Assembly (NCBI RefSeq): GCF_900110865.1
Contig: NZ_FOFD01000004.1
Span: 248,001 to 312,000, forward strand
Reading direction: 5' to 3'
Source: Natrinema salaciae
GTDB taxonomy: Archaea > Halobacteriota > Halobacteria > Halobacteriales > Natrialbaceae
DNA: 64,000 bases
Within the stretch, counting starts at the first letter, position 1; the number at the start of each line of letters is the position of its first letter. Made by a program: the position numbers and the translations under genes. Positions 1 to 64,000 of this stretch are shown here, piece by piece. The notes below the pieces were generated by a model. That model worked only from the letters and a program-made list of their open reading frames with translations. It did no database searches and was not told the origin of the DNA.

Positions 1-1003
1 CGGCGGGATCGTCGTTCCCGACCTGCCGCTCGAGGATCGTCCCGCCGTCGCCGACCGCGACGGCGTACGACGAACCTATCGCGACGCCGTCCAGTTTGGT
101 CTCCACCGCCGTGTCGTGCTGTCGCCACTGGCCGGCCGACTGGCGCTCGTAGATCGCACCGCCGTCACCGGCCGCGAGCCCGTCGCTCCCGTTGCGGTCG
201 ATGCCGCGGATGGCCCGTCGCTGATCGTCGACGACGTGGGGCGTCCAGCGAAAACCGTCGTAGCGGTAGACGATGCCGGAGCCGGCGGCGACGTTCACGT
301 CTCGCTCGCCCTGACTCGCGAGATCGAAGAACGCGCCACCCGCGAAGTCGATGCCGATCTGTTCCCACGTCGCCCCGCCGTCGGTCGTCTCGCCGACGAA
401 CTGGCTCGTGGTACAGACGTGGCCCGCCTCTCGAGCGTAGTAGTCGATGCCGGGGATCGTCGACCCGCCGCCGGGTTTGACCACCTCCTCGTACTGCATC
501 GCGCCGCTGTCCTGCCGGACGCCGACGAGGAGTTCGCCGGAGCCGTTGACGAACGAGACGCGCTCGTTCTCGCCGGCGGCCCCCTGCACGGCGCAGTCCT
601 CCCACGTGCTCGTCTTGCCACCCGGCGCGGAGTAGTTCGTCAACGTCTGCGTCTCGACGTTGTACTCACCGATGACGCCGCTTCCGCCGACGAACCAGAC
701 CGCTTTGCCGTCGTCGGTGGCGTCGATGCCGGTCAGTCGTCGGTTCCGTGCCTGCGGGCCGTACGCCACGACTTTCCGCCAGCCGTCCTCGCCTCGAGCG
801 ACGACGTTGCCGTCCGCGCCCGCCGCGAACGGCCCCGCGGCGGTGTCGACGGCGTCGTTGAGCGCCTTCCCGGTCGGTGATTCGACCTGTGTCCACCCCC
901 CGTCGTTCGATTGTGCAGTCGCCGCCGAGCCGAGCGTGAGGACGCCGGCGGCCGTCGATGCGGTCGCGAGCCGAAGTACGTCGCGTCTGGTCTGTTCGGG
1001 CAT
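1..1003 (-). CDS. Tat-exported repeat (beta-propeller-like) protein, C-terminus cut by window edge
   Basis: The reading frame starts at 1003 and runs off the left edge, so only the first 334 or so residues are visible. The N-terminus MPEQTRRDVLRLATAS carries a twin-arginine motif followed by an Ala-rich hydrophobic stretch ending near ATAQS, so export by the Tat pathway is likely. The rest has recurring units of the type GxDGNVVARGEDGW, GGSGVIGEYN, TTDGGATWEQIG and GDGGTILERQ, typical of BNR/YCF48-like or WD40/YVTN-like propeller blades. Such proteins are usually extracellular; the ligand cannot be told. It is convergent with nothing visible. Confidence 0.8.
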   Translation of the reverse strand, partial: MPEQTRRDVLRLATASTAAGVLTLGSAATAQSNDGGWTQVESPTGKALNDAVDTAAGPFAAGADGNVVARGEDGWRKVVAYGPQARNRRLTGIDATDDGKAVWFVGGSGVIGEYNVETQTLTNYSAPGGKTSTWEDCAVQGAAGENERVSFVNGSGELLVGVRQDSGAMQYEEVVKPGGGSTIPGIDYYAREAGHVCTTSQFVGETTDGGATWEQIGIDFAGGAFFDLASQGERDVNVAAGSGIVYRYDGFRWTPHVVDDQRRAIRGIDRNGSDGLAAGDGGAIYERQSAGQWRQHDTAVETKLDGVAIGSSYAVAVGDGGTILERQVGNDDPA

Positions 1004-1211
1004 GGATCGCGACCCGGGGTAGCGCTCGAGCGGGGAAAAGGATGTGAGATAGTATACATTTCTGGACCGAGCCGAACGTCGGCGGGAACCGGCGGTCCGA
1101 CACGAAAGGGGCGGACAGACGGCGGACGTCGGGGGCTGGAAAAGACGGACAAACGGTGAGCGTCAGGGGACGCTAGCGTCGAGCGCGATTACGGACCCGC
1201 TCGAGTCGACG

Positions 1212-4200
1212 TTACTCCGCCGTTCCCCACTCGTCCGTCGTTTTCGGACGGTCGGATACCGACGACACCTCGAGTTCCCCCTCGAAGCTGTCGAGCGCCT
1301 CGACGTAGGCCTCGGCGCTGGCGACCGTCGAGAGGTAGGGGATCTCCTCCTCGACGGCCATCTCCAGCGAGTCGCGGTCGCGGCTGACGACGAAGTCGAC
1401 TTCGCCCTCGCGGATGGCCTGTGGGACGTCGTCGAACTCGGCGATCTCGAAGTGGTCCTCGAAGCCGTCGACGTCGAGGTCGACGACGGCGGTGCCCTCG
1501 CTGACTGCGTTGTTGGCGGCCTGCTGGGCCTTCCAGTAGGCCGTCCCGAACTCGCTCGCCGTGCCCATGACCTCGCCCGTGGACTTCATCTCCGGGCCGA
1601 GACGCGGGTCCGAGCCCGGCAGGCGGTCGAACGGCAGGACGACCTCCTTGATCGAGGTGTGGTCGGGGATCTGCTCGTCGGCATCGAGGCTCGAGAGCGT
1701 CTCGCCGGCCATGACCTGCGCCGCGAGTTTGGCGATCGGGACGCCCGTCGCCTTGGAGACGAACGGGACGGTGCGCGAGGAGCGGGGGTTCGCCTCGAGC
1801 ACGTACACCTCGCCGTCGCGAACGGCCAGCTGAACGTTCAACAGTCCCTTCGTCTTCAGCGCCGCGGCGATATCTTCGGTGACTTCGCGGACGCGCTCGA
1901 GCGTGTCTTCGTCGAGCGAACGCGGCGGAATCATACAGGCCGAGTCGCCGGAGTGGACGCCCGCGCTCTCGACGTGTTCCATGATGCCGCCGATGAGGAC
2001 CGTGCGGCCGTCGGAGACCGCGTCGACGTCGAGCTCGATCGCGTCCTCGAGGAAGTCGTCCACGAGGATCGGTTTGTCCGGCGCGACGCGGACGGCCTCC
2101 TCGATGTAGGTCTCGAGTTCCTCGTCGTCGTAGACGACGTCCATCGCGCGCCCGCCCAGCACGTAGGAGGGGCGGACGAGGACGGGGTAGCCGATGTCGT
2201 GAGCGAGCGCCAGCGCCTCCTCCTCGGAGACGGCCGTGCCGCCCTTCGGCTGGGCGATACCAAGCTCGTCCATGAGCGCGTTGAAGCGGTCGCGATCCTC
2301 CGCGAGGTCCATCGCCTCGACGGACGTGCCCATGACCTCGCAGTCCAGCTCGCGGCGCTCGAGTTCGTCCTCGAGCGGTTCGCCGATGTTGACCGAGGTC
2401 TGACCGCCGAACTGGACCATCACGCCGTCCGCACCGGTCGCCTCGGCGACGTCGGCGACCTCTTCGGCGGTGATGGGCTCGAAGAACAGCCCGTCGGACG
2501 TGTCGTAGTCCGTCGACACGGTTTCGGGGTTGTTGTTCACGACGTAGGCGTCGATCCCGAGGTCGCGCAGCGCGCGGACCGCGTGGACCGAACAGTAGTC
2601 GAACTCGACGCCTTGCCCGATGCGGATCGGACCGCCGCCGACGACGATGACGCTCTCGATGTCGCGGTCGACCTCGAGTTCGCCGGCGGCCGCGTCACCC
2701 AGCAGCGGTCCGGACTCGAACTCGGACTTGCGCGCGGAGTAGTAGTACGGCGTCTCGGCCTTGAACTCGCCCGCGCAGGTGTCGACCTGTTTGTAGGTTC
2801 GACCGGGCACTTCCGTCTCGACGGTGTCGACGTCCGCACCGGCCGCCGAGGCGATCGTCGCGTTGGTGTGACCGGCGATCGCCGCCTCGGTGAAGTCGCC
2901 CTCCTGGGCGGCGAGCGTCGAGTCGGCGATGCGCTTGTAGCGCTCCGTGTACCACTCGAAGATGCCCGTCAGTTCCTGTACCTCGTCGACGGTGTAACCG
3001 CGCTCGAAGGCCTCGAACATCGCGTAGGGACGGTCCGGCGACGGCCGCTCGAGGTAGTGCTCCTCGAGTTCGGCGTCGCTGACATCGGCCCAGTCGACGT
3101 CGGGTTCGTACTCGCTCGAGCGGAGCGCCTTCAGCAGGCTCTCCTCGAAGGAGCGGCCGATGGCCATCGCTTCGCCGGTCGACTTCATCGCCGTCGTCAG
3201 CTCGAAGTCGACGTCGTCGAACTTGTCCTTGGGCCACCGCGGGACCTTGGTGACGACGTAGTCGATCGCGGGCTCGAAGGCGGCAGTCGTCTCGCCGGTG
3301 ATCTCGTTGTCGATCTCGTGGAGGCGCTTGCCGAGTGCGACCTTCGCGGTCACGCGGGCGATCGGGTAGCCGGTCGCCTTCGACGCGAGTGCGGACGAAC
3401 GGGAGACCCGCGGGTTGACCTCGACGACGCGGTACTCGCCGCCGGGGGTGCCGTCGTCGTGCCAGGCGAACTGGATGTTACAGCCGCCCTGAATGCCGAG
3501 CTCGCGGATGACGTCGAGCGCGGCGGTGCGCATCTCCTGGTGCCCCTCGTCGGGGACGATCTGGGAGGGCGTGACGACCGTCGACTCGCCCGTGTGGATG
3601 CCCATCGGGTCGATGTTCTCCATGTTGCAGATGATGATACACGAGTCGTCGGCGTCGCGCATCACCTCGTACTCGTACTCGACCCAGCCGGCGATCGATT
3701 CCGTGATGAGGACCTCGCTGTTACGAGAGAGGCGCAGTCCCTTGCGGACGCGACGCAGGAGTTCGTCCATCTCGTGGACGACGCCGGACCCGGAGCCGCC
3801 CAGCGTGTAGGTCGTCCGGGCGATGACCGGGAGTCCGCCGACCTCGTCGACGGCAGCCTGCACGCGCTCGTTCAGGTCCGCTTCGGTCAGTTCCGAGACC
3901 TCCTCTCCGTCCTCGAGCGAGATCGTGGTCGACTTCGGAACCGGCTGGCCGATCTTCTCCATGCGCTGGCGGAAGAGGTCGCGGTCTTCGGTCGCGTAGA
4001 TCGTGTCCAGCGGCGTCCCCATGATATCGACGTCGTACTCGTCGAGGACGCCCTCCTCGGCGAGCTCGGCGGTGACGTTCAGCCCGGTCTGGCCGCCGAG
4101 CCCGGCGATCACGCCGTCGGGATTCTCCGCCCGGATGATCTCGGCGATGGCGTCGGTCGTGATGGGCTCGATGTAGACCTCGTCGGCCATCTCCGGATCC

Positions 4201-4388
4201 GTCATGATCGTCGCGGGGTTCGAGTTGACGAGGACGACGCGAGCGCCCTCCTCCTGAAGCGCCCGACAGGCCTGCGCACCCGAGTAGTCGAATTCGGCGG
4301 CCTGTCCGATCTGGATCGGGCCGCTCCCGATCAACAGGATCGTGCGTCCGTCCCCCGTCTCGCCGTCTGCGGCGGTGTCCGTACTCAT
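1212..4388 (-). CDS. carB: carbamoyl-phosphate synthase large subunit
   Basis: This is the synthetase subunit that makes carbamoyl phosphate from bicarbonate, ATP and glutamine-derived ammonia for pyrimidine and arginine synthesis. The 1058-residue length is normal. The two homologous halves are visible: GPIQIGQAAEFDYSG near residue 25 and GPIRIGQGVEFDYCS near 575, each followed by an ATP-grasp domain, with an MGS-like allosteric domain at the C-terminus. I chose MSTDTAADGE at 4388 rather than the in-frame ATG at 4613, because the upstream extension is not protein-like and a TATA-like CTTATTAC lies about 30 bp upstream. The small subunit carA is not in this window. The gene diverges from the sensor kinase gene. 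Confidence 0.97.
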   Translation of the reverse strand: MSTDTAADGETGDGRTILLIGSGPIQIGQAAEFDYSGAQACRALQEEGARVVLVNSNPATIMTDPEMADEVYIEPITTDAIAEIIRAENPDGVIAGLGGQTGLNVTAELAEEGVLDEYDVDIMGTPLDTIYATEDRDLFRQRMEKIGQPVPKSTTISLEDGEEVSELTEADLNERVQAAVDEVGGLPVIARTTYTLGGSGSGVVHEMDELLRRVRKGLRLSRNSEVLITESIAGWVEYEYEVMRDADDSCIIICNMENIDPMGIHTGESTVVTPSQIVPDEGHQEMRTAALDVIRELGIQGGCNIQFAWHDDGTPGGEYRVVEVNPRVSRSSALASKATGYPIARVTAKVALGKRLHEIDNEITGETTAAFEPAIDYVVTKVPRWPKDKFDDVDFELTTAMKSTGEAMAIGRSFEESLLKALRSSEYEPDVDWADVSDAELEEHYLERPSPDRPYAMFEAFERGYTVDEVQELTGIFEWYTERYKRIADSTLAAQEGDFTEAAIAGHTNATIASAAGADVDTVETEVPGRTYKQVDTCAGEFKAETPYYYSARKSEFESGPLLGDAAAGELEVDRDIESVIVVGGGPIRIGQGVEFDYCSVHAVRALRDLGIDAYVVNNNPETVSTDYDTSDGLFFEPITAEEVADVAEATGADGVMVQFGGQTSVNIGEPLEDELERRELDCEVMGTSVEAMDLAEDRDRFNALMDELGIAQPKGGTAVSEEEALALAHDIGYPVLVRPSYVLGGRAMDVVYDDEELETYIEEAVRVAPDKPILVDDFLEDAIELDVDAVSDGRTVLIGGIMEHVESAGVHSGDSACMIPPRSLDEDTLERVREVTEDIAAALKTKGLLNVQLAVRDGEVYVLEANPRSSRTVPFVSKATGVPIAKLAAQVMAGETLSSLDADEQIPDHTSIKEVVLPFDRLPGSDPRLGPEMKSTGEVMGTASEFGTAYWKAQQAANNAVSEGTAVVDLDVDGFEDHFEIAEFDDVPQAIREGEVDFVVSRDRDSLEMAVEEEIPYLSTVASAEAYVEALDSFEGELEVSSVSDRPKTTDEWGTAE

Positions 4389-4652
4389 TTGTCTTGTCCA
4401 ATCGGAGTTCGCACATCGTAATAAGCCCCACGATACAGTACGAATCTCGAAATGGCTTTTCGAAATTCGAACCCTCGGCGGCAGGTCGTCCCGAAACTCA
4501 CCGGTTTCTCCCACCAGCGACCGCGCTCCACTGGGTGGGTGTGAACGTCTCGCGTGCCGAGGAGCGGTCGTTCCCCGCAGGACAGACGGAACGTCCGGCA
4601 CACACGGCCGCATACCTTATGATGGCACGCTCCGTCTCTTCGGAGCAACTAG

Positions 4653-7070
4653 ATGGCTGCGTTCGGCTCCTCCCGCTTCCGGCAACCTACCACCGCGATC
4701 TACCTCGACCCTAATCCCGCAGTCCGTCAGCGGACCGTCGACAGGCTCAGGTCGGCTGCCGAGTGGCTGACGATCGATCCGGTTTCGACGCCCGCAGCCC
4801 TCCGCGACGCGCTCGCGAACGCGACCGAACGTACGTGCGTTATCACCGAATACGATCTCGAAACGACGGACGCGCTGTCGCTGTACGAGCGCGTCAAAGC
4901 GAGCGACGTGACGACCGTTCCGTTCCTGCTCTACACCGCCGACGGGGACGAACGGCTCGCGAGCGACGCTATCGCGACCGGCCTGTCGGGATACGTCCCG
5001 AGGGGCGTCGACGGGTCGATCAACAGGCTGGTGGCACAGCTTCGGACGATCCTCGACGACGCCGCCCGTGCGAACGGCGACGAACCGGACGCCGATCCGC
5101 ACCGCTCCGACCCGACGCAACAGGCTCTTCGGTCCGAGCGCGCTCGGTTCGCCGCCCTGTTCGAGCACAGTCCCGACCCAGTCGCTATCACCGTACAGCT
5201 TCCCGAAACCGACCGCATCGTCGACGTCAATCCGGCGTTCGAGTCGATGTTCGGCTACGAACGAGCGGAGATCACCGATAGATCGATCGACGACCTGCTC
5301 ATTCCGGACGACGATGAGCCGGTGTGTATCACCGACGCCGTCGGTCTCGGCGAGGTCGTGACGGCCGAGGTCGAGCGACTGACGACGGACGGACGCAGGA
5401 ACTTCTTCCTGCGCGGGTTCGCAGTCGAGATCGACGGCGACGTTCTCGAGTACGCGATCTACACCGATCTCAGCGAACAGAAGCGACGCGAGCGCGAACT
5501 CGAGCGATACCGGACCCTCGTCGATACGGTCGGCGACCCGATGTACACCCTCGACGAGACGGGCCAGATCGAGATGGTCAACGACGCGATGGCGGACACG
5601 CTCGGGACGACGCGGGCCGACCTCGTCGGCAATCACCCATCGTGTTGTCTGTCGGACGACGACGTCGAACGGGCGAGAGAAACGCTGCAGATGATCCTGA
5701 AGGACGACGATCGGCAGTGGCGGACCTTCGAGATGGAGTTCGAACCAGTCGACGGCGAACCGTTTCTCGTCGAGAACAACGTCGCACCGCTGGTCGACGA
5801 GGACGGCACGTTCGCCGGCAGCGTCGGCGCGATCCGCGACATCAGCGACCGGACGAAACGCGAGCAGCGAATCCGTCGGCTCCACGAGGGGACCCGCCGA
5901 CTGATGGCCGCGGAGAGCACCGACGACGTCGCTCGCGTGGCCAGCGAGATCGCACACGATGCGCTGTCGCTCGAGATCAACGCCATCCACCTCTACGCGG
6001 ACGGCACGGATCGACGTGTCTCGAGTGACGCAGCAGCCGGTGGACGGTCCGCTGCGACCGGGGCGAGCGCCAACTCGTCGCAGAACGACGGCGACGACGG
6101 CGTTCTCGTCCCCGTCGCGATGACCGACGAAACGGAGGCGCTGCTCGGCTCGGTGCCGACCATCGGCCCCGGCAACAGCATCGCCTGGGACGCCTTCGAG
6201 GCCGGCGAAGCGATCGTTCACGGCGACGTCCGCCACGCCGAGAACGTTCGCAATCCCGAGACGCCGATCCGCAGCGAGGCCCACATCCCGCTCGGCGACG
6301 AAGGGATCTTCATCGTCAGTTCGACGACGCCGAACGACTTCGATCCGGAGACGCTCACCCTCGCTCGCATCCTCGCGGCCAACCTCGAGGCTGCGCTCGA
6401 GCGCGCCCGCCGGGAGTGCGAACTCGCCGATCGGACGGCCGAACTCGAGCGCCAGAACGATCGGCTCGACGCCTTCGCCAGCACCGTCTCGCACGACCTC
6501 CGGAATCCGCTGACCCTCGCGGCGGGCCACCTCGAGAACCTCGAACCCCACGTCGACGCCGAGGGCGAGAGCTACCGCGAGGAGATCGCGTGGGCGTTAG
6601 ACCGGATGGATGACCTCATCGAGCACGTCCTCACGCTCGCCCGGAGCGGCCAGCGGCTGACCGAGACGGAGCCGGTCGACCTCGACGGCGTCGTCGACCG
6701 GGCTCACCGCACCGTCGACCCGAGCCTGGATCTGGACCGACCCGAGCCGTTACCGACGGTCGAGGCCGACCAGGACCGCGTCTCCGTTCTCTTCGAGAAC
6801 GTCTTCCGGAACGCCCGCGAGCACGTCGGTGACGATGTGACGATTACGGTCGAACCCACCGACGACGGGTTTGCGATCGCCGACGACGGCCCCGGCGTCC
6901 CGTCGACCGACCGCGAGCAGATTCTCGAGTCGGGCTACAGCACGTCTCCTGATGGAACCGGGTTCGGGCTGGCGATCGTCTCCGAGGTCGTCGACGCCCA
7001 CGGCTGGTCCGTCACCGTCGGCGAGAGCGAGGCCGGTGGGCTCCGGTTGGCGATCTCGCTCGAGGGGTGA
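4653..7070 (+). CDS. hybrid-type sensor histidine kinase (degenerate receiver-PAS-PAS-GAF-HisKA-HATPase)
   Basis: This is an 805-residue soluble kinase with no membrane segments. In order: a receiver-like domain (about 12-128), two PAS domains (about 155-270 and 275-395), a GAF domain (about 405-570), a HisKA dimerisation helix with phospho-acceptor His614 in STVSHDLRNP, and an ATPase domain with N-box Asn716 (NVFRNAREHV), G1 DDGPGVP and G2 GTGFGLAIVSEV. In the receiver the expected phospho-acceptor Asp is Glu66 (VITEYDLE) and the conserved Lys is Arg, so it probably cannot be phosphorylated normally. The cue is unknown. No cognate response regulator is adjacent, as is common in haloarchaea. 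Confidence 0.9.
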   Translation: MAAFGSSRFRQPTTAIYLDPNPAVRQRTVDRLRSAAEWLTIDPVSTPAALRDALANATERTCVITEYDLETTDALSLYERVKASDVTTVPFLLYTADGDERLASDAIATGLSGYVPRGVDGSINRLVAQLRTILDDAARANGDEPDADPHRSDPTQQALRSERARFAALFEHSPDPVAITVQLPETDRIVDVNPAFESMFGYERAEITDRSIDDLLIPDDDEPVCITDAVGLGEVVTAEVERLTTDGRRNFFLRGFAVEIDGDVLEYAIYTDLSEQKRRERELERYRTLVDTVGDPMYTLDETGQIEMVNDAMADTLGTTRADLVGNHPSCCLSDDDVERARETLQMILKDDDRQWRTFEMEFEPVDGEPFLVENNVAPLVDEDGTFAGSVGAIRDISDRTKREQRIRRLHEGTRRLMAAESTDDVARVASEIAHDALSLEINAIHLYADGTDRRVSSDAAAGGRSAATGASANSSQNDGDDGVLVPVAMTDETEALLGSVPTIGPGNSIAWDAFEAGEAIVHGDVRHAENVRNPETPIRSEAHIPLGDEGIFIVSSTTPNDFDPETLTLARILAANLEAALERARRECELADRTAELERQNDRLDAFASTVSHDLRNPLTLAAGHLENLEPHVDAEGESYREEIAWALDRMDDLIEHVLTLARSGQRLTETEPVDLDGVVDRAHRTVDPSLDLDRPEPLPTVEADQDRVSVLFENVFRNAREHVGDDVTITVEPTDDGFAIADDGPGVPSTDREQILESGYSTSPDGTGFGLAIVSEVVDAHGWSVTVGESEAGGLRLAISLEG

Positions 7071-7363
7071 GAGACGCCGGTCTCGCAGACCGGACAACTA
7101 GGTCGAGACCGCTGGGTTCGCAGACCGCGTGAACGGGCGGTGTGCGCCGACGCTGCGATACGCGCGACCCACGCACGGTCCGCGAGTGGACACCGTGTGC
7201 GTCGTACGTGAGACGACGGAGTCTCTGCTCGAGCACCCGTGAAGGGACGGAACGAGTGAGACGTCCCTGTCGAACCCGATCGTCAAACTCGTTTCACGTT
7301 GCACCCGAGTTATGTGCATCCGGTATCATGTTGCGGTATGGACGATACGTCGGAGGGCCCAAC

Positions 7364-7540
7364 ATGGTGACGCGTTCCGGAGCGCGGGTGGGTTTCCAGT
7401 TCGGTATCGGGATTGCGCTTCTCGTAGTCGGTGTCGGGCAATCGACCGACACTATTGCGTACGATCTTCCCGCGATCGTCTACATTCTGCTCGGGATCGG
7501 CCTGGGTGGGTACGGCGTCGTTCTCGTGCAACGGTCGTGA
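7364..7540 (+). CDS. small membrane protein, two transmembrane segments
   Basis: This 58-residue protein starts MVTRSGARVGFQFGIG and has two hydrophobic helices (about 10-25 and 33-53) separated by a short loop, then a basic end (VQRS). I prefer the ATG at 7364; an in-frame ATG at 7328 would add 12 residues, but a TATA-like GTTATGTGC near 7308 would place transcription start after it. It matches no family I can name. Codon use is like its neighbours. It could be a haloarchaeal conserved small membrane protein; function unknown. Confidence 0.6.
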   Translation: MVTRSGARVGFQFGIGIALLVVGVGQSTDTIAYDLPAIVYILLGIGLGGYGVVLVQRS

Positions 7541-7632
7541 TGTGATGCGCTGTCCGCGACGCCCAACAGACCCATCCGCTATCGACCGCGATTGCCCACT
7601 CGGAATTCACGGTCGCTCCGGCGGCGAGCGTG

Positions 7633-8166
7633 TCAAAGCGGCCGGTCGTGCTCGCTCTCGAAATCGCGCTGTCGGCGGTACTGGTCGACGAACGCCGCGA
7701 CGTCGAACTCGAGCATCTGGGACTCGAACTCGGTGATCGCGTCGTCGTCGTCGGCGTGACTGATCGCGTGTTCCATGAGTTCGACGACGAGTTCGACGAC
7801 GACCTCGTGGAGTCGCCGGGCGTCGAAGTCGGTCAGCCACAGCAGCGTGTAGCCGACCGCGCCGTCGTCGCTCGCGTCGTGGATGGCGACCGCCTCGGGG
7901 AACTCCTCCAGGACGACGCCCATTAGGTGGGGCGTGCCGAACTCCTCGAACTCGTCGTCGGTGTCGATCGTCTCCTGCAGGACGGCGACGAGCGATTCCG
8001 GGAAAAAGCGCGATGGCGGATGCACGTCGGTCACGACCCCGTGGGTATCGCCACAGGGGCAGTTGTATTCGCGCATCCCCAGATCGATCTCGTGGGGATC
8101 GACGGACTCCCCGCAGGGGAGTTCGAGTCGATCGCCGTCGGAACCCGGAGCGCTGGGTCCTGCCAT
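7633..8166 (-). CDS. conserved haloarchaeal protein (DUF5815-like)
   Basis: This 177-residue acidic soluble protein has a short N-terminal segment with two cysteines (CPCGDTH) plus an earlier Cys (ELPCGES), possibly a metal site. It is followed by a helical body with conserved-looking stretches such as VVELVVELMEHAISHADDD and ends FESEHDRPL. It resembles what I remember as DUF5815, a family confined to haloarchaea with no known function. The start at 8166 (MAGPSAPGSD) is preferred over 8193 because the extra nine residues are not conserved in style. It lies on the same strand as the next two genes, but the gaps are too large for an obvious operon. Confidence 0.85.
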   Translation of the reverse strand: MAGPSAPGSDGDRLELPCGESVDPHEIDLGMREYNCPCGDTHGVVTDVHPPSRFFPESLVAVLQETIDTDDEFEEFGTPHLMGVVLEEFPEAVAIHDASDDGAVGYTLLWLTDFDARRLHEVVVELVVELMEHAISHADDDDAITEFESQMLEFDVAAFVDQYRRQRDFESEHDRPL

Positions 8167-8298
8167 TGCCAGCCGTACGTGTGGGCCGGGCATAAGGGCG
8201 ACGACTCGAGGGGAGCCGTGTGGACGGGCCGTCGCCGGACGACGCGCGATCGAACCGCGAGAATAGTTGCCGGTGGGCGCCTGACAGCGCGGCCGTAG

Positions 8299-8709
8299 CT
8301 AGGGCCAGTCGTCGCGGACCTGCTCCGCGTCCGCGTCCTCGTCCTCGGTCGTCGTCGCCAGAATCCAGTCGGCCGCGTCGGCCGCGTCCTCGACGGCGAG
8401 GTACTCCCAGCCGACCGCGTCGGCCAGCTGTTCGTCCTCGTCGTCGGCACCGATATAGACGTAGCGGTCGGTGTCGAACTGATCTTTGACCCCCTCGAGA
8501 CTCTCCGCTTTCCCGCGGGGGCCAGAGAAGAAGTCCTGACGAATGCGGTTCTTCCGCGTGAAGTTGGTCACGACGTAGGTGGGTTTCTCGGAGACGACGC
8601 CGATGTACTCGGTCCAGCCTCTGGCGTCTTCGAACACGCGCTCGGGCGAGGCGAGCTCTTTGAGCGCCTCGAGTTCGAAGGCAAGGGTCATGTCGCTGTC
8701 GCCGTTCAT
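8299..8709 (-). CDS. conserved haloarchaeal protein (DUF7124-like)
   Basis: This 136-residue protein starts MNGDSDMTLAFELEAL; an internal Met at residue 7 is an alternative start. The core reads as an alternating alpha/beta domain (YIGVVSEKPTYVVTNFTRKN, then YVYIGADDEDEQLADAVGWEYL) followed by an acidic tail. I associate it loosely with a haloarchaeal DUF7124 group, from memory only. No catalytic motif or membrane segment is visible, and its role is unknown. Confidence 0.8.
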   Translation of the reverse strand: MNGDSDMTLAFELEALKELASPERVFEDARGWTEYIGVVSEKPTYVVTNFTRKNRIRQDFFSGPRGKAESLEGVKDQFDTDRYVYIGADDEDEQLADAVGWEYLAVEDAADAADWILATTTEDEDADAEQVRDDWP

Positions 8710-8775
8710 GCGTCATCGAACGCGTGCAGTCGGGAAAACGACTTCGATACGGGCAGCGCTCGGCGACGGGCCGAC

Positions 8776-8976
8776 TCACTCCCGTTGGACGCGGTAGTAC
8801 TCCGTAAAGGCGATTACCTCGCCCGGCTCGAGATTCGTTTCGTCCGTAACTGCCTCGTAGAACACCGCCAGCGGCTCGGGATCGAGCTGATCGACGTGGC
8901 GAACGGTCGCGTCCGTCGCAACCGACTCGACCCGTTCGAGGGTCAAGGATCGACGGCGGAGGTCACTGACAGCCAT
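8776..8976 (-). CDS. small conserved-type protein of unknown function
   Basis: This 66-residue acidic protein (MAVSDLRRRSLTLERVE) has a C-terminal part, LEPGEVIAFTEYYRVQRE, that looks like the end of a small alpha/beta output-type domain, somewhat reminiscent of HalOD1-type modules, though I cannot confirm this. The start at 8976 is chosen because an AT-rich stretch (CATGTCTATTTTTACCAAAT) lies immediately upstream and would serve as the promoter. It marks the left border of the AT-rich island. Confidence 0.65.
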   Translation of the reverse strand: MAVSDLRRRSLTLERVESVATDATVRHVDQLDPEPLAVFYEAVTDETNLEPGEVIAFTEYYRVQRE

Positions 8977-9378
8977 GTCTATTTTTACCAAATTTCGTAA
9001 TAGGGCTTCACAGTTCTGTCTCATGGCTCGCGCGTCGCTTCCGATACAGCGCACGCACGCTGTCGTTCAATGGTCGTGTAAGCCGATCGAGACGGCGTAC
9101 TGAGAAAGCCAGGCCAACTTGGAGTATATACGTTCCACACGTGTATGGGAATCACTAACTGACTCGTTAGGATTTGATCAGATATCAATGAAATCATTAC
9201 TACTTACTGCAGTGAGTGTTTCGAACGAGTAGTTCATTTGTAGCATCGATATCAAGAAGAAAGCTACCCATGTGTGGTGGGCCAAGAGACGGCGCATAAA
9301 GCTCCAAGCAATCATTCTCTGTGATGGAAATGCGTCCGCACCAAAAAACATAATATCATTGAAATTGAAGATCGAAAT
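8977..9378. other. AT-rich intergenic stretch, left part of the island
   Basis: About 400 bases without a convincing gene. Base composition drops sharply compared with the flanking DNA. Short open stretches can be translated (for example around 9245-9320) but have no start codon and no recognisable family. A TATA-like TAATATC near 9351 serves the gene at 9379. No terminal inverted repeat or transposase was recognised. Confidence 0.6.
9350..9357 (+). promoter_or_regulatory. TATA box for the membrane protein gene at 9379
   Basis: ATAATATC centred about 26 bp before the ATG at 9379. This is the spacing expected for a haloarchaeal leaderless transcript and supports the chosen start. Confidence 0.45.
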
Positions 9379-9705
9379 ATGCCAGCTACGCGCTCTCTTA
9401 GACAGTATGTCGGATTTCGAGAAATCGGCGTAGTAACGACGGCCATCGTCTCTATCGTTGTCGTTCCTCTAGTAACCATCTTCTGGCTCATTGCGTTTGA
9501 TAGTTCAGGGCTTGATCAGACAGTTCCGGATAGTCTCTATATGACGGTTCTTCCGTCATTGACAGTCGCTCTCCTCCCAGGGATAGTTGGGTTCTATTTC
9601 TACGATTTGAAACGGTCTCTATTGATAGGGAGTGTGACCTTCCTTGTGGCTGTTGTCTTTATGGTATATCTAAATATGCTGCCAGATGCCTATAGCGCCA
9701 AATAG
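9379..9705 (+). CDS. hypothetical membrane protein in AT-rich island
   Basis: This 108-residue protein has three hydrophobic helices (about 16-38, 53-72 and 81-100) and a short basic N-terminus (MPATRSLRQYVGFRE). The gene is much AT-richer than its surroundings, suggesting horizontal acquisition or relaxed selection. Neighbours are a gene fragment and, 400 bases on, a secreted protease. I do not recognise the family; the small size and topology do not reveal a function. Confidence 0.6.
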   Translation: MPATRSLRQYVGFREIGVVTTAIVSIVVVPLVTIFWLIAFDSSGLDQTVPDSLYMTVLPSLTVALLPGIVGFYFYDLKRSLLIGSVTFLVAVVFMVYLNMLPDAYSAK

Positions 9706-9860
9706 TCCCTAAGTTCAAACACCATGGAGGTGATCGAGATGCGCCTGTATTTAATAGAATTGTGGTTCGGGAGGTTGTTGGAGAGCTCGAATTACTTGGT
9801 GCTGACCGTTCTCGCGACGCATTTTGGAATGGAATGAATAAAATAGGAAATATAAAATGA
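9696..9860 (+). pseudogene. probable remnant of a protein-coding gene (C-terminal fragment)
   Basis: One frame stays open for 54 codons after a stop at 9693 and ends with a TGA at 9858. Its translation contains well-behaved amphipathic protein-like sequence (FNRIVVREVVGELELLGAD, then AFWNGMNKIG) but no usable start codon, because the only ATG nearby is in another frame. This looks like the tail of a decayed gene in the AT-rich island. The family is not identified, and a chance open frame is possible. Confidence 0.3.
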
Positions 9861-10111
9861 ACTGTCGACACCAGAGTTGTCACAAGTTACGATCGATGAA
9901 AACAGATGGAGCTAGATGGTGAGAAAAACGGTCGTACACCGCAATCAGCACAGGGTTGAAGCTACTAGAAATCGATGTCTTCAGCCGATGCGGGACTGAC
10001 CTTGCGAAGGCATCGAGGAGGTATCGAACTAACAGTGTCAACCGTTCAGAAGCACGGGTTACTGTATACCGAAGAGAAAGTTTTTAATTTAGTTATTACC
10101 ATACTTGGTGT
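9861..10111. other. intergenic stretch inside the AT-rich island
   Basis: About 250 bases with no convincing open frame on either strand. The last 30 bases contain the TATA-like run at 10081-10090 that serves the protease gene. Confidence 0.5.
10081..10090 (+). promoter_or_regulatory. TATA box for the protease gene
   Basis: TTTTTAATTT is centred about 27 bp upstream of the ATG at 10112, the spacing of a leaderless haloarchaeal transcript. Confidence 0.45.
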
Positions 10112-11422
10112 ATGGTAAGTGAGATCAGATGTGGTCGCCGTACAGCCATAAAAACGCTTGTTAGTACAGGTCTGGCAACATCCCAATTGGTGGGGAGCGT
10201 GAGTTCTAAAGAGTCTTCTAAATTCATTACCGAAAATGCGGCAAAGACTATTGCTCAACGAAGGATTTTCTTTTATAGTCAAGTCCGGGAAGATCACCGA
10301 CATTGGTCTGGTGCAGTTCCAGGTGAACCAACCTTGTATTATGAACAGGATTCCAACAATAAGTATCGTCCCGCTGTGTACGTTTTTCCAGTAGAAAGAC
10401 ACAGCTTTTTTACAAGCAAAATTGTAGGCCATATAACTATTTCTGCTAACCGCCAGCGTCCACCTGTGATTGAATACGGAAACTCAAACCCACCGAGTTC
10501 CAACTTGAAACAAGCTAAACAAAAGATAAAGGAGGTAGGTGCCAGTTCAACTGGAAGGTTGCTGTATCAAGGTGGATTAAGATTTGGCATACAAACATCT
10601 GATGATGAGATGGTTGATCTGAAGGGGCAACGACGTATTCCGATTCGAAACTCCTCAGAACCACTTGCAGTTCAGAGTACTGATATTGACGTAAAATCAG
10701 AGTGGGATAGACTGACTAGCAGAAGCTCAATTCCAGAAGCGGAATACAGGTCATATAGCGGTGTGAGTCTTGATTTTGATGATTACGCGTGGGACGGACA
10801 CTACGGAGAGGGCGATCCAGTAGGAGATATCGGTGATGGAAACCTAGATTATCCTGCAAGTCGGGGAATGGAACCGGATAGCTGGGATTCATGGGATGGC
10901 TGTAATCCTATCGCGGGAACTCAGATCATCATGTATCATGAGGGATGGCCAAACAATGACGAAAACGTTGAAAAACGAGAAGAGATCTGTGACGCGCTTC
11001 ATCATCTGATGGATACTGATGACGAAGGATGGAGCAAGACCCAAAATGTCGATGACGGAATCGATGAAATATCCGATGAACTTGGTTTTCTTGATAATTC
11101 ATACAATGGCGAAAATGAGCACAACATCAGCAAGAAGCTAGTTCGATCTCAGATCGATTCAGGGAGACCCTTCATGTTAACCAATTATAAGCTCCCCGAC
11201 ATTCCTAATCCATTCGGTAAACCAGAAATACAAACAAAAGATCGTCCACGTACCAATAAAAAGAAGGGGAATAACTACAATGGCCATGCTATCGTAGGGG
11301 CTGGATATCACGAGGGTAGCACGATGGAGATCGACGTATATGATGGATGGGAGAACTATCGTCAGACACTCACATACGGTGCATGGGACCTAACGGCGAT
11401 GATTACCAAGATAATTCCATAA
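10112..11422 (+). CDS. Tat-exported papain-fold cysteine protease, streptopain (C10)-like
   Basis: This 436-residue protein looks like a pre-pro-protease. Residues 1-32 form a Tat signal (CGRRTAIKTLVSTG). About 35-130 resemble the SpeB-type propeptide (AAKTIAQR, then PAVYVFPVERHSF and VGHITISANRQRPPVIEYG). The mature part carries candidate catalytic Cys264 in WDGCNPIAGTQIIMYHEGWP, closely following the C10 pattern GCxATAxAQxMxYHxWP. His392 is in NGHAIVGAGY and Asp411/Trp413 in IDVYDGWENY. A C39-like papain-fold peptidase is the alternative reading. The gene is AT-rich and stands alone in an island. Secretion with extracellular self-processing is inferred from the family. Confidence 0.7.
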   Translation: MVSEIRCGRRTAIKTLVSTGLATSQLVGSVSSKESSKFITENAAKTIAQRRIFFYSQVREDHRHWSGAVPGEPTLYYEQDSNNKYRPAVYVFPVERHSFFTSKIVGHITISANRQRPPVIEYGNSNPPSSNLKQAKQKIKEVGASSTGRLLYQGGLRFGIQTSDDEMVDLKGQRRIPIRNSSEPLAVQSTDIDVKSEWDRLTSRSSIPEAEYRSYSGVSLDFDDYAWDGHYGEGDPVGDIGDGNLDYPASRGMEPDSWDSWDGCNPIAGTQIIMYHEGWPNNDENVEKREEICDALHHLMDTDDEGWSKTQNVDDGIDEISDELGFLDNSYNGENEHNISKKLVRSQIDSGRPFMLTNYKLPDIPNPFGKPEIQTKDRPRTNKKKGNNYNGHAIVGAGYHEGSTMEIDVYDGWENYRQTLTYGAWDLTAMITKIIP

Positions 11423-11718
11423 GAGATACCATTCCGATATCCGTAACAAGTCTGTTCCTCGCTGTGTGCTGAATCCATTTGCTGTCGATTCTACTGCAGA
11501 TAAATTTTAAATGAATAAATAATCAAAACATATTTTCTCCATTTAGATTTTTATCATTCATAGGTGTGGTTAACTTGACCAATGTCCCTGACTAACCATT
11601 TCGAACCACTAATCCGGTTGTAGCTGTGGCAGCTGGCGTACGATCGATGACGGACGCATGGAAAGCGTGGTATGCTGGGGAATCAGAAAACGACTGTGAA
11701 CAACCGGAACCGATCGGG
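11423..11718. other. AT-rich intergenic stretch, right part of the island
   Basis: About 300 bases, AT-rich up to roughly 11640 and then returning to chromosomal composition. No gene, integrase or obvious duplicated target site was seen. Confidence 0.5.
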
Positions 11719-12957
11719 CTACTGTTGTTGCTGCGGTGCGAGTTCGTCCAGATCGACGGACTGCTCGAGGAGGACCTCGGCCTGGTCGGCGACGACGCGC
11801 TGTTCGCGCATCAGCTGTTTGAACTTGCTCTGGGGCGAGAGGTCGCCGATGAGGACGCCGCCGACGATCTTGCCGTCCTTGAAGGCGATGCGTCGCCACT
11901 CGGTGTCGCTGTAGCGTCGCTCGGCGTGTTCGTCGCCCAGCGTCGGGTGACCGAACGAGAGGAACGGGAAGTCGAAGTGGGTGATCGAGTACGACGAGAC
12001 CCACTGGAATCCCTCGGCTTCCTCGTCGGCGGCCATGTTGACCGCGGCGACCCGACCCTGTTCCTTGGCCGAGCCCCACGAGCCGTTCTGCCCTTGCTCG
12101 CCGAGTAGGACGTCGTAGAACTGCGTGATGTCGCCCGCGGCGTAGACGTCGTCGACGTTGGTCTGCATGTACTCGTCGACGACGATCCCGTTGTCCTGTT
12201 CGATGCCGGCTCCGCGAAGGAACTCGGTGTTGAACGTCAGCCCGATCGCGACGCCGGCGAAGTCACACTCGTAGCGCTCGCCGTTGGGGTCGACCGCGGC
12301 GGTGACGCGATCGTCGTCGTCGACCTCGAAGTGATCGACGCCGCTGTCGAAGACCGGTTCGACGCCCTTCTCGCGGAGGCCCTCGTGGATGATGTCCGCG
12401 CCGTCCTCGGAGAGCGCGTAGCGCCACCAGCGGTCGCCTCGCATCAGGTACTTGCCCTCGACGCCCTGTGCGCCGCAGACGGCGGCGAAGTCGATTCCGA
12501 GCAGACCAGCGCCGACGACGACCCCGCGGTCGGCGGCTTCCGCGCTCTCTCGGATCGAGCGGGCATCCTCGAACGTCCAGAAGTGGTGAATCCCATCCGC
12601 GTCGCTGTGCTCGACCGGGAGCTGTGTCGGCGTCCCGCCCGTCGCGACGAGCAGTTTGTCGTACGGAATTTCGCCGCTCGTGTGGGTGTTGACCACCTTC
12701 GCATCGGTATCGACGCCCGTCACGTAGGTGTTCAGCGAGAGCTCGATATCGCGGTCCTCGTACCACTCCTCGTCGTGGATCGAGATGGGGGCCTCCGGAA
12801 GCTTTCCTTTCGCGTGTTCCTTGATGAGAATCCGATTATACAGTGGCTCCCCCTCATCGGTGATGACGGTAATCTTCGCGTCCGGGTCTTCCTCCCGGAG
12901 GGTCTCGGCAGCCGAACTGCCCGAGATCCCGTCACCGATGATGACGTACTGAGTCAT
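11719..12957 (-). CDS. FAD/NAD(P)-dependent pyridine nucleotide-disulfide family oxidoreductase
   Basis: This 412-residue flavoprotein has an N-terminal FAD-binding Rossmann motif (YVIIGDGISGSSAAETL), a second dinucleotide motif near residue 145 (RGVVVGAGLLGIDFAAV) and the C-terminal FAD motif VDDVYAAGDITQF. The layout fits the NirB N-terminal/rubredoxin reductase group, with no redox-active CxxC seen. It probably moves electrons from NAD(P)H to a small redox partner; the partner is not adjacent. The C-terminus ends in a run of four Gln. It diverges from the DUF6149 gene across a 325-bp gap. Confidence 0.85.
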   Translation of the reverse strand: MTQYVIIGDGISGSSAAETLREEDPDAKITVITDEGEPLYNRILIKEHAKGKLPEAPISIHDEEWYEDRDIELSLNTYVTGVDTDAKVVNTHTSGEIPYDKLLVATGGTPTQLPVEHSDADGIHHFWTFEDARSIRESAEAADRGVVVGAGLLGIDFAAVCGAQGVEGKYLMRGDRWWRYALSEDGADIIHEGLREKGVEPVFDSGVDHFEVDDDDRVTAAVDPNGERYECDFAGVAIGLTFNTEFLRGAGIEQDNGIVVDEYMQTNVDDVYAAGDITQFYDVLLGEQGQNGSWGSAKEQGRVAAVNMAADEEAEGFQWVSSYSITHFDFPFLSFGHPTLGDEHAERRYSDTEWRRIAFKDGKIVGGVLIGDLSPQSKFKQLMREQRVVADQAEVLLEQSVDLDELAPQQQQ

Positions 12958-13282
12958 ATCCCGAACGTTCGTAATGCGGGTTAAAGTGGGTTGCTATCTC
13001 GTCTATCTTGCCGGAGCGGCCGCCACGACACAACGATCGTAAACTCAACCCCGAATATGTTCAACAGAGTGTATTTGACTCGAGGATTTCGATACCATTT
13101 CTCGAAAGAGCAAGGTTTGCTGGGATCTCCGACGGTCGCGCACTCGACGCCGAGGGTCGATCGAGCGCACGGCGGCAGGGCCGCGGCGCGGGTGACCCGC
13201 CGCCCGGCGGCGTGAGCGAGCGCGACCAGCCCTAACAGTGTTGCCCGAACCGTTCTTTAGCCCCCTCTCCCAAGACGGGGAC
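12958..13282. promoter_or_regulatory. divergent intergenic region between oxidoreductase and DUF6149 genes
   Basis: The gap carries no gene. A TTCTTTA element near 13252 sits about 27 bp before the ATG at 13283, and AT-rich stretches near 12980-13000 can serve the minus-strand gene. GC-rich inverted segments around 13180-13215 may form hairpins, but no defined operator was found. Confidence 0.4.
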
Positions 13283-13912
13283 ATGAAACTCCGCCAGAAC
13301 GCGAAACACTTCGCCTACCGAAAGGCACTCGAGACGCCGGGCGTCCGTTCGGTCGCGAACGCCGGCCTCGTCACACTCCACACGAAGATCTTCGCGGGGA
13401 AGGCCGACCCCGCTCGCGCCGAGGAACGGACGGCCCACCTCGACGGCCTCTTCGACGCGACGATGGACGCCTACCTGCGGGCGCTCCAGGATGGATACTC
13501 CGAGGCCGAGGCCCGCGAGATCACCCACATTCAGGCCAACTTCGACTTCTACAACCACGGCTGGACCGAGATGATGGAGTTCCCCGCCGACGAACTCGAG
13601 GCCCACTACGACCGCTACCGCGAATTCTTCGAACGCTGGGACGTGACGATCGACGAGCCGCTCGGGCAGTTCGCGCCGCCGGCGGGGCTCCCCGACGCGC
13701 CCGCGACGCCCGAGAAGCTCGAGAATCCCGACCACCCCCACGCTGAGGGCGGCTTCGCGGACGACGTCTACGTCGAGACCAGCGTTGCGTCGGAGACGCA
13801 ACGAGCAGACGGCGAAGCCGTCGACGACGACGGCGAGCTCGTCGTCGGCGGCAGGGACGAACCCGACGACGTCGACGTGTCGGACGTGGTCGACGTCGAC
13901 GACGATCGCTGA
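13283..13912 (+). CDS. conserved haloarchaeal protein, DUF6149 family
   Basis: This 209-residue soluble protein starts MKLRQNAKHFAYRKALE. The core (YSEAEAREITHIQANFDFYN, then HGWTEMMEFPADELEAHY) matches my memory of DUF6149, which is widespread in haloarchaea and of unknown function. The C-terminal third is an acidic, low-complexity tail. The start is fixed by a TATA-like element 27 bp upstream and by the conserved MKLRQN opening. No catalytic signature is recognised. Confidence 0.85.
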   Translation: MKLRQNAKHFAYRKALETPGVRSVANAGLVTLHTKIFAGKADPARAEERTAHLDGLFDATMDAYLRALQDGYSEAEAREITHIQANFDFYNHGWTEMMEFPADELEAHYDRYREFFERWDVTIDEPLGQFAPPAGLPDAPATPEKLENPDHPHAEGGFADDVYVETSVASETQRADGEAVDDDGELVVGGRDEPDDVDVSDVVDVDDDR

Positions 13913-14029
13913 CCGGCAGGCGTTGGCGTTTCGATCGGCACCCGGTTTTCGGGTAGGACCCTGTTACGTCGAGCGAGACGGAAGTAACGGAGTCGTAACA
14001 ATATCAGCGGCCGACATCTTCCGTCGCGA

Positions 14030-15304
14030 ATGCACCGACGGAGATATCTCGCGGTCGCATCGTCGCTCTGTCTCGCCGGCTGCTCCGCCTCCAGAAACGC
14101 CGATTCGCCGGCCGGTTCCGATTCGAACTCGACCGGGAACTCGGCGTCGCCACCGGTGGGCGAACCCGACGATCCGACGCCGACGGACGAGCCGTCACCG
14201 CTCCGAACGCTCGACGATTTCGAGTCGCTCGACTCGTGGGAGTCGTTCAGCGGGACGCTCTCGGCCGACGCGAATCGGGCGGTCGTCGGCACGCAGAGCG
14301 CCAAACTGGAGGTCCCGGCGGGCGAACGGACGGGCGGAATCACGACGACGTTCGCGGAGCCGCGGGACTTCTCCGACGTCGTTCCCGGGCTCGCCGTCGC
14401 GACGGACGAGCTGGTCGTCCCCTGGCTTCGGCTCGTCGACGACGACGGGAACGAGATCGATTACCGCCGCGCGGTCAAGGGCGGGCTCCCCTTCGAGCGG
14501 TACAACTTCGGCGTCGACGCGATCGAGCCGAAGTTCGATTCCGGGGCCGTTCGCGAGGTCCACATCCTGGTCTGGTCGGGGGAAGAGGCGCGGACGGTCT
14601 GGCTCGACGACCTCCACCTCGTCCCGCGACCCGAAACGGGCAAAGTCATGTTCCAGTTCGACGACGCCCACGTCACCGACTACACGACGGCCCTCCCGCT
14701 GCTCGAGGAGTACGACTATCCCGCGGTGACGTTCGTCAATCCCGGCCGGATCGAAGCGCAGACCCGCGGTGCCGACGACCCCGGCGGCTTTCCCCGGCTC
14801 ACGGTCGAGCAGGTCCACGAACTCCACGACGCCGGCTGGGTCGTCGGTAACCACTGTCACTCCCACCCGCGGCTCCCGGAACTCGACGCGGCGGGGCAGG
14901 AACGCGAGATCAGCGAGGGCAAAGCCTGGCTCGAGGCGGAAGGGTTCGACGAGGGTGCGCGGTACTTCGCGTACCCGTTCGGGGAGTACGACGAGCGGAC
15001 GCTCGAGCTCGTCGACGAGTATCACGACCTCGCCTTCGCGGGCGGCCGCCCCGTTCAGGGGTACGCCGTGAACCCGCGGCAGACGTCACGAATCGGCGAA
15101 CCCAGCGCCGAGCAGGTGCAGACCGCCATCGAGCGGACGGCCGCGATGCGGGGGATCACGTCCCTGTTCTTCCACCAGCTCGAGGGCGAGTTTCTCACTG
15201 CCTTCGAAGCGGCCCTCGAGACGGTCCGGACGCACGAGGCCGCCGGCGACCTCGACGTGATCCTGCCGGGCGACCTCGAGAACGAGTACCTCGCTCACAC
15301 CTGA
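14030..15304 (+). CDS. polysaccharide deacetylase (NodB-fold) lipoprotein
   Basis: This 424-residue protein has an N-terminal signal with lipobox (MHRRRYLAVASSLCLAGCSA) and a Ser/Pro/Thr-rich linker. A beta-sandwich-like binding region follows at about 65-200 (ending VWLDDLHLVPR). The NodB homology domain has FQFDDAHVTDYTTAL for motif 1, the metal-binding HxxxH-type motif in GNHCHSHPRLPEL for motif 2 and YFAYPFGEYDERT for motif 3. These enzymes remove acetyl groups from N-acetylated polysaccharides on the cell surface. In this archaeon the substrate may be a cell-surface glycan or exopolysaccharide. It appears monocistronic. Confidence 0.85.
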   Translation: MHRRRYLAVASSLCLAGCSASRNADSPAGSDSNSTGNSASPPVGEPDDPTPTDEPSPLRTLDDFESLDSWESFSGTLSADANRAVVGTQSAKLEVPAGERTGGITTTFAEPRDFSDVVPGLAVATDELVVPWLRLVDDDGNEIDYRRAVKGGLPFERYNFGVDAIEPKFDSGAVREVHILVWSGEEARTVWLDDLHLVPRPETGKVMFQFDDAHVTDYTTALPLLEEYDYPAVTFVNPGRIEAQTRGADDPGGFPRLTVEQVHELHDAGWVVGNHCHSHPRLPELDAAGQEREISEGKAWLEAEGFDEGARYFAYPFGEYDERTLELVDEYHDLAFAGGRPVQGYAVNPRQTSRIGEPSAEQVQTAIERTAAMRGITSLFFHQLEGEFLTAFEAALETVRTHEAAGDLDVILPGDLENEYLAHT

Positions 15305-15544
15305 CATCGTTCGCGAGCGGGCCAGCGGGGTCCGAGCGGCTCCGCGTCCGGCCGGTTCGAATCCGGGCAGCGGTTTGCCGATGGGGCTGCACGCGGCGAG
15401 CGCACTCCATGCCGGCGGCGAGCGCACTGCTGGGTGGCAGCGGTCGCCGCGTGCGGGCGAACGGACGCTCGAGGCTGTCGCGACTGACCGCGCCGTCGAG
15501 GGTGCGGGACAGAATCGGAACGGGCGAAGGGGCACGTAGCGGGA

Positions 15545-16888
15545 TCAGAGCCACGGCGGGGAAATGTACTCCGAGGTCGCCCGCGACTTGGGCCAGATGA
15601 TCTCCTGGACACCCTCGCCCGCGTCGTTTTCCTGCCACTGGAAGTAGACGGGATCCGGATCGGTGCTGCTGTACTTGAGGTCGTGGGGATAGTCGTGATC
15701 CTGCCCGTAGAACTCGACGGTTCCGGAGCTCCCGGAGAACGTGACGTCCTCGAGCAGCTGAACGAGGGCGTCGGAATCGAGGGTCCCGGTCTCCTCGACG
15801 GCGTGGGCGAACAGGGCGACCGCGTCGTACGTGTGATAGCCCGTGTAGACCGGGTTCGCTCCGTCGTAGGCCTCCTGATAGGCGTTGACGAACGGCCGAG
15901 TCTTGTCGGTACGTGTACTCTGTGCCGTGGCGCTGCTCTGGCTGACGCCGTACTGACAGGCCCCGCCGGTCGCTTCGTAGTACAACGGCAGTTGCATCGG
16001 AACGTGGATGCCGCCGAACGCGAACGGCCGCGGCTCGGGCGAGACCCAGTCCAGCAGCGCTGCCGTCCCGGTGTGTGCCGTCGTGATGAAGACCGCGTCC
16101 GCTCCGTTCTCCTCGACTTCGTCGTAGATCCCGGCGAAGTCGTCGGTCGCCGGCGGGTACCGCTGTTCCATCACGATATCGACTCCCGTATCCGCGAGTC
16201 GGTTCTGGTACACCGACCACGGTTTCTCGGTCCACTCGTAATCCTCCGCGAGGACGGCGACGGAGTCCCAGCCCATGTCGGGGGCCATGTCGTCGATGAA
16301 GTCGACCTGCATCCGTCCGAGGTCGTGATCGTTGTTCGGCCCCACGCGGAAGTGGTATTTGTAGTCGTCGTACTGCTCTTTCACCAGCCGGCTCGCCGCC
16401 GTCGTCGCCGCGCCGGACGTGAGATGGACCGTCCCCTGTTCGGCGATGTCGTCCACGATGTTCATCAACGCCTCGCTGGCGAAGACACCGACGGTGACGT
16501 CGGCTCCCTCCTCGAGGATGAGTCGCTGGTACTGGCGACGGGCCTCGAGCGGGCTCCCGTTCGTGTCGCCGACGACCAGTTCGACGTCTCGACCGAGGAT
16601 GCCATCGGCCTCGTTGAGCTCGTCGACCGCGACCTGTGCCCCACGAATCATCGATCGGCCGATAAAGTCGCTGTCCGGGCTGGGTGCCAGCGCCCCGATC
16701 GTGATCGGGGGCTCGTCGCCGCTGCTCCCGATGATCGATCCGGCAGTTCCGAGACAGCCCGCGAACGAAACCGCGGTCGCGCCGCCGAGGCCCGTCTTGA
16801 GAAGCGAACGCCGATTCGAGACGTTCGGTCGCCCGTCGGAAACCGAGTCGGTAGTCGGTTCCCCACCGTGACACCCGCGTTCAGTCAT
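15545..16888 (-). CDS. ABC-type branched-chain amino acid/amide-binding lipoprotein (copy 1)
   Basis: This 447-residue periplasmic-binding-type protein (type I fold, LivK/urea-binding group) has a Tat lipobox signal: NRRSLLKTGLGGATAV then SFAGCLG. The mature part carries family features: ITIGALAPSPDSDFIGRSM, DVELVVGDTNGSPLEARRQY, and GVFASEALMNIVDDIAEQG. It is clearly paralogous to the next gene upstream (17229-18569), down to the shared VVGDTNxSPLEARRQYQRL segment. No permease or ATPase gene is adjacent, but a chemotaxis transducer is, which suggests a sensory role. The start at 16888 was chosen by comparison with the paralogue; 16918 is an alternative. Confidence 0.88.
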   Translation of the reverse strand: MTERGCHGGEPTTDSVSDGRPNVSNRRSLLKTGLGGATAVSFAGCLGTAGSIIGSSGDEPPITIGALAPSPDSDFIGRSMIRGAQVAVDELNEADGILGRDVELVVGDTNGSPLEARRQYQRLILEEGADVTVGVFASEALMNIVDDIAEQGTVHLTSGAATTAASRLVKEQYDDYKYHFRVGPNNDHDLGRMQVDFIDDMAPDMGWDSVAVLAEDYEWTEKPWSVYQNRLADTGVDIVMEQRYPPATDDFAGIYDEVEENGADAVFITTAHTGTAALLDWVSPEPRPFAFGGIHVPMQLPLYYEATGGACQYGVSQSSATAQSTRTDKTRPFVNAYQEAYDGANPVYTGYHTYDAVALFAHAVEETGTLDSDALVQLLEDVTFSGSSGTVEFYGQDHDYPHDLKYSSTDPDPVYFQWQENDAGEGVQEIIWPKSRATSEYISPPWL

Positions 16889-17228
16889 ACTACACCGTAC
16901 TCTATTCCTATACGTCATAACAGTTGTGGGCAAGTAACATACTAAACTGTCACACAGACACACATAGGTTAGAGAGCACATGTGGGCTCGCTCGAGACAG
17001 AAGCACGCTCGCGACCACCGACAGCTATACCTGGAGGTAGCGGTTTACGAGGCAAAGAACGCGGCACCGGAGCCGAGGTTCGAGTCTACTGTCGGCCGAT
17101 CGACCACCATCGCCGTCCGACCGTCGCTGGCGGAATCCGATTCGGACGAACGCCCACCCAAAAATTCACGCCCGCCGTTCACGGCTGAATTCGCTCGCTG
17201 CGTACACGGAGACCGCCGACCTGGGGGT
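16889..17228. promoter_or_regulatory. gap between the two binding-protein genes
   Basis: The 340 bases hold no gene. The part next to 16888 is AT-richer (16900-16975) and is probably the promoter of copy 1. The part next to 17229 is the downstream region of copy 2. The presence of a separate promoter argues against a simple operon. Confidence 0.4.
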
Positions 17229-18569
17229 CTACAGCCAGTCCGGCGTCACGTATTCGGCGTCGTCGGCCGCGTGTTCCTCGGGCCAGATGACTTCCTGAAC
17301 GCCGTCGCCGTCGTCGTTTTCCTGCCACTGGAAGTAGACCGGGTGGACGTTTTCCTTGCCGTAGATGACGTCGTGAGCGTGTTCGTGCTCCGGCCCGTGG
17401 AACTCGATGATTCCGGTGGTCCCGGTGAAGTTGGTCGCCTCGAGCGGGTCGATCAACTCTTCGGAGTCGAGTGTGTCGCCCCGGTCGGCGGCGTCGGCGA
17501 ACACTTTGACCGCGTCGAACGCGATGTAGCCGGTATAGACTGGGCTATTACCGTTGTTCTCGGCTTGATATTTCGACACGAAGTCCTGGGTCTCGGAAGT
17601 CAGCGACGCGGTCGGGGTCGCGCTGGCGTAGCCGATGGCGTACTCGCAGGCACCGTCGGTCAGCTCGTAATACGAGGGCGACTGCATCGGAACGTGGATG
17701 CCCCCGAACGCGAAGTCGCGCTCCTCCGGTCGCCAGTCTTTCAGCGCAGCGGTCCCGGTGTGGGCGGTCGAGATGAACGCCGCGTCGGCGTTTGCCTCTT
17801 CGACCTCGGTGTAGATATCGGAGAAGTCGTCGGTCGCCGGGGGATACCGCCGCCACAGCTCGACGTCGATGTCGGTCTCCGGCAGCTGGCTCTGGTAGAA
17901 CCGCCACAGCCCCTCGGTCCAGGCGTAGTCCTCGGCGAGCACGGCGATGGAGTCCCAGCCGATATCGCCGCCCATCTCGGTCAGGAAGTCGATCTGCGCC
18001 TGTGCGAGATTCGTCCCGTTGACCGGGCCGGGACGGAAGTGATACTTGTAGTCGTCGTAGGAGTCGGTGACCTTCTGGCTCGCCGTCGTCGTCGCGGAGC
18101 CGACCGTGAGGTGAACCGTCTCCTGCTCGGCGATATCCTCCAGCAACGGCACGAGCGCTTCGGACGTGGAGACTCCGACGGTGACGTCGGCCCCCTCCTC
18201 GAGGATGAGTCGCTGGTACTGGCGACGGGCCTCGAGCGGACTCGCGTTCGTGTCGCCGACGACCAGTTCGACGTCTCGGCCGAGGATGCCGCCACTGTTG
18301 TTGAGCTCGTCGACGGCGATTCGAGCGCCACGTACGATCGCACGCCCGGTCGAATCGCTCCCCGGATCGGGCGCGAGCACGCCGATCGTGACCGGCTCGA
18401 CGTCGTCGCTCCCGACGATCGATCCGGCCGTCCCGAGACAGCCCGCCATCGAGAGACCGGCGGCCCCACCCGCCGTCGTTTTGAGTAGCCGCCGTCGGTC
18501 GAGTCCGCGTCGTCGGCCGCCCGCCGAAGCGGGTCCCCCGTCACCACGTTCGCGGTCTGCGTCGTCCAT
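17229..18569 (-). CDS. ABC-type branched-chain amino acid/amide-binding lipoprotein (copy 2)
   Basis: This 446-residue paralogue of the downstream gene has the signal DRRRLLKTTAGGAAGLS followed by the lipobox MAGCLG. The mature domain starts PVTIGVLAPDPGSDSTGRA and includes DVELVVGDTNASPLEARRQY and the family-typical AVLAEDYAWTEGLW and HTGTAALKDW. It should bind a small solute outside the membrane and be lipid-anchored. It is divergent from the transducer gene at 18846 with a 276-bp shared promoter region. The arrangement recalls the BasB/BasT and CosB/CosT sensory pairs of Halobacterium. Confidence 0.88.
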   Translation of the reverse strand: MDDADRERGDGGPASAGGRRRGLDRRRLLKTTAGGAAGLSMAGCLGTAGSIVGSDDVEPVTIGVLAPDPGSDSTGRAIVRGARIAVDELNNSGGILGRDVELVVGDTNASPLEARRQYQRLILEEGADVTVGVSTSEALVPLLEDIAEQETVHLTVGSATTTASQKVTDSYDDYKYHFRPGPVNGTNLAQAQIDFLTEMGGDIGWDSIAVLAEDYAWTEGLWRFYQSQLPETDIDVELWRRYPPATDDFSDIYTEVEEANADAAFISTAHTGTAALKDWRPEERDFAFGGIHVPMQSPSYYELTDGACEYAIGYASATPTASLTSETQDFVSKYQAENNGNSPVYTGYIAFDAVKVFADAADRGDTLDSEELIDPLEATNFTGTTGIIEFHGPEHEHAHDVIYGKENVHPVYFQWQENDDGDGVQEVIWPEEHAADDAEYVTPDWL

Positions 18570-18845
18570 ATTGGACAGTCGTTTCTACCTATGTTTCTTA
18601 ACGTTTGCGAAGAATATCATCGGACGCTCGTCATCCGTTGAGAGAAATCGCCCGCGGTCAAAAACTGATGGTCTACATCGTGCAAAAGAGTTACTCCGAC
18701 TGATTCCCCACAATGCAAACAAATTCCACACCAATGTTTGTGGAAAATGGGGAAGAGCCACCGAATCCCCATCCGAAGGCGATTATCAGCTCCGATAACT
18801 GAGGATGACAATTTATGTAGTGACGAAATCACGCGTTCCCTATCC

Positions 18846-21656
18846 ATGGATTTCGTTCGACGATTGGTGCCGACAGCTATCCGACGCAGGTACGCGGTCA
18901 AGTTCGGGATCGCGTTGCTCATTCTCGGGTTGTCCGTCGGCCTGATCGGATACGGTGCAACGGGGGCTATCTCGAATCAGGTGGAGGATCGAGTGCAGAG
19001 CGATCACGCGTCTGCGGCCGGGCAGGAAGCACAGAGCCTGCAGATGTGGAACGAACAGAACGAACACACGATCGGGACGATCGCCAGATCGGACGTCGTC
19101 GCCAGTGACGATCCGGCGGCGATCCAGAGTCGGTTCCTCGACTGGGAGGAACACCTGGACGCCGATACGTTCGATATTTCCTACGTAGACCTTACCAACG
19201 AGACCGTAACGGCGAGCACGAACGAGAACTTCCGCGGGGTCTCGACCAGCCAGATCGACAACGTTCCGAGCGAGGCCTACTCGAGCGCGTCGACGAACGT
19301 GCCCTGGGTCTCCGACGCCTACCTCGCAGCGGGCGAGTTCGGCCAGGACACGACCGTGATCACCTACGTCCAGCTCTCGCCCGAGAACGAGGACCGGGCG
19401 ATCGTCTACACCGCCGATCTCGAGGCATACGCGAACCAACTGCAGGACGAGGAGGGCATCACGACGGTGATCGTCGACGGCGACAACGAGATCATGCTCG
19501 ACAACGCCGGCTACGGCGCGCAGGACGGGAACCAGCAAGACGGAGGGGAGACCAACCACACGACGCTCGGTCTCGCCTACGAGGATAGCAACAAGCTCCT
19601 GCAGAAGGCCCGGACCGAGGGGGCGACCACGCGAAAGGTCTCGGCGTCGTCGCTGGCCTTCGGTGACGACCCGTACCGCTTCCAGAACGGTGACCAGAGC
19701 AAATACGTGACGAGTTCGGCGCGCGTGCTGGGTACCGACTGGGTAGTCGTCAGACACGAACCCTCGAGTCAGGCGCTCGGGTACGTCCAGGGCATCCAGC
19801 AGTACGGGATCTACGCGACGTTCCTCGGCATCCTCATGATCGGCGCGGTCGGTGCGGTCCTCGGACGCAACACCGCCGTCTCGATCGACCGACTCACGGA
19901 CAAGGCCGGCCAGATGGAGGACGGGAATCTCGACGTCGACCTCGAGACCACGCGGATCGACAACATCGGCCGGCTCTACGACGGCTTCGACTCGATGCGC
20001 GTCGCCCTGCGCGAGCAGATCGAGGAGGCCGAATCCGCCCGCGAGGAAGCCGAGCGCGAACGCAAGCGCGTTCAGGAGATCAACGATCACCTCCAGGAGA
20101 AAGCCGCCGAGTACTGCGCGGTCATGGGCAGCGCGGCGGACGGCGATCTCACCGCCCGCGCGACCGTCGAGAGCGAGAACGAACAGATGCAGCAGATCGG
20201 CGAGGACTTCAACGAGATGCTCGACGAGATCGAGCAGACCATCGCCGAGCTCAACCGATTCGCGACCGACGTCGCGACCGCCTCCGAGCAGGTGACCGCC
20301 TCGAGCGAGGAGGTTCGATCCGCCTCGCAACAGGTCACCGAGTCGATTCAGGAGATTTCCGACGGCGCGGACCGCCAGAACGAGTCGCTCCAATCGGTCA
20401 ACCAGGAGATGAGCGGCCTCTCGACGACGACCGAGGAGATCGCGGCCTCGTCGAACGAGGTCGCCGACATCGCCGAACGGACCGTCGACACCGGGAGGGA
20501 AGGGCAGGAAGCCGCCGAAGCGGCGATTACTGCCATGGACGATATCGAAACCGAGGCCGGCGACGCGGTCAACGAGATGCGCCGGCTCGAGGAGGAGGTC
20601 CAGCAGATCGACGAACTGATCAACACGATTTCGGAGATCGCTCGTCAGACCAACATGCTGGCGCTGAACGCCAACATCGAGGCCTCCCGTTCCGCCGGCG
20701 GGAGCAGCGACGACGAAGGCTTCTCCGTCGTCGCGAAGGAGGTCAAGGCGCTCTCCGAGGACGTCGCCGAGGCGGCCGACGAGGCCGAGGACCGACTCGA
20801 GGCGATCCGCGAACGGACCGAGGAGTCGGCCGCCGAGGTCGAGGGGACGAGTACCAACATCGAGAACGCCAGCGAACAGGTCCAGGAGGCGGTCAGTGCG
20901 CTCCAGGAGATCGCCGACCTCGCCCAGGAGACCAACGTGGGCGTCCAGGAGATCTCCGCAGCGACCGAGGAACAGGCGGCCTCGACGCAGGAGGTCGTCG
21001 CGATGGTCGACGACGCGGCGACGATTTCCGAGGAGACGACCTCGGAAGCCGAGAACGTCGCCGCCGCGGCCGAAGAGCAGACCACCGCACTGACCGAAGT
21101 CACGAAGTCGGCCTCGAGCCTCTCCGAACAGGCGTCACAGCTGTCCGAAGCGCTCGATCGGTTCGATACCGACGTCGATCGCGACGACGTGGACCTCGAG
21201 TCGACGTTCGACATCGACGCGGAACTGGACGCGGCCGAACCGCAGTTCGACGCCGACGGCGCGGCCGGCAGCGAGCCGGGCAACGAGGGCGGGGATAGCG
21301 GAATCACCTTCGACGCCGACACCGACGACGCCGACCGGTCGACTGACGCTGCACTCGCGAGCGATGCGGTCGACGAGCAGGCCGACGCTGCCGACGAGGA
21401 GAACGGTACCGACGATATCCTCGGTCTCGAGGACCGCGAGGGCGACATCGATACCGAACCGACGGGCACGGCTGACCCGCTCGCGGACGTCGACCCCGAG
21501 CCGGAGACCGAGCTCGAGGAGTCCGAAGCGGATACCGACGCGACCGACGAGAGCGACGAGCCGGTCGACGACGCCACCGACGATTCGGACGCCGAAGACG
21601 ACGAGAGCGAAAGCGACGACGTGTTCACGTTCGGTGCGACCAGCGACGACGAGTAA
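18846..21656 (+). CDS. methyl-accepting chemotaxis transducer (Htr-type)
   Basis: This 936-residue transducer has TM1 at about 17-37 (VKFGIALLILGLSVGLIGYG), an extracellular sensor region at about 40-315 (Cache-like in layout), TM2 at about 321-342 and a HAMP domain after it. A long coiled-coil signalling domain follows, with the conserved hairpin tip ARQTNMLALNANIEASR. The last 150 or so residues are an acidic tail. The start at 18846 gives a typical short basic N-terminus. It signals to CheA/CheW, which are not in the window. Divergence from two binding-protein genes suggests that it reads their ligand-loaded state. Confidence 0.93.
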   Translation: MDFVRRLVPTAIRRRYAVKFGIALLILGLSVGLIGYGATGAISNQVEDRVQSDHASAAGQEAQSLQMWNEQNEHTIGTIARSDVVASDDPAAIQSRFLDWEEHLDADTFDISYVDLTNETVTASTNENFRGVSTSQIDNVPSEAYSSASTNVPWVSDAYLAAGEFGQDTTVITYVQLSPENEDRAIVYTADLEAYANQLQDEEGITTVIVDGDNEIMLDNAGYGAQDGNQQDGGETNHTTLGLAYEDSNKLLQKARTEGATTRKVSASSLAFGDDPYRFQNGDQSKYVTSSARVLGTDWVVVRHEPSSQALGYVQGIQQYGIYATFLGILMIGAVGAVLGRNTAVSIDRLTDKAGQMEDGNLDVDLETTRIDNIGRLYDGFDSMRVALREQIEEAESAREEAERERKRVQEINDHLQEKAAEYCAVMGSAADGDLTARATVESENEQMQQIGEDFNEMLDEIEQTIAELNRFATDVATASEQVTASSEEVRSASQQVTESIQEISDGADRQNESLQSVNQEMSGLSTTTEEIAASSNEVADIAERTVDTGREGQEAAEAAITAMDDIETEAGDAVNEMRRLEEEVQQIDELINTISEIARQTNMLALNANIEASRSAGGSSDDEGFSVVAKEVKALSEDVAEAADEAEDRLEAIRERTEESAAEVEGTSTNIENASEQVQEAVSALQEIADLAQETNVGVQEISAATEEQAASTQEVVAMVDDAATISEETTSEAENVAAAAEEQTTALTEVTKSASSLSEQASQLSEALDRFDTDVDRDDVDLESTFDIDAELDAAEPQFDADGAAGSEPGNEGGDSGITFDADTDDADRSTDAALASDAVDEQADAADEENGTDDILGLEDREGDIDTEPTGTADPLADVDPEPETELEESEADTDATDESDEPVDDATDDSDAEDDESESDDVFTFGATSDDE

Positions 21657-21782
21657 CACCGCGAGCGGTCCCACGACGACGGCCATCGACGCGCTTGCGG
21701 TTCGAACCGCCGACGACACCGCCGGGGGGGCTGGTCGGTGTCGTTCGCTACCTTTTTGACTGCCGTCTCGGAAGGAATCGGC

Positions 21783-22661
21783 ATGCTCACCGTGCGGGCA
21801 CCTGCGACGAGTGCGAACCTCGGGAGTGGCTTCGACGTCTTCGGCGTCGCTCTCGGAACGCCCGCCGACGTGGTCCGGGTCGAGCGCGCCCCGGAGACGA
21901 CGATTACGGTCACCGGCGCGGGCAGCCAGTACATCCCGGAAGATCCCGCCAAGAACACCGTCGGTGCGGTCGCGGAGGCGCTCGACGCCCCCGCTCACAT
22001 CCGGATCGACAAGGGCGTCCGTCCGTCGTCGGGACTCGGATCGTCGGCCGCGAGCGCGGCCGCCGCGGCCGTCGCGCTGAACGCGCTCTACGACCGCGGC
22101 CGCTCCCGCGAGGAGCTCGTCCCCATCGCCGCCGAAGGCGAGGCGCTCGTCTCCGGCGAGGCCCACGCGGACAACGTCGCGCCCTCCCTGCTCGGCGGCT
22201 TCACCGTCGTCACCGACGACAGCGTCACGCAGGTCGACGCGTCCGTTCCCGTCGTCGCCTGTCTCCCCGAAATCTCCGTCTCCACGCGCGACGCGCGCGG
22301 CGTCGTCCCCCAGTCGGCCACGATGGACGAAGTCGTCACCACTGTCGGCAACGCCGCCACGCTGACCGTCGGCATGACTCGAGACGACCCCGTCCTCGTC
22401 GGCGAGGGCCTGACCGACGATATCGTCACGCCCGAACGAACCAAGCTCATCGACGGCTACGACCGCGTTCGCGAGGCCGCCCTCGAGGCGGGCGCGACCG
22501 GCGTGACGGTCAGTGGTGCCGGACCGGGGATTCTCGCGGTCTGTCACCGCCGCGACCGGCGGGCGATCGCCTCGGCGATGGTCGACGCCTTCGACGCGGT
22601 CGGCGTGGAGAGCCGCGCGTACCAGACCGCCGTCAGCGACGGCGCCACGCTGTATCGCTGA
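21783..22661 (+). CDS. thrB: homoserine kinase
   Basis: This 292-residue GHMP-family kinase starts MLTVRAPATSANLGSGFD, the canonical opening. The ATP-binding motif PSSGLGSSAASAAAAA lies near residue 82, and the C-terminal GHMP motif VTVSGAGPGILAVC is present. It phosphorylates homoserine with ATP on the way to threonine. The length is normal. A small membrane protein gene follows after four bases, so the two are probably cotranscribed. Threonine synthase is not in the window. Confidence 0.95.
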   Translation: MLTVRAPATSANLGSGFDVFGVALGTPADVVRVERAPETTITVTGAGSQYIPEDPAKNTVGAVAEALDAPAHIRIDKGVRPSSGLGSSAASAAAAAVALNALYDRGRSREELVPIAAEGEALVSGEAHADNVAPSLLGGFTVVTDDSVTQVDASVPVVACLPEISVSTRDARGVVPQSATMDEVVTTVGNAATLTVGMTRDDPVLVGEGLTDDIVTPERTKLIDGYDRVREAALEAGATGVTVSGAGPGILAVCHRRDRRAIASAMVDAFDAVGVESRAYQTAVSDGATLYR

Positions 22662-22665
22662 GCCG

Positions 22666-22995
22666 ATGAGCCTGACGACCGACGGCGTCCTCGCGGTCAT
22701 CGCCCTCGGAGCGTTCGCGGGCGGTCTCGCCGTTGCGGGCGCACCGCTCTCGGTTTCGTTTCTGGCGGTCGGCGGCCTCGGAACGCTCGCCTTCGAGGCC
22801 GTCGCGTTCGGCCACAGCGAGGCCGTCCGTCGGTACTGGGAGCGGCCGTCCGTTCAGGCGGGAACGCTCGCGGGCGCGTTCGGTCTCGTCGGCGTCGGCA
22901 TCGCCGTCGCCCCCTCGAGGATTCTCTCGGCGGGGATCGGCGCGGTCGTGACGTACCTGCTGTTCCTGTCGTTCGTGCTCGCAACGCGGTCGTGA
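22666..22995 (+). CDS. small membrane protein downstream of thrB
   Basis: This 109-residue protein has four hydrophobic stretches (about 7-27, 29-46, 62-80 and 85-105) and few charged residues apart from a central loop (HSEAVRRYWERPS). The start is four bases after the thrB stop, implying coupled expression. The family is not recognised. A role linked to threonine metabolism is possible only by position. Confidence 0.7.
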   Translation: MSLTTDGVLAVIALGAFAGGLAVAGAPLSVSFLAVGGLGTLAFEAVAFGHSEAVRRYWERPSVQAGTLAGAFGLVGVGIAVAPSRILSAGIGAVVTYLLFLSFVLATRS

Positions 22996-23062
22996 CCGCC
23001 GGTCAGCCGGACGCGGGTTCAGCCGGCGGCCGGTAACACGGCTCACGGCGAAGATACCGGCA

Positions 23063-23080
23063 GCCTACCGCTCGGTAGGC
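23063..23080. terminator. perfect GC-rich palindrome between convergent genes
   Basis: GCCTACCG, a CT spacer, then CGGTAGGC makes an 8-bp perfect stem, with further imperfect pairing outside it. It lies between the convergent genes ending at 22995 and 23216, so a shared termination or transcript-stabilising hairpin is likely. No T-run follows, and archaeal termination does not require a hairpin, so a protein-binding palindrome is also possible. Confidence 0.35.
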
Positions 23081-23215
23081 CGGCTGTTACGGGTCGTATC
23101 CCGATTGATACCTTTCCGTGACAGTCAGGAATCCGTTCCCGTATGCGGGGGGCGTTCGGCGCACTACCGGAAGCGATGGACCACAGTCCGACATCTCAAC
23201 GGACGCGGCCCCGTG

Positions 23216-23995
23216 TTACGGCCGCTCCGCGACGCTCCGCCAGCGTCGACCGTAGATCCGCGGGAGGGCATCGACCTTCGCGTGTCGAACGGTCGCCGGC
23301 ACCGTCGAGACTCTCGTGGAAACGCCGGCCGGGAGCGGGCCGTACGGCACCGACGAGACCGCAGTTGGGTTCTTCGAAACCGGCCGCCGGCCGGCGTAGC
23401 CAGGGCCGCGCTGCGTCGACTCGTACAGCGCCTCGAATTTCGAATGACCGTCGATGACTCCGTTGCGAGCCGCTTTTGCGCCCTTTTTGGCCTCCTGCTG
23501 AAGCGCAGCGTTCGTCGCGTCCGGTTTCACGTCGGCGACGAAGTTCCTGATTTCGGCTGCCGCCTCGGAGTCACCGGACGATCCGAACGCGTCAGGGCCG
23601 ACGACGTCCTCGAGTTCGCGCCTGAGCTGTCGCAGCTCCCGTGCGAAATCGGCGATATCGACGGTATTCCAGAGTTCGCGCAGTGTGATGACGTCCCCGA
23701 TCGTGCTGAGGTCCAGCGCCGGGTCCGGATCCTTCTCACGGATCGCGTCCGGGAGGCCGTCAAACTCGACGAGGTCTGGCAACGCCGATACATCGACGGC
23801 ATCCGGCAGCCGCTCGAAATCGATCGTTTCGAGGAGGTCGTCGACTTCCTCGACGACGTCCAGGAGTTCCGCTACCGTCGCCGCCCGCGTCTCGTCCGAC
23901 TCGCTGCTCGTGGGTTCCCGGAGCAGCCGCTCGATTTCCGCTGTCAGTCGGTGAGCGAGTTGCTCGACGCTGGTCGGGGACAGTGCCTGGCTCAT
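23216..23995 (-). CDS. conserved-type haloarchaeal protein of unknown function
   Basis: This 259-residue protein has an acidic, mostly helical first half containing Leu/Asp-rich repeats (LPDAVDVSALPDLVEFDGLP, a pattern of short repeated LPD units) and a basic C-terminal third with many Arg and Ser. No membrane segment is seen. The start at 23995 (MSQALSPTSVEQLAHRL) is chosen over a much longer upstream frame that would overlap pdxS. The family is not recognised with certainty. It lies downstream of pdxS on the same strand. Confidence 0.75.
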   Translation of the reverse strand: MSQALSPTSVEQLAHRLTAEIERLLREPTSSESDETRAATVAELLDVVEEVDDLLETIDFERLPDAVDVSALPDLVEFDGLPDAIREKDPDPALDLSTIGDVITLRELWNTVDIADFARELRQLRRELEDVVGPDAFGSSGDSEAAAEIRNFVADVKPDATNAALQQEAKKGAKAARNGVIDGHSKFEALYESTQRGPGYAGRRPVSKNPTAVSSVPYGPLPAGVSTRVSTVPATVRHAKVDALPRIYGRRWRSVAERP

Positions 23996-24087
23996 ACAAG
24001 TGAGACGCGGGATGCGTATAAAACGGGCGCGCTTGCCGATCAGTCGCAGTTCCGGCGCGCCTGAAAACGGGTCCCACCGGCAGTCGG

Positions 24088-24996
24088 TTAGACGCCGCGA
24101 CCCTGCAGCTTCTCGTCTTCCGGGAGGTCGACGTTCGCGTCGCCTTTCATGCTCTTGCCGAGGTTCTTCGAGATCTCGGCGAGCGTCTCGGGGTCGTCCC
24201 AGTTGTTGGTCGCCTCGACGATCGCCTCGGCCATCTCGGGCGGGTTCTCCGCGCCGAAGATGCCGCTGCCCACGAAGATGCCGTCGCACTCGTGGTGCAT
24301 CATGAGCGCGGCGTCGGCGGGCGTCGCGATGCCGCCGGCGGCGAAGTTGACGACCGGGAGTCGGCCCATCTCGGCGGTCTCGTGGACCAGTTCGGCGGGT
24401 GCCTCGAGTTCGCGAGCGAAGGCCTCTCGCTCCTCGTGGCTCATGCCCTCGAGTTTGCGGATCGCCCCCTTGATCGTCCGCTGGTGGTGGACGGCCTGGT
24501 TCACGTCACCGGTGCCGGCCTCGCCCTTCGTTCGGATCATCGCCGCACCCTCGTCGATCCGGCGCAGCGCCTCGCCGAGGTCGCGCGCGCCGCAGACGAA
24601 CGGCGCGGTGAAGTCGCGCTTGTCGATGTGGTAGGCGTCGTCCGCAGGGGTGAGGACTTCGGACTCGTCGATCATGTCGACGCCGACGGCCTCGAGAATC
24701 TGCGCTTCCTTGGTGTGCCCGATACGGGACTTGCCCATGACGGGGATCGAAACCGAGTCGACGATCTCCGCGACGTCGGCGGGGTCGGCCATCCGGGCGA
24801 CGCCGCCGCGCTTGCGGATGTCCGCGGGGACGGCTTCCAGCGCCATCACCGCGACCGCGCCGGCCGCTTCGGCGATGCGGGCCTGTTCGGGGTCGACGAC
24901 GTCCATGATGACGCCGCCCTTCTGCATCCGTGCGAAGCCGCGCTTGACGAGATCGGTCCCGCGTCGCAGTTCCTCGAGATCGGTGTTCTCGGCCAT
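24088..24996 (-). CDS. pdxS: pyridoxal 5'-phosphate synthase, lyase/synthase subunit
   Basis: This 302-residue TIM-barrel enzyme makes PLP from ribose 5-phosphate, glyceraldehyde 3-phosphate and ammonia supplied by PdxT. Near-invariant segments are seen: [40 protein letters not shown], the lysine region [24 protein letters not shown], and [16 protein letters not shown]. The length is normal. PdxT is not adjacent. It appears monocistronic or may share a transcript with the downstream gene at 23216-23995. Confidence 0.96.
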
Positions 24997-25126
24997 ACTG
25001 CGCGCTTAGGAGCCACGGCACTTACGCGTGTTCTTTGGGAACGATCCGGCCGCGGGAGCCGAAACCGGTCGGCAGTTGCGCTCACGACCTGGAACCGTCC
25101 ATCCGTCCGTCCGATCCCGATCCGCG

Positions 25127-25879
25127 TCACGTCTCGACCCGCTCACCGGCAGTCAATCGCGCTCTGACGTGTGACCCGTACACCCGAGCCAGCGGCCGCT
25201 GCCACAGTCCGAGTTCCCGCGCCAGCTCCGACGCCACCTCGAGTCGCGTGCCGACCGATGGGCCAGGTCCGATCGCGACCGCGCCCTGCACGTGCGCCGT
25301 CGTCCGCAGGAGGTCCCCGTCTCTCATCGTGTAGCTCGTCATCGTCCAGTCACGCGTTCGAGGGTCGAGCCAGGGTCGTGCCACCTCGAGCCTGACGGTC
25401 TCGCTGCCGCGGTCGCTACCGACGACGGTGCGGATGCCGTCCGGGCTGTCGGTCACGGTCAGGTCCACCCGTTCCTTGGGAAAGCCCCAGAGCTCGCGCC
25501 CGAGCGCGACCGAGGGCTCGGTCGTGACCGGGAGCCAGTGGACGTAGCCGCCGAGTTCGCCGTCAGCGAGCTGTGCGAGCGGGCGGGTCGTCCGACTCCC
25601 GCGGACCGCCGGGACGATGACGGCGAACTCGTCGTAGGGCTCGAGTCCGGTCGCGTCTCCCTCCCCGCCTCCCACCCGATGGTACTGGATTCCAACCAGT
25701 GCGACGCAGCCGATCCCGGGTGCGATCGCCAGCGACGAGAGCGCGTCCGGCAGGATCGCCTCGAGGCGGCCGCGACGGGCGGGGACGGTGACGCCACCCA
25801 TCGTGAACGATAGCTCGAGGGGGAGGTCGACCTCGTGGCCGGTCGAGAGCCGTCGTCGCGTCCGTTCGACCGTCGTCAT
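25127..25879 (-). CDS. acetoacetate decarboxylase-family protein
   Basis: This 250-residue protein has the ADC-like pattern: an N-terminal strand LPLELSFTMGGVTVPARRGR, then CVALVGIQYHRVG, a central YDEFAVIVPAV, and GRELWGFPKERVDLTV, where family members have GxELxGxPKK. It is probably not a true acetoacetate decarboxylase; members of this superfamily in haloarchaea are uncharacterised. The start at 25879 (MTTVERTRRRLS) is the most plausible, and longer versions add unlike sequence. It diverges from the DUF1405 gene by 100 bp. Confidence 0.75.
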   Translation of the reverse strand: MTTVERTRRRLSTGHEVDLPLELSFTMGGVTVPARRGRLEAILPDALSSLAIAPGIGCVALVGIQYHRVGGGEGDATGLEPYDEFAVIVPAVRGSRTTRPLAQLADGELGGYVHWLPVTTEPSVALGRELWGFPKERVDLTVTDSPDGIRTVVGSDRGSETVRLEVARPWLDPRTRDWTMTSYTMRDGDLLRTTAHVQGAVAIGPGPSVGTRLEVASELARELGLWQRPLARVYGSHVRARLTAGERVET

Positions 25880-25979
25880 GAGGGTTCCTACGACGGGCCC
25901 GCTCGTAGTGGTACGGGTTCGCAGCCGTCCGGGGCGACAACCGCTACTGTTTTGCGGCCGCCGTCCGTCGCGCCGGACG

Positions 25980-26684
25980 ATGAGCGCGTCGACTCGGCTG
26001 TCCGATCGCGAGCGGCCCGACGACGAGTCGCTTCCGACGTATCTCGCACCGGTTCCGAAGACGCTCGAGGACCTCGGCCTGCGCTTCGCGTGGCTGGTCG
26101 TGGCGATCAACCTCGCGGGGACGGCCTTCGGCTTCTGGTACTACTCGGGACAGTTCGCGCGGACGCCGGCGGCGATGTGGCCTTGGGTGCCGGACAGCCC
26201 GCTGGCGACGCTGTTTATCGCGCTGGCGATCGGCTGCTGGAAACTGGGCCGCGAGCAGCCGTGGCTCACCGCGCTCGCGTTCTTCGGGAACGTCGTGCTC
26301 GGACTGTGGACGCCCCTGACGCTGCTGGCCTTCGCCGACTCCTACGGCTACCTCCACCCGCTGATGTACCACTTCCTCTTCTGGAGCCACCTCGCGATGG
26401 TCGTCCAGGCGTTCGTCCTCCACCGGATCTCGTCGTTCCCGGTGTGGGCCGTCGCCGTCGCCACCGTCTGGTACTGGAGCAACCTCGTCGTCGACTACTT
26501 CGTTCCGATCGTCGGCGATCCACATCACACGATCATCCCCGTAGAGCGCGAGACGAGCATGTTCCTCGAGGCCGACGCGCTCGGCGTGATCGCCGCGGGC
26601 GAAGTCTCGTTCGTCCTCCTGGCGCTGTTTCTCGCGCTCGCGATCCGGGTCACAAAGGTCGACACCGCCCGGAACCGGTCGTAA
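25980..26684 (+). CDS. DUF1405 family membrane protein
   Basis: This 234-residue integral membrane protein has six or so hydrophobic segments, beginning at about residue 35 (RFAWLVVAINLAGTAFGFWY). Family-like motifs are PWVPDSPLATLFIALAI, YGYLHPLMYHFLFWSHLAMV and VVDYFVPIVGDPHHTI. DUF1405 proteins occur in archaea and Bacilli; the function is unknown. The start at 25980 is reasonable because it leaves a short acidic cytoplasmic N-terminus. Confidence 0.85.
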   Translation: MSASTRLSDRERPDDESLPTYLAPVPKTLEDLGLRFAWLVVAINLAGTAFGFWYYSGQFARTPAAMWPWVPDSPLATLFIALAIGCWKLGREQPWLTALAFFGNVVLGLWTPLTLLAFADSYGYLHPLMYHFLFWSHLAMVVQAFVLHRISSFPVWAVAVATVWYWSNLVVDYFVPIVGDPHHTIIPVERETSMFLEADALGVIAAGEVSFVLLALFLALAIRVTKVDTARNRS

Positions 26685-26778
26685 CGATCGCCTCGGGCGG
26701 TGAGCGTCCGGAAACGCGGTGTGATTCGATCTCGAGACGATCCCGGGACGAAAACGAAACGCGGACCGGACCCAGCCC

Positions 26779-29439
26779 CTACTCGAGGACGACGACCGCC
26801 GATTCGGTCTCGATCATCTCGCCCTCGCCCGAGTAGGTTCGCTCGAGTTCGACCTCGAACAGGTCGTCCTCGAGCTCCTCGCCGGCGACCCGGAGGAGGC
26901 CGGCGTCGTCGTCGATCTCGTAGTCGCCGCTCTCGATGCCGGCGTCGATGTCGCCGACCTTCGACCCGAATTTTGGGCCGAGCGTCGAGTAGTCGAGGTC
27001 GATCGACGCCACCTCCGTCGTGATCTCCGGCGGTTCGTCGAGCACCGTGAGCGTCTGGACGTGCATCACGTTCCGGATCGCGTCGTCGAAGCCGTCGAGG
27101 GGACCGTAGACGGCCACCGACTCGAGGTCGGCGTTCAACGGCAGCTGATTTTCGCTCTTGTAGCGTCGCAGCGCCGAGATGACCTCCATGGCGGTCTCGC
27201 CGGCCTCGAGGTCGGCCTCGTGGCCCTGCGACTCGGGCCAGTCGCGGACGTGGATGCTGCTCGTCTCGAGGTCGGCGCTGGCGTCCGCGTAGACCGCCTG
27301 CCAGATCTCCTCCGTCGCGTGCGGGAGGAACGGGGCCCACAGCTCGAGGAAGGTTCGGTGGGCGGTCCGCAGCGCGTACTGCGTCGAGGGGTTGTCCTCG
27401 CGCGTCTTGGCGATCTCGAGGTAGTCGTCGCAGAACGTGTTCCAGAAGAACGTTCGCAGGCGGTCGCGGGCCTTCGCGAACTCGTAGGCCTCGAGGTGTG
27501 CCGTGAGGTCCGCGACGGCGTCGTCGAGCTCCGCGAGGAGCCAGCGGTCGATCGCCTCGAGGTCGGCGGGCTCGTCCGGGTTCCGCGGCGCGAGGCTGTC
27601 GACGAGCTTCGAGGCGTTCCAGAGCTTGCGCAGGAGCTTCTCGCCGGCGGTGAGGTCCTTCTCCTGATACGGGAAGTCGTCGCCGACGGCGGCGCTGGCG
27701 GCCCAGAACCGGACGGCGTCGACGGGGTACTCCGCGAGCACCTCGTCGGGGGCGACGATGTTGCCCCGCGATTTGGACATCTTCTCGCGGTTCTCGTCTA
27801 GGACGTGGCCGTTGATCATCGTCGCGTCGAACGGCACCTCGCCGGTGTGCTCGTAGCACTTGACGATGGTGTGGAACAGCCAGAACGAGATGATGTCGTG
27901 GCCCTGCGGGCGGAGGTCGAACGGGTAGAGCTCGGGGTTGTCCATCGCGAACGTCTCGCGCTCCGCGTCCCAGTCCCAGCCGGCGTTGATCAACGGCGTC
28001 AGCGATGACGTCGCCCACGTGTCGAAGACGTCCTCCTCCGGGACGAACTCGTCGTGGCCACACTCGGGACAGCTATCGACGGGAGGCTCGTCGCTCAGCG
28101 GATCGACCGGGAGCTCCTCGCGCTCGGCCATGATCGCGTGGTCGCAGTCCGCGCAGTACCAGACCGGGAACGGGATGCCCGAGTCGCGCTGGCGCGAGAT
28201 GAGCCAGTCCCACTCGAGGCCCTCGATCCAGTGCTGGTAGCGGGTGAACATCTTCTCGGGGTACCAGTCCATCTCTCGGCCGGCCTCGAGGTACTCCTCC
28301 TTGTGATCGAGGATCTCGACGTACCACTGCTTGGAGACGCGGAACTCGACGGGCGTGTCGCAGCGTTCGTGGACCTGGACCGCGTGGGTGATCGCCCGGC
28401 GGTCGCGCAGGGAGCCCTCGTCGTCCAGATCCTCGACGATGGCCTCGCGGGCCTCCTCGGTGGACATGCCCTCGTAGTCGCCGGCGAGGTCGGTCATCGT
28501 CGCGGACTCGTCGATGGCGACTCGCAGCGGGAGGTCGTGGGCCTGGTACCACTCGATGTCGTTCTGGTCGCCGAAGGTACAGCACATCACGACGCCGCTG
28601 CCTTTCTCCATGTCGACGCGCTCGTCCGCGATGATCGGCACCTCGTGGCCGAAGATCGGAATCCGAGCCTCCTCGCCGACGAGATCCTGGTTTTCCTCGT
28701 CGTCAGGGTGGACGAAGACCGAGACGCAGGCCGGGATCAGTTCCGGTCGCGTCGTGGAGATGACGAACTCGTCGCGGGGGGCGTCGTCCCCGACCAGTTC
28801 GAACGCGATGTCGTTGAAGTGCGAGCCGCGCTCGTCGTCTTCCATCTCGACCTGCGAGATGGCCGTCTCGCACTCGGGACACCAGATCGCGGGGGCCTTC
28901 TTGCGGTACTCGCGGCCCTTCTCGTAGAGGTCGAGGAAGGACAGCTGGGAGACGCGCTGGACGCGCGGCTCGATCGTCTTGTAGGTGTTGTTCCAGTCGA
29001 TCGAACACCCGAGTCCCTGCATCTTGCGCGTGAAGTCCGCCTCGTACTCCGCACAGACCTCGCGGCAGCGCTCCTGGAACTCGCGGCGCTCGTAGTCCTG
29101 GTGGCGGATGTCCAGTTCGGATTCGGTCAGTCGCTCGCTGGCGATCCCGTTGTCGTCGTAGCCGAACGGGAAGAGCACGTCGCCGTCGTGCATCCGCTGG
29201 AATCGCGCGGCGAAGTCCTGCAAGGTGTGCCCGTAGAGGTGGCCCATGTGCAGGCTGCCCGAGACCGTCGGCGGCGGCGTGTCGATCGAGTAGACGGTGT
29301 TGGGGTCCCGTTTCTCGTCACCCTCGTAGGCGTAGACGTCCGCGTCGATCCAGCGCTGCTGCCAGCGGGGTTCGACGGCGTCGGGGTCGTAGCCGCCCTC
29401 GAGGGTGGGCTCGGCGTCCGCTTCTGCGTCCATGCTCAT
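26779..29439 (-). CDS. valS: valyl-tRNA synthetase
   Basis: This 886-residue class I synthetase charges tRNA-Val. The signature HMGH (SGSLHMGHLYGHTLQDF) lies near residue 64 and the KMSKS loop (ENREKMSKSRGNIV) near 550. The editing (CP1) domain and zinc-like CPEC motifs (IWCPECETA, SCPECGHDEF) are seen between them, with an anticodon-binding helical domain after 630. The length is normal for archaeal ValRS. Met3 is an alternative start (MDAEADAEP). It appears monocistronic. Confidence 0.97.
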   Translation of the reverse strand: MSMDAEADAEPTLEGGYDPDAVEPRWQQRWIDADVYAYEGDEKRDPNTVYSIDTPPPTVSGSLHMGHLYGHTLQDFAARFQRMHDGDVLFPFGYDDNGIASERLTESELDIRHQDYERREFQERCREVCAEYEADFTRKMQGLGCSIDWNNTYKTIEPRVQRVSQLSFLDLYEKGREYRKKAPAIWCPECETAISQVEMEDDERGSHFNDIAFELVGDDAPRDEFVISTTRPELIPACVSVFVHPDDEENQDLVGEEARIPIFGHEVPIIADERVDMEKGSGVVMCCTFGDQNDIEWYQAHDLPLRVAIDESATMTDLAGDYEGMSTEEAREAIVEDLDDEGSLRDRRAITHAVQVHERCDTPVEFRVSKQWYVEILDHKEEYLEAGREMDWYPEKMFTRYQHWIEGLEWDWLISRQRDSGIPFPVWYCADCDHAIMAEREELPVDPLSDEPPVDSCPECGHDEFVPEEDVFDTWATSSLTPLINAGWDWDAERETFAMDNPELYPFDLRPQGHDIISFWLFHTIVKCYEHTGEVPFDATMINGHVLDENREKMSKSRGNIVAPDEVLAEYPVDAVRFWAASAAVGDDFPYQEKDLTAGEKLLRKLWNASKLVDSLAPRNPDEPADLEAIDRWLLAELDDAVADLTAHLEAYEFAKARDRLRTFFWNTFCDDYLEIAKTREDNPSTQYALRTAHRTFLELWAPFLPHATEEIWQAVYADASADLETSSIHVRDWPESQGHEADLEAGETAMEVISALRRYKSENQLPLNADLESVAVYGPLDGFDDAIRNVMHVQTLTVLDEPPEITTEVASIDLDYSTLGPKFGSKVGDIDAGIESGDYEIDDDAGLLRVAGEELEDDLFEVELERTYSGEGEMIETESAVVVLE

Positions 29440-29726
29440 GCTCTCACCGCCCGTCGCGGGCGTCGTCGGTGCGTCGTCGTCCGAAAGTGGGGTTGACTAT
29501 CGTCCATAGAGCGGTCGTTGCTCGGTGAATGCCGGTCGGCGACAATACATCCGTCGAAACGGGGTGGGAATCGGGGGCTATAGAGCCCCTACGAAAACGG
29601 TGCCACGCGGACCGTCGAACCGATCGGGCGCGACCGCGACGGTGTCTGGCATATCCATCACTTGGGCCGGCAACCGTGATAGCAGTTTCGTCGTCGTGCC
29701 GGCGGCGGTAGCGACACCGACCGTGA

Positions 29727-30545
29727 TTAGCGCTCTCGGTTGCGCTCGAACCATCCGACCGCGAAATCCACGAGTCGCCGCTGTGGGAAGCGTTTGGCGT
29801 CACCGACGCCGACGGTACCCGTCTCGACGGCGTCGGGGTGTTCGCTCTCGAACGCCTCGCCGCAGCGCGGGAAGTCGTCGTCGGTGTAATCGATGTCCTC
29901 CCAGCGGACCCACTCGCGTTCGCCGTCGACGAGCACTGCGCCGGCGTGCGCTTCCGTGGCGAAATCGAGGTCGGCGCGGTACTCGGCGAGGTGAAGGGAG
30001 GTGTTCGTCGCGTGGGTCGTCCCCAGGAACAGTACGTCGCCGCCGAGATCGTAGAGACGGGCCAGCGGCGACTCCTCCCCGAGCGAATAGTCGAGCGAAT
30101 GGCCCTCGGTGACGAACCGGGCGTCAGCACCCCACGCCGCGAACGAAACCTGCGGGTGGTCGCTCCGGCGAACGCCCGGACAGGAGCGGAAGCACTCGGC
30201 GATCGCGCCCATCCCCTGGGTCGGCGTGACGGCCGGCCGGTACGGCGGCGTCTGTTCACGGATCGTCTCGTACCACGATTCGGGGACCGGTGGGTTCCCC
30301 ATGTTGGAGGGGTCCCTATTTCCGGGCGAGTGCGTCGGCATCACGAGCGTTCCGTCCGCCCCGACGACGCGCTGGAGCGCGTCTACGACGGCCGGTGCGC
30401 CGCCACAGACCCAGCCGAGCGCGGAGAGCGACCCGTGGACGAGCACCGTCCCCCCGGCCTCGAGACCGAGAGCGCGCAGATCGCTCGCCATCGAATCGAC
30501 CGTGACCGGGTCCGAGGATCGGTCCTCGGGAAGCGTGTCACTCAT
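29727..30545 (-). CDS. aminoglycoside N(3)-acetyltransferase-like (AAC(3)) protein
   Basis: This 272-residue protein follows the AAC(3)/YokD pattern: VLVHGSLSALGWVCGGAPAV, GTLVMPTHSPGNRDPS, MGAIAECFRSCPGVRRSDHP, SFAAWGADA and the catalytic-region GTTHATNTSLHLAEYRA. Members transfer acetyl from acetyl-CoA to an amine. In archaea the antibiotic-resistance role is doubtful, because haloarchaea are naturally insensitive to most aminoglycosides, so the natural substrate may be a small amine or sugar amine. The gene stands alone. Confidence 0.88.
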   Translation of the reverse strand: MSDTLPEDRSSDPVTVDSMASDLRALGLEAGGTVLVHGSLSALGWVCGGAPAVVDALQRVVGADGTLVMPTHSPGNRDPSNMGNPPVPESWYETIREQTPPYRPAVTPTQGMGAIAECFRSCPGVRRSDHPQVSFAAWGADARFVTEGHSLDYSLGEESPLARLYDLGGDVLFLGTTHATNTSLHLAEYRADLDFATEAHAGAVLVDGEREWVRWEDIDYTDDDFPRCGEAFESEHPDAVETGTVGVGDAKRFPQRRLVDFAVGWFERNRER

Positions 30546-30650
30546 ACGTCGATATCCCAGAGGCCAGTCATAAATGTTGGTCGCGGGCGTGAGAGTACGC
30601 TCCGCTACACAGTACGGACCCGTGAACGGTCTTCGGTACCGACGAGGTCA

Positions 30651-30719
30651 CGCCGGTTCGTCCGCGTCCGTCCCGCCGGTTCGTCCGCGTCCGTCCCGCC
30701 GGTTCGTCCGCGTGTGTCC
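30651..30719. repeat. 23-bp tandem repeat, three copies
   Basis: CGCCGGTTCGTCCGCGTCCG plus TCC is repeated perfectly at 30651 and 30674, and once more at 30697 with a two-base change. The repeat lies in the non-coding gap between the AAC(3) gene and the regulator gene at 30761, just past the regulator's stop codon. It could be a slippage product or a protein-binding array. It is too short and spacer-free for a CRISPR array. Confidence 0.8.
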
Positions 30720-30760
30720 GCACCCGACCCGTCCGAGACCCGCCAGAGCGGCGGCCGGAT

Positions 30761-31066
30761 TCACCCCTCGTTCCCGTCTCCGTTTCCGCTGTCGGCCTCG
30801 AGAGACGCGTCCGAACCGGCTTCGCCCGTGTCGAGTTCACCGTCGAGATACGCTTCTCCTCGCTCGGTGATCACGTAGACGCCGTTTCCGAGATGCGTGA
30901 GTAACCCGTGCTCCGCGAGTGTCCGGAGTCGGCGGGAGACGTGGGACTTCGAAACCCGAACGTAGCCGCTCTCCGCGAGTTGCTTCGGCGACCCGGAGTC
31001 CTCCTTCCGGATGTACTCGAGAATTCGATCGTCCCAGATCGTCATCCAACTCCCTGATTTTCGCAT
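30761..31066 (-). CDS. winged-helix DNA-binding protein (PhiH1 repressor-like)
   Basis: This 101-residue regulator starts MRKSGSWMTIWDDRILEYI, an opening I remember from many haloarchaeal homologues; this favours 31066 over the internal Met at 31045. A winged helix-turn-helix follows: SPKQLAESGYVRVSKSHVSR, then RLRTLAEHGLLTHLGNGVYV and ITERGEAYLDGE. The C-terminus is acidic. It should be a small DNA-binding regulator; targets are unknown. A long inverted repeat at 31110-31155 upstream may be its operator. Confidence 0.85.
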   Translation of the reverse strand: MRKSGSWMTIWDDRILEYIRKEDSGSPKQLAESGYVRVSKSHVSRRLRTLAEHGLLTHLGNGVYVITERGEAYLDGELDTGEAGSDASLEADSGNGDGNEG

Positions 31067-31109
31067 TCGGGTCCCCTGTACACCGTTTGATACCCTATTT
31101 GCCGCGTAT

Positions 31110-31155
31110 AATGCCCCACAGACACGCCATCACATTTATGCAATTACAGGGCATT
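31110..31155. promoter_or_regulatory. bipartite inverted repeat upstream of the winged-helix gene
   Basis: AATGCCC (31110-31116) and GGGCATT (31149-31155) are exact inverted 7-mers with a 32-base spacer. They overlap a minus-strand TATA-like ATTATAC near 31105-31112. This suits a dimeric regulator binding two half-sites around the divergent promoter, but two 7-mers in AT-rich DNA could be chance. Confidence 0.35.
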
Positions 31156-31259
31156 TGGGTTTCACGTGGAGCCGCGGATTCGGACGTAGACGACCCTCGT
31201 CGGCGAGTGAGAACGGGCGGCGCTGTGACGCTGCCCGGAACGTGGCTCCGTGATCCAGG

Positions 31260-31394
31260 ATGAATCTCGGACGTTCCGTGGGGCGGACACCCCACGCACG
31301 GCAAGAGGAATCGCCGACAAATAGCTCCGGGGATCGCCAGTCCCACGCCGCTCGAGCAAGCGGCCGCGATACGACGGGAGGTGCACCGGCGTGA
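31260..31394 (+). CDS. possible small basic protein heading the PadR-like module
   Basis: A 44-codon frame begins ATG at 31260 (MNLGRSVGRTPHARQEES) and ends with a TGA that overlaps the GTG start of the next gene (GTGA), the usual sign of translational coupling. The product would be hydrophilic, Gly/Ser/Arg-rich and disordered. No family is recognised. It may only be a leader peptide or a chance frame; the neat overlap is the main support. Confidence 0.35.
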   Translation: MNLGRSVGRTPHARQEESPTNSSGDRQSHAARASGRDTTGGAPA

Positions 31395-31780
31395 CAGCGC
31401 CGGACGACCGATCCGCCGCGTCGTGGGTCGATCTCAGCGCCTTCCAGCGCGACTGTCTCGAGGTCGTCGCCCGCCGCGAGCGCGACGACGACCCCTGTGA
31501 CGAGCGCGGAATCCTGCGGGCCTTCGAGCGGTCGCCTCGCAGCGTCACCCGCGCCCGACTCGATCCGACGCTGCACGTGCTCGTAGATCACGGCCTCCTC
31601 GAGAAGCGGCGACTCGAGGCTCTCAGATACGAGTACCCGCTCACCGACGACGGCCGCGCCCTCCTGTCCCGACGCGTCGACCGCCTCGCGGACGCCTGTG
31701 GACTGGAACTGCCCGCGAGCGGCACCACCGACGACGCCCCGGCCGCTCGAGACCGGGAGGGCGAACGCGAACGCACATGA
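31391..31780 (+). CDS. PadR-like winged-helix transcriptional regulator
   Basis: This 129-residue protein starts at GTG 31391, preceded by GGGAGGTGC, a good ribosome-binding site for an internal gene. The domain reads DLSAFQRDCLEVVARRERDD, then LRAFERSPRSVTRARLDPTL, HVLVDHGLLEKRRLEALRYE and YPLTDDGRALLSRRV. This is the PadR-type pattern common in haloarchaeal viruses and plasmids. It overlaps the preceding small frame by GTGA and the next zinc-finger gene by ATGA. The operon is probably a small mobile-type regulatory module. Confidence 0.8.
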   Translation: MTAPDDRSAASWVDLSAFQRDCLEVVARRERDDDPCDERGILRAFERSPRSVTRARLDPTLHVLVDHGLLEKRRLEALRYEYPLTDDGRALLSRRVDRLADACGLELPASGTTDDAPAARDREGERERT

Positions 31781-31917
31781 CGGCGGCTCGAGACGAGGAG
31801 CCCGAGCGGTGTCCCGAGTGCGGGACGACCATCGGCGAACGCGATCCGCTGATCGGGTGGTGGCTGTGCGACGACTGCGAACTCGCGATCACCGACGACG
31901 GGACGGTGGTGACGTAA
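31777..31917 (+). CDS. small zinc-finger protein
   Basis: This 46-residue protein (MTAARDEEPERCPECG) has two CxxC pairs, CPEC and CDDC, 19 residues apart, which should bind one zinc ion. Its ATG overlaps the stop of the PadR-like gene (ATGA). Small CPxCG-type zinc-finger proteins are abundant in haloarchaea and are often linked to regulation. It ends TAA at 31917. Confidence 0.75.
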   Translation: MTAARDEEPERCPECGTTIGERDPLIGWWLCDDCELAITDDGTVVT

Positions 31918-31986
31918 TGCGGCGGACTCGCACGCCGCTCGAGCGGTCGCCGACCGCCGACTCGTCGTCGGGCCGCCGATTCGTCC

Positions 31987-32685
31987 TCAGGCCTCGTCAC
32001 CGCCGCCGTCGGAATCGGTTCGCTCGGCGGTCGCTCCCTCGTCGTCGGACGCCGCGAGCCGAATCACCGCTCTCGAGTCGGTCACGTGGGTCAGTTCGCC
32101 CTCGAGATACGTCGCCAGCCGCTCGAGGAACTCGTCCCCCGGATTCGCTTCGTCCGACCTGACGAGCGGAATGCGATCCAGCGCGGTCGGGTCGAACTCG
32201 CCCTGCATGACGAGGGAGAACAGCTCCCGCGGGGTGACCGGATCGCCGGCCTCGAGCCGCGAGACAGTCTCCGAGAGCGACGATCCGACGGTCGTCTCGA
32301 CGTCGAAGGTGATGTCCACGGCGACGGTCGCGTTCTCGTCGGTGGCCGCGAGGTACTCCTCGGAGCTCCGGACGGCCGGCTCGAGGACCTCCTCGAAGTC
32401 GACGCCGTGGCTCTCGAGGCCCAGATAGGTGAACGCGATCATCGCCCGGAGTCCGTCGAGGAACGCCTCGTCGGTCGCCGTTCGTCCGAAGAGCTGCCGT
32501 CGGTCCTTCTCGGGGAGGGTGTGCAAGAGCAGGTCGAAGTCGAGCACGCCGGCGCGGATTCGGCGGCGGATCCGCGCCTCCGCGTTCCGTTTCGACTGCT
32601 CGTGACTCATCTCGCGCTCGCCGAGCAGGTAGGCGCGGTCGGCGGGGCTGAGCACGCCGCGTTCGCGGTCGGTGTCCGTGTTCAT
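31987..32685 (-). CDS. conserved-type haloarchaeal protein of unknown function
   Basis: This 232-residue acidic soluble protein starts MNTDTDRERGVLSPADRAYL, followed by LGEREMSHEQSKRNAEARIR, a basic helix. This opening recurs in haloarchaeal hypothetical proteins, several of which I recall near regulators or mobile elements. The rest is helical with no catalytic motif. The start at 32685 fits an AT-rich sequence just upstream (TTATACGACACC on the plus strand at 32700). It is convergent with the PadR-like module. Confidence 0.75.
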   Translation of the reverse strand: MNTDTDRERGVLSPADRAYLLGEREMSHEQSKRNAEARIRRRIRAGVLDFDLLLHTLPEKDRRQLFGRTATDEAFLDGLRAMIAFTYLGLESHGVDFEEVLEPAVRSSEEYLAATDENATVAVDITFDVETTVGSSLSETVSRLEAGDPVTPRELFSLVMQGEFDPTALDRIPLVRSDEANPGDEFLERLATYLEGELTHVTDSRAVIRLAASDDEGATAERTDSDGGGDEA

Positions 32686-32778
32686 AATCGGAAATGGATT
32701 ATACGACACCGGTTTCCATCCGAAACGCTATGAAGACCCCGATCCGATGATCGGACAGTGATCGAGAGTGAGTGACGG

Positions 32779-35397
32779 ATGAGCGGCTCGCTGGCAGCGA
32801 AGTACGCGGACGCGATCGTCTCGCACAGCCGACTCGTCGTCGTCCTCGTCCTGCTGCTGACCGGCGTCGTCGCCGCGGGCGCGGCGATCGGCGAGCCCGA
32901 AGACGGCGAAATCGGCCAGTTCGAGACCGACTCCGCGGAGACCGAGGCGCTCGAGGAGATCGAGGCCACGTACGGGACGGACGACGCGGTCGTGTCGCAG
33001 GTGGTCGTCCGCGACGAGGGCGGCGACGTGCTCACGCGCGACTCGCTGCTCAAGTCGCTCTACTTGCAACGCGAGATCCGCGAGGACGACGCGCTGAACG
33101 CGACGCTCGAGGATCGGGGATTCGTCGGCCTCGAGAACGTCGTCGCGACGGCGGCCGTCTACGAAGACCGGGCGGCCGACGGCCGGCCGGCCGGCGAGCC
33201 GACCCTCGACGAGGGGATCGCGGCCCTCGAGTCCCGCTCGGACGCGGAAGTCGAGGCCCTGCTCGCGGACGTGCTCGATCCGGACGCGAACGGCGACCGA
33301 CGGGCCGGACAGCGCGGCGGGGGAGAGACGGCGGACCCGTACGAGTTCCTCCCCACCGACTACGAGCGGGGCTCGACGGATGCCGACGCGCGCATCACGT
33401 TCCTCTTTCAGGCCGACGAGAGCGGGCCGGACGACGAGCCACAGGCCGCGTACGACGCCCAGGTCGAGATCGCGGACCGCGTCGACGAGCGGTTCGACGA
33501 CGCGTTCGTCTTCGGCCAGGGAGTCACGGACGAGGCGTCGGCCAACGCGGTCGGCGACAGCTTCGCGATCATCACGCCGGTCGCACTCGTGCTCGTGCTC
33601 GTCGTCCTCGGCGTCACCTACCGCGACGTCGTCGACGTGCTCCTCGGACTCGTCGGTATCGCGGTCGTGATGGCCTGGCTCGCGGGGATCCTCGGCTGGC
33701 TCGAGATTCCGACGAGCCAGCTCCTCATCGCCGTCCCGTTTCTCCTGATCGGGCTGGGGATCGACTACTCGCTGCACGTCGTGATGCGCTACCGCGAGGC
33801 GAGGGCGGGACCGGACGAGGAAGCGGGATCGGTCGAGGACGAGGCGAAACGCGCGACCGAATACGCCGACGGCGGGTCGCGAGGACCGCGGGGCGGGATG
33901 CGTCTCGGACTCGCGGGCGTCGTGCTCGCGCTCGGGGCGGCGACGGTCTCGACGGCCGTCGGGTTCCTCTCGAACGTCGTCAGCCCGCTCCCGGCGATTC
34001 GGGACTTCGCCGTGCTGAGCGCCGGCGGAATCCTGGCGACGTTCGTCGCCTTCGCGGTCCTCGTGCCGGCGCTCAAGGTCGAACTCGACGACCTCCTCGA
34101 GCGCCGATTCGGTCGCGACCGGGCGCTGCCGCCGTTCGGAACGGGAGCGGGACTCGTCAATCGCGGCCTGTCGAGGATGGTCGGGGCGGTCCGGCGGGCA
34201 CCGATCGCGATCGTCCTCGTCGCTTTCCTCCTCGCCGTCGGCGGGGCCTACGGCGCGACCGGCATCGACACGGAGTTCAATCAGGCGGACTTCCTCCCCG
34301 AGGACGCGCCGGCGTGGGCCAAATCCTTGCCCGGCCCGCTCGCACCCGACACGTACACGATCAGCGACGACGCCGCCTACCTCGGCGAGAACTTCGCCGA
34401 GCGCGGCGAGGGAAGTCGGACGCAGGTCCTGATACGCGAGAACGTGACCGATCCCGACGCGCTCACGGCCGTCGACGACGCGAGCGCTGCGGTCGACGAC
34501 GACGGCACGATCGTCGTCAGGTCGAACGGCGAGGCCGCGATCGAGGGGCCGCCGTCGGTCATCCGCGAGCTCGCGGCCGAGAACGAGACCGTCGCCGCCG
34601 CCCTCGAGGCGCGAGACACGGACGGTGACGGGCTCCCGGACGAGGACGTCGCCGGCTTCTACGACGTGCTGTTCGACGTCGACCCGGACCGCGCGAGTGA
34701 CGTGCTCTATCGGACGGACGACGGCGCGTACGAGTCCGCGCGGCTCCTCGTGAGCGTTCAGGGCGACGCCGCGGCGCAGACGGTCGCGGACGACACGCGA
34801 GCGCTGGCGGCCGAGATCGACGCGAACGGTCCCGTCACGGCGGTCGCGACCGGCGGTCCCGTCACGACGGCGGTGATACAGGACGCCCTGCTCGAGACGC
34901 TCGTCCAGGCGTTCGCGGTCACGCTGGTGGTGATCTTCGGCTTCCTGACGCTGCTGTACTGGGTCCGCCACGGGACGCTCTCGCTCGGTGCGGTCACGCT
35001 CGCGCCCGTCGTGGCCGCGCTCGCGTGGCTACTGGGGACGATGGCTGTGCTGGATCTGCCGTTCAACAGCGAAACGGCCGTCATCACCAGTCTCGCGATC
35101 GGGCTGGGCGTGGACTACAGTATCCACGTGGGAGAGCGGTTCGTCGCGGAACGCGACGAGCGAGAGTCGCTCGACGACGCGCTCGCGGCGACGATCACCG
35201 GAACCGGCGGGGCGCTGCTCGGCAGCGCGGCGACGACGGCGGCCGGCTTCGGCGTCCTCGCGCTGGCGCTGTCGCCGCCGCTCCAGCGGTTCGGCCTGGT
35301 GACGGGGCTGAGCATCGTCTTCGCGTTCGTCGCCTGTCTCACCGTCCTGCCCTGTCTGCTCGTGCTCCGGGAACGGCTGCTCGCTGGCGCGTCGTGA
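32779..35397 (+). CDS. RND/MMPL superfamily exporter
   Basis: This 872-residue protein is built from two repeats, each with one N-terminal membrane helix, a large extracellular loop and a bundle of five helices, giving 12 predicted membrane segments. The first bundle starts near residue 255 (AIITPVALVLVLVVLGVTYR) and includes LLIGLGIDYSLHVVMRYREA. The second starts near 705 and includes SLAIGLGVDYSIHVGERFVA. The GxDYxxH motif is typical of the archaeal MMPL branch and carries the proton-relay Asp. The substrate is unknown, perhaps lipids or hydrophobic compounds. Confidence 0.93.
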   Translation: MSGSLAAKYADAIVSHSRLVVVLVLLLTGVVAAGAAIGEPEDGEIGQFETDSAETEALEEIEATYGTDDAVVSQVVVRDEGGDVLTRDSLLKSLYLQREIREDDALNATLEDRGFVGLENVVATAAVYEDRAADGRPAGEPTLDEGIAALESRSDAEVEALLADVLDPDANGDRRAGQRGGGETADPYEFLPTDYERGSTDADARITFLFQADESGPDDEPQAAYDAQVEIADRVDERFDDAFVFGQGVTDEASANAVGDSFAIITPVALVLVLVVLGVTYRDVVDVLLGLVGIAVVMAWLAGILGWLEIPTSQLLIAVPFLLIGLGIDYSLHVVMRYREARAGPDEEAGSVEDEAKRATEYADGGSRGPRGGMRLGLAGVVLALGAATVSTAVGFLSNVVSPLPAIRDFAVLSAGGILATFVAFAVLVPALKVELDDLLERRFGRDRALPPFGTGAGLVNRGLSRMVGAVRRAPIAIVLVAFLLAVGGAYGATGIDTEFNQADFLPEDAPAWAKSLPGPLAPDTYTISDDAAYLGENFAERGEGSRTQVLIRENVTDPDALTAVDDASAAVDDDGTIVVRSNGEAAIEGPPSVIRELAAENETVAAALEARDTDGDGLPDEDVAGFYDVLFDVDPDRASDVLYRTDDGAYESARLLVSVQGDAAAQTVADDTRALAAEIDANGPVTAVATGGPVTTAVIQDALLETLVQAFAVTLVVIFGFLTLLYWVRHGTLSLGAVTLAPVVAALAWLLGTMAVLDLPFNSETAVITSLAIGLGVDYSIHVGERFVAERDERESLDDALAATITGTGGALLGSAATTAAGFGVLALALSPPLQRFGLVTGLSIVFAFVACLTVLPCLLVLRERLLAGAS

Positions 35398-35418
35398 CCG
35401 AGCGCGGGAACCCGACCG

Positions 35419-36321
35419 CTACCGCGAGCCGTCGTCCGAGTGGGCCCGTACCCACAGTTCGCCGATGCGGGAGAGCCGCGTTCGGTAGGACTTTCCGTGT
35501 TCCTCGCGCTCGATGTACCCCTTGCCGCCGGGGCCAAGCCGGTCGACGTTGTAGATGACCTTCGACCGGAAACTGTCGGTGTACTCCTCGTTCAACTCGC
35601 AGGCCAGCGACTCCGCCAGTTCCGAGACGGAGTCGAACTCGCCGTCCTCGCCGAGCTTGTAGAGGATGAGCTCCTCGAAGGGCTTGACGTTCGAGAAGGA
35701 AGCGACCGGCAACTCGACGATGTGCTTCCCGTCGATCTCCTTCGCGCCGATGGTCGTTCCGCGCTCGTCGAACTCGGCTAACAGGTCGCGGGCGCTCTCG
35801 AGGCGGCCGGCGATTCGGTCGGCCTCGAGCCCGTCGCCGTCGGCCCGGAGCTCCTCGAGCAGGGCGATCTGTTCGCGCAGTTCCTCGGCGAGTTCGGTCT
35901 CGAGGTACTTCTCCGGCGCGGTGTAGTACGTGTGGATCCCCTCGCGGTCCTCCTGCCGCTCGACCATCAGGGAGTGGGCGGCGTTGGCGAAGGCGAAGCT
36001 CACGGTTCGAGGCATCGCGGCGACGTTCACCCAGACCTCGTTACCCCGGTCGAGCTCCGCGGTGATGAGCTCGTAGGCCTGCTCGAAGGCTTCGTCGTAG
36101 TCGTAGACGTCCTCGAGGACAAACCGCTCAGTGCTCGCCCCCAGCAAGTTCCTGAAATCGGTCTCGAGTTTCTTCGAGAGGTGCCGGGAGTACTCGACGT
36201 TGGCCTCGCTGCCGACGGCCCCCTCGAGCAGGATGACGCTGTCGACGTCGATCTGATCGCGCACGAGCGGCGCGATCAGCCGGTCGTAGTCGAAGCCGAC
36301 CGGGACGATGTGGGTTTGCAT
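35419..36321 (-). CDS. CARF-like/winged-helix regulator, DUF6293 (HFX_2341) family
   Basis: This 300-residue protein starts MQTHIVPVGFDYDRLIAPLV, a Rossmann-like domain resembling the CARF fold, with EVWVNVAAMPRTVSFAFANA later as the probable ligand loop. A linker (about 155-190) leads to a C-terminal winged helix with SVSELAESLACELNEEYTDS and YNVDRLGPGGKGYIEREEHG. I recognise it as the HFX_2341/DUF6293 family, related to Csa3-type regulators. No CRISPR-cas genes are nearby, so it may sense a nucleotide signal unrelated to CRISPR. Confidence 0.85.
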   Translation of the reverse strand: MQTHIVPVGFDYDRLIAPLVRDQIDVDSVILLEGAVGSEANVEYSRHLSKKLETDFRNLLGASTERFVLEDVYDYDEAFEQAYELITAELDRGNEVWVNVAAMPRTVSFAFANAAHSLMVERQEDREGIHTYYTAPEKYLETELAEELREQIALLEELRADGDGLEADRIAGRLESARDLLAEFDERGTTIGAKEIDGKHIVELPVASFSNVKPFEELILYKLGEDGEFDSVSELAESLACELNEEYTDSFRSKVIYNVDRLGPGGKGYIEREEHGKSYRTRLSRIGELWVRAHSDDGSR

Positions 36322-36378
36322 GCCCGATAGTTAGGCGGGGCCGTTACAAAACCCCTCGAATCCGAATCGTCGGCCGCG

Positions 36379-36606
36379 TTACTCCGTGAGCGGGAGCGCG
36401 ATCCCGAACACGAACGGCGAGAAGAACCCGACGAGCAGACCGATGATCGCCATCGCGAAGAACAGCGTGTGCTCCCACTGGGGGAGCGACCCCATCGTCG
36501 CGTTGCCGACCAGTTCGCTTCCCGTTCCAACGACGAACAGCGCGAGTCCGACGAAAAATCCCGTCTTTGCCAGCTTCGGATAGTCGTGACCGCTGTAGCG
36601 TGCCAT
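36379..36606 (-). CDS. small two-helix membrane protein (DUF7860-like)
   Basis: This 75-residue protein starts MARYSGHDYPKLAKTGFFVG and has two hydrophobic helices (about 14-34 and 47-70). It matches my memory of a haloarchaeal family labelled DUF7860, of unknown function. The gene sits between the CARF-like regulator and the Bat-like protein, all on the minus strand but with gaps of 57 and 92 bases. Confidence 0.8.
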   Translation of the reverse strand: MARYSGHDYPKLAKTGFFVGLALFVVGTGSELVGNATMGSLPQWEHTLFFAMAIIGLLVGFFSPFVFGIALPLTE

Positions 36607-36698
36607 ACCGGCTCTGCTACGGCGACCCTGTTACCGATTTCGAAACCGCCGCGGCGCGTTCCGAGGGCCGAACCGGCGTCGACGGCTCGTGTCGCCGG

Positions 36699-39272
36699 TC
36701 AGTCGTCGGGTACGTCCCGCAGGGTGGATCTGGGTCTGTCGATCACCGCCGCGACGAGCTTCCGCTGGGCCGTCCGGAAGTGTTCGTGGAACGTCGCGGG
36801 ACTGATGTTCAGCCGCTCGGCGATATCTTCGCCGGTGCTCGTCCGCGGCCATTCGAAGAACCCGGCGTAGTAGGCCGTCTCGAGGACCGTCCGCTGGCGG
36901 TCGGTCAACACGTCCGAGAGGTGATCCTGAATCCGATCGATGGACTCGGTGATCGGCGTCACCTGTCGCCTCGCCACGTTTTCCGCGGCGGGATAGACCT
37001 CCTGAATCGCGGCGGTGACGGCGCGAACGTCCGTCCGCTTCGGAAGGTGGACGACCATCGCGTAATCGCCGTCCTCGAGAACGGCCTGGTCCACGTAGCC
37101 GCCGTGGTCGGCGACGACCGAGAACATCGGTGGCGACGTAATGCGGAGTTCGAACGACACCTCGCCGTCGACGTCGTCGAGTACCGTCACCTCGTCCCAG
37201 TGAGAGACCCGCTCGACGAATCGCTCGAACGCCGGAAACGCCGCGGCGGACGTCGTCCCGTACTCGAGGTACTGGTCGTCGTCGACGCGGATCACCCGAT
37301 CGAAACTGATCCGCTCGTCGGTGCCGTCGGTGACGCCGAACAGTTCGAAGGCGTTCCGTATCTCGTACTCGAGTTCGATCAGATCGTCGCTGACGAGCGC
37401 CCGCTTGCGGTCGTGGGAGGCGATCGCGTGGCCCAGAATGTCGCCGATCTGGGCGATGATCTCGCGCTTGTCGCCGTCGAAGGCGGCCGTGTGCCCGCTC
37501 GTCAGCCCGATCACGCCGTACAGCGTTCCCTCGTGGACGATCGGAATCGCGGCGGCGGATCGGTAGCCGCGTTCCCGAGCGTCGTCGCGCCACGGCTCGA
37601 AATCGGGATCGTCGAAGACGTCGGTCGAGACCTGCATCGACTGGGTCCGAATCGCGCGGCCGAGCGGGCCACGGCCAGCGGGATCGTCCGGGTCCGTCGA
37701 GAGCGGTATCGTGTCGACGTAGCCGTCGACACCGGCCTCGACGCGGTTTCGGATCGACCCGGTCGACGTGTCGACTTCGGCGACGAACGCGAACTCGCAG
37801 CCGGGAACGTCGACGAGCGATTCGCAGGCGGTCCGCTCGAGTTCGTGGCGAGTCGACCCCTCGACGACGGCGTCGGTAATCTCGCGAACGACGCCGGTCA
37901 CTCCCTCGAGCGCGGCCAGCCGTTCGCGCTGGCGCTCGAGTTCGCGCTCCCGTCTGTCCCGTTCGGTGACGTCTCTGAGGATCGAGAGGTGGGTTCCGGG
38001 ACGCACGTTCGCGACGGCGTCGTACTCGACGACGCGCTCCGTTCCGTCCGGACGAACCACCGAGAACGAGTCGCGAAGCTGCCCCGTCTCGACGAACGCC
38101 TCCCACGCCGAGGAGCTGTCGCGGTCGTCGCGGAGAAACTCCCTGAGCGAACGGCCGTACAGCGCCGACCGGTCGAGGCCGAGCAGCTCGCCGGCAGCCG
38201 AGTTCGCGGCAGTGATGGACTCCTCGTCGCCGACGAGAATCGCGTCGTGTGCGTCCTCGAAGATCGCTCGAAGCAGCCCGTTCTCGGCCTCGAGTCTCTC
38301 CTCGTACGCTTTCCGACCGGTGATATCGTGAACGCGGACCGCGAGCCCGCTCTCGGTCGGGGTCAGCCGTGCCTCGAGCCACGACGACGTCGGCTCGTGA
38401 TACTCCTCGACGGTGAGCGGGCGCTGGCGCGCCAGTGCCCGCTCGTGGGCCGCGTCGAACGGAGACGCGGGTGGGGACGGCGTCGGGTCCGTCCCCTGAA
38501 CGGCGCTCGAGCCGTCTCCGCCGTCGCGGTCGGAGCGGGATCGATCGGAATCGAACCCCAACAGTTCGGCGGCCCGCTCGTTCACGAACGTATACGTCAG
38601 GTCGGCGTCGAGCGTGTAGAACCCGCCGGAGCGGTGACCCAGCAGCTCGCGCAGGGGCGGAAGTTCGCCGCTCGATTGTCCGCGTTCCCGCGCTCGTTTT
38701 CGGTCCCGTCTCGATTCCACGCCGTCGCGGTCGGGCGGCGGCTCACCGTCCGACTCGCCGTCGGGAACGGGAGCGACGGCGGTCGACGAAGGGGTGCGCG
38801 ATCGGACGATTCCAGCGATCCGGTTTGGCCGGTTCGGATCGTCGAGCCGTCGCAGTCGGTGCGTAGACGATACCGTCTCACCGTCAGCCGACAGGAGCGG
38901 GAGGTCGATTTCGATCGTCGTCCCGGCCGGCGGTGCCGTCGCAGTCCCCGACTCGGCATCGGTCGCGGTGGGTTCGCCGTTAGCGGGTTCGGCGTCAGGG
39001 GGTTCGCTGTCGGCGGCCAGGAGCGTTCGAACCATCGGCTCGACGCATCCGGTCGTCTCGCCGTCGACCACCGCCGAGAGCTCCGCCCCGAGCAACGCGT
39101 CGCGCTCGGTGCCGGTCAGCGCGACGAAGTCGTCGTCGACGGCGACGAACCGGCACTCCGAATCGAGTTCGTACGCCCCGTCACCAGCCGTCGAGATCGG
39201 TCGTGCGCAGTCGGTCCCCCCGTCGGTAGCTGCGCCCGGGCCGGTCGCGAACCCTGGCCAGTGTTGTTCCAT
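36699..39272 (-). CDS. Bat-like multi-domain sensor and HTH-10 transcriptional regulator
   Basis: This 857-residue soluble protein has an N-terminal region with PAS-like modules (about 25-150, 210-340 and 325-440), then a GAF domain (about 440-605) followed by the bacterio-opsin-activator domain. The C-terminal HTH-10 domain reads LTDRQRTVLETAYYAGFFEW, TSTGEDIAERLNISPATFHE and HFRTAQRKLVAA. Such proteins sense an internal cue (redox, light or small ligand) and activate genes. Low-complexity linkers rich in Ser, Pro and Asp lie at 75-105 and 165-190. No opsin or carotenoid gene is in view. Confidence 0.9.
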   Translation of the reverse strand: MEQHWPGFATGPGAATDGGTDCARPISTAGDGAYELDSECRFVAVDDDFVALTGTERDALLGAELSAVVDGETTGCVEPMVRTLLAADSEPPDAEPANGEPTATDAESGTATAPPAGTTIEIDLPLLSADGETVSSTHRLRRLDDPNRPNRIAGIVRSRTPSSTAVAPVPDGESDGEPPPDRDGVESRRDRKRARERGQSSGELPPLRELLGHRSGGFYTLDADLTYTFVNERAAELLGFDSDRSRSDRDGGDGSSAVQGTDPTPSPPASPFDAAHERALARQRPLTVEEYHEPTSSWLEARLTPTESGLAVRVHDITGRKAYEERLEAENGLLRAIFEDAHDAILVGDEESITAANSAAGELLGLDRSALYGRSLREFLRDDRDSSSAWEAFVETGQLRDSFSVVRPDGTERVVEYDAVANVRPGTHLSILRDVTERDRRERELERQRERLAALEGVTGVVREITDAVVEGSTRHELERTACESLVDVPGCEFAFVAEVDTSTGSIRNRVEAGVDGYVDTIPLSTDPDDPAGRGPLGRAIRTQSMQVSTDVFDDPDFEPWRDDARERGYRSAAAIPIVHEGTLYGVIGLTSGHTAAFDGDKREIIAQIGDILGHAIASHDRKRALVSDDLIELEYEIRNAFELFGVTDGTDERISFDRVIRVDDDQYLEYGTTSAAAFPAFERFVERVSHWDEVTVLDDVDGEVSFELRITSPPMFSVVADHGGYVDQAVLEDGDYAMVVHLPKRTDVRAVTAAIQEVYPAAENVARRQVTPITESIDRIQDHLSDVLTDRQRTVLETAYYAGFFEWPRTSTGEDIAERLNISPATFHEHFRTAQRKLVAAVIDRPRSTLRDVPDD

Positions 39273-39419
39273 GTCACACTCCCGGAAACCGCCTGCGATA
39301 AGTATACCGGTAATACGTGATTTCGACGCGCTCGGGGATCTACGGGTACGGTCGACAGTTCCGACTGGTGAACGGCCGGACAGCGTCGCCCGCTCCCGTC
39401 TCCGAGCGCCGGTCCGTAC

Positions 39420-40085
39420 TCACTCCGAATCGGCCTCGTCGTCGGTCCCAGACTCGAGTTCCAGCCCCCGGAACACGTCCACGATCGCCTCGCGGTCGCG
39501 CGCCGGATCGACGTCGAGCGCGGCCGCGAGCAGGTCGGAATCGGGGGTCTCGAGCGGGAGGAGTCCGCCGGCCAGCACGTACGCGTCGGCGGCGGGCCAG
39601 ACGGCGACGTGGGCTTCGGCGTCGATCGCCGCGTCCTCGACGTCGTCACCGCCGTCGGCGCTCGCAGCGCCGGTCGCCGTTCCCGAGTCGGTCGGATACG
39701 CGACCTCGAACACGGTGAGATGACCGACGGAGCCGTCGGGTCGGTCGATGTATTCGCTCGCGCGTTTCTCGCCGACGGCGATCCCGTCGTCTTCGACCGT
39801 CTCGACGAATCCCTCACGGGCCTTCGGGGCGGCCATCTCGAGCGCGTCGGCGGGCGAGAGCCCGATCGCGGAGAGCGACGGACTGATATCGAGAGCGACG
39901 GTGAACAGCGACCGCGCCGGAATGTCGCCGTCCGCGCGGAGCCGCTCGAGGGCCTCGGCGGTCGGACGGTGTTCGAAGATCGTCGTCTCGGCGGTGACAG
40001 TCGCCAGCGAGAGGGTCCGTTCGTCGGTGCGGCGATCGAGGCGACGCCAATCGTCGACGACCGCGGGCGGCAGGTCGATAGCCAT
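39420..40085 (-). CDS. haloarchaeal protein of unknown function
   Basis: This 221-residue acidic soluble protein starts MAIDLPPAVVDDWRRLDRRT. Segments such as TVTAETTIFEHRPTAEALER, ALEMAAPKAREGFVETVEDD and EAHVAVWPAADAYVLAGGLL suggest an alpha/beta domain with some likeness to DUF6517 proteins, but without their lipoprotein signal. I cannot name a function. It lies 61 bp downstream of the symporter gene on the same strand and could share its transcript. Confidence 0.75.
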   Translation of the reverse strand: MAIDLPPAVVDDWRRLDRRTDERTLSLATVTAETTIFEHRPTAEALERLRADGDIPARSLFTVALDISPSLSAIGLSPADALEMAAPKAREGFVETVEDDGIAVGEKRASEYIDRPDGSVGHLTVFEVAYPTDSGTATGAASADGGDDVEDAAIDAEAHVAVWPAADAYVLAGGLLPLETPDSDLLAAALDVDPARDREAIVDVFRGLELESGTDDEADSE

Positions 40086-40145
40086 CGTCGGCGCGTACGC
40101 GACCGGAGCCGTTCAGCGTGGCGGTTCGCGGCGGTCGGTCGGCGA

Positions 40146-41621
40146 TCAGTCCGCACCGAGGCCGTCGAAGTAGATCGCTCGCCGCTCGGCGGCCGCCGGC
40201 GAGGTCAGCAGGGAGACGACGACGGTGACGACGAGTCCGAGCCCCATGCCGACGAGGCCGGCCGACCAGCCCGCGTACGATCCCGGAACGGCGGGCAGAA
40301 AGAGGCTCGAGACGTAGAAGAGCTGGCTCACCACCACGCCGGCGGTGATGCCGGCCCGCGTAATCCGCCGCCAGTAGAGCGCGAGCAGGACCGGCAGCGC
40401 GAGCTGGGCGAAGCCGCTGAAGGCCGCTTCGCCGAGTTCGAACAGCGTCGCCGGCTGCTGCAGGCTGGCGACGAACGCCGCGCTCGCGAAGAACACGACG
40501 CCGCCGCGAGCCAACAGGCCCTCTCGGCGGTCGGATAGGTCCCGCTGGATAAACGGTCGATAGAGATCCCGCGTGAAGTACGACGAGCCCGACAGCAGCA
40601 TCGAATCCGAGGAGGACATCATCGCGGCCATCGCGCCGGCGATGACGAGCGCGGCGAACCAGGTCGGCGTGTACGCCGCGAGGACCAGTGGCAGGACGTT
40701 TGCGCCCTCGGGAACCGCCACCTCGAGACCCCGCGCCCACGCGCCGAGCATGAACGAGGGGACGAACAGCAGGACACAGAGGATCGGCCACAGGGCGAAC
40801 GACCGCTTGAGGACGGTTCGCGATCCCGCGGCGAAAAAGCGCTGATTGACCTGCGGAAACATCGCGACGCCGAACCCGATCACGACCGCCGTCGAGAGCA
40901 TCCACTGGGGTGTGTAGTACCCGCTACCCAGCGAGAGGAAGTCGGCTGTCTCCGGGTTCGACGCGAGCGCCGCGGTCGCCGCCCCGGGGCCGCCGACGGC
41001 CGCGAGCACCCACAGCAGCGCGACCCAGGTGGTGACGAGCATGAAGGCACCCTGCAGGGTATCGGTCCAGGCGACTCCGCGCATCCCGGCGACGACCACG
41101 TAGAGGATCATGAACGCGGTGATCAGCCCGGCCCCGGCGGCGTAGCTGACCGCGCCGTCGGTCAGCGCCTCGAGCGCAGTGCCGGCACCGACCTGCTGGA
41201 GCATGACGTAGGGAAAGAGCCACAGGAGGCTGACGCCGGCGACGAACCCGCGGAGCCACCGCGAGCCGAAGCGGTCGCCGAGCATCTCGCCGAGCGTGAC
41301 GTAGCCGTACTGCCGGCCGAGCAGCCACTGTTTGTAGCCGATCACGTACCAGAGGATGGCGAAGATGATGCCGTCCATCAGCCCCATGACCAACACCCAC
41401 TCGGGGCCCCGTGCGTAGGCGACGTTCGGCCCGGCGAAGAAGGTAAACGCCGAGAGCAGCGTCGCGAAGGTCGTAAACAGCAGGACGACCGTCCCGAGCG
41501 TTCGGCTCGCGAGGTAGAAGTCCTCGGCGGTGCGGTCGGTCATTCGGTAGGCGACCAGTCCGACCGCCAGCGCGATCAGGAGGTAGCCGACGATGATGCC
41601 GAGCTGGAGCGCGACGCTCAT
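40146..41621 (-). CDS. sodium:solute symporter (SSS family)
   Basis: This 491-residue membrane protein has about 13 transmembrane segments. Family features include DFYLASRTLGTVVLLFTTFA, SAFTFFAGPNVAYARG, GGVAW-type VVAGMRGVAWTDTLQGAFML and the Na-site region AGAMAAMMSSSDSMLLSGSS. The substrate is unclear; the nearest type I can name is pantothenate- or acetate-like transport. It starts with an ATG that overlaps the stop of the DUF3311 gene (ATGA), so the two are translationally coupled, as is usual for SSS/DUF3311 pairs. Confidence 0.92.
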   Translation of the reverse strand: MSVALQLGIIVGYLLIALAVGLVAYRMTDRTAEDFYLASRTLGTVVLLFTTFATLLSAFTFFAGPNVAYARGPEWVLVMGLMDGIIFAILWYVIGYKQWLLGRQYGYVTLGEMLGDRFGSRWLRGFVAGVSLLWLFPYVMLQQVGAGTALEALTDGAVSYAAGAGLITAFMILYVVVAGMRGVAWTDTLQGAFMLVTTWVALLWVLAAVGGPGAATAALASNPETADFLSLGSGYYTPQWMLSTAVVIGFGVAMFPQVNQRFFAAGSRTVLKRSFALWPILCVLLFVPSFMLGAWARGLEVAVPEGANVLPLVLAAYTPTWFAALVIAGAMAAMMSSSDSMLLSGSSYFTRDLYRPFIQRDLSDRREGLLARGGVVFFASAAFVASLQQPATLFELGEAAFSGFAQLALPVLLALYWRRITRAGITAGVVVSQLFYVSSLFLPAVPGSYAGWSAGLVGMGLGLVVTVVVSLLTSPAAAERRAIYFDGLGAD

Positions 41622-41905
41622 GGCGACTTCCCCCCGGATCGGGTGTCTCGCGTTCGGTCCGGACGGCCTGGACCGTCCTCGTGCGTGCCGTCGGCGGTCG
41701 CCGCCGTCTCGATACCGATCCCCCACGCGCGTTCGGAGAACTGCCAGAAAACGACGGACGCGAGAGCCATCCAGCCGATGTGCCACCAGAGCCAGAGCGG
41801 CAATCCGGCGACGACGGCCGACGAGCCCCACAGGAACCACGGAATCGCCAGTCCGGCGAGGACGATCCCGACTGCGATCCAGCGCCCGAGTTCGTTCCGT
41901 CCCAT
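41618..41905 (-). CDS. DUF3311 family membrane protein, symporter partner
   Basis: This 95-residue protein has two membrane helices (about 10-28 and 34-56; PWFLWGSSAVVAGLPLWLWW) and an acidic hydrophilic tail. DUF3311 proteins are small subunit-like partners encoded directly before SSS symporters. The stop codon overlaps the symporter start by four bases. The AT-rich divergent region upstream (41906-42083) contains the promoter. Confidence 0.88.
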   Translation of the reverse strand: MGRNELGRWIAVGIVLAGLAIPWFLWGSSAVVAGLPLWLWWHIGWMALASVVFWQFSERAWGIGIETAATADGTHEDGPGRPDRTRDTRSGGKSP

Positions 41906-42023
41906 GTGTGACGGTCCGGCCCGACATGGGTAGTTCTTACTATTCGAAAACCGATATCGAAGAGAATTATTCATCGATAAGGGAGGAGCCGGTCGCGTCC
42001 CGCGATTTTGGTAGCTGAAATCG

Positions 42024-42045
42024 CTCTTTTACCGAGGAAAAAGAG
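42024..42045 (+). promoter_or_regulatory. inverted repeat abutting the TATA box of the membrane HTH gene
   Basis: CTCTTTT (42024-42030), eight bases, AAAAGAG (42039-42045), followed directly by TATATG at 42046. The half-sites would flank or cover the BRE/TATA region, the position of repressor operators in archaea. The gene 38 bases downstream encodes a winged-helix protein, so autoregulation is a reasonable idea. Confidence 0.45.
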
Positions 42046-42083
42046 TATATGTGTCTGACAAAGAATAGGAATCGAAACCCCAT

Positions 42084-42908
42084 ATGGCCCGTCTGTTCCC
42101 CTTTCGCTCCGACACGGCGACCGAAGAGGGCCAACCCCGCGTCGTCGACCTCGAGGGAGAGGACGCCGACGCCGTGTTCGGCGCACTCTCATCGACGACC
42201 GCACGGGAGATCTATTCGCGGCTCGACGACGAACCCGGAACCCCGAGCGACGTCGCCGAGGCGATCGACTCCTCGATCCAGAACGTCCGGTACCACCTGG
42301 AGAAACTCGAGAACGCGGGGCTCGTCGAGGTAGTCGACACGTGGTACTCCTCGCGGGGCAACGAGATGAGCGTCTACGCGACGACCGACGGGCCGCTGAT
42401 CGTGACGAGCAACGAGTCGCGGGCGACGCAGTTGAAGGAGGCGCTGTCCCGGTTGATCGGCGGTATCGGCGTGCTGGCAGGCGGCAGTCTGCTGGTCCAG
42501 CACGCGATGACGCAGTGGCTCGCGCCGACCGGAACGGGATCGACGGCGAACGGCGGAGCGCAGCCGACGGGAGCGGACGGCGGCGACGAGACGTACCGGG
42601 AAAGCGAGAACCCAGCGAGCGAGGACTCGAGTTCCGGGGCGGCGGACGGGAACGACGGCACCGAATCCGCCGATGTCGACGCGTACGACCAGAGTTCGGC
42701 GGACGGTGCCGGCGACGGCGATGCGGGGGGAATGGATCCGGTGTTCGATGGCGACAACGAGACGCTCCAGAACGCGACGGACGGGGGCACGGAAGCGATC
42801 GAGACGGTGTTCGGGACGGTCCCGCCGGGTCTGCTCTTCTTCCTCGGCGGGCTGGTCGTCCTGCTCGCGATCACGATCTACTGGTACTGGTATCGGCCGA
42901 CGTACTGA
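42084..42908 (+). CDS. membrane-anchored winged-helix (ArsR-like) regulator
   Basis: This 274-residue protein has an N-terminal ArsR-type winged helix (about 28-105: AVFGALSSTTAREIYSRLDD, SSIQNVRYHLEKLENAGLVE). One hydrophobic stretch follows at about 126-143. Then comes a long Gly/Ser/Asp/Glu-rich linker and a C-terminal membrane helix (LLFFLGGLVVLLAITIYWYW) ending in a short basic tail. Such DNA-binding domains tethered to the membrane may sense envelope state. The TATA at 42046 and the inverted repeat next to it support the start. Confidence 0.85.
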   Translation: MARLFPFRSDTATEEGQPRVVDLEGEDADAVFGALSSTTAREIYSRLDDEPGTPSDVAEAIDSSIQNVRYHLEKLENAGLVEVVDTWYSSRGNEMSVYATTDGPLIVTSNESRATQLKEALSRLIGGIGVLAGGSLLVQHAMTQWLAPTGTGSTANGGAQPTGADGGDETYRESENPASEDSSSGAADGNDGTESADVDAYDQSSADGAGDGDAGGMDPVFDGDNETLQNATDGGTEAIETVFGTVPPGLLFFLGGLVVLLAITIYWYWYRPTY

Positions 42909-43218
42909 TCGCGAACGGCGGTCCCCCCGACTCCAGAACCAGCGGTGGTATCGGAGAACGACCCTGAGACCCATAGCACGGAACCGGTCGACGAGCGTCT
43001 CGTCCCGCGCGCCCGGGTTAAGCACTGTATAGCTCGTTTTGTGCGCGGTGAAACCGGGGCCACTGAATCGTCGTCGGAGCCACGCGACTGCGGAACCGAG
43101 CACGGCCGACACACGCGGCGGTCAACAGCTATTTGCCCCCCACGAACGAATTCGTATATAAATCGGTCTCTGTACGCGACTCCCGCGTCACCGCGCCCCT
43201 CGCGGGGACAGATCTCCA
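42909..43218. promoter_or_regulatory. intergenic region upstream of dnaG
   Basis: This stretch of 310 bases holds no convincing gene. A strong TATA (TATATAAA, 43155-43162) should start the dnaG transcript near 43185, leaving a leader of about 35 bases. A second AT-rich element (TGTATAG) lies near 43027. Confidence 0.5.
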
Positions 43219-44706
43219 ATGGAAGACACATCGAAATACCTCATCCACGCTGACGTTACGGCTGACGGGATCGTCGAGCGGAGCGACGTCGTCGGCGCGA
43301 TCTTCGGCCAGACCGAAGGCCTGCTCGGCGACGACCTCGACCTCCGCGACCTCCGCCAGTCCGGCAAAGTCGGCCGTATCGACGTCGAAATCGCGAGTAC
43401 ACAGGGCAAGTCACACGGCCAGGTAACGATCGCGACCAGCCTCGACAAAGTCGAAACCGCCACTCTCGCCGCCTCCCTCGAGACGATTACCCGGGTCGGT
43501 CCCTGTCGGGCCGATCTCGAAGTATGCGAAATCGAGGACGTCCGGGCGGCGAAGCGAAAGGAAGTCGTCGACCGCGCGACCGAACTGCTCCGGACGGGCT
43601 TCGACGACACGATCATGTCCTCCGAAGAGATCCTCGCGGAGGTGCGCCAGCACGTCCGCGTCGAGGACATCACCGAGTACGAGGGACTCCCCGCCGGACC
43701 CCGCGTCACGGACAGCGACGCCATCATCGTGGTCGAGGGCCGGTCCGACGTGCTCACGCTACTGAAGTACGGCATCAAAAACGCGATCGCGGTGGAGGGG
43801 ACGAACGTCCCCGACGCGGTCGCCGAGCTGACCCGCCACCGCACGGTCACGGCCTTCCTCGACGGCGACCGTGGCGGCGACCTCATCCTCGAGGAGCTCG
43901 CACAGGTCGGCGACATCGATTACGTCGCGTTCGCCCCGTCGGACAGCTCCGTCGAGGACCTCGACCACCACGAGCTGTTCGCCGCCCTCCGGAACAAGGT
44001 CCCCTACGAGACCGTCTCGGAGCTGAACGAACCGCGGGAGGCGGTCGCCGCGACGGACGGCAGTTCGTCGCCCGCACCGCCGCCGTCCGAACCCAGGGCC
44101 GCGTCGCCGAAGACCATCGACGAGGAACCGCCACAGCCCGACGACGGACCGGACGACCCGTCGGAGCAGACCGGCGACTCGAGCGTCGAGACGGGGACCG
44201 AGGTCGACGACGGACCGGCCGCCCGGTCGACGGCGAAGGCGAAAACCGAACGAACGGACGCGACTCCGACGGCGGTCCAGGCGGAGTCGTCCCGGGCAGC
44301 CGACGAGGACGAGTTGAAGACGGCCGCGCGCGACGGCGCTGACGTGCGCCCGCAGGCCGAGGCCGAGGCCGCGGCCGACGCGGACCGCAGTCCGGAAACC
44401 GTCTACACCCACGCCGACGCCGTCATCCGGGCGGAAACCGACCGCGTTCGCTTTCTCGACGCCGACGCCGAGCCGATCGACGAGACCGACGCCAGCGACG
44501 CCTACGGCGAACTCGAGTCGCTCGAGACGGTGCCGACGACGGTCGTGCTCGACGAGATTCTCAGCCAGCGGCTGCTCGATCTGGCTGCCGACCGCGGCGT
44601 CGACCGGATCGTCGCGCGCTCGCTCGGGCAGTTCACCAAGCGGCCCACGGACGTTCGAGTCCACGCGATCGACGAGATCGCCGAGCGGTCGCCGGACGAG
44701 GCCTAA
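43219..44706 (+). CDS. dnaG: archaeal DnaG-type protein (TOPRIM primase homologue)
   Basis: This 495-residue protein opens MEDTSKYLIHADVTADGIVE. The TOPRIM domain has catalytic Glu near 172 in IIVVEGRSDVLTLLKYGIKN and the DxD in FLDGDRGGDLILEE near 215. A long acidic low-complexity linker (about 275-395) leads to the conserved C-terminal domain (ETVPTTVVLDEILSQRLLDL). In archaea DnaG is linked mainly to the exosome/RNA degradation and may have priming activity. The linker is longer than in non-halophiles, a common halophile feature. Confidence 0.95.
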   Translation: MEDTSKYLIHADVTADGIVERSDVVGAIFGQTEGLLGDDLDLRDLRQSGKVGRIDVEIASTQGKSHGQVTIATSLDKVETATLAASLETITRVGPCRADLEVCEIEDVRAAKRKEVVDRATELLRTGFDDTIMSSEEILAEVRQHVRVEDITEYEGLPAGPRVTDSDAIIVVEGRSDVLTLLKYGIKNAIAVEGTNVPDAVAELTRHRTVTAFLDGDRGGDLILEELAQVGDIDYVAFAPSDSSVEDLDHHELFAALRNKVPYETVSELNEPREAVAATDGSSSPAPPPSEPRAASPKTIDEEPPQPDDGPDDPSEQTGDSSVETGTEVDDGPAARSTAKAKTERTDATPTAVQAESSRAADEDELKTAARDGADVRPQAEAEAAADADRSPETVYTHADAVIRAETDRVRFLDADAEPIDETDASDAYGELESLETVPTTVVLDEILSQRLLDLAADRGVDRIVARSLGQFTKRPTDVRVHAIDEIAERSPDEA

Positions 44707-44813
44707 GCGGCGTCCGCCGTTCGGGACGCCGAAACCACGATTCCCCTCGGCGAGGACGGCCGCGTCGGCGACCGGCGGCGTCGACCGCACGACGGACGAC
44801 GAGCGAGGACCGA

Positions 44814-45221
44814 CTACCCGACGATTCGCGCAGCGATCTGCCGGGGCGAGTTCGGTCCCGTCGCGACGAGCAGAATCGTCACCGATCCGAGGACGACGGC
44901 GAGGTTCTTCCAGTCCGGTCCGACGTAGAGGATCGCGACGATCATCACGGGAAGGAGTGCCAGCGCCGCGATTCGTACGCCGATCCCCGAGAGCAGCGAC
45001 AGCACCGCCGCCACTTCGACGAGTCCCGCGACGATGACCGTCGCCGCGGGGGCGGGCACCCCGTACGCGTCGAAGAAGGCGACCGAACTGTCGTACGTGA
45101 CGAACTTGCTCGCTGCCGGTTTCGCGACGAGCGCGACGAGAACGAGGCGAACGAGCAGGGGAATCCATTCGGGTGTCCGCTGGCCGATCGACCGGACGGT
45201 CTCGAGACGGGCGGTATCCAT
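44814..45221 (-). CDS. DoxX family membrane protein
   Basis: This 135-residue protein has four hydrophobic helices: about 20-36, 55-73 (VIVAGLVEVAAVLSLLSGIG), 80-98 and 105-122. The pattern AAKFVTYDSSVAFFDAYGVP-like (here KPAASKFVTYDSS) is DoxX-like. DoxX proteins are small quinone- or thiosulfate-linked membrane proteins. It diverges from an HxlR regulator, the usual partner in redox stress responses. A TATA-like CTTATTCC lies about 26 bp upstream of the start. Confidence 0.85.
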   Translation of the reverse strand: MDTARLETVRSIGQRTPEWIPLLVRLVLVALVAKPAASKFVTYDSSVAFFDAYGVPAPAATVIVAGLVEVAAVLSLLSGIGVRIAALALLPVMIVAILYVGPDWKNLAVVLGSVTILLVATGPNSPRQIAARIVG

Positions 45222-45375
45222 AGGCCGTCGGTGGACCGGAGCCGGAATAAGTGTACGCGAAGGCGGCGCTGAGTGAGTATCGTTTGGTAACCGACTTCGG
45301 ATCGCGTATCAGGATCGCTGTTCCGACGTGGTCACGTTTTACTAGTTTCCGCCCACACGCTCGACGAGAGGAACG

Positions 45376-45741
45376 ATGTGCGACACTACCGAAGAACGAT
45401 GCGTCGCGTCGTGGTGTGCCGACGACGACTGGTGTACGGTCACGTGTACGGCCCATCTCATCGGGAAGAAGTGGCATCCGGTTATCGTTCACCGACTGCT
45501 CGAGCGAGGACCGCTCGGATTCAACGCACTCGGCGCGGAGATCGACGCGATCTCCAGTACGGTGCTCTCGAGCAGTCTGGAGGAATTAACGGCGAACGGG
45601 CTCGTCGATCGGGAGATCGTCAACGAGAAGCCGGTTCGCGTCGAGTACTCCCTGACCGAACAGGGAGCCGCGCTGGAACCCGTGATCGACGCCATGGATA
45701 CGTGGGGACGGGACTACCTCCGAGGGTCGTCGTGTGGCTGA
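45376..45741 (+). CDS. HxlR family transcriptional regulator
   Basis: This 121-residue winged-helix protein has a Cys-rich opening (MCDTTEERCVASWCADDDWC) and TAHLIGKKWHPVIVHRLLER, the classic HxlR helix. Next comes FNALGAEIDAISSTVLSSSL and the wing with EKPVRVEYSLTEQGAALEPV. Cysteines near the N-terminus suggest redox or electrophile sensing, as in HypR/QorR relatives. It is divergent from doxX; the 154-bp gap probably holds a shared operator. The last Cys is in the SSCG tail. Confidence 0.9.
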   Translation: MCDTTEERCVASWCADDDWCTVTCTAHLIGKKWHPVIVHRLLERGPLGFNALGAEIDAISSTVLSSSLEELTANGLVDREIVNEKPVRVEYSLTEQGAALEPVIDAMDTWGRDYLRGSSCG

Positions 45742-45829
45742 CCGCACCTCTCCTCGCGTGGGCCGAGTTCGTTGCCAACGGTCGGTCCGGTCCGAGTCGT
45801 TGATATACCGCCAGTCCCGAGCGCCTCGC

Positions 45830-46012
45830 ATGGCACCACCGCCAACGGCCGCCGTCGCGTTGCTCGGTGTCTGGGTGCTCGTGACCCTCTGGGCGACGAC
45901 CACCGTCGTCCCGCCGCAGTCGCGGACCGACGACCGGTTCGAGAGCCCGACTCCGGAAGACCGATCCGATCAGCACGACTCGTCGGATCGCGCGTTCCCG
46001 GCGGACGACTGA
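45830..46012 (+). CDS. small single-helix membrane protein
   Basis: This 60-residue protein (MAPPPTAAVALLGVWVLVTL) has one membrane helix at about 6-25 and an acidic tail (FESPTPEDRSDQHDSSDRAF). The ATG at 45830 gives a compact start; upstream in-frame ATG codons would overlap the HxlR gene. Its last 43 bases overlap the end of the convergent gene at 45970. The function is unknown. Confidence 0.5.
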   Translation: MAPPPTAAVALLGVWVLVTLWATTTVVPPQSRTDDRFESPTPEDRSDQHDSSDRAFPADD

Positions 46013-46974
46013 CGGCCCCGCTCGCCCCCGGTGGACGAACCGGCTATCGCCTCCTCGCTGGCGCGAAACAGCCGCTCGAGCGGCGCGTCCCCGTCCACGA
46101 CGATCGTCCGCCCGACGCGCTCGAGGGAGTCGACCCGAACGCTGTCGGGACCGGTGTCGACGTCATCGATCGCGGCCCGGACCCGATCGACCGAGAGCCG
46201 ATTCGGCTCGGCGACGAGCGCGCACCGCAAACCGACCCGGTCGCGTCCCGGCCGAACCGTCGCCGCCGCTCCGGCCGCGTCGGCAGCGCCGACGAACTCC
46301 GCGAATGGAGCCGGCACCTCCCCCGCGATGGGAGACGATCCGGATCGACCCGCCGCGCCGAGGTCGGCCGTCACGACCGCGTTTCCGCCGAGTACCCGAT
46401 CGAGGTGACCGAGGGCGGGCGACGACCGCCGAGCGGTCGCCGCGACGGCGTGGCGAGTCGGACGGGCGGCGTCGACGCGCTCGAGTCCGGTTCCGGGTCC
46501 GTAGCCGAGGACGAGTACCGACCGGGCGGCTCCGACCGCAACGCGCCCGTCGCCGGAGACGAACCGCGCGAGACCCCCGCTCGTCCCGACGGCCGTAAAC
46601 TCCCGCTGGCGGAGTTCACGGCGGAGCGCACGGCCGTCGAACGAGCCGGTCACGACGACCGTTCCGTCGACGAGACGGGACCCGTCGACGCCGGCGGTCC
46701 CGGCCAGCCCGTCGACGTCCGCGAGCGAAACGGCATCGATCCGGTTCTCGAGCGCGTCGACGACCGGCGCGAGACGCGATGGGACGCCGGCGGCGCGAAC
46801 TGCCGATCGGTCCGCGCTGACGGTCAGCGTCGTCGGTGCCGACGCGGTGCCGTCGGATCGCCCCGTCGCGGTCCGACCCGATCGAGCGGTCGACGCGAGC
46901 GAGCGACCGACGAGCGTGGCAGTTCCGGCGACGGCGGTTCCGATCGTTCGAACGAGGGATCGTCTCGAAGTCAT
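45970..46974 (-). CDS. putative Tat-signal exported protein of unknown function
   Basis: This 334-residue protein starts MTSRRSLVRTIGTAVAGTAT, a Tat-like twin-arginine opening with a hydrophobic stretch to about residue 28. The body is rich in Val, Gly and Asp with strand-like stretches (DGTVVVTGSFDGRALRRELR, ARSVLVLGYGPGTGLERVDA). No family is recognised. A TATA-like TTTTTATTC about 26 bp upstream supports a leaderless start at 46974. The end overlaps the tail of the small membrane gene on the opposite strand. Confidence 0.7.
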   Translation of the reverse strand: MTSRRSLVRTIGTAVAGTATLVGRSLASTARSGRTATGRSDGTASAPTTLTVSADRSAVRAAGVPSRLAPVVDALENRIDAVSLADVDGLAGTAGVDGSRLVDGTVVVTGSFDGRALRRELRQREFTAVGTSGGLARFVSGDGRVAVGAARSVLVLGYGPGTGLERVDAARPTRHAVAATARRSSPALGHLDRVLGGNAVVTADLGAAGRSGSSPIAGEVPAPFAEFVGAADAAGAAATVRPGRDRVGLRCALVAEPNRLSVDRVRAAIDDVDTGPDSVRVDSLERVGRTIVVDGDAPLERLFRASEEAIAGSSTGGERGRQSSAGNARSDESC

Positions 46975-47087
46975 AGATCAGTGTTTCGAACGGTCGAATA
47001 AAAAGCGGGACCGGCGTTTTCCGAGTCAGAAAGCGGTGGCGACGAATCGAGGGCGGTTCGTTCGCGGACGCACGCGACGGCCCGCGG

Positions 47088-48413
47088 TCAGCCGAAGAGG
47101 GCGAACGACAGGACGAGAAACGCGGCGACGAGCGCTCCCGACAGCGTCGCGAGGAAGTTCACGCCCTGGTTGCCCAGGAGCGTCCCCTCGAGCGTCGCGC
47201 CGAGCAGGCTATCGACGGTCATGCCGGCGATGCCGGCGGCGACGATGATCGCCGCACCGACGACCTCGACGTCCGGGAAGAGCCCGTAGGCGAGCCCGGC
47301 GACGACGGTCGCGCCGGCGATACCGGCGAGTTCGCCCTGCCACGTGACGCCGCCGTCGGTCCCGGGATCGACCGGCTCGAGGGTCGTGATCAGCCGCGGC
47401 TGTTCGAAGACGCTGCCGATCTCGCTCGAGAGCGTATCGCTCATCGCAGTTGCGATGGAGCCGGCGAATGCGAAGAGGAACAGTTCGGGTTCGCGAGGGA
47501 GGAAGCCGGCGTCGCTGGCCGCGTAGCCGAGCACCGCGACGAGTGCGACGGCGGCGTTACCGAGGACGTTCCCGCTCCCGCGCGCGCCGTTGTTGTCCTC
47601 GGCGACGCCGAGGGACTGCTTGCGGTCGTAGCGGAACTTCGTCGAGAGGCCGCCGATGGCGAAAAAGGAGATGAGGACGGCGAACCAGCCGTAGCCACCG
47701 AGGACGATCGTCAGCAGCCCCAGCAGGACGCCGGTCAGCATCCCCGCGATCGAGGCCGTCTCGAGGGCGTAGGACGCGTATCCGAAGGCGGCCGTGACCG
47801 CGAGCGCGATGACGACCTCGCTGGCACCGATGGTCGGCTCGAGTTCCGCGAGCAGCCACAGCAGGAGGCCGACGGAGAGAACGACGATTGGGTCGTCGGA
47901 GCGGAGGAGGATGTCGCGAAGGAGTGCGGCGAGAAGCGCCCCGCTGGCGGACAGAAAGACGAGTACCGGGATCGCCGACGCGGCGGAATTCCCACCGAAC
48001 GAATGCGCCGCGGCCTGTCCCGCGACGGCGGCTACGATCCCCGCGAGACAGAAGGTGGCGAGACGAACGACCGACTGCTCCGTTCGGAGTCTGACGAGTT
48101 GCTCACCGAGGTTGCCGTAGCCGACGAGCAGTAGCGTCCCGACGAAGACGGCGACTGGCATCGACGTCGCGGTCGCCATGAGACCGAGCGCGACCCCCGC
48201 GAGGACGAACGTAATGAGGCCGTAGAGGCGGGAGTCCTCGTAATCGCCCGGATACGCGAGCAGGTCGAACAGCGGGCCGTCGGTGACGACGTAGGCGCCG
48301 AGCAAAACGCCGCTGGCGAGCACGGCCGCGACCCGCGGACCGAAGAGCGGAACGGCGAGCGAGAGCGTACAGAGGACCGCGAACACGCCGGCTCGCCGAA
48401 CGGGTGCTGTCAC
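47088..48413 (-). CDS. DUF92 family membrane protein, possible polyprenol/polyprenyl-phosphate kinase
   Basis: This 441-residue membrane protein looks like two domains. The C-terminal half is DUF92: FAIGGLSTKFRYDRKQSLGV, AFAGSIATAMSDTLSSEIGS, PRLITTLEPVDPGTDGGVTW, and TVDSLLGATLEGTLLGNQGV. The family includes the plant/cyanobacterial phytyl-phosphate kinase VTE6. The N-terminal half has about six helices with SMPVAVFVGTLLLVGYGNLG, reminiscent of SEC59/VTE5-type polyprenol kinases, though this is uncertain. It is divergent from the degenerate cis-prenyltransferase gene with a 129-bp gap, suggesting a role in recycling or making polyprenyl phosphate carriers. Confidence 0.82.
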   Translation of the reverse strand: MTAPVRRAGVFAVLCTLSLAVPLFGPRVAAVLASGVLLGAYVVTDGPLFDLLAYPGDYEDSRLYGLITFVLAGVALGLMATATSMPVAVFVGTLLLVGYGNLGEQLVRLRTEQSVVRLATFCLAGIVAAVAGQAAAHSFGGNSAASAIPVLVFLSASGALLAALLRDILLRSDDPIVVLSVGLLLWLLAELEPTIGASEVVIALAVTAAFGYASYALETASIAGMLTGVLLGLLTIVLGGYGWFAVLISFFAIGGLSTKFRYDRKQSLGVAEDNNGARGSGNVLGNAAVALVAVLGYAASDAGFLPREPELFLFAFAGSIATAMSDTLSSEIGSVFEQPRLITTLEPVDPGTDGGVTWQGELAGIAGATVVAGLAYGLFPDVEVVGAAIIVAAGIAGMTVDSLLGATLEGTLLGNQGVNFLATLSGALVAAFLVLSFALFG

Positions 48414-48542
48414 GATATCGATCCCTTTCTGTGGCGTTCACTTGAAGGTTCGTGAACCCGGCTCGAGCCGGTTTTCACCGGCCTCAGCGGCGTGGTACGG
48501 TGAGTGAAGATGACAGGGTGTCCGACTCGACCCGTAACCCGT

Positions 48543-49175
48543 ATGCCGCCGGCCGTGAAAGTCCCGAGCGTGGGACTGTACGAACGGTATCTCGCCCTCC
48601 GGATCCGCCGCCACGAGGCTGGCCCGCCCGACCACGTCGCGCTCGTGATCACCGAACGCGACCTGCTGGAACGGGGTGCCTACGAGACGCTCACCGACTT
48701 CTTCGAGTGGGCGGTCGAATACGCCACGCAGATTACCGTCTACGTGAGCGTCCTCGACGCCGCGGCGGTGCCGGCCCTGCAGCGCGAACTCGAGACGATC
48801 GACGCGCCGCGTCCGGTCGCCGTTCGCGGGCCGGGAGACCAGACCCGGGCCGACGCACCGATTCGGATCGGGATCGGCCTCGGCGGGAAACACGAGTTCA
48901 CCAGCGCGGTTCGGACGCTGGCGGAGCGCGTCGATGCGGGCGACCTCGAGCCCGACGAGATCGACGACGAGCACGTCGAGGAGCACCTCGTCTTCCCGTC
49001 GGAGCCGGATCTGGTGATCAAGACCGGCGCGGAGCGGCTCTCGGATTTCATGATCTGGCAGTCGGTCTACTCGGAACTGTACTTCACCGACGTGAACTGG
49101 CGGGACTTCCGCAAGCGGGATTTCCTGCGGGCGGTTCTGGAGTACTGCAATCGATCGCGGCGGTTCGGTCGGTAG
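48543..49175 (+). CDS. degenerate cis-prenyltransferase homologue (NgBR-like subunit candidate)
   Basis: This 210-residue UppS-fold protein has lost the diphosphate-binding catalytic loop. Where the neighbouring UppS has HVAVIQDGNRR, this one has HVALVITERDL, so the essential Asp is Thr37. The FSTEN segment is also gone. The C-terminal half is canonical: DLVIKTGAERLSDFMIWQSV, YSELYFTDVNWRDF, and a terminal RRFGR holding the RxG motif. This is the pattern of the regulatory subunit of heteromeric cis-prenyltransferases. The start MPPAVKVPSV is preferred over 48504. The partner is probably the UppS encoded at 49640-50572. Confidence 0.85.
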   Translation: MPPAVKVPSVGLYERYLALRIRRHEAGPPDHVALVITERDLLERGAYETLTDFFEWAVEYATQITVYVSVLDAAAVPALQRELETIDAPRPVAVRGPGDQTRADAPIRIGIGLGGKHEFTSAVRTLAERVDAGDLEPDEIDDEHVEEHLVFPSEPDLVIKTGAERLSDFMIWQSVYSELYFTDVNWRDFRKRDFLRAVLEYCNRSRRFGR

Positions 49176-49184
49176 GCGACCGGG

Positions 49185-49559
49185 TCAGGCGGTCGGCTGT
49201 CCGTCCTCGTCGGCTCGAGGGCTGTGCTCCGCGATCGGACCGTCGACGGCGACGACCGGCCGGTCGAGTCGGACGGTATCCGCGTCGCGGTCGTAGTCGA
49301 GGACGTCGTGGGTCTCGAGTTTCGGCAGGACGACGTGGGCCAGCGAGACGCGGATATCGCGTTCGTCGGCATCGTCCCGACCGGCGACGGCGTCGGTCAG
49401 GCTGTCGACCGAGAGCGGTGGTTCACACGTCGAGAGGACGTGGAGCGTGAGACGCGTTCGCGGATTCGCGAGGAGCGCGTACGCCTCGTCGAGCGGGACG
49501 TCCGTGAGTCGCACGAACCGCTCGACGTCGACGACGGGGGCGGGAGTCGGTGCCGACAT
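49185..49559 (-). CDS. DUF7344-type small HTH regulator
   Basis: This 124-residue acidic protein has PLDEAYALLANPRTRLTLHV then EPPLSVDSLTDAVAGRDDAD and VSLAHVVLPKLETHDVLDYD, the pattern of haloarchaeal DUF7344 winged-helix proteins. The start was placed at 49559 rather than 49576, because the TATA box at 49581-49590 sits about 27 bp before it, as in leaderless transcripts. Its targets are unknown. It lies between the two cis-prenyltransferase genes. Confidence 0.8.
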   Translation of the reverse strand: MSAPTPAPVVDVERFVRLTDVPLDEAYALLANPRTRLTLHVLSTCEPPLSVDSLTDAVAGRDDADERDIRVSLAHVVLPKLETHDVLDYDRDADTVRLDRPVVAVDGPIAEHSPRADEDGQPTA

Positions 49560-49580
49560 CGTGGGTTGTGTTCCCATAAT

Positions 49581-49590
49581 TATATATAAA
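49581..49590 (-). promoter_or_regulatory. TATA box of the DUF7344-type gene
   Basis: TATATATAAA on the plus strand (TTTATATATA on the coding strand) is centred about 27 bp upstream of the ATG at 49559. This is one of the strongest TATA boxes in the window, and it decides the start codon. Confidence 0.6.
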
Positions 49591-49639
49591 GATCTTATGG
49601 TGAGCGGGGTCGTTCGGCGACCGGGACGGCACAGGGTCG

Positions 49640-50572
49640 TCAGTCGGCAGCCCGGCCGCTCGAGTCGCTCGGTTCGAACTCGTCGTCTTCGGGCTGTTCG
49701 GAGGAGGGGAGCGAATCGCGGAACCGGTCGACGATCGAGCGGGCTTCGGCGAGTTCGGGTTCGCTGACGGCTCCGAGCAGGGCCAGCGCGCGACGAGCGC
49801 GGGTCCGCCGCCATGACTCCTGGCGGTGTTCGTAGGTCCTGATCCCCCGGAGGAAATCGGCCTTCGAGAACTCCGGCCAGTACGGCGTACAGAAGAAGAC
49901 GGCGGCCTCGTTCCCGTTCGCGTGCCAGGGCAGGAAGTTCGACGTGCGCTCTTCACCGCCGGGCCGGATGATGAGATCGACGTCTCGGACCGGCTGGTCG
50001 TACAGCCGGCGTTCGATGTCCTCGACGTCGATCGCCTCGTGGTCGAGGTCACCCGCGTCGACGCTCTCGGCGACCCCGCGGGCCGCCTCGAGCAGTCGCG
50101 AGCGACCGCCGTACGCGAGCGCGATGTTGAGGACGAACTGATCGTAGCCGTACGTCCGGCGTTCGGCGTACTCGACGGCGTTTTGAACCCGCTCGGGGAG
50201 CATCTCCGTTTCGCCGATCGCGCGGATGCAGACCTCGTTCTCGTGGACGCGGTCGGCGTCCGCGAATTCGTGCAGCTTCTCACAGAGGAGATCGAACAGC
50301 GCCTCGTTTTCCTCGGCCGGTCGCTCGAAGTTCTCCGTCGAGAACGTGTACAGGGTGAGCTCCTCGACGCCGATGTCCTGACACCACTCGAGGACGCGTT
50401 CGGTCGTCTCGGCACCCGCGCGGTGGCCCTCGTGAGCGTCACCGCCCTGCCGTCGGGCGTACCGTCGGTTCCCGTCCTGAATCACCGCGACGTGGGTCGG
50501 TGCGCCGGAAATTTCCTGCGAGAGCAGCCGCTCGTAGGCTGCATCGACGCGCTGACGGAGCCACCGCTTCAT
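49640..50572 (-). CDS. uppS: cis-prenyltransferase (undecaprenyl/polyprenyl diphosphate synthase)
   Basis: This 310-residue protein has the active-site loop APTHVAVIQDGNRRYARRQG (catalytic Asp33), LTLYTFSTENFERPAEE and VDLIIRPGGEERTSNFLPWH. It should extend isoprenyl diphosphates with cis double bonds to make the polyprenyl (dolichol-type) carrier for glycosylation. The usual C-terminal RxG motif is absent; the chain runs on as RTYEHRQESWRRTRARRALA plus a 60-residue acidic tail. An in-frame ATG at 50590 adds six residues. The complementary motif loss with the gene at 48543 suggests a heteromer. Confidence 0.92.
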   Translation of the reverse strand: MKRWLRQRVDAAYERLLSQEISGAPTHVAVIQDGNRRYARRQGGDAHEGHRAGAETTERVLEWCQDIGVEELTLYTFSTENFERPAEENEALFDLLCEKLHEFADADRVHENEVCIRAIGETEMLPERVQNAVEYAERRTYGYDQFVLNIALAYGGRSRLLEAARGVAESVDAGDLDHEAIDVEDIERRLYDQPVRDVDLIIRPGGEERTSNFLPWHANGNEAAVFFCTPYWPEFSKADFLRGIRTYEHRQESWRRTRARRALALLGAVSEPELAEARSIVDRFRDSLPSSEQPEDDEFEPSDSSGRAAD

Positions 50573-50612
50573 TACCCGTAAAAAACTCATCGACGACTAT
50601 GTGTCTTGTGTG

Positions 50613-50699
50613 TCAGGAGGTGTCATCGAGAATGAGACGCCGCGCATCGTCCTCGACCGCCACCTCACGTGAATACCCGTCGAACGACGGGACGGTCAC
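50613..50699 (-). CDS. possible very small protein upstream of uppS
   Basis: A 28-codon frame with GTG start at 50699 (VTVPSFDGYSREVAVEDDAR) ends 40 bases before the uppS start, on the same strand. Acidic composition and codon use look haloarchaeal. The short length and GTG start leave real doubt. Confidence 0.25.
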   Translation of the reverse strand: MTVPSFDGYSREVAVEDDARRLILDDTS

Positions 50700-50748
50700 T
50701 CCGCCGGAACCGTGACGGCTATCAGTCCAGCCCCGCTCGAACCGGACA

Positions 50749-51165
50749 ATGGCAAACACGAACTCCGACGCGCTCGACGAGGATCTCTACCAGCGGACCA
50801 AGGCGTTGCTCGAGCCCGGCGACATCGCCCTCAACGGAGCGATCGTCCACACCGACTACGACGGGCAAGAGGACGTCAAGATGATGCAGGCGACGATCGA
50901 CGTCGGCGACGTCATCGCCGACCACTCGGGGTACGACCCGAAAGACTGCTACGTCTACTCGGGCAACGACGACCCCGACTTCTCCTCGAACCAGCACCAG
51001 GGACTGACGCTCGAGGACGAGGCGTTCGTCTGGGAGTGCCAGCAACTGCTGCGCGAGGGGAGCTTCGACATCGTCATCTACTACGAGGCGAGCGCCGACC
51101 ACGAGGCGATCCTCGAGGACATCGAGGACCTTGGCTTCGACGTGACGGGCGTCGAAGGGGAGTAA
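50749..51165 (+). CDS. conserved haloarchaeal protein, DUF5778 family
   Basis: This 138-residue very acidic protein starts MANTNSDALDEDLYQRTKAL. Conserved-looking segments are LNGAIVHTDYDGQEDVKMMQ and DIVIYYEASADHEAILEDIE. I recall it as DUF5778, present in almost all haloarchaea and of unknown function. No membrane segment or catalytic motif is seen. It is divergent from the uppS side and convergent with the zinc-finger gene. Confidence 0.85.
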   Translation: MANTNSDALDEDLYQRTKALLEPGDIALNGAIVHTDYDGQEDVKMMQATIDVGDVIADHSGYDPKDCYVYSGNDDPDFSSNQHQGLTLEDEAFVWECQQLLREGSFDIVIYYEASADHEAILEDIEDLGFDVTGVEGE

Positions 51166-51193
51166 CCGCCGGGACTCGAGCAAACAGCGAGGC

Positions 51194-51364
51194 TTAATCG
51201 CGGATCCGCTCGAGTAAGTCGGACGGCACGCCGCAGCCGCAGGGTTCGACGGTGCCGCTCCGGGGGCCGGTGACGACGGCGAAACTCACCGGCTCGCCGC
51301 AGCGCGGGCAGTCGTCGACCGGTGCCGGCTGAACCTCGCCGCCCGCTTCGTCGCCGTCGCTCAT
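51194..51364 (-). CDS. small zinc-finger protein
   Basis: This 56-residue protein (MSDGDEAGGEVQPAPVDDCP) has CPRC in DDCPRCGEPVSFAV and CGC in EPCGCGVPSDLLERIRD, enough to bind one zinc. A GGAGG sequence precedes the start (coding-strand CACGGAGGACCGCCGATG). It resembles the many haloarchaeal CPxCG-related proteins. The function is unknown. Confidence 0.75.
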   Translation of the reverse strand: MSDGDEAGGEVQPAPVDDCPRCGEPVSFAVVTGPRSGTVEPCGCGVPSDLLERIRD

Positions 51365-51447
51365 CGGCGGTCCTCCGTGATTGCTCTCGGTCGCAAAATC
51401 GGACTCGAGACTGGTCGTGTCGGGCGATTCAGTCGTCGTGCGGGACG

Positions 51448-51454
51448 TTTATAT
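51448..51454 (+). promoter_or_regulatory. TATA box before the candidate RNA
   Basis: TTTATAT within CGGGACGTTTATATCCCG. Transcription would start near 51475, just at the base of the first hairpin of the candidate RNA. Confidence 0.45.
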
Positions 51455-51473
51455 CCCGGTAGTTTGAACGTAA

Positions 51474-51575
51474 GCGTGGCTCCAGAACCCTTGCGGGTTT
51501 GGAAGCCAGTCTCGGGTGACCCTACCACCCGGGACATTTGACGGACCGTCCCCGACGGAGACCGGCTTCCGTCCG
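51474..51575 (+). ncRNA. candidate structured RNA with two or three strong hairpins
   Basis: Hairpin 1 (51478-51507): GGCTCCAGAACCC, loop TTGC, GGGTTTGGAAGCC, pairing 11 of 13 positions. Hairpin 2 (51510-51534): TCTCGGGTG, loop ACCCTAC, CACCCGGGA, nine consecutive pairs. Hairpin 3 is either CCGTC-CCC-GACGG (51546-51558) or GACGGA/TCCGTC (51540-51573). A TATA box sits at the right distance upstream. The downstream gene at 51690 has its own TATA box and looks leaderless, so this is probably not its 5' leader. It does not match a tRNA or any riboswitch I know. Confidence 0.45.
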
Positions 51576-51660
51576 AATCGTTGACGCGTTATGACCTATA
51601 TCTACTGCTAATACGTCGGAATGAGCGCGTCCGCTCGAGTCGAGTCGCCGTTCCAATTCG

Positions 51661-51668
51661 CTTATACA
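51661..51668 (+). promoter_or_regulatory. TATA box of the tetrapyrrole operon
   Basis: CTTATACA is centred about 26 bp before ATG 51690. It supports a leaderless start there and against the in-frame ATG at 51621. Confidence 0.5.
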
Positions 51669-51689
51669 CCGCCAGCCGTAGTGATCAAT

Positions 51690-52772
51690 ATGACCACGGA
51701 CGTCGACCTCACGGAGCGCGAGCGGGCGGTCATCAACGCCTTCCAGGGCGGGTTTCCCGTCGCGGAACGGCCGTTCGAACCAGCCGCGGCCGCCATGCGC
51801 GATCGCGGGGTCGACATCGATGCGGCGGGACTGCTCGAGACGATTCGGGAGTTAGACGAGCGCGGCGTGCTCTCGCGGTTCGGGGCCCTCGTCAACGCAC
51901 AGGAGATCGGCGGCGCGGCGACGCTGGTCGCCATGCACGCCCCCGCGGACCGGTTCGACGAGATCGTCGAGCGGGTCAACGATCACCGCGAGGTCGCCCA
52001 CAACTACGAACGCGAACATCCCCACCTGAACGTCTGGTTCGTCGTGAGCGTCGCGGACGAGGATCGCGTCGAGGCGGTGCTGGCCGAAATAGAGGACGAA
52101 ACGGGACAGGAGACGTACAACCTCCCCAAGCGACGGGAGTTCCGCGTCGAGGCCAAGTTCTACGTCGACGGACCGTTCGACGGCGGCGGCGACGTCAGGG
52201 CCGCCGGGATCGACTGCACCGATCTCGGTCCCGACGTCGCACCGACCGACGAATCCGCGCTCTCGCCGGCCGAACGCGACCTCGTCCTCGAGATCCAGGA
52301 CGGCTTCCCCCTCACGGAGACGCCGTACGCCGACATCGCCGACGCGATCGGTCGGGAGACGGAGTGGGTGCTCGAGACGGTCGCGCGGTTCGAACGCGAG
52401 GGGAAGATTCGCCGGATCGGCGTCGTGCCGAACCACTACGCGCTCGGCTACACGGAAAACGGAATGACGGTCTGGAACGTGCCCGACGACGTCGTCCCCG
52501 AGGTGGGCCCCGAGGTCGCCTCTCTGCCGTTCGTGACGCACTGTTACCGACGGCCGCGCCACGAGGGCGTCTGGCCGTACAACTTCTTCGCGATGACCCA
52601 CGGCCGGAGCGAAGACGAGAGCCAGCGGCGCATCGAGCAGGTTCGCGAGACGATGAACGAGTACTGGGACGTCACCGACGACGACTGGGACTCCCTGTTC
52701 TCGACGCAAATATTGAAGAAGACCGGAATTCGGTTGGGCGAGCGCGCCGATGCGAACACGACGGAGCGGTAA
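51690..52772 (+). CDS. ahbB: siroheme decarboxylase (AhbA/AhbB-type, fused two-module)
   Basis: This 360-residue protein is made of two Lrp/AsnC-like modules, each with a helix-turn-helix plus alpha/beta domain. Module 1 (about 1-165) has LTERERAVINAFQGGFPVAE and FGALVNAQEIGGAATLVAMH. Module 2 (about 188-360) has LSPAERDLVLEIQDGFPLTE, KIRRIGVVPNHYALGYTENG and HCYRRPRHEGVWPYNFFAMT. In other organisms AhbA and AhbB (NirDLGH) are separate chains that decarboxylate siroheme to 12,18-didecarboxysiroheme in the alternative haem pathway. The fused form and the genes that follow support this role. Confidence 0.88.
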   Translation: MTTDVDLTERERAVINAFQGGFPVAERPFEPAAAAMRDRGVDIDAAGLLETIRELDERGVLSRFGALVNAQEIGGAATLVAMHAPADRFDEIVERVNDHREVAHNYEREHPHLNVWFVVSVADEDRVEAVLAEIEDETGQETYNLPKRREFRVEAKFYVDGPFDGGGDVRAAGIDCTDLGPDVAPTDESALSPAERDLVLEIQDGFPLTETPYADIADAIGRETEWVLETVARFEREGKIRRIGVVPNHYALGYTENGMTVWNVPDDVVPEVGPEVASLPFVTHCYRRPRHEGVWPYNFFAMTHGRSEDESQRRIEQVRETMNEYWDVTDDDWDSLFSTQILKKTGIRLGERADANTTER

Positions 52773-52801
52773 CGCGGGAGAGACAGGACGGTGTTCCCAC
52801 G

Positions 52802-53458
52802 ATGATACCACTGTTGCACGATTTCACGGACGCGACGGTACTCGTCCTCGGCGGAGGGCACGTCGGGGCACGGAAAGCTCGACGGTTCGCCCGCGAGGCA
52901 CGGGTAATCGTCGTCAGCCCGGCGTTCGCCGATCGGGACTTCGGTGGGGCGGCACTCGTTCGCGCCGCGCCCGAGCCGGCCGATATCCCGGCGTGGCTCG
53001 AGCGCGCCGCGCCCGCGCTGGTCGTCGCCGCGACGGACGACGAGACGATCAACGACGCCGCCGCCGACGCGGCGCGCGAGCGAGGCGTCCTCGTCAACCG
53101 CGCCGATCGATCGGGAGAGCGCGACCCTGGCAGCGTCGTCGTACCCGCGACCGTCCGCGAGGGGCCGGTGACCGTCGCCGTCGCGACCGGTGGGACGGCA
53201 CCCGCGCTCAGCAAGTACCTGCGCCAGGAACTCGAGGGGACGCTCGACGGAGCCGGCGAGATGGCGCGGGTCTGTGCGGAACTGCGCGCGGCGCTCAAAT
53301 CGCGCGGCGTACCGGCGGACCGACGGCGGGAAATCGTCACAGATGTCGTCAATTCTCCGGCGGTTTGGACAGCTTTACGTACGGGTACTTCCAACTCTTC
53401 GCAAGTGATCGAGGACGTGCTCGGCGAGGAACTGTCATCCGGGGGTGGCCGACCATGA
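52802..53458 (+). CDS. precorrin-2 dehydrogenase / sirohydrochlorin ferrochelatase-type protein
   Basis: This 218-residue protein starts MIPLLHDFTDATVLVLGGGH with a Rossmann NAD motif GGGHVGARKA. It then has LVVAATDDETINDAAADAAR, LVNRADRSGERDPGSVVVPA and VAVATGGTAPALSKYLRQEL, the pattern of the SirC/Met8/CysG N-terminal domain. It oxidises precorrin-2 to sirohydrochlorin (and may insert iron) to feed the siroheme branch. Start at ATG 52802, 29 bases after ahbB. Its stop overlaps the hemA start (ATGA). Confidence 0.92.
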   Translation: MIPLLHDFTDATVLVLGGGHVGARKARRFAREARVIVVSPAFADRDFGGAALVRAAPEPADIPAWLERAAPALVVAATDDETINDAAADAARERGVLVNRADRSGERDPGSVVVPATVREGPVTVAVATGGTAPALSKYLRQELEGTLDGAGEMARVCAELRAALKSRGVPADRRREIVTDVVNSPAVWTALRTGTSNSSQVIEDVLGEELSSGGGRP

Positions 53459-54822
53459 TGTCCACAGGGGTCGTGACTGCCGCGCGAGTGACACACAGGT
53501 GCGGCGGCGTCGACCAGATAGCCGCCGCCAGCCCCGAGAGTCAGGAACGCGCCGTAACGGAACTGCTGACCGTTCCCGAGATCGAGGAAGCGTACGTCCT
53601 CTCGACGTGCAACCGAGTCGAGGCGTACGTCGTCGGGGCCGACCACGCCGTCGGCCGGGCCGCCCTCGAAGAGTTTTTCGCTGCGGTCGACGACGAGGCC
53701 GTCGTCAGCACCGACCACGACGAGAGCCTGCGCCACCTGCTTCGGGTCGCCGCCGGACTCGAGTCGGTACTCCTCGGCGAAGACCAGATCATCGGGCAGG
53801 TTCGGACCGCCTACGAAGACGCTCGCGACGCTGACGGCATCGGATCGATGCTCGAGGCCGCCATCACGAAGGCGATCCACGTCGGCGAGCGCGCCCGCAC
53901 CGAGACCGCGATCAACGAAGGCGTGGTCTCGTTGGGTTCGGCCGCGACGCGACGAGCCGCCAACGAGGTCGACCTCGAGGGTGCGACAGCGCTGGTCGTC
54001 GGTGCCGGCGAGATGGGACAGCTCGCCGCGCGCAGTCTCGCGGCCGCCGGCATCGACGAACTCGTCGTCGTCAACCGAACCGTTTCCCACGCCGACCACC
54101 TCGTCGCCGATATCGGGACCGAGACCGAGATCGAGGCCACGGCCGCGCCGCTCGAGGCGCTGGACACGGTCGGGAGCCGTGCGGACGTGGTCGTCACGGC
54201 GACCGGCAGCGAGACGCCGGTCGTCGAACCTCGACATCTCGGCGGCACGGCCGGTGCCGACGCGGATGGAATCGAGCAGGTGGTCGTCGACCTCGGCCAG
54301 CCGCGGGACGTCGCTCCCGCGGCAGCTGGACTGCCGTCGGTCCGGGTCTTCGATCTGGACGATCTGGAGTCGGTCACCGAGGAGACCCGCGAGCAGCGTT
54401 CCGAGGCGGCCCGCGAGGTCGAAGCGATGATCGACCACGAGTTCGACCTGCTCTGCGAGCAGTACAAGCGGGCGCGCGCCGACGAGGCCATCGCGGCGAT
54501 GTACGAGTCCGCCGAGCGAATCAAGGAGCGCGAGGTCGAAACCGCGCTCTCGCAGCTCGAGGGCGAGGAGGGCGAGGCGCACCGCGAGGTCGTCGAGGCG
54601 ATGGCGGACTCGCTGGTCAACCAGTTGCTCGCGCCGCCGACCAAGAGCCTCCGGGAGGCGGCCGCGGAGGACGACTGGAGCACGATCCACACCGCCCTCC
54701 AGCTGTTCAATCCGGAGTTCGAGGCGGACGACCGGCCGATCGTCCCGCCGTCGATCGCCACCGCGACGACCGGCGAGGCGACGAACGGCGACCCGCCGAT
54801 CGGGACGGCCGAGGACGACTGA
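53455..54822 (+). CDS. hemA: glutamyl-tRNA reductase
   Basis: This 455-residue enzyme makes glutamate-1-semialdehyde from Glu-tRNA with NADPH, the first step of tetrapyrrole synthesis. Catalytic Cys52 is in YVLSTCNRVEAYVVG; the region ESVLLGEDQIIGQVRTAY and the NADPH motif LVVGAGEMGQLAARSL are present. The length fits the family. The ATG at 53455 overlaps the previous stop; the second Met at 53458 is an alternative. With ahbB and the dehydrogenase it forms an operon for haem via siroheme. A T-run follows at 54871. Confidence 0.96.
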   Translation: MMSTGVVTAARVTHRCGGVDQIAAASPESQERAVTELLTVPEIEEAYVLSTCNRVEAYVVGADHAVGRAALEEFFAAVDDEAVVSTDHDESLRHLLRVAAGLESVLLGEDQIIGQVRTAYEDARDADGIGSMLEAAITKAIHVGERARTETAINEGVVSLGSAATRRAANEVDLEGATALVVGAGEMGQLAARSLAAAGIDELVVVNRTVSHADHLVADIGTETEIEATAAPLEALDTVGSRADVVVTATGSETPVVEPRHLGGTAGADADGIEQVVVDLGQPRDVAPAAAGLPSVRVFDLDDLESVTEETREQRSEAAREVEAMIDHEFDLLCEQYKRARADEAIAAMYESAERIKEREVETALSQLEGEEGEAHREVVEAMADSLVNQLLAPPTKSLREAAAEDDWSTIHTALQLFNPEFEADDRPIVPPSIATATTGEATNGDPPIGTAEDD

Positions 54823-54870
54823 CGGGCGCTACCGACGGAACGGGCGCAGCGGTCCGGCGCACGGCACCGA

Positions 54871-54876
54871 TTTTTT
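54871..54876 (+). terminator. T-run terminator of the tetrapyrrole operon
   Basis: Six consecutive T residues about 50 bases after the hemA stop, in otherwise GC-rich DNA. This is the usual archaeal intrinsic termination signal. Confidence 0.5.
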
Positions 54877-54995
54877 CCGACGCCGTGGCTCGCGGACGGG
54901 AGTCACGGGTCAGTCTCGAGCGTGAGCGCCGGTGGTCGATCGTCGGAACGGCTTCGCAGAAACCCCTTCCCGCAGTCGGTCGCGTCGAAGACGCG

Positions 54996-55328
54996 TTATC
55001 GATTCGGCGCGCCGTACTCGACGTGGACCGTCGGAACGCTCGCGGAATCGGGCGCTTCGTTCCCGTTCCAGTCGACGAGGCGGACGTTCGCCATCTGCCC
55101 GGAGAAACGGAAGCGCTGGACGCCCACGTCGATCGCACCTTCGGCGACGCCGCCGGCGACGACCGTTCCCTCGGCGACGGGATCGTCCGCGAGCATCTCG
55201 AGGTCGCCGTCGACGGCAATCTCGTAGTTCGACGGAACCCCGCGTCCCACGATGGTCACGAGGTTCGGGAGTGTACTGTCGGTCGCAGCCGCGTCAGTTC
55301 GATTCTGTACCGGAGTATCGCGTGCCAT
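54996..55328 (-). CDS. small haloarchaeal protein of unknown function, strand-rich
   Basis: This 110-residue protein (MARDTPVQNRTDAAATDSTL) has a strand-rich core: LVTIVGRGVPSNYEIAVDGD, GVAEGAIDVGVQRFRFSGQM and RLVDWNGNEAPDSASVPTV. It looks like a small beta-sandwich domain. The start at 55328 follows a TATA-like GCTTATGCC by about 27 bases (minus strand near 55355). No family name is offered. Confidence 0.7.
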   Translation of the reverse strand: MARDTPVQNRTDAAATDSTLPNLVTIVGRGVPSNYEIAVDGDLEMLADDPVAEGTVVAGGVAEGAIDVGVQRFRFSGQMANVRLVDWNGNEAPDSASVPTVHVEYGAPNR

Positions 55329-55665
55329 GCTCCGATAACCCGAGCATCCCGGCATAAGCTTTCCTGTCGAAAAAATGGTAAGAGCGCGTGAATACGGCGA
55401 TTCCGCTACCAGTCATCGTTCTCGAACGGTTCGAACACGGTTGGGACAGCGTGGTCTGCGGTGCCGGTGCTCGAACGCTCGCAGGCGGACGGCCGTCCCC
55501 ACAGCGCGACCGTCAGCGAAACGCTGACGGCACTCGGCGGCGAGGACTCGATTCCGTTTCTCGTCGCCACCGACCGCGAGGAACCGACGGGTAGCGACGG
55601 CCGGCTCCGCGAGCGGCGACGGATCGGCCGAGAAGTGACGGGACTGCGAACGCGCGACGCGGCCC
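55329..55665. other. intergenic stretch with no convincing gene
   Basis: About 340 bases. Two plus-strand frames are open through most of it (55388-55591, and one containing SATVSETLTALGGEDSIPFL at about 55500-55560). Both are hydrophilic with no recognisable family, no TATA or ribosome site at a start, and run into the antisense of the next gene. A decayed gene is possible. Confidence 0.4.
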
Positions 55666-55863
55666 TCAGTCCCTCGAGGGAACTAGATCGCGGACGAACA
55701 CCTCGCCGTCGACGTCCGGCGTCATCGGACGAACGAGCGACTCGGTCGAGTCGATCGTGTGACCTGTTTCGACGTGGTGGTCGATCGCCGCCTGCGAGCG
55801 GTTCCGTTGCGACGGTTCGTCGGCGGCGTTCTGGCTCCAGTCGCAGTCGAGACAGTACTTCAT
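55666..55863 (-). CDS. small zinc-ribbon-like protein
   Basis: This 65-residue protein starts MKYCLDCDWSQNAADEPSQR. The CLDC pair and a later pair of His (AIDHHVETGHTID) form a plausible CCHH zinc site. The remainder is acidic. This arrangement is common in small haloarchaeal proteins. The function is unknown. Confidence 0.7.
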   Translation of the reverse strand: MKYCLDCDWSQNAADEPSQRNRSQAAIDHHVETGHTIDSTESLVRPMTPDVDGEVFVRDLVPSRD

Positions 55864-55990
55864 CGTGATGTCGCCTCCGAGCGGACTCCTGAATTCCTTT
55901 CGGTCTCCGACTCGAGTGCGACCTGCCCGTCGCTCTCGACGCGCACGGTGCCCCGATCTATCAGCCGTTCGCAGTCGAGCGCGGGGACGT

Positions 55991-56626
55991 TCAGTACAGT
56001 TCGTCGAACGAGCGGACGCGATAGTCGCCGCGCACGCACAGCCCTCGTCGCTCGTGACCGACCCGTTCGACGTGGATCGCGTCCAGGCCGGCGTTCCAGG
56101 CTGCACCCACGTCACAGGCACCGTCACCGGCGAGCACGCCTCGGTGGCCGTTGTGGCCGACGCCGAGGTCGGACATGACGGACTGGACGGGGTCGGGGTC
56201 CGGCTTCCAGCCCGTCTTCTCGGTACAACAGAGTTGTGCGTCGAACCAGTCACCGATTCCGACGTGGTCCAGGACGGGCTCACAGAGGAACTCCTGACAG
56301 TGCGTGACCAGCCCGACCGGGACGTCGAGATCGCCGACGAACGCGGCGTCCTCGTGGAGGTAGGTCTGCTCGGCCCGCACCGAGGGGTCCTCCTCGTCGT
56401 GGAAGGCGTTCCAGAACTCGCCGGGATCGACACCCCACTCCTCGAGTTGTTGGTCTCGGGACCCGGTCAGACCGTTCCAGAGGATGTCGGCCTCCCGATC
56501 AGTGAACTCGCGTCCGAGTCGGTCACCGACCCGGTCGAACACCTCGCGGGTGTACGACCACTCGACGTCGACGAGCGTCCCGTCGAGATCGAGCAGCCAG
56601 AAGTCGTAATCGCGCTCGAGGTCCAT
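55991..56626 (-). CDS. HAD-superfamily hydrolase (phosphatase-like)
   Basis: This 211-residue protein has motif I FWLLDLDGTLVDVEWSYTRE with nucleophile Asp, motif II VGLVTHCQEFL, the conserved Lys in EKTGWKPDPDPVQSV and motif IV LAGDGACDVGAAWNAGLDAI. It resembles phosphoglycolate phosphatase-type HADs. The start at 56626 (MDLERDYDFWLLD) fits the family; an in-frame ATG at 56671 exists. TATA-like elements near 56722-56732 could drive it with a leader. Confidence 0.88.
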   Translation of the reverse strand: MDLERDYDFWLLDLDGTLVDVEWSYTREVFDRVGDRLGREFTDREADILWNGLTGSRDQQLEEWGVDPGEFWNAFHDEEDPSVRAEQTYLHEDAAFVGDLDVPVGLVTHCQEFLCEPVLDHVGIGDWFDAQLCCTEKTGWKPDPDPVQSVMSDLGVGHNGHRGVLAGDGACDVGAAWNAGLDAIHVERVGHERRGLCVRGDYRVRSFDELY

Positions 56627-56721
56627 CGGACGCAACGCTACGGTGTTCTCGAGTAAATGCCTATCGCCCACTGCCCCGAACGGACGGCGGTTTTCGCGGG
56701 GCTCGACGCCGCCTCGGATTC

Positions 56722-56759
56722 ATATAAATAAATCATGTCATCACATCCCCAATATATAA
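56722..56759. promoter_or_regulatory. back-to-back TATA boxes of divergent genes
   Basis: ATATAAATAAAT at 56722-56733 can be read as a minus-strand TATA for the HAD gene. AATATATAAC at 56751-56760 lies about 29 bp before the ATG at 56785 for the plus-strand regulator gene. Confidence 0.45.
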
Positions 56760-56784
56760 CCGGTTACTACTCCCTCCTGATACC

Positions 56785-57192
56785 ATGGTCGGAACGGACT
56801 CCGGTGGCAGTGATCGGGGCGAACGGGCCGAGAGCGAACGGGTCGCGGCGTCGAGCGCATCCGGTGCCGGGGACCCAGATCTCGACGAGTTCCTACGGGT
56901 CGTGAGCGACCGACGCCGGCGGTGCGCACTGTACAGTTTAGCGTCGGGCGATCCCCAAACGGTAGACGCCCTCGCAACCCACGTCGCCGCCCGATTGGAG
57001 CGGACGTCCCCGGACGCCGTGTCCGAATCGCAGCGCGACGCAGTCAGGGTCATGCTCGTCCACGCCGATATCCCGAGACTCGAGGAAACGGGCGTCGTAT
57101 CGTACGATCGGCGGACCGAAACCCTCCGTCTCGACTATCCCCCGGCGCGGATCGAAACGCTACTCGAGACGTGTGACGGACTCGAGGAGTAG
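56785..57192 (+). CDS. DUF7344-type small HTH regulator
   Basis: This 135-residue acidic protein has DLDEFLRVVSDRRRRCALYS, LASGDPQTVDALATHVAARL, VMLVHADIPRLEETGVVSYD and RRTETLRLDYP. This is the DUF7344 pattern, a winged-helix family very frequent in haloarchaea. The first 35 residues are a low-complexity Ser/Gly/Glu leader. The TATA box sets a leaderless start at 56785. The target is unknown. Confidence 0.85.
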   Translation: MVGTDSGGSDRGERAESERVAASSASGAGDPDLDEFLRVVSDRRRRCALYSLASGDPQTVDALATHVAARLERTSPDAVSESQRDAVRVMLVHADIPRLEETGVVSYDRRTETLRLDYPPARIETLLETCDGLEE

Positions 57193-57280
57193 AACGATCG
57201 AATCGCTTCGAGACGCTCGTCACCGGTCCGGCGTTCGCGGACGAGCCTCGTGTCGAGGACGGTCGGATACCCGCCGCCCG

Positions 57281-57850
57281 TCACTGTCCCTCTAACAGCG
57301 CCGTCTGATCGATCTGAGACGCGCGGACCGGTTCGTCGAGCGCTCGCGTTTCGACCGCGGTGAGCCACTCGTCGACCGTACAGGTCCGCTCGTCGCCCGT
57401 GTACGAGAGTTCCGTACACGGGACGACTCCGCGGAGGATGTCGGCGTCGGCGTCGTCCGCGTCCTCGTAGAGCGCCAGCGCCACCAGCGGAACCCGCACT
57501 CGTTCGCGCGGTTCGCCGTCGACACCGAGCGGTGACGGCGGAACCGACCGTCGTCGGAACCCAGGCTCGAGCGAGTAGCCGTTCCGATCGGCCCACCGCT
57601 CGAACTCGGCGACGAGTTCGGTGCACGTCGGCCCCGATTCCTCCGCGACCGAGTGTTGCGCCGGCCACCGATTGATCCGCAGCTCGTCGACGTACTCGCG
57701 TTCCCGGATCGTTCGGAGCCGTTCGACGAGCGCGGAGAGCTGCTCGGAAACGGCGGCGGGCACGTTCGACCGAACGTAACAATCGACGCGGACGGCTCCC
57801 CGGGAATCGGGATCGACGATCAGTGGAGCTGCGGGTTCACGTACAGGCAT
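57281..57850 (-). CDS. haloarchaeal protein of unknown function in operon with HTH protein
   Basis: This 189-residue soluble protein (MPVREPAAPLIVDPDSRGAV) has segments RVDCYVRSNVPAAVSEQLSA, LVAEFERWADRNGYSLEPGF and RVPLVALALYEDADDADADI. It looks like an alpha/beta ligand-binding or scaffold domain. The start overlaps the end of the HTH gene at 57837 by 14 bases, so they are cotranscribed. I recall similar pairs in other haloarchaea but cannot give a function. Confidence 0.8.
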   Translation of the reverse strand: MPVREPAAPLIVDPDSRGAVRVDCYVRSNVPAAVSEQLSALVERLRTIREREYVDELRINRWPAQHSVAEESGPTCTELVAEFERWADRNGYSLEPGFRRRSVPPSPLGVDGEPRERVRVPLVALALYEDADDADADILRGVVPCTELSYTGDERTCTVDEWLTAVETRALDEPVRASQIDQTALLEGQ

Positions 57851-58052
57851 ACCCACCCTCCGTGCGCTCGACGAGGTCCGCCGTCGCGAGCGACTCGAGA
57901 ACGGCGAGGAGTGTGAGTTTCGACAGGCCGAGCGCCCGCTGCAGGTCGGCCGCCGTCGCTTCGTCACCGACGCTGAGAGTCAGGTACACGAGTTTCGCCT
58001 GTGGAGAGTCGAGTTCGTCCGGGACCGCTAGCCGCTGTTTGCTCGTGGACAT
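57837..58052 (-). CDS. small winged-helix regulator
   Basis: This 71-residue protein starts MSTSKQRLAVPDELDSPQAK and is a compact HTH: LVYLTLSVGDEATAADLQRA, LGLSKLTLLAVLESLATADL, VERTEGGYACT. The preceding in-frame ATG (58055) is an alternative. It overlaps the following gene. It resembles TrmB/MarR-like small archaeal regulators and may control its own operon through the repeats at 58097-58128. Confidence 0.8.
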   Translation of the reverse strand: MSTSKQRLAVPDELDSPQAKLVYLTLSVGDEATAADLQRALGLSKLTLLAVLESLATADLVERTEGGYACT

Positions 58053-58433
58053 CATAGAAGGCGGCCACAAGCGAGTACAAAAAAGTGGAGAGAGGAATGG
58101 TACCAATCACCATTAATATCTATGGTACGTGGTTTATTCACATGCTATATTACCCGAGAATACCGCGCGACGGAACGAGTGTTCACGAGCAGCCGCAGCC
58201 GACGGCCAGCCGTGTGCGGCAGATCCGGGCGTCCGGAACTCCACAGTCGAACGAACGGCGTCCTCGGAGAAAATTGTGAAACCAACGTACGTTGGCAGAG
58301 AGACTGTCGGGAACTCTATCCGGTCGGAGCCGTCCGACGCCGCACCCGATGGAGACCGATCACCGACCGCGAGTACGGCCGCGCCTCGAGACGAACGGAG
58401 AAGCGGTTCCGAACGGCAGCCGCGAGCACGACG
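58053..58433. promoter_or_regulatory. promoter region with ATGGTAC repeats, no gene
   Basis: This stretch of 381 bases has no convincing gene. An ATGGTAC 7-mer occurs at 58097-58103 and again at 58122-58128. ATGGT/ACCAT (58097-58101, 58109-58113) also forms a small inverted repeat. These lie 45-75 bases upstream of the small regulator's start, in the position of an activator or repressor site. The part above 58180 shows nothing. Confidence 0.35.
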
Positions 58434-58835
58434 TTAGTCGCTCTCGTCCGTCTCGGTCACTCGAACGCTCGAGCCCAGATACTTCGAGAGCGCTTCGGAG
58501 ACGGTGTCAGCCTTGAAGGGATCGAGGTCGGCGGCGATCGCCGATTTCAGCGCGTCGAAGTACGCTTCGTCCGTCTGGAGTTCGCGGAAGTCGACGGCCT
58601 CGACGGTCCGCTCGGGAACACCGAGCCACTCCGCGGCGAGCCGACGGGCGTACGCCTCGTCGGACACCTCGCCCCGCCAGAGGGTGTCCCGAAAGAACAG
58701 CCACCCCTCGGTACCCGGTTCGGGAGCCTCGCGAAAGAGCGTGACCGTCGTCTCGGCGCTGCTCGGCTCGAGGGAAACGTCCTCCCGGCCGGGCTCGAGG
58801 CGAACGCGAACGCGGAAGACGTAACTGGCGTCCAT
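58434..58835 (-). CDS. LWR-salt protein
   Basis: This 133-residue protein belongs to the haloarchaea-specific LWR-salt family, named from the motif seen here as DTLWRGEVSDEAYARRLAAE. The N-terminal strand region YVFRVRVRLEPGREDVSLEP is also typical. The length is usual. The function is unknown. It lies 46 bases downstream of the pterin dehydratase gene, on the same strand. Confidence 0.88.
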   Translation of the reverse strand: MDASYVFRVRVRLEPGREDVSLEPSSAETTVTLFREAPEPGTEGWLFFRDTLWRGEVSDEAYARRLAAEWLGVPERTVEAVDFRELQTDEAYFDALKSAIAADLDPFKADTVSEALSKYLGSSVRVTETDESD

Positions 58836-58881
58836 CGTGGGTCGGCTCTCGTCTCGGTGGGAGTGGACGTCGAGTCCGGTC

Positions 58882-59163
58882 TCACGCGTCGCGCTCGGAC
58901 TCGATCAGTTCCGCCATCTCGATGTCGTTTTCGGTGATGCCGCCCTCCTCGTGGGAGGTCAGCCGGATCTCGACGCCGGCGTACCGGATGATGATCTCGG
59001 GGTGGTGGAACTGCGCTTCGGCGATTTCGCCGACCATCTGGGCGAAGTTGACGCCGCGAAGGTAGTCGTCGAACTCGTAGACGCGAACGATCTCGTCGCC
59101 CTCGCGTTCCCAGTCGGCGGGGAGTCGATCCTCGATTTCCTCGTCGGAAAGCAGGTCAGCCAT
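58882..59163 (-). CDS. phhB: 4a-hydroxytetrahydrobiopterin dehydratase (PCD/DCoH)
   Basis: This 93-residue protein has LPADWEREGDEIVRVYEFDD and the active-site histidines in AEAQFHHPEIIIRYAGVEIR. It dehydrates 4a-carbinolamine pterin. A role in pterin recycling or molybdenum cofactor quality is possible. The start at 59163 is supported by a TATA-like TTATTTAG about 27 bp upstream on the minus strand. The upstream ATG at 59184 lies within that TATA region, so it is not used. Confidence 0.92.
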   Translation of the reverse strand: MADLLSDEEIEDRLPADWEREGDEIVRVYEFDDYLRGVNFAQMVGEIAEAQFHHPEIIIRYAGVEIRLTSHEEGGITENDIEMAELIESERDA

Positions 59164-59250
59164 GTGGGGCCGAACGCAAGCCACCTAAATAACGATTGTG
59201 CCAGTTGCACCCCTATCGCGGGCAATTGACCGGTGCGCGGCCGGTGGTCG

Positions 59251-59910
59251 CTAGTCGAACCGAGATCCCTCACCCGCGGGCTGGAGTTCGGCGTCGACCA
59301 GCGTCTCGTAGGCTCGGCGGAACCGTTCGGAGAGCGCCTGATGAGAGATCCCCAGCTCCGTGGCCAGCTCTTCCATCGAAATCCCCCGTGGGATCTCGAA
59401 GTAGCCGTACTCGAGCGCGGCCTCGAGTGCCTCCTGCTGTTCCGGGGTCAGCCGCGTCTCGTGACCCTCGACGTCGGTCACGTCGGTCACGCGCCGGAGA
59501 TCGGCGTTGATACCGCGCTCGACCAGCCGATCGTACGCGTCACAGAGCGTGTCCCGGTCGCGATAGCGGACCGTCACCTGCCACCAGCCGTCGCTCGCCC
59601 GCGCCTCGAGCAGCGAGCCCCCGTCGGCGAGCAGTTCGTCCCAGAGGCGATTCGTGCCCGACCCGTCGACGAACGTCACGTCGTACAGCAGTCGCGATCC
59701 CGTTTCGACGAGGAGGTCGGCGTCCGCGACCGAGTGATCGGCCGCGAAGGCGGCGGCGACCGTCTGGGGATCGACGCCGGACACCCACAGCGATGGGCGC
59801 GTCTTCGACACCGAAGACTCGAGTTCGAACGTCGCGTCCGGCGCGCGCTCGAGGGTGGTCGCCAGCGCGGTCTCGGTCGCCGGAAGCCGGAGGTCGGCTA
59901 TCGTCGACAT
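59251..59910 (-). CDS. Bat-type HTH-10 transcriptional regulator (one-domain sensor)
   Basis: This 219-residue protein has an N-terminal bacterio-opsin-activator sensory domain (about 1-150; LLYDVTFVDGSGTNRLWDEL) and a C-terminal HTH-10: LTPEQQEALEAALEYGYFEI, PRGISMEELATELGISHQAL and SERFRRAYETLV. It is the compact form of the regulator found as a domain in the large protein at 36699. The target is unknown. Confidence 0.92.
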   Translation of the reverse strand: MSTIADLRLPATETALATTLERAPDATFELESSVSKTRPSLWVSGVDPQTVAAAFAADHSVADADLLVETGSRLLYDVTFVDGSGTNRLWDELLADGGSLLEARASDGWWQVTVRYRDRDTLCDAYDRLVERGINADLRRVTDVTDVEGHETRLTPEQQEALEAALEYGYFEIPRGISMEELATELGISHQALSERFRRAYETLVDAELQPAGEGSRFD

Positions 59911-60065
59911 CGGGCTTCGTACACCACCGTCCGGTAAAAATCGCTGTTGCGGCAACCCTGACTGTCGGCTCCGTTGATATCGGTCGACGGTCGCTCGGCC
60001 GGCGCTCCCGACGACCGGAACTGGCCGGCCACAACGTGAAGGCCGGCGGCCGCCGAGCGGAGCGT

Positions 60066-60473
60066 ATGCCCTCGCGCCTCGACCCCGAGACCGACTTCGA
60101 GGAACTGACCGCTCGCGTCCGCACGCAGTCACAGCAAGCGCCGGGCTCGGACACCGAACGCGTGACGATCCGCTCGCTCGAGGCGGTGCGCTCCGACTCG
60201 CTCGAGACCCTGCTCGAGGCCGCCGAGAGCGAACACCTCGAGCCGGGCGACCTCGTCTTCCTCCTCTCGCGGGCCAACGCCGACCGCCTCTGCGAGCGGG
60301 AGGCCGACGTCGACGACGTCGACGAACTCGAGGACGTGCTCGGTCGGCGAGTCCGCGTCGAAGACGGGATGCCCGACGACACGGTGCTCCTCTTGCATCC
60401 CGACGCCGTCGAGGGGGAGGAACTGGTCGAACCCGAGGCGATCGCCTGCGGAATCGTCGGGACGGACGAGTAG
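60066..60473 (+). CDS. haloarchaeal protein of unknown function
   Basis: This 135-residue acidic protein (MPSRLDPETDFEELTARVRT) has a regular helix/strand body with LEAAESEHLEPGDLVFLLSR and VRVEDGMPDDTVLLLHPDAV, perhaps a small alpha/beta domain. No motif is recognised. It is divergent from the Bat-type regulator by 155 bases, which could be a shared regulatory region. Confidence 0.7.
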   Translation: MPSRLDPETDFEELTARVRTQSQQAPGSDTERVTIRSLEAVRSDSLETLLEAAESEHLEPGDLVFLLSRANADRLCEREADVDDVDELEDVLGRRVRVEDGMPDDTVLLLHPDAVEGEELVEPEAIACGIVGTDE

Positions 60474-60555
60474 GGGAACAGCCCGCTCCAGTACGACTGT
60501 GCCCGCGTCGGAGAGCGACCGCTGGGTCAGCGAGTTCGGGGTCTCACAGGTACTA

Positions 60556-60978
60556 TTAGCTAGAGAGTAGTTCACAAGGCGTCTCAGGATAGTCGTTACA
60601 GTTCCTGGTGCCCAAATAAACGGCACCCGCCTCGCAATAAACTGAGACCCACTGGCAGGCCCCCCCTTCCTCGTCCAGCGCGAGTTCGGTCCGCTCCTCT
60701 CGGCCGAGCACTTTCGCGGACACGGAATACGCGCCCGCTGCGTCAGTATCCCAGGTACAGTCGATAATCCGAGTTGAGACGGTGTCCGAGGGGGGATCGA
60801 TCGAAACCGTCTCGTCGTAGACGATATCGCCGTCCCTCTCGACGCGAATGTCGACGTCTCTCGACGTCGCATCGAAGTTCTCGAGTCGCACCCCGCCGAG
60901 CCTGACCGTCGAGTCGAACACGCCACACCCGCTCAGCAATGCTGTCCCGGATATCGCCAATAGTTTTCTTCTGTCCAT
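60556..60978 (-). CDS. small lipoprotein with beta-sandwich-like domain
   Basis: This 140-residue protein has a signal with lipobox (MDRRKLLAISGTALLSGCGV). The mature part, LGGVRLENFDATSRDVDIRV, DGDIVYDETVSIDPPSDTVS and AGAYSVSAKVLGREERTELA, is strand-rich like an Ig-type fold. Three later cysteines (WDTD region Cys, YCEAG, CND and CELL) may form disulfides. A TATA-like AATTATTT about 26 bp upstream supports the leaderless start at 60978. It is cell-surface anchored; function unknown. Confidence 0.8.
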   Translation of the reverse strand: MDRRKLLAISGTALLSGCGVFDSTVRLGGVRLENFDATSRDVDIRVERDGDIVYDETVSIDPPSDTVSTRIIDCTWDTDAAGAYSVSAKVLGREERTELALDEEGGACQWVSVYCEAGAVYLGTRNCNDYPETPCELLSS

Positions 60979-61215
60979 ACTGGATCACGTCACTTGTGGG
61001 AAATAATTACTTTGGTGCTACCCGTATTCTAGGGTTTGTGCTCTACCGACCGAGTGCCAGTTCGGACTCGATCGCGACGCCGAGCCACGGACCGCACGGG
61101 TCGGGTACACCCGCGAAGCCATTACCTGCCGAATCGACGGCAGAGACGCCCGCGGGAACGGGAACCCGTCCACTGCCGACCCGAGTACTATCCGCTGCTC
61201 GAGTGTGGCCACAGT

Positions 61216-62556
61216 ATGCGCTATCTCGAGATCACGGTCCCGGAGGGGAAACGGCGATCCGTTCTCGACATTCTGGAGGACGAGGGGGTCGACTACGTCG
61301 TCAGCGACGAAACGAGCGGCAGGGGGTACACGGCGGTCGTCCGGTTTCCGATCCCGACGCAGGCCGTCGAACCGCTCCTCGATCGGTTGAAGCGGGCCGG
61401 AATCGGCGACGAGGCCAGCGTGGTCGTGATCGACGCCGAGACGGTCGTCTCCGAACGGTTCGCGACGCTCCGGGATCAGTACAGTCGCGGCGGCCAGACC
61501 GGCGCGCGCACCTCGAGACAGGTGCTGCGCACGAAGGCCGACGAACTCACGCCGCCGTTTCCCATCTACGCCATCATGCTGCTGATCAGCGCCGTCGTCG
61601 CCACGGCCGGGCTGTTGGCCGATTCGCCGGCAGTGGTGATCGGCGCGATGGTCATCGCGCCGCTGCTCGGGCCCGCGCTCGCCGCCAACGTCGGCATCGT
61701 GACCGGCGACGGCCGGCTCAAATCGACGGGCTTCACGTACCAGCTCGTCGGCGTGGCGATGGTCGTCGTCGCTTCGATCGGGCTCGCCACCCTCGCCCGC
61801 CTGGCCGGACTCGAGCCCGCGGGCGTCGACATCGTCGTCGCCACCGAACTCGAGGAGCGGGTCGCGCCGAACCTGTTCTCGCTCGCGGTCGCCCTCGGTG
61901 CCGGGATCGCCGGCATTCTGAGTCTCACGCGGGGGTTTTCGGAGGCCATCGTCGGCGTCATGATCGCCGCGGCGCTCATTCCGCCCTCCGCGGCGGTCGG
62001 GATCACGGTCGCCTGGGGGATGTCCGGCGCGGCGATCGGTGCCGCCGTCCTCGTGATCGTCAACCTCCTGTCGATCAACCTCGCGGCGCTGGCGACGCTG
62101 TGGGTCGCCGGCTATCGCCCGCAAGGGCTGTTCGAGGCGTCACCGACCCGGACGCCAACGTACACGTACGCGGCGATATTCGGCATCGGGCTCCTGGTAC
62201 TCGCCGCACCGCTCGCCAGCGTCACCCTGCTCGAGTTCCACACGACCGAACTCGAGTCGGCCGCCGAAGACGAGGTGAACGCAGTGCTCGCGGAGCCGCG
62301 GTACGACGAACTCGAGAGCGAAGACGTCGCCATCGAACTCGACGGGGACTACCCGGTCCAGTCGGTCGATCGGGTCGTCGTCACGGTCACTGGGCTGGAA
62401 TCCGGCCCGGAACCGGGGCTGGCCGACCGGCTCTACGAGGAGATCAGGCCCCACACCGACGAGCCGCTGGTCGTCGAGGTTCAGTACGTCGTCGCCGAAC
62501 AGCGCGGTGACGACGCCGACCGACGAAACGGGAACGAGCCCTTGGACTGGCCGTGA
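61216..62556 (+). CDS. DUF389 (TIGR00341-type) membrane protein
   Basis: This 446-residue protein starts MRYLEITVPEGKRRSVLDIL, with a soluble ferredoxin-like N-terminal domain (about 1-110). The DUF389 membrane domain has 8 or so helices: FPIYAIMLLISAVVATAGLL, SPAVVIGAMVIAPLLGPALA, FSEAIVGVMIAAALIPPSAA. A C-terminal soluble domain (about 345-446) follows. The family is uncharacterised. The start at 61216 fits the family; a longer in-frame stretch upstream is not protein-like. Confidence 0.9.
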   Translation: MRYLEITVPEGKRRSVLDILEDEGVDYVVSDETSGRGYTAVVRFPIPTQAVEPLLDRLKRAGIGDEASVVVIDAETVVSERFATLRDQYSRGGQTGARTSRQVLRTKADELTPPFPIYAIMLLISAVVATAGLLADSPAVVIGAMVIAPLLGPALAANVGIVTGDGRLKSTGFTYQLVGVAMVVVASIGLATLARLAGLEPAGVDIVVATELEERVAPNLFSLAVALGAGIAGILSLTRGFSEAIVGVMIAAALIPPSAAVGITVAWGMSGAAIGAAVLVIVNLLSINLAALATLWVAGYRPQGLFEASPTRTPTYTYAAIFGIGLLVLAAPLASVTLLEFHTTELESAAEDEVNAVLAEPRYDELESEDVAIELDGDYPVQSVDRVVVTVTGLESGPEPGLADRLYEEIRPHTDEPLVVEVQYVVAEQRGDDADRRNGNEPLDWP

Positions 62557-62571
62557 GCGACGCCTGCGGGC

Positions 62572-64000
62572 TCAGCCGGGGTCCGACGACGGACGGTACC
62601 GACGACTCACGGCCTTCCACCGCCCGGTGCGGAACAGCCAGAGGTTGATCCCGCCCGGAACGGCCGTCTCGAGCAAGAGCGCGAGGCAGAGCCCGCCGAC
62701 GCCCAGCGGCGTGACCAGCCCGAGCGCGGCCGCCGGGAGCGCGAACGCGTACCGTCCGAGCAGGGAGGCGACGAACGGCCAGCGGGTGTCACCGGCACCG
62801 AGCAGCGCCCCCGCGGCGGCCCCGTCGATCCCGTAGCCGATCGAACTGACGGCACCGACCGCGACGAAGAGGGCGGCCTGTGCGACGTTCGCGGGCTCGG
62901 TGACGAACAGCCCGGCGATCGGCCGCGCGAAGACCAGGACCAGAACGGTTACGCCGGCGTAGAGCACGACCGAGAGTCGAATGATCCCCGTCCCGTAGGC
63001 TCCCGCTTCCGCCTCCTCGTTCGCGCCGAGGTGCTGTCCGACCAGCGAACTCGCGGCCAGGGACAGCCCCCAGTTGACGCTGTTGATCAGGGCCCGCACT
63101 CGTCGCCCGACCTCGAGGGCCGTCACGACCACCGGGCCGAACGAGGCGGCGATCCAGAGCAGCGGGAAGACGATCGCCCCCTGCGCGAGCCGACGGCCGA
63201 TCTCCGGGAGCGAGATCTCGATCAACTGGCGGATCAGCGTCGGTTCGAACCACGGTCCGCCTCGAGTGATCGGGACGGGACTGGGAGCCATGCCGAGGCG
63301 GCCGTACGATCGGCCGAGCATCCCCCACGCGAGCACCAGCGTCACGAACGCGCTCGCGAGGGTCGTGCCGATCGCCGCACCGGCAGCGCCCAGACCGAAC
63401 CCGAAGATGAGAACGCCGCTGAAGACGATGTTGAGCACCGCACCGCCGGCGCGCGCGACCATCTCGGTGAACGTGTCGCCGACGCCCGTGTACGTTCGGC
63501 TGGCGATGAGATTGAGCAGTTCGAAGACCACCGCGGGCGCGACGTAGACGAGGTAGACGCTGCCGTGGCCGAGCGCGGCCGAGTCGGCACCGAGCAGAGC
63601 GATCAGCGGACCGGGAACGGCGAGAAAGACGGCCATGATCGGGAGCGCGAACGCGAGCGCGAGGACGACGCTCTGGGTGACCGCCAGCGACGCGCGATCG
63701 GTCTCCTCGCCGCCGTAATTCTGCGAGACGAGCGTGACGGTGCCACCCGCCAGTCCGAGTCCCAGCAGCGTCACGATCTGCCAGTAGCCGAGCGCGAACG
63801 CCAGTCCCGCGGTTCCCGCCGTTCCGACGGCCATCCCGACCATCGCGAGATCCGCCGTCTGCTTCGACATGATCGCGAAACCGGTCACGATCCGCGGCCA
63901 CGCCAGCGCCATCGTCGACCGGAAACGCTCGGCGTCGATGATCCCGCAGCGCTCGAGGAGCCCCGCGACGAACGCGACCGCTGCCGGCTGCAGTTCCGAC
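62572..64000 (-). CDS. MATE family multidrug/sodium antiporter, N-terminus cut by window edge
   Basis: The frame remains open to the right edge, so the visible 476 codons lack the true start. The segment before the internal Met at 63912 is family-like (GLLERCGIIDAERFRSTMAL), showing that this Met is not the start. Twelve membrane segments are expected. Visible family features are TADLAMVGMAVGTAGTAGLA, LGLAGGTVTLVSQNYGG, SLAASSLVGQHLGANEEAEA and GIDGAAAGALLGAGDTRWPF. It exports cationic compounds using a sodium or proton gradient. Confidence 0.9.
   Translation of the reverse strand, partial: SELQPAAVAFVAGLLERCGIIDAERFRSTMALAWPRIVTGFAIMSKQTADLAMVGMAVGTAGTAGLAFALGYWQIVTLLGLGLAGGTVTLVSQNYGGEETDRASLAVTQSVVLALAFALPIMAVFLAVPGPLIALLGADSAALGHGSVYLVYVAPAVVFELLNLIASRTYTGVGDTFTEMVARAGGAVLNIVFSGVLIFGFGLGAAGAAIGTTLASAFVTLVLAWGMLGRSYGRLGMAPSPVPITRGGPWFEPTLIRQLIEISLPEIGRRLAQGAIVFPLLWIAASFGPVVVTALEVGRRVRALINSVNWGLSLAASSLVGQHLGANEEAEAGAYGTGIIRLSVVLYAGVTVLVLVFARPIAGLFVTEPANVAQAALFVAVGAVSSIGYGIDGAAAGALLGAGDTRWPFVASLLGRYAFALPAAALGLVTPLGVGGLCLALLLETAVPGGINLWLFRTGRWKAVSRRYRPSSDPG

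Follow-up and report, generated by a model that had tools for sequence, protein, structure and literature searches.

A predicted bistable 5' leader at the start codon of a dispersed uORF–zinc-finger unit in Natrinema salaciae and other haloarchaea

Within the window analysed here (the whole stretch of 64,000 nucleotides, positions 248,001 to 312,000 of contig NZ_FOFD01000004.1 of Natrinema salaciae), the DNA between a DUF5778 gene and the ahb haem gene carries what looks like a complete transcription unit on the minus strand, reading left. The predicted minus-strand mRNA is without prior annotation. The parts of the unit, in window coordinates, are:

51594 to 51607, minus strand: promoter-like motif CAGTAGATATAGGT, recognised by column conservation across 151 copies
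51577 to 51478, minus strand: structured leader
51437 to 51577, minus strand: match to the covariance model R1, covering the leader and the start of the uORF (cmsearch, 127 bits, E 4.4e-31)
51558 to 51570, minus strand: 5' strand of P1, GGAAGCCGGUCUC, pairing with 51501-51513
51548 to 51552, minus strand: 5' strand of P2, GGGAC, pairing with 51531-51535 (own-versus-cross z 11.6 over 149 copies)
51531 to 51535, minus strand: 3' strand of P2, GUCCC, preceded in the loop by an almost invariant AAA
51514 to 51530, minus strand: hairpin P3, GGGUG-loop-CACCC, near invariant in the family
51501 to 51513, minus strand: shared strand GAGACUGGCUUCC, the 3' strand of P1, whose GGCUUCC portion doubles as the 5' strand of hairpin D
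51478 to 51507, minus strand: hairpin D, whose 3' strand GGAGCC runs up to the start codon
51441 to 51458, minus strand: hairpin E, CGGGA-UAUAAACG-UCCCG, within the uORF and about 20 nt past its start codon
51361 to 51477, minus strand: uORF of 38 codons, TLTFKLPGYKRPARRLNRPTR..., whose stop overlaps the zinc-finger start
51194 to 51364, minus strand: ORF for a C4 zinc-finger protein of 56 aa, MSDGDEAGG...CPRCGEPV...PCGCGVPSDLLERIRD, whose start overlaps the uORF stop (ATGA)

The family consensus of the promoter-like motif, CAGTAGATATAAGT, lies some 25-30 nt upstream of the structured RNA, and a similar motif stands at the same position upstream of several distant leaders; transcription of the unit would start from the motif at 51594-51607. 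The haem gene has a promoter-like TATA of its own, CTTATACA at 51661-51668, in the conserved right flank and outside the inserted unit. Protein homology to ahb/haem proteins begins at 51690, not at 51621, and the ahb ORF probably starts with the ATG at 51690, the start at 51621 being an over-extension.

A preliminary description of this locus had placed strong hairpins at 51448-51575 and read them as an independent plus-strand RNA transcribed from a TATA box upstream of the haem operon. The hairpins are real: all three were found at these coordinates and fold more strongly than shuffled sequences, the first of them being hairpin D and the core of the second being P3. On the plus strand, 51475-51575 has a minimum free energy of -51.4, against -36.0 for shuffles (z -3.9); the value for the minus strand is nearly equal (-52.3, z -3.3). 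Because both strands fold comparably, energy alone does not decide which of them is the RNA. The statement that the sequence resembles no tRNA also stands, as ARAGORN returned no match, and a search with 4227 Rfam covariance models gave no match at the gathering thresholds and none at E <= 10 on 381 bases.

The independent plus-strand RNA itself fares less well. Such a non-coding RNA, started from the TATA at 51449 and perhaps forming a sense–antisense pair with the minus-strand mRNA, would account for the equally good plus-strand fold, for the slightly better pairing of the extended P3 stem and of the D stem on that strand, and for the resemblance of TTTATATC (51448-51455, plus strand) to an archaeal TATA box. 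However, this octamer is complementary to loop and stem sequence of hairpin E. Among relatives it changes (the loop reads CUUAAACA, CAAAAAGG or UUUGAAAU) as the surrounding stem is kept; a loop that varies on a constant stem argues that TTTATATC is not a conserved TATA box. Hairpin D has GNRA tetraloops in 24 of 45 cases when read on the minus strand and in 1 of 45 when read on the plus strand, and the one-sided changes in P1 are mostly G-U wobbles on the minus strand. Furthermore, the minus strand carries the uORF that is coupled to the zinc-finger gene, and the conserved promoter-like motif stands at the other end of the region. An independent intergenic sRNA would have a plus-strand promoter of its own and no coding partner; here coupled ORFs lie on the opposite strand and the plus-strand TATA is not conserved as such. 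We infer that the RNA is a minus-strand leader and not a plus-strand transcript, and consider the latter quite unlikely.

The unit is one of 14 copies in this genome. Using a 241-base query, blastn identified 13 copies in the same genome and further copies in 26 of the 28 other members of the genus and in one other genus, and the covariance model R1 (built from 35 copies) finds matches in 82 of the 125 genomes of the family (Natrinema and relatives) and in 23 of its 29 genera, with some genomes carrying at least 25-29 copies. Among named relatives, the unit occurs for example in Natrinema, Halopiger and Natrialba. A protein search of the window's genome returned 15 zinc-finger homologues at E < 1e-8, 14 of which have the leader; the homologue at L318 (G000:C3:70577-70723) has no detectable leader. 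An H/ACA guide, a tRNA-like T-arm and a haem-specific riboswitch were abandoned as candidates after these dispersed copies emerged.

The comparison of orthologous sites also speaks against a link to the haem operon. All 28 other genus members have the DUF5778 gene, with ahb adjoining it in 25, and in none of the 28 is there a leader or zinc-finger gene adjacent to it; with this position empty in 28 of 28 relatives, the unit is best taken as a recent insertion. A second empty site was found for copy L036, whose joined flanks form one continuous stretch of genome G022 without the leader. The unit is thus present or absent at orthologous sites in the manner of a mobile element, and copies within a genome share no flanks, adjacent tandem pairs excepted. 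At the window copy we saw by eye no terminal repeats, target duplication, transposase or integrase, and the intergenic flanks are too diverged to fix the ends. A conserved 3' region ending in CTCGAGTGCGTTTTTTTTTT is present in 72 of 146 copies. At L018, L094 and approximately 70 further loci, this region has several GC-rich hairpins and a T10 run located 0-150 nt past the zinc-finger stop, of which the window copy retains only a remnant. The palindrome CTCGAG, considered as an insertion target, belongs to the 3' hairpin and is merely the commonest palindrome here (3.5 per kb).

The association of the leader with its two reading frames is tight. In all 82 of the copies fetched first, the leader lies directly 5' of a homologue of the 51194-51364 ORF in the correct orientation; among 157 parsed copies, the uORF AUG directly follows hairpin D in 155, and the uORF stop overlaps the zinc-finger start in 156, by 1, 5 or 8 nt and with differing stop codons. 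In the window copy the uORF start codon (51475-51477, minus strand) is ACG, the close paralogues L029 and L031 having AUG. Given this ACG and the lack of an obvious T-rich terminator, the window copy may be decaying. The uORF peptide (consensus MIxYILPGYKRPARxxNRPTR) is basic, with 23% R+K and 4% D+E, and the zinc-finger protein is acidic. Since the uORF shows no third-position excess that would indicate coding selection, the claim that it is translated rests on the stop/start overlap. Its codons 7-14 are frozen at synonymous sites, as would be expected if they also form hairpin E.

The zinc-finger homologues are mostly 50-100 aa long, with CxxCG ... PCGC invariant in the aligned set (residues C19, C22, C42 and C44). 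For the 56-aa protein of the window, no Pfam or NCBIfam family scored above cut-off, a PDB sequence search returned only weak zinc-ribbon matches, and PADLOC reported no defence family. PMC11241148 warns that the geometry of metal binding in such proteins is beyond what AlphaFold2 can tell.

On the minus strand, the consensus leader forms a three-way junction of P1 (GGAAGCC.GUCUC/GAGAC.GGCUUCC), P2 and P3 (GGGUG/CACCC), with hairpin D next and the AUG after it. The compensatory changes that the preliminary description had proposed to look for in relatives are seen: P1 is paired in 92.9% of cells, with many G-U cells, has 7 pairs with two-sided changes and is matched by 0 of 500 shuffles on all measures, and hairpin D pairs better with its own strand than across copies (z 15.7 for the upper stem, 5.4 for the lower), although these own-versus-cross and shuffle tests correct only partly for relatedness. 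Plain mutual information with APC mostly reflected paralogue lineages and gaps in the alignment, and alignment-free tests were used in its place. The lower D helix does not rise above shuffles when the Natrinema-type alignment is taken by itself; its support comes from the alignment-free test and from the distant families described below. Hairpin E is paired in 99% of cells, 6 of which have two-sided changes, and its loop varies both among relatives and in viruses. The P2 loop contains a nearly invariant GAAA immediately 5' of the P2 3' strand (columns 54-60 of alignment A1), also present in most distant leaders, which may form a tertiary contact or a ligand site.

The GGCUUCC strand is common to P1 and hairpin D, so that the two pairings are mutually exclusive, and three strands co-vary: the 5' strand of P1, the shared strand, and the strand that abuts the start codon. 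The preliminary description had hinted at mutually exclusive forms of its third hairpin; the hint was correct, but the partner strands differ from those proposed. By nearest-neighbour energies the two folds lie at most 4 kcal/mol apart in 71 of 100 copies. At the level of sequence, the leader has one feature expected of a translational riboswitch, namely mutually exclusive helices of which one would occlude the initiation region, and the keeping of two competing pairings beside a start codon is what a translational switch would need. In the junction form, GGCUUCC would pair upstream with GGAAGCC and close the P1/P2/P3 junction, with the nucleotides just ahead of the start codon left free; in the D form, it would pair downstream with the GAAGCC that abuts the AUG, and the start codon would be packed between D and E. 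The balance of the two folds would set initiation at the uORF and, via the overlapping stop and start, also translation of the zinc-finger protein. Our guess is that the junction form would be on and the D form off, with the junction sensing the trigger.

The same arrangement is recognisable in other haloarchaeal families, where the leaders stand before different, unrelated small proteins. Across 17 such leaders, P1 scores 9.6 against 6.5 for cross-pairing, and D scores 5.8 against 4.7, each matched by 0 of 2000 re-pairings; the start codon abuts D in nearly all 17. The three strands take sets such as GGAACC/GGGTTCC/GAACCC or GGAAGAC/GGTCTTCC/GAAGACC, as the following examples illustrate: GGAACC/GGGTTCC/GAACCC-ATG in L293, GGAACCC/GGGTTCC/GAACCC-ATG in L301, GGAAGACgGGTCCC/GGGACCgGTCTTCC/GAAGACCaATG in L291 (with L294 nearly identical), and GGAAAGAC/GGTCTTTTC/GAAAGACC-ATG in L299. 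P3 reads GCGUG/CACGC, AGGUG/CACCU or CGGUG/CACCG in these leaders. Genome G271, from another family, has nine weak leader copies before different small CxxC proteins (including L296, L300, L304, L307 and L310), which suggests a parallel multicopy expansion.

These comparisons bear on two further explanations. The conservation might act at the level of DNA, with a duplicated promoter or operator region whose palindromes a regulator would bind, perhaps the zinc-finger protein itself, and RNA structure incidental: hairpin E is a short palindrome over a TATA-like sequence, the synonymous freezing of uORF codons 7-14 would fit as well, and Brz is an example of a small zinc-finger protein of haloarchaea that can regulate transcription (PMC2253796). 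Yet a long-range P1 with an internal three-way junction, three separated strands that change jointly, GNRA loops and a register fixed to the start codon are features of RNA, and the leader precedes unrelated proteins in other families; we regard the DNA-level explanation as quite unlikely. Somewhat easier to entertain, though still unlikely, is a static 5' UTR whose structures only protect the mRNA or aid initiation, with no regulatory switch. The P1 fold is favoured energetically in 72 of 100 copies and no trigger is known, both of which suit a static leader, but the AUG-proximal strand tracks the P1 strand in distant lineages, a match that a single static fold does not need. Taking the evidence together, we think that the feature is probably a bistable cis-acting 5' leader of a coupled uORF and zinc-finger mRNA, carried in a compact unit that has dispersed across the genome.

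Relatives of the leader are also found on plasmids and in viruses. R1 matches plasmids of Natrinema sp. SYSU A 869, Halopiger xanaduensis and Natribaculum breve at E 3e-26 or better, plasmid phalar01 of archaeon DL31 at E 5e-9, a Haloarcula halobia plasmid, a Halorubrum ezzemoulense megaplasmid and, in small searches, the pleolipovirus HRPV9 at E 3e-5 to 6e-5; the model was calibrated on a short run, making these E-values rough, and some of the single-copy matches at E 0.01-0.0001 in genomes beyond the family are due to chance, although the start codon abuts D in nearly all of those inspected. In HRPV9, ORF4 starts at the leader AUG. This ORF (L312 1492-2005) fuses a uORF-like start, MFDHYAPGFEIPDRPR, to a CxxC protein and has an integrase and a PhiH1-like repressor next to it. 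The gene that follows the HRPV9-type leader falls into PHROGs of unknown function. In a phage collection the leader of L285 matched HRPV9 and the window leader had no match, exact-pattern scans of IMG/VR gave 0 matches, and a similar leader in the virus Humcor2 is visible by eye but not scored by R1.

Several known systems share parts of this design. Translational riboswitches such as the fluoride riboswitch of Thermococcus kodakarensis and the synthetic theophylline switches of Haloferax volcanii likewise use alternative pairings in a 5' leader to expose or occlude the start-codon region; masking of the AUG works in a haloarchaeon, and as of 2021 fluoride was the only natural archaeal riboswitch experimentally determined (PMC8241225). 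Unlike these, the present leader has no known aptamer or Rfam match, has a different architecture, and rides on a dispersed multicopy unit and in a virus. Autogenous leaders of the ribosomal-protein type, to which the leader's own protein product binds, are similarly structured beside the start codon of a small, possibly nucleic-acid-binding protein and have coupled downstream translation, whereas the proteins behind this leader vary from lineage to lineage, most of them being C4-type or rich in cysteine in some other way. C(P)XCG zinc-finger micro-proteins, as described in PMC11241148, PMC6562870, PMC10716476 and, for Brz, PMC2253796, are likewise very small, acidic and haloarchaeal with two Cys pairs (here CPxCG ... 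PCGC), and are delimited by a length below 70 aa and two motifs; the 56-aa protein has CPRCG, but its second motif is PCGC, with a C-G-C pair in place of CxxCG, and it sits in a multicopy unit with a leader and a basic uORF. MITE- and REP-like units also have many copies at unrelated loci with presence and absence between species, but this unit holds complete genes, a promoter-like motif and, in half of the copies, a terminator-like 3' region. It is conceivable, though we lean against it, that the leader represents a natural archaeal riboswitch of a new class, one that senses a metal ion, a metabolite or its own zinc-finger product, in which one strand moves between the junction and the start codon and which is carried by a self-spreading unit shared with plasmids and viruses.

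With a leader that is widely distributed in haloarchaea, and for which alignments give evidence of two folds competing at a start codon, RNA-based control of translation in archaea comes within reach of direct tests in tractable hosts. The leader further brings to light a large gene family that had been hidden, whose small zinc-finger units can number in the tens in one genome and whose leader has relatives on plasmids and in a pleolipovirus.
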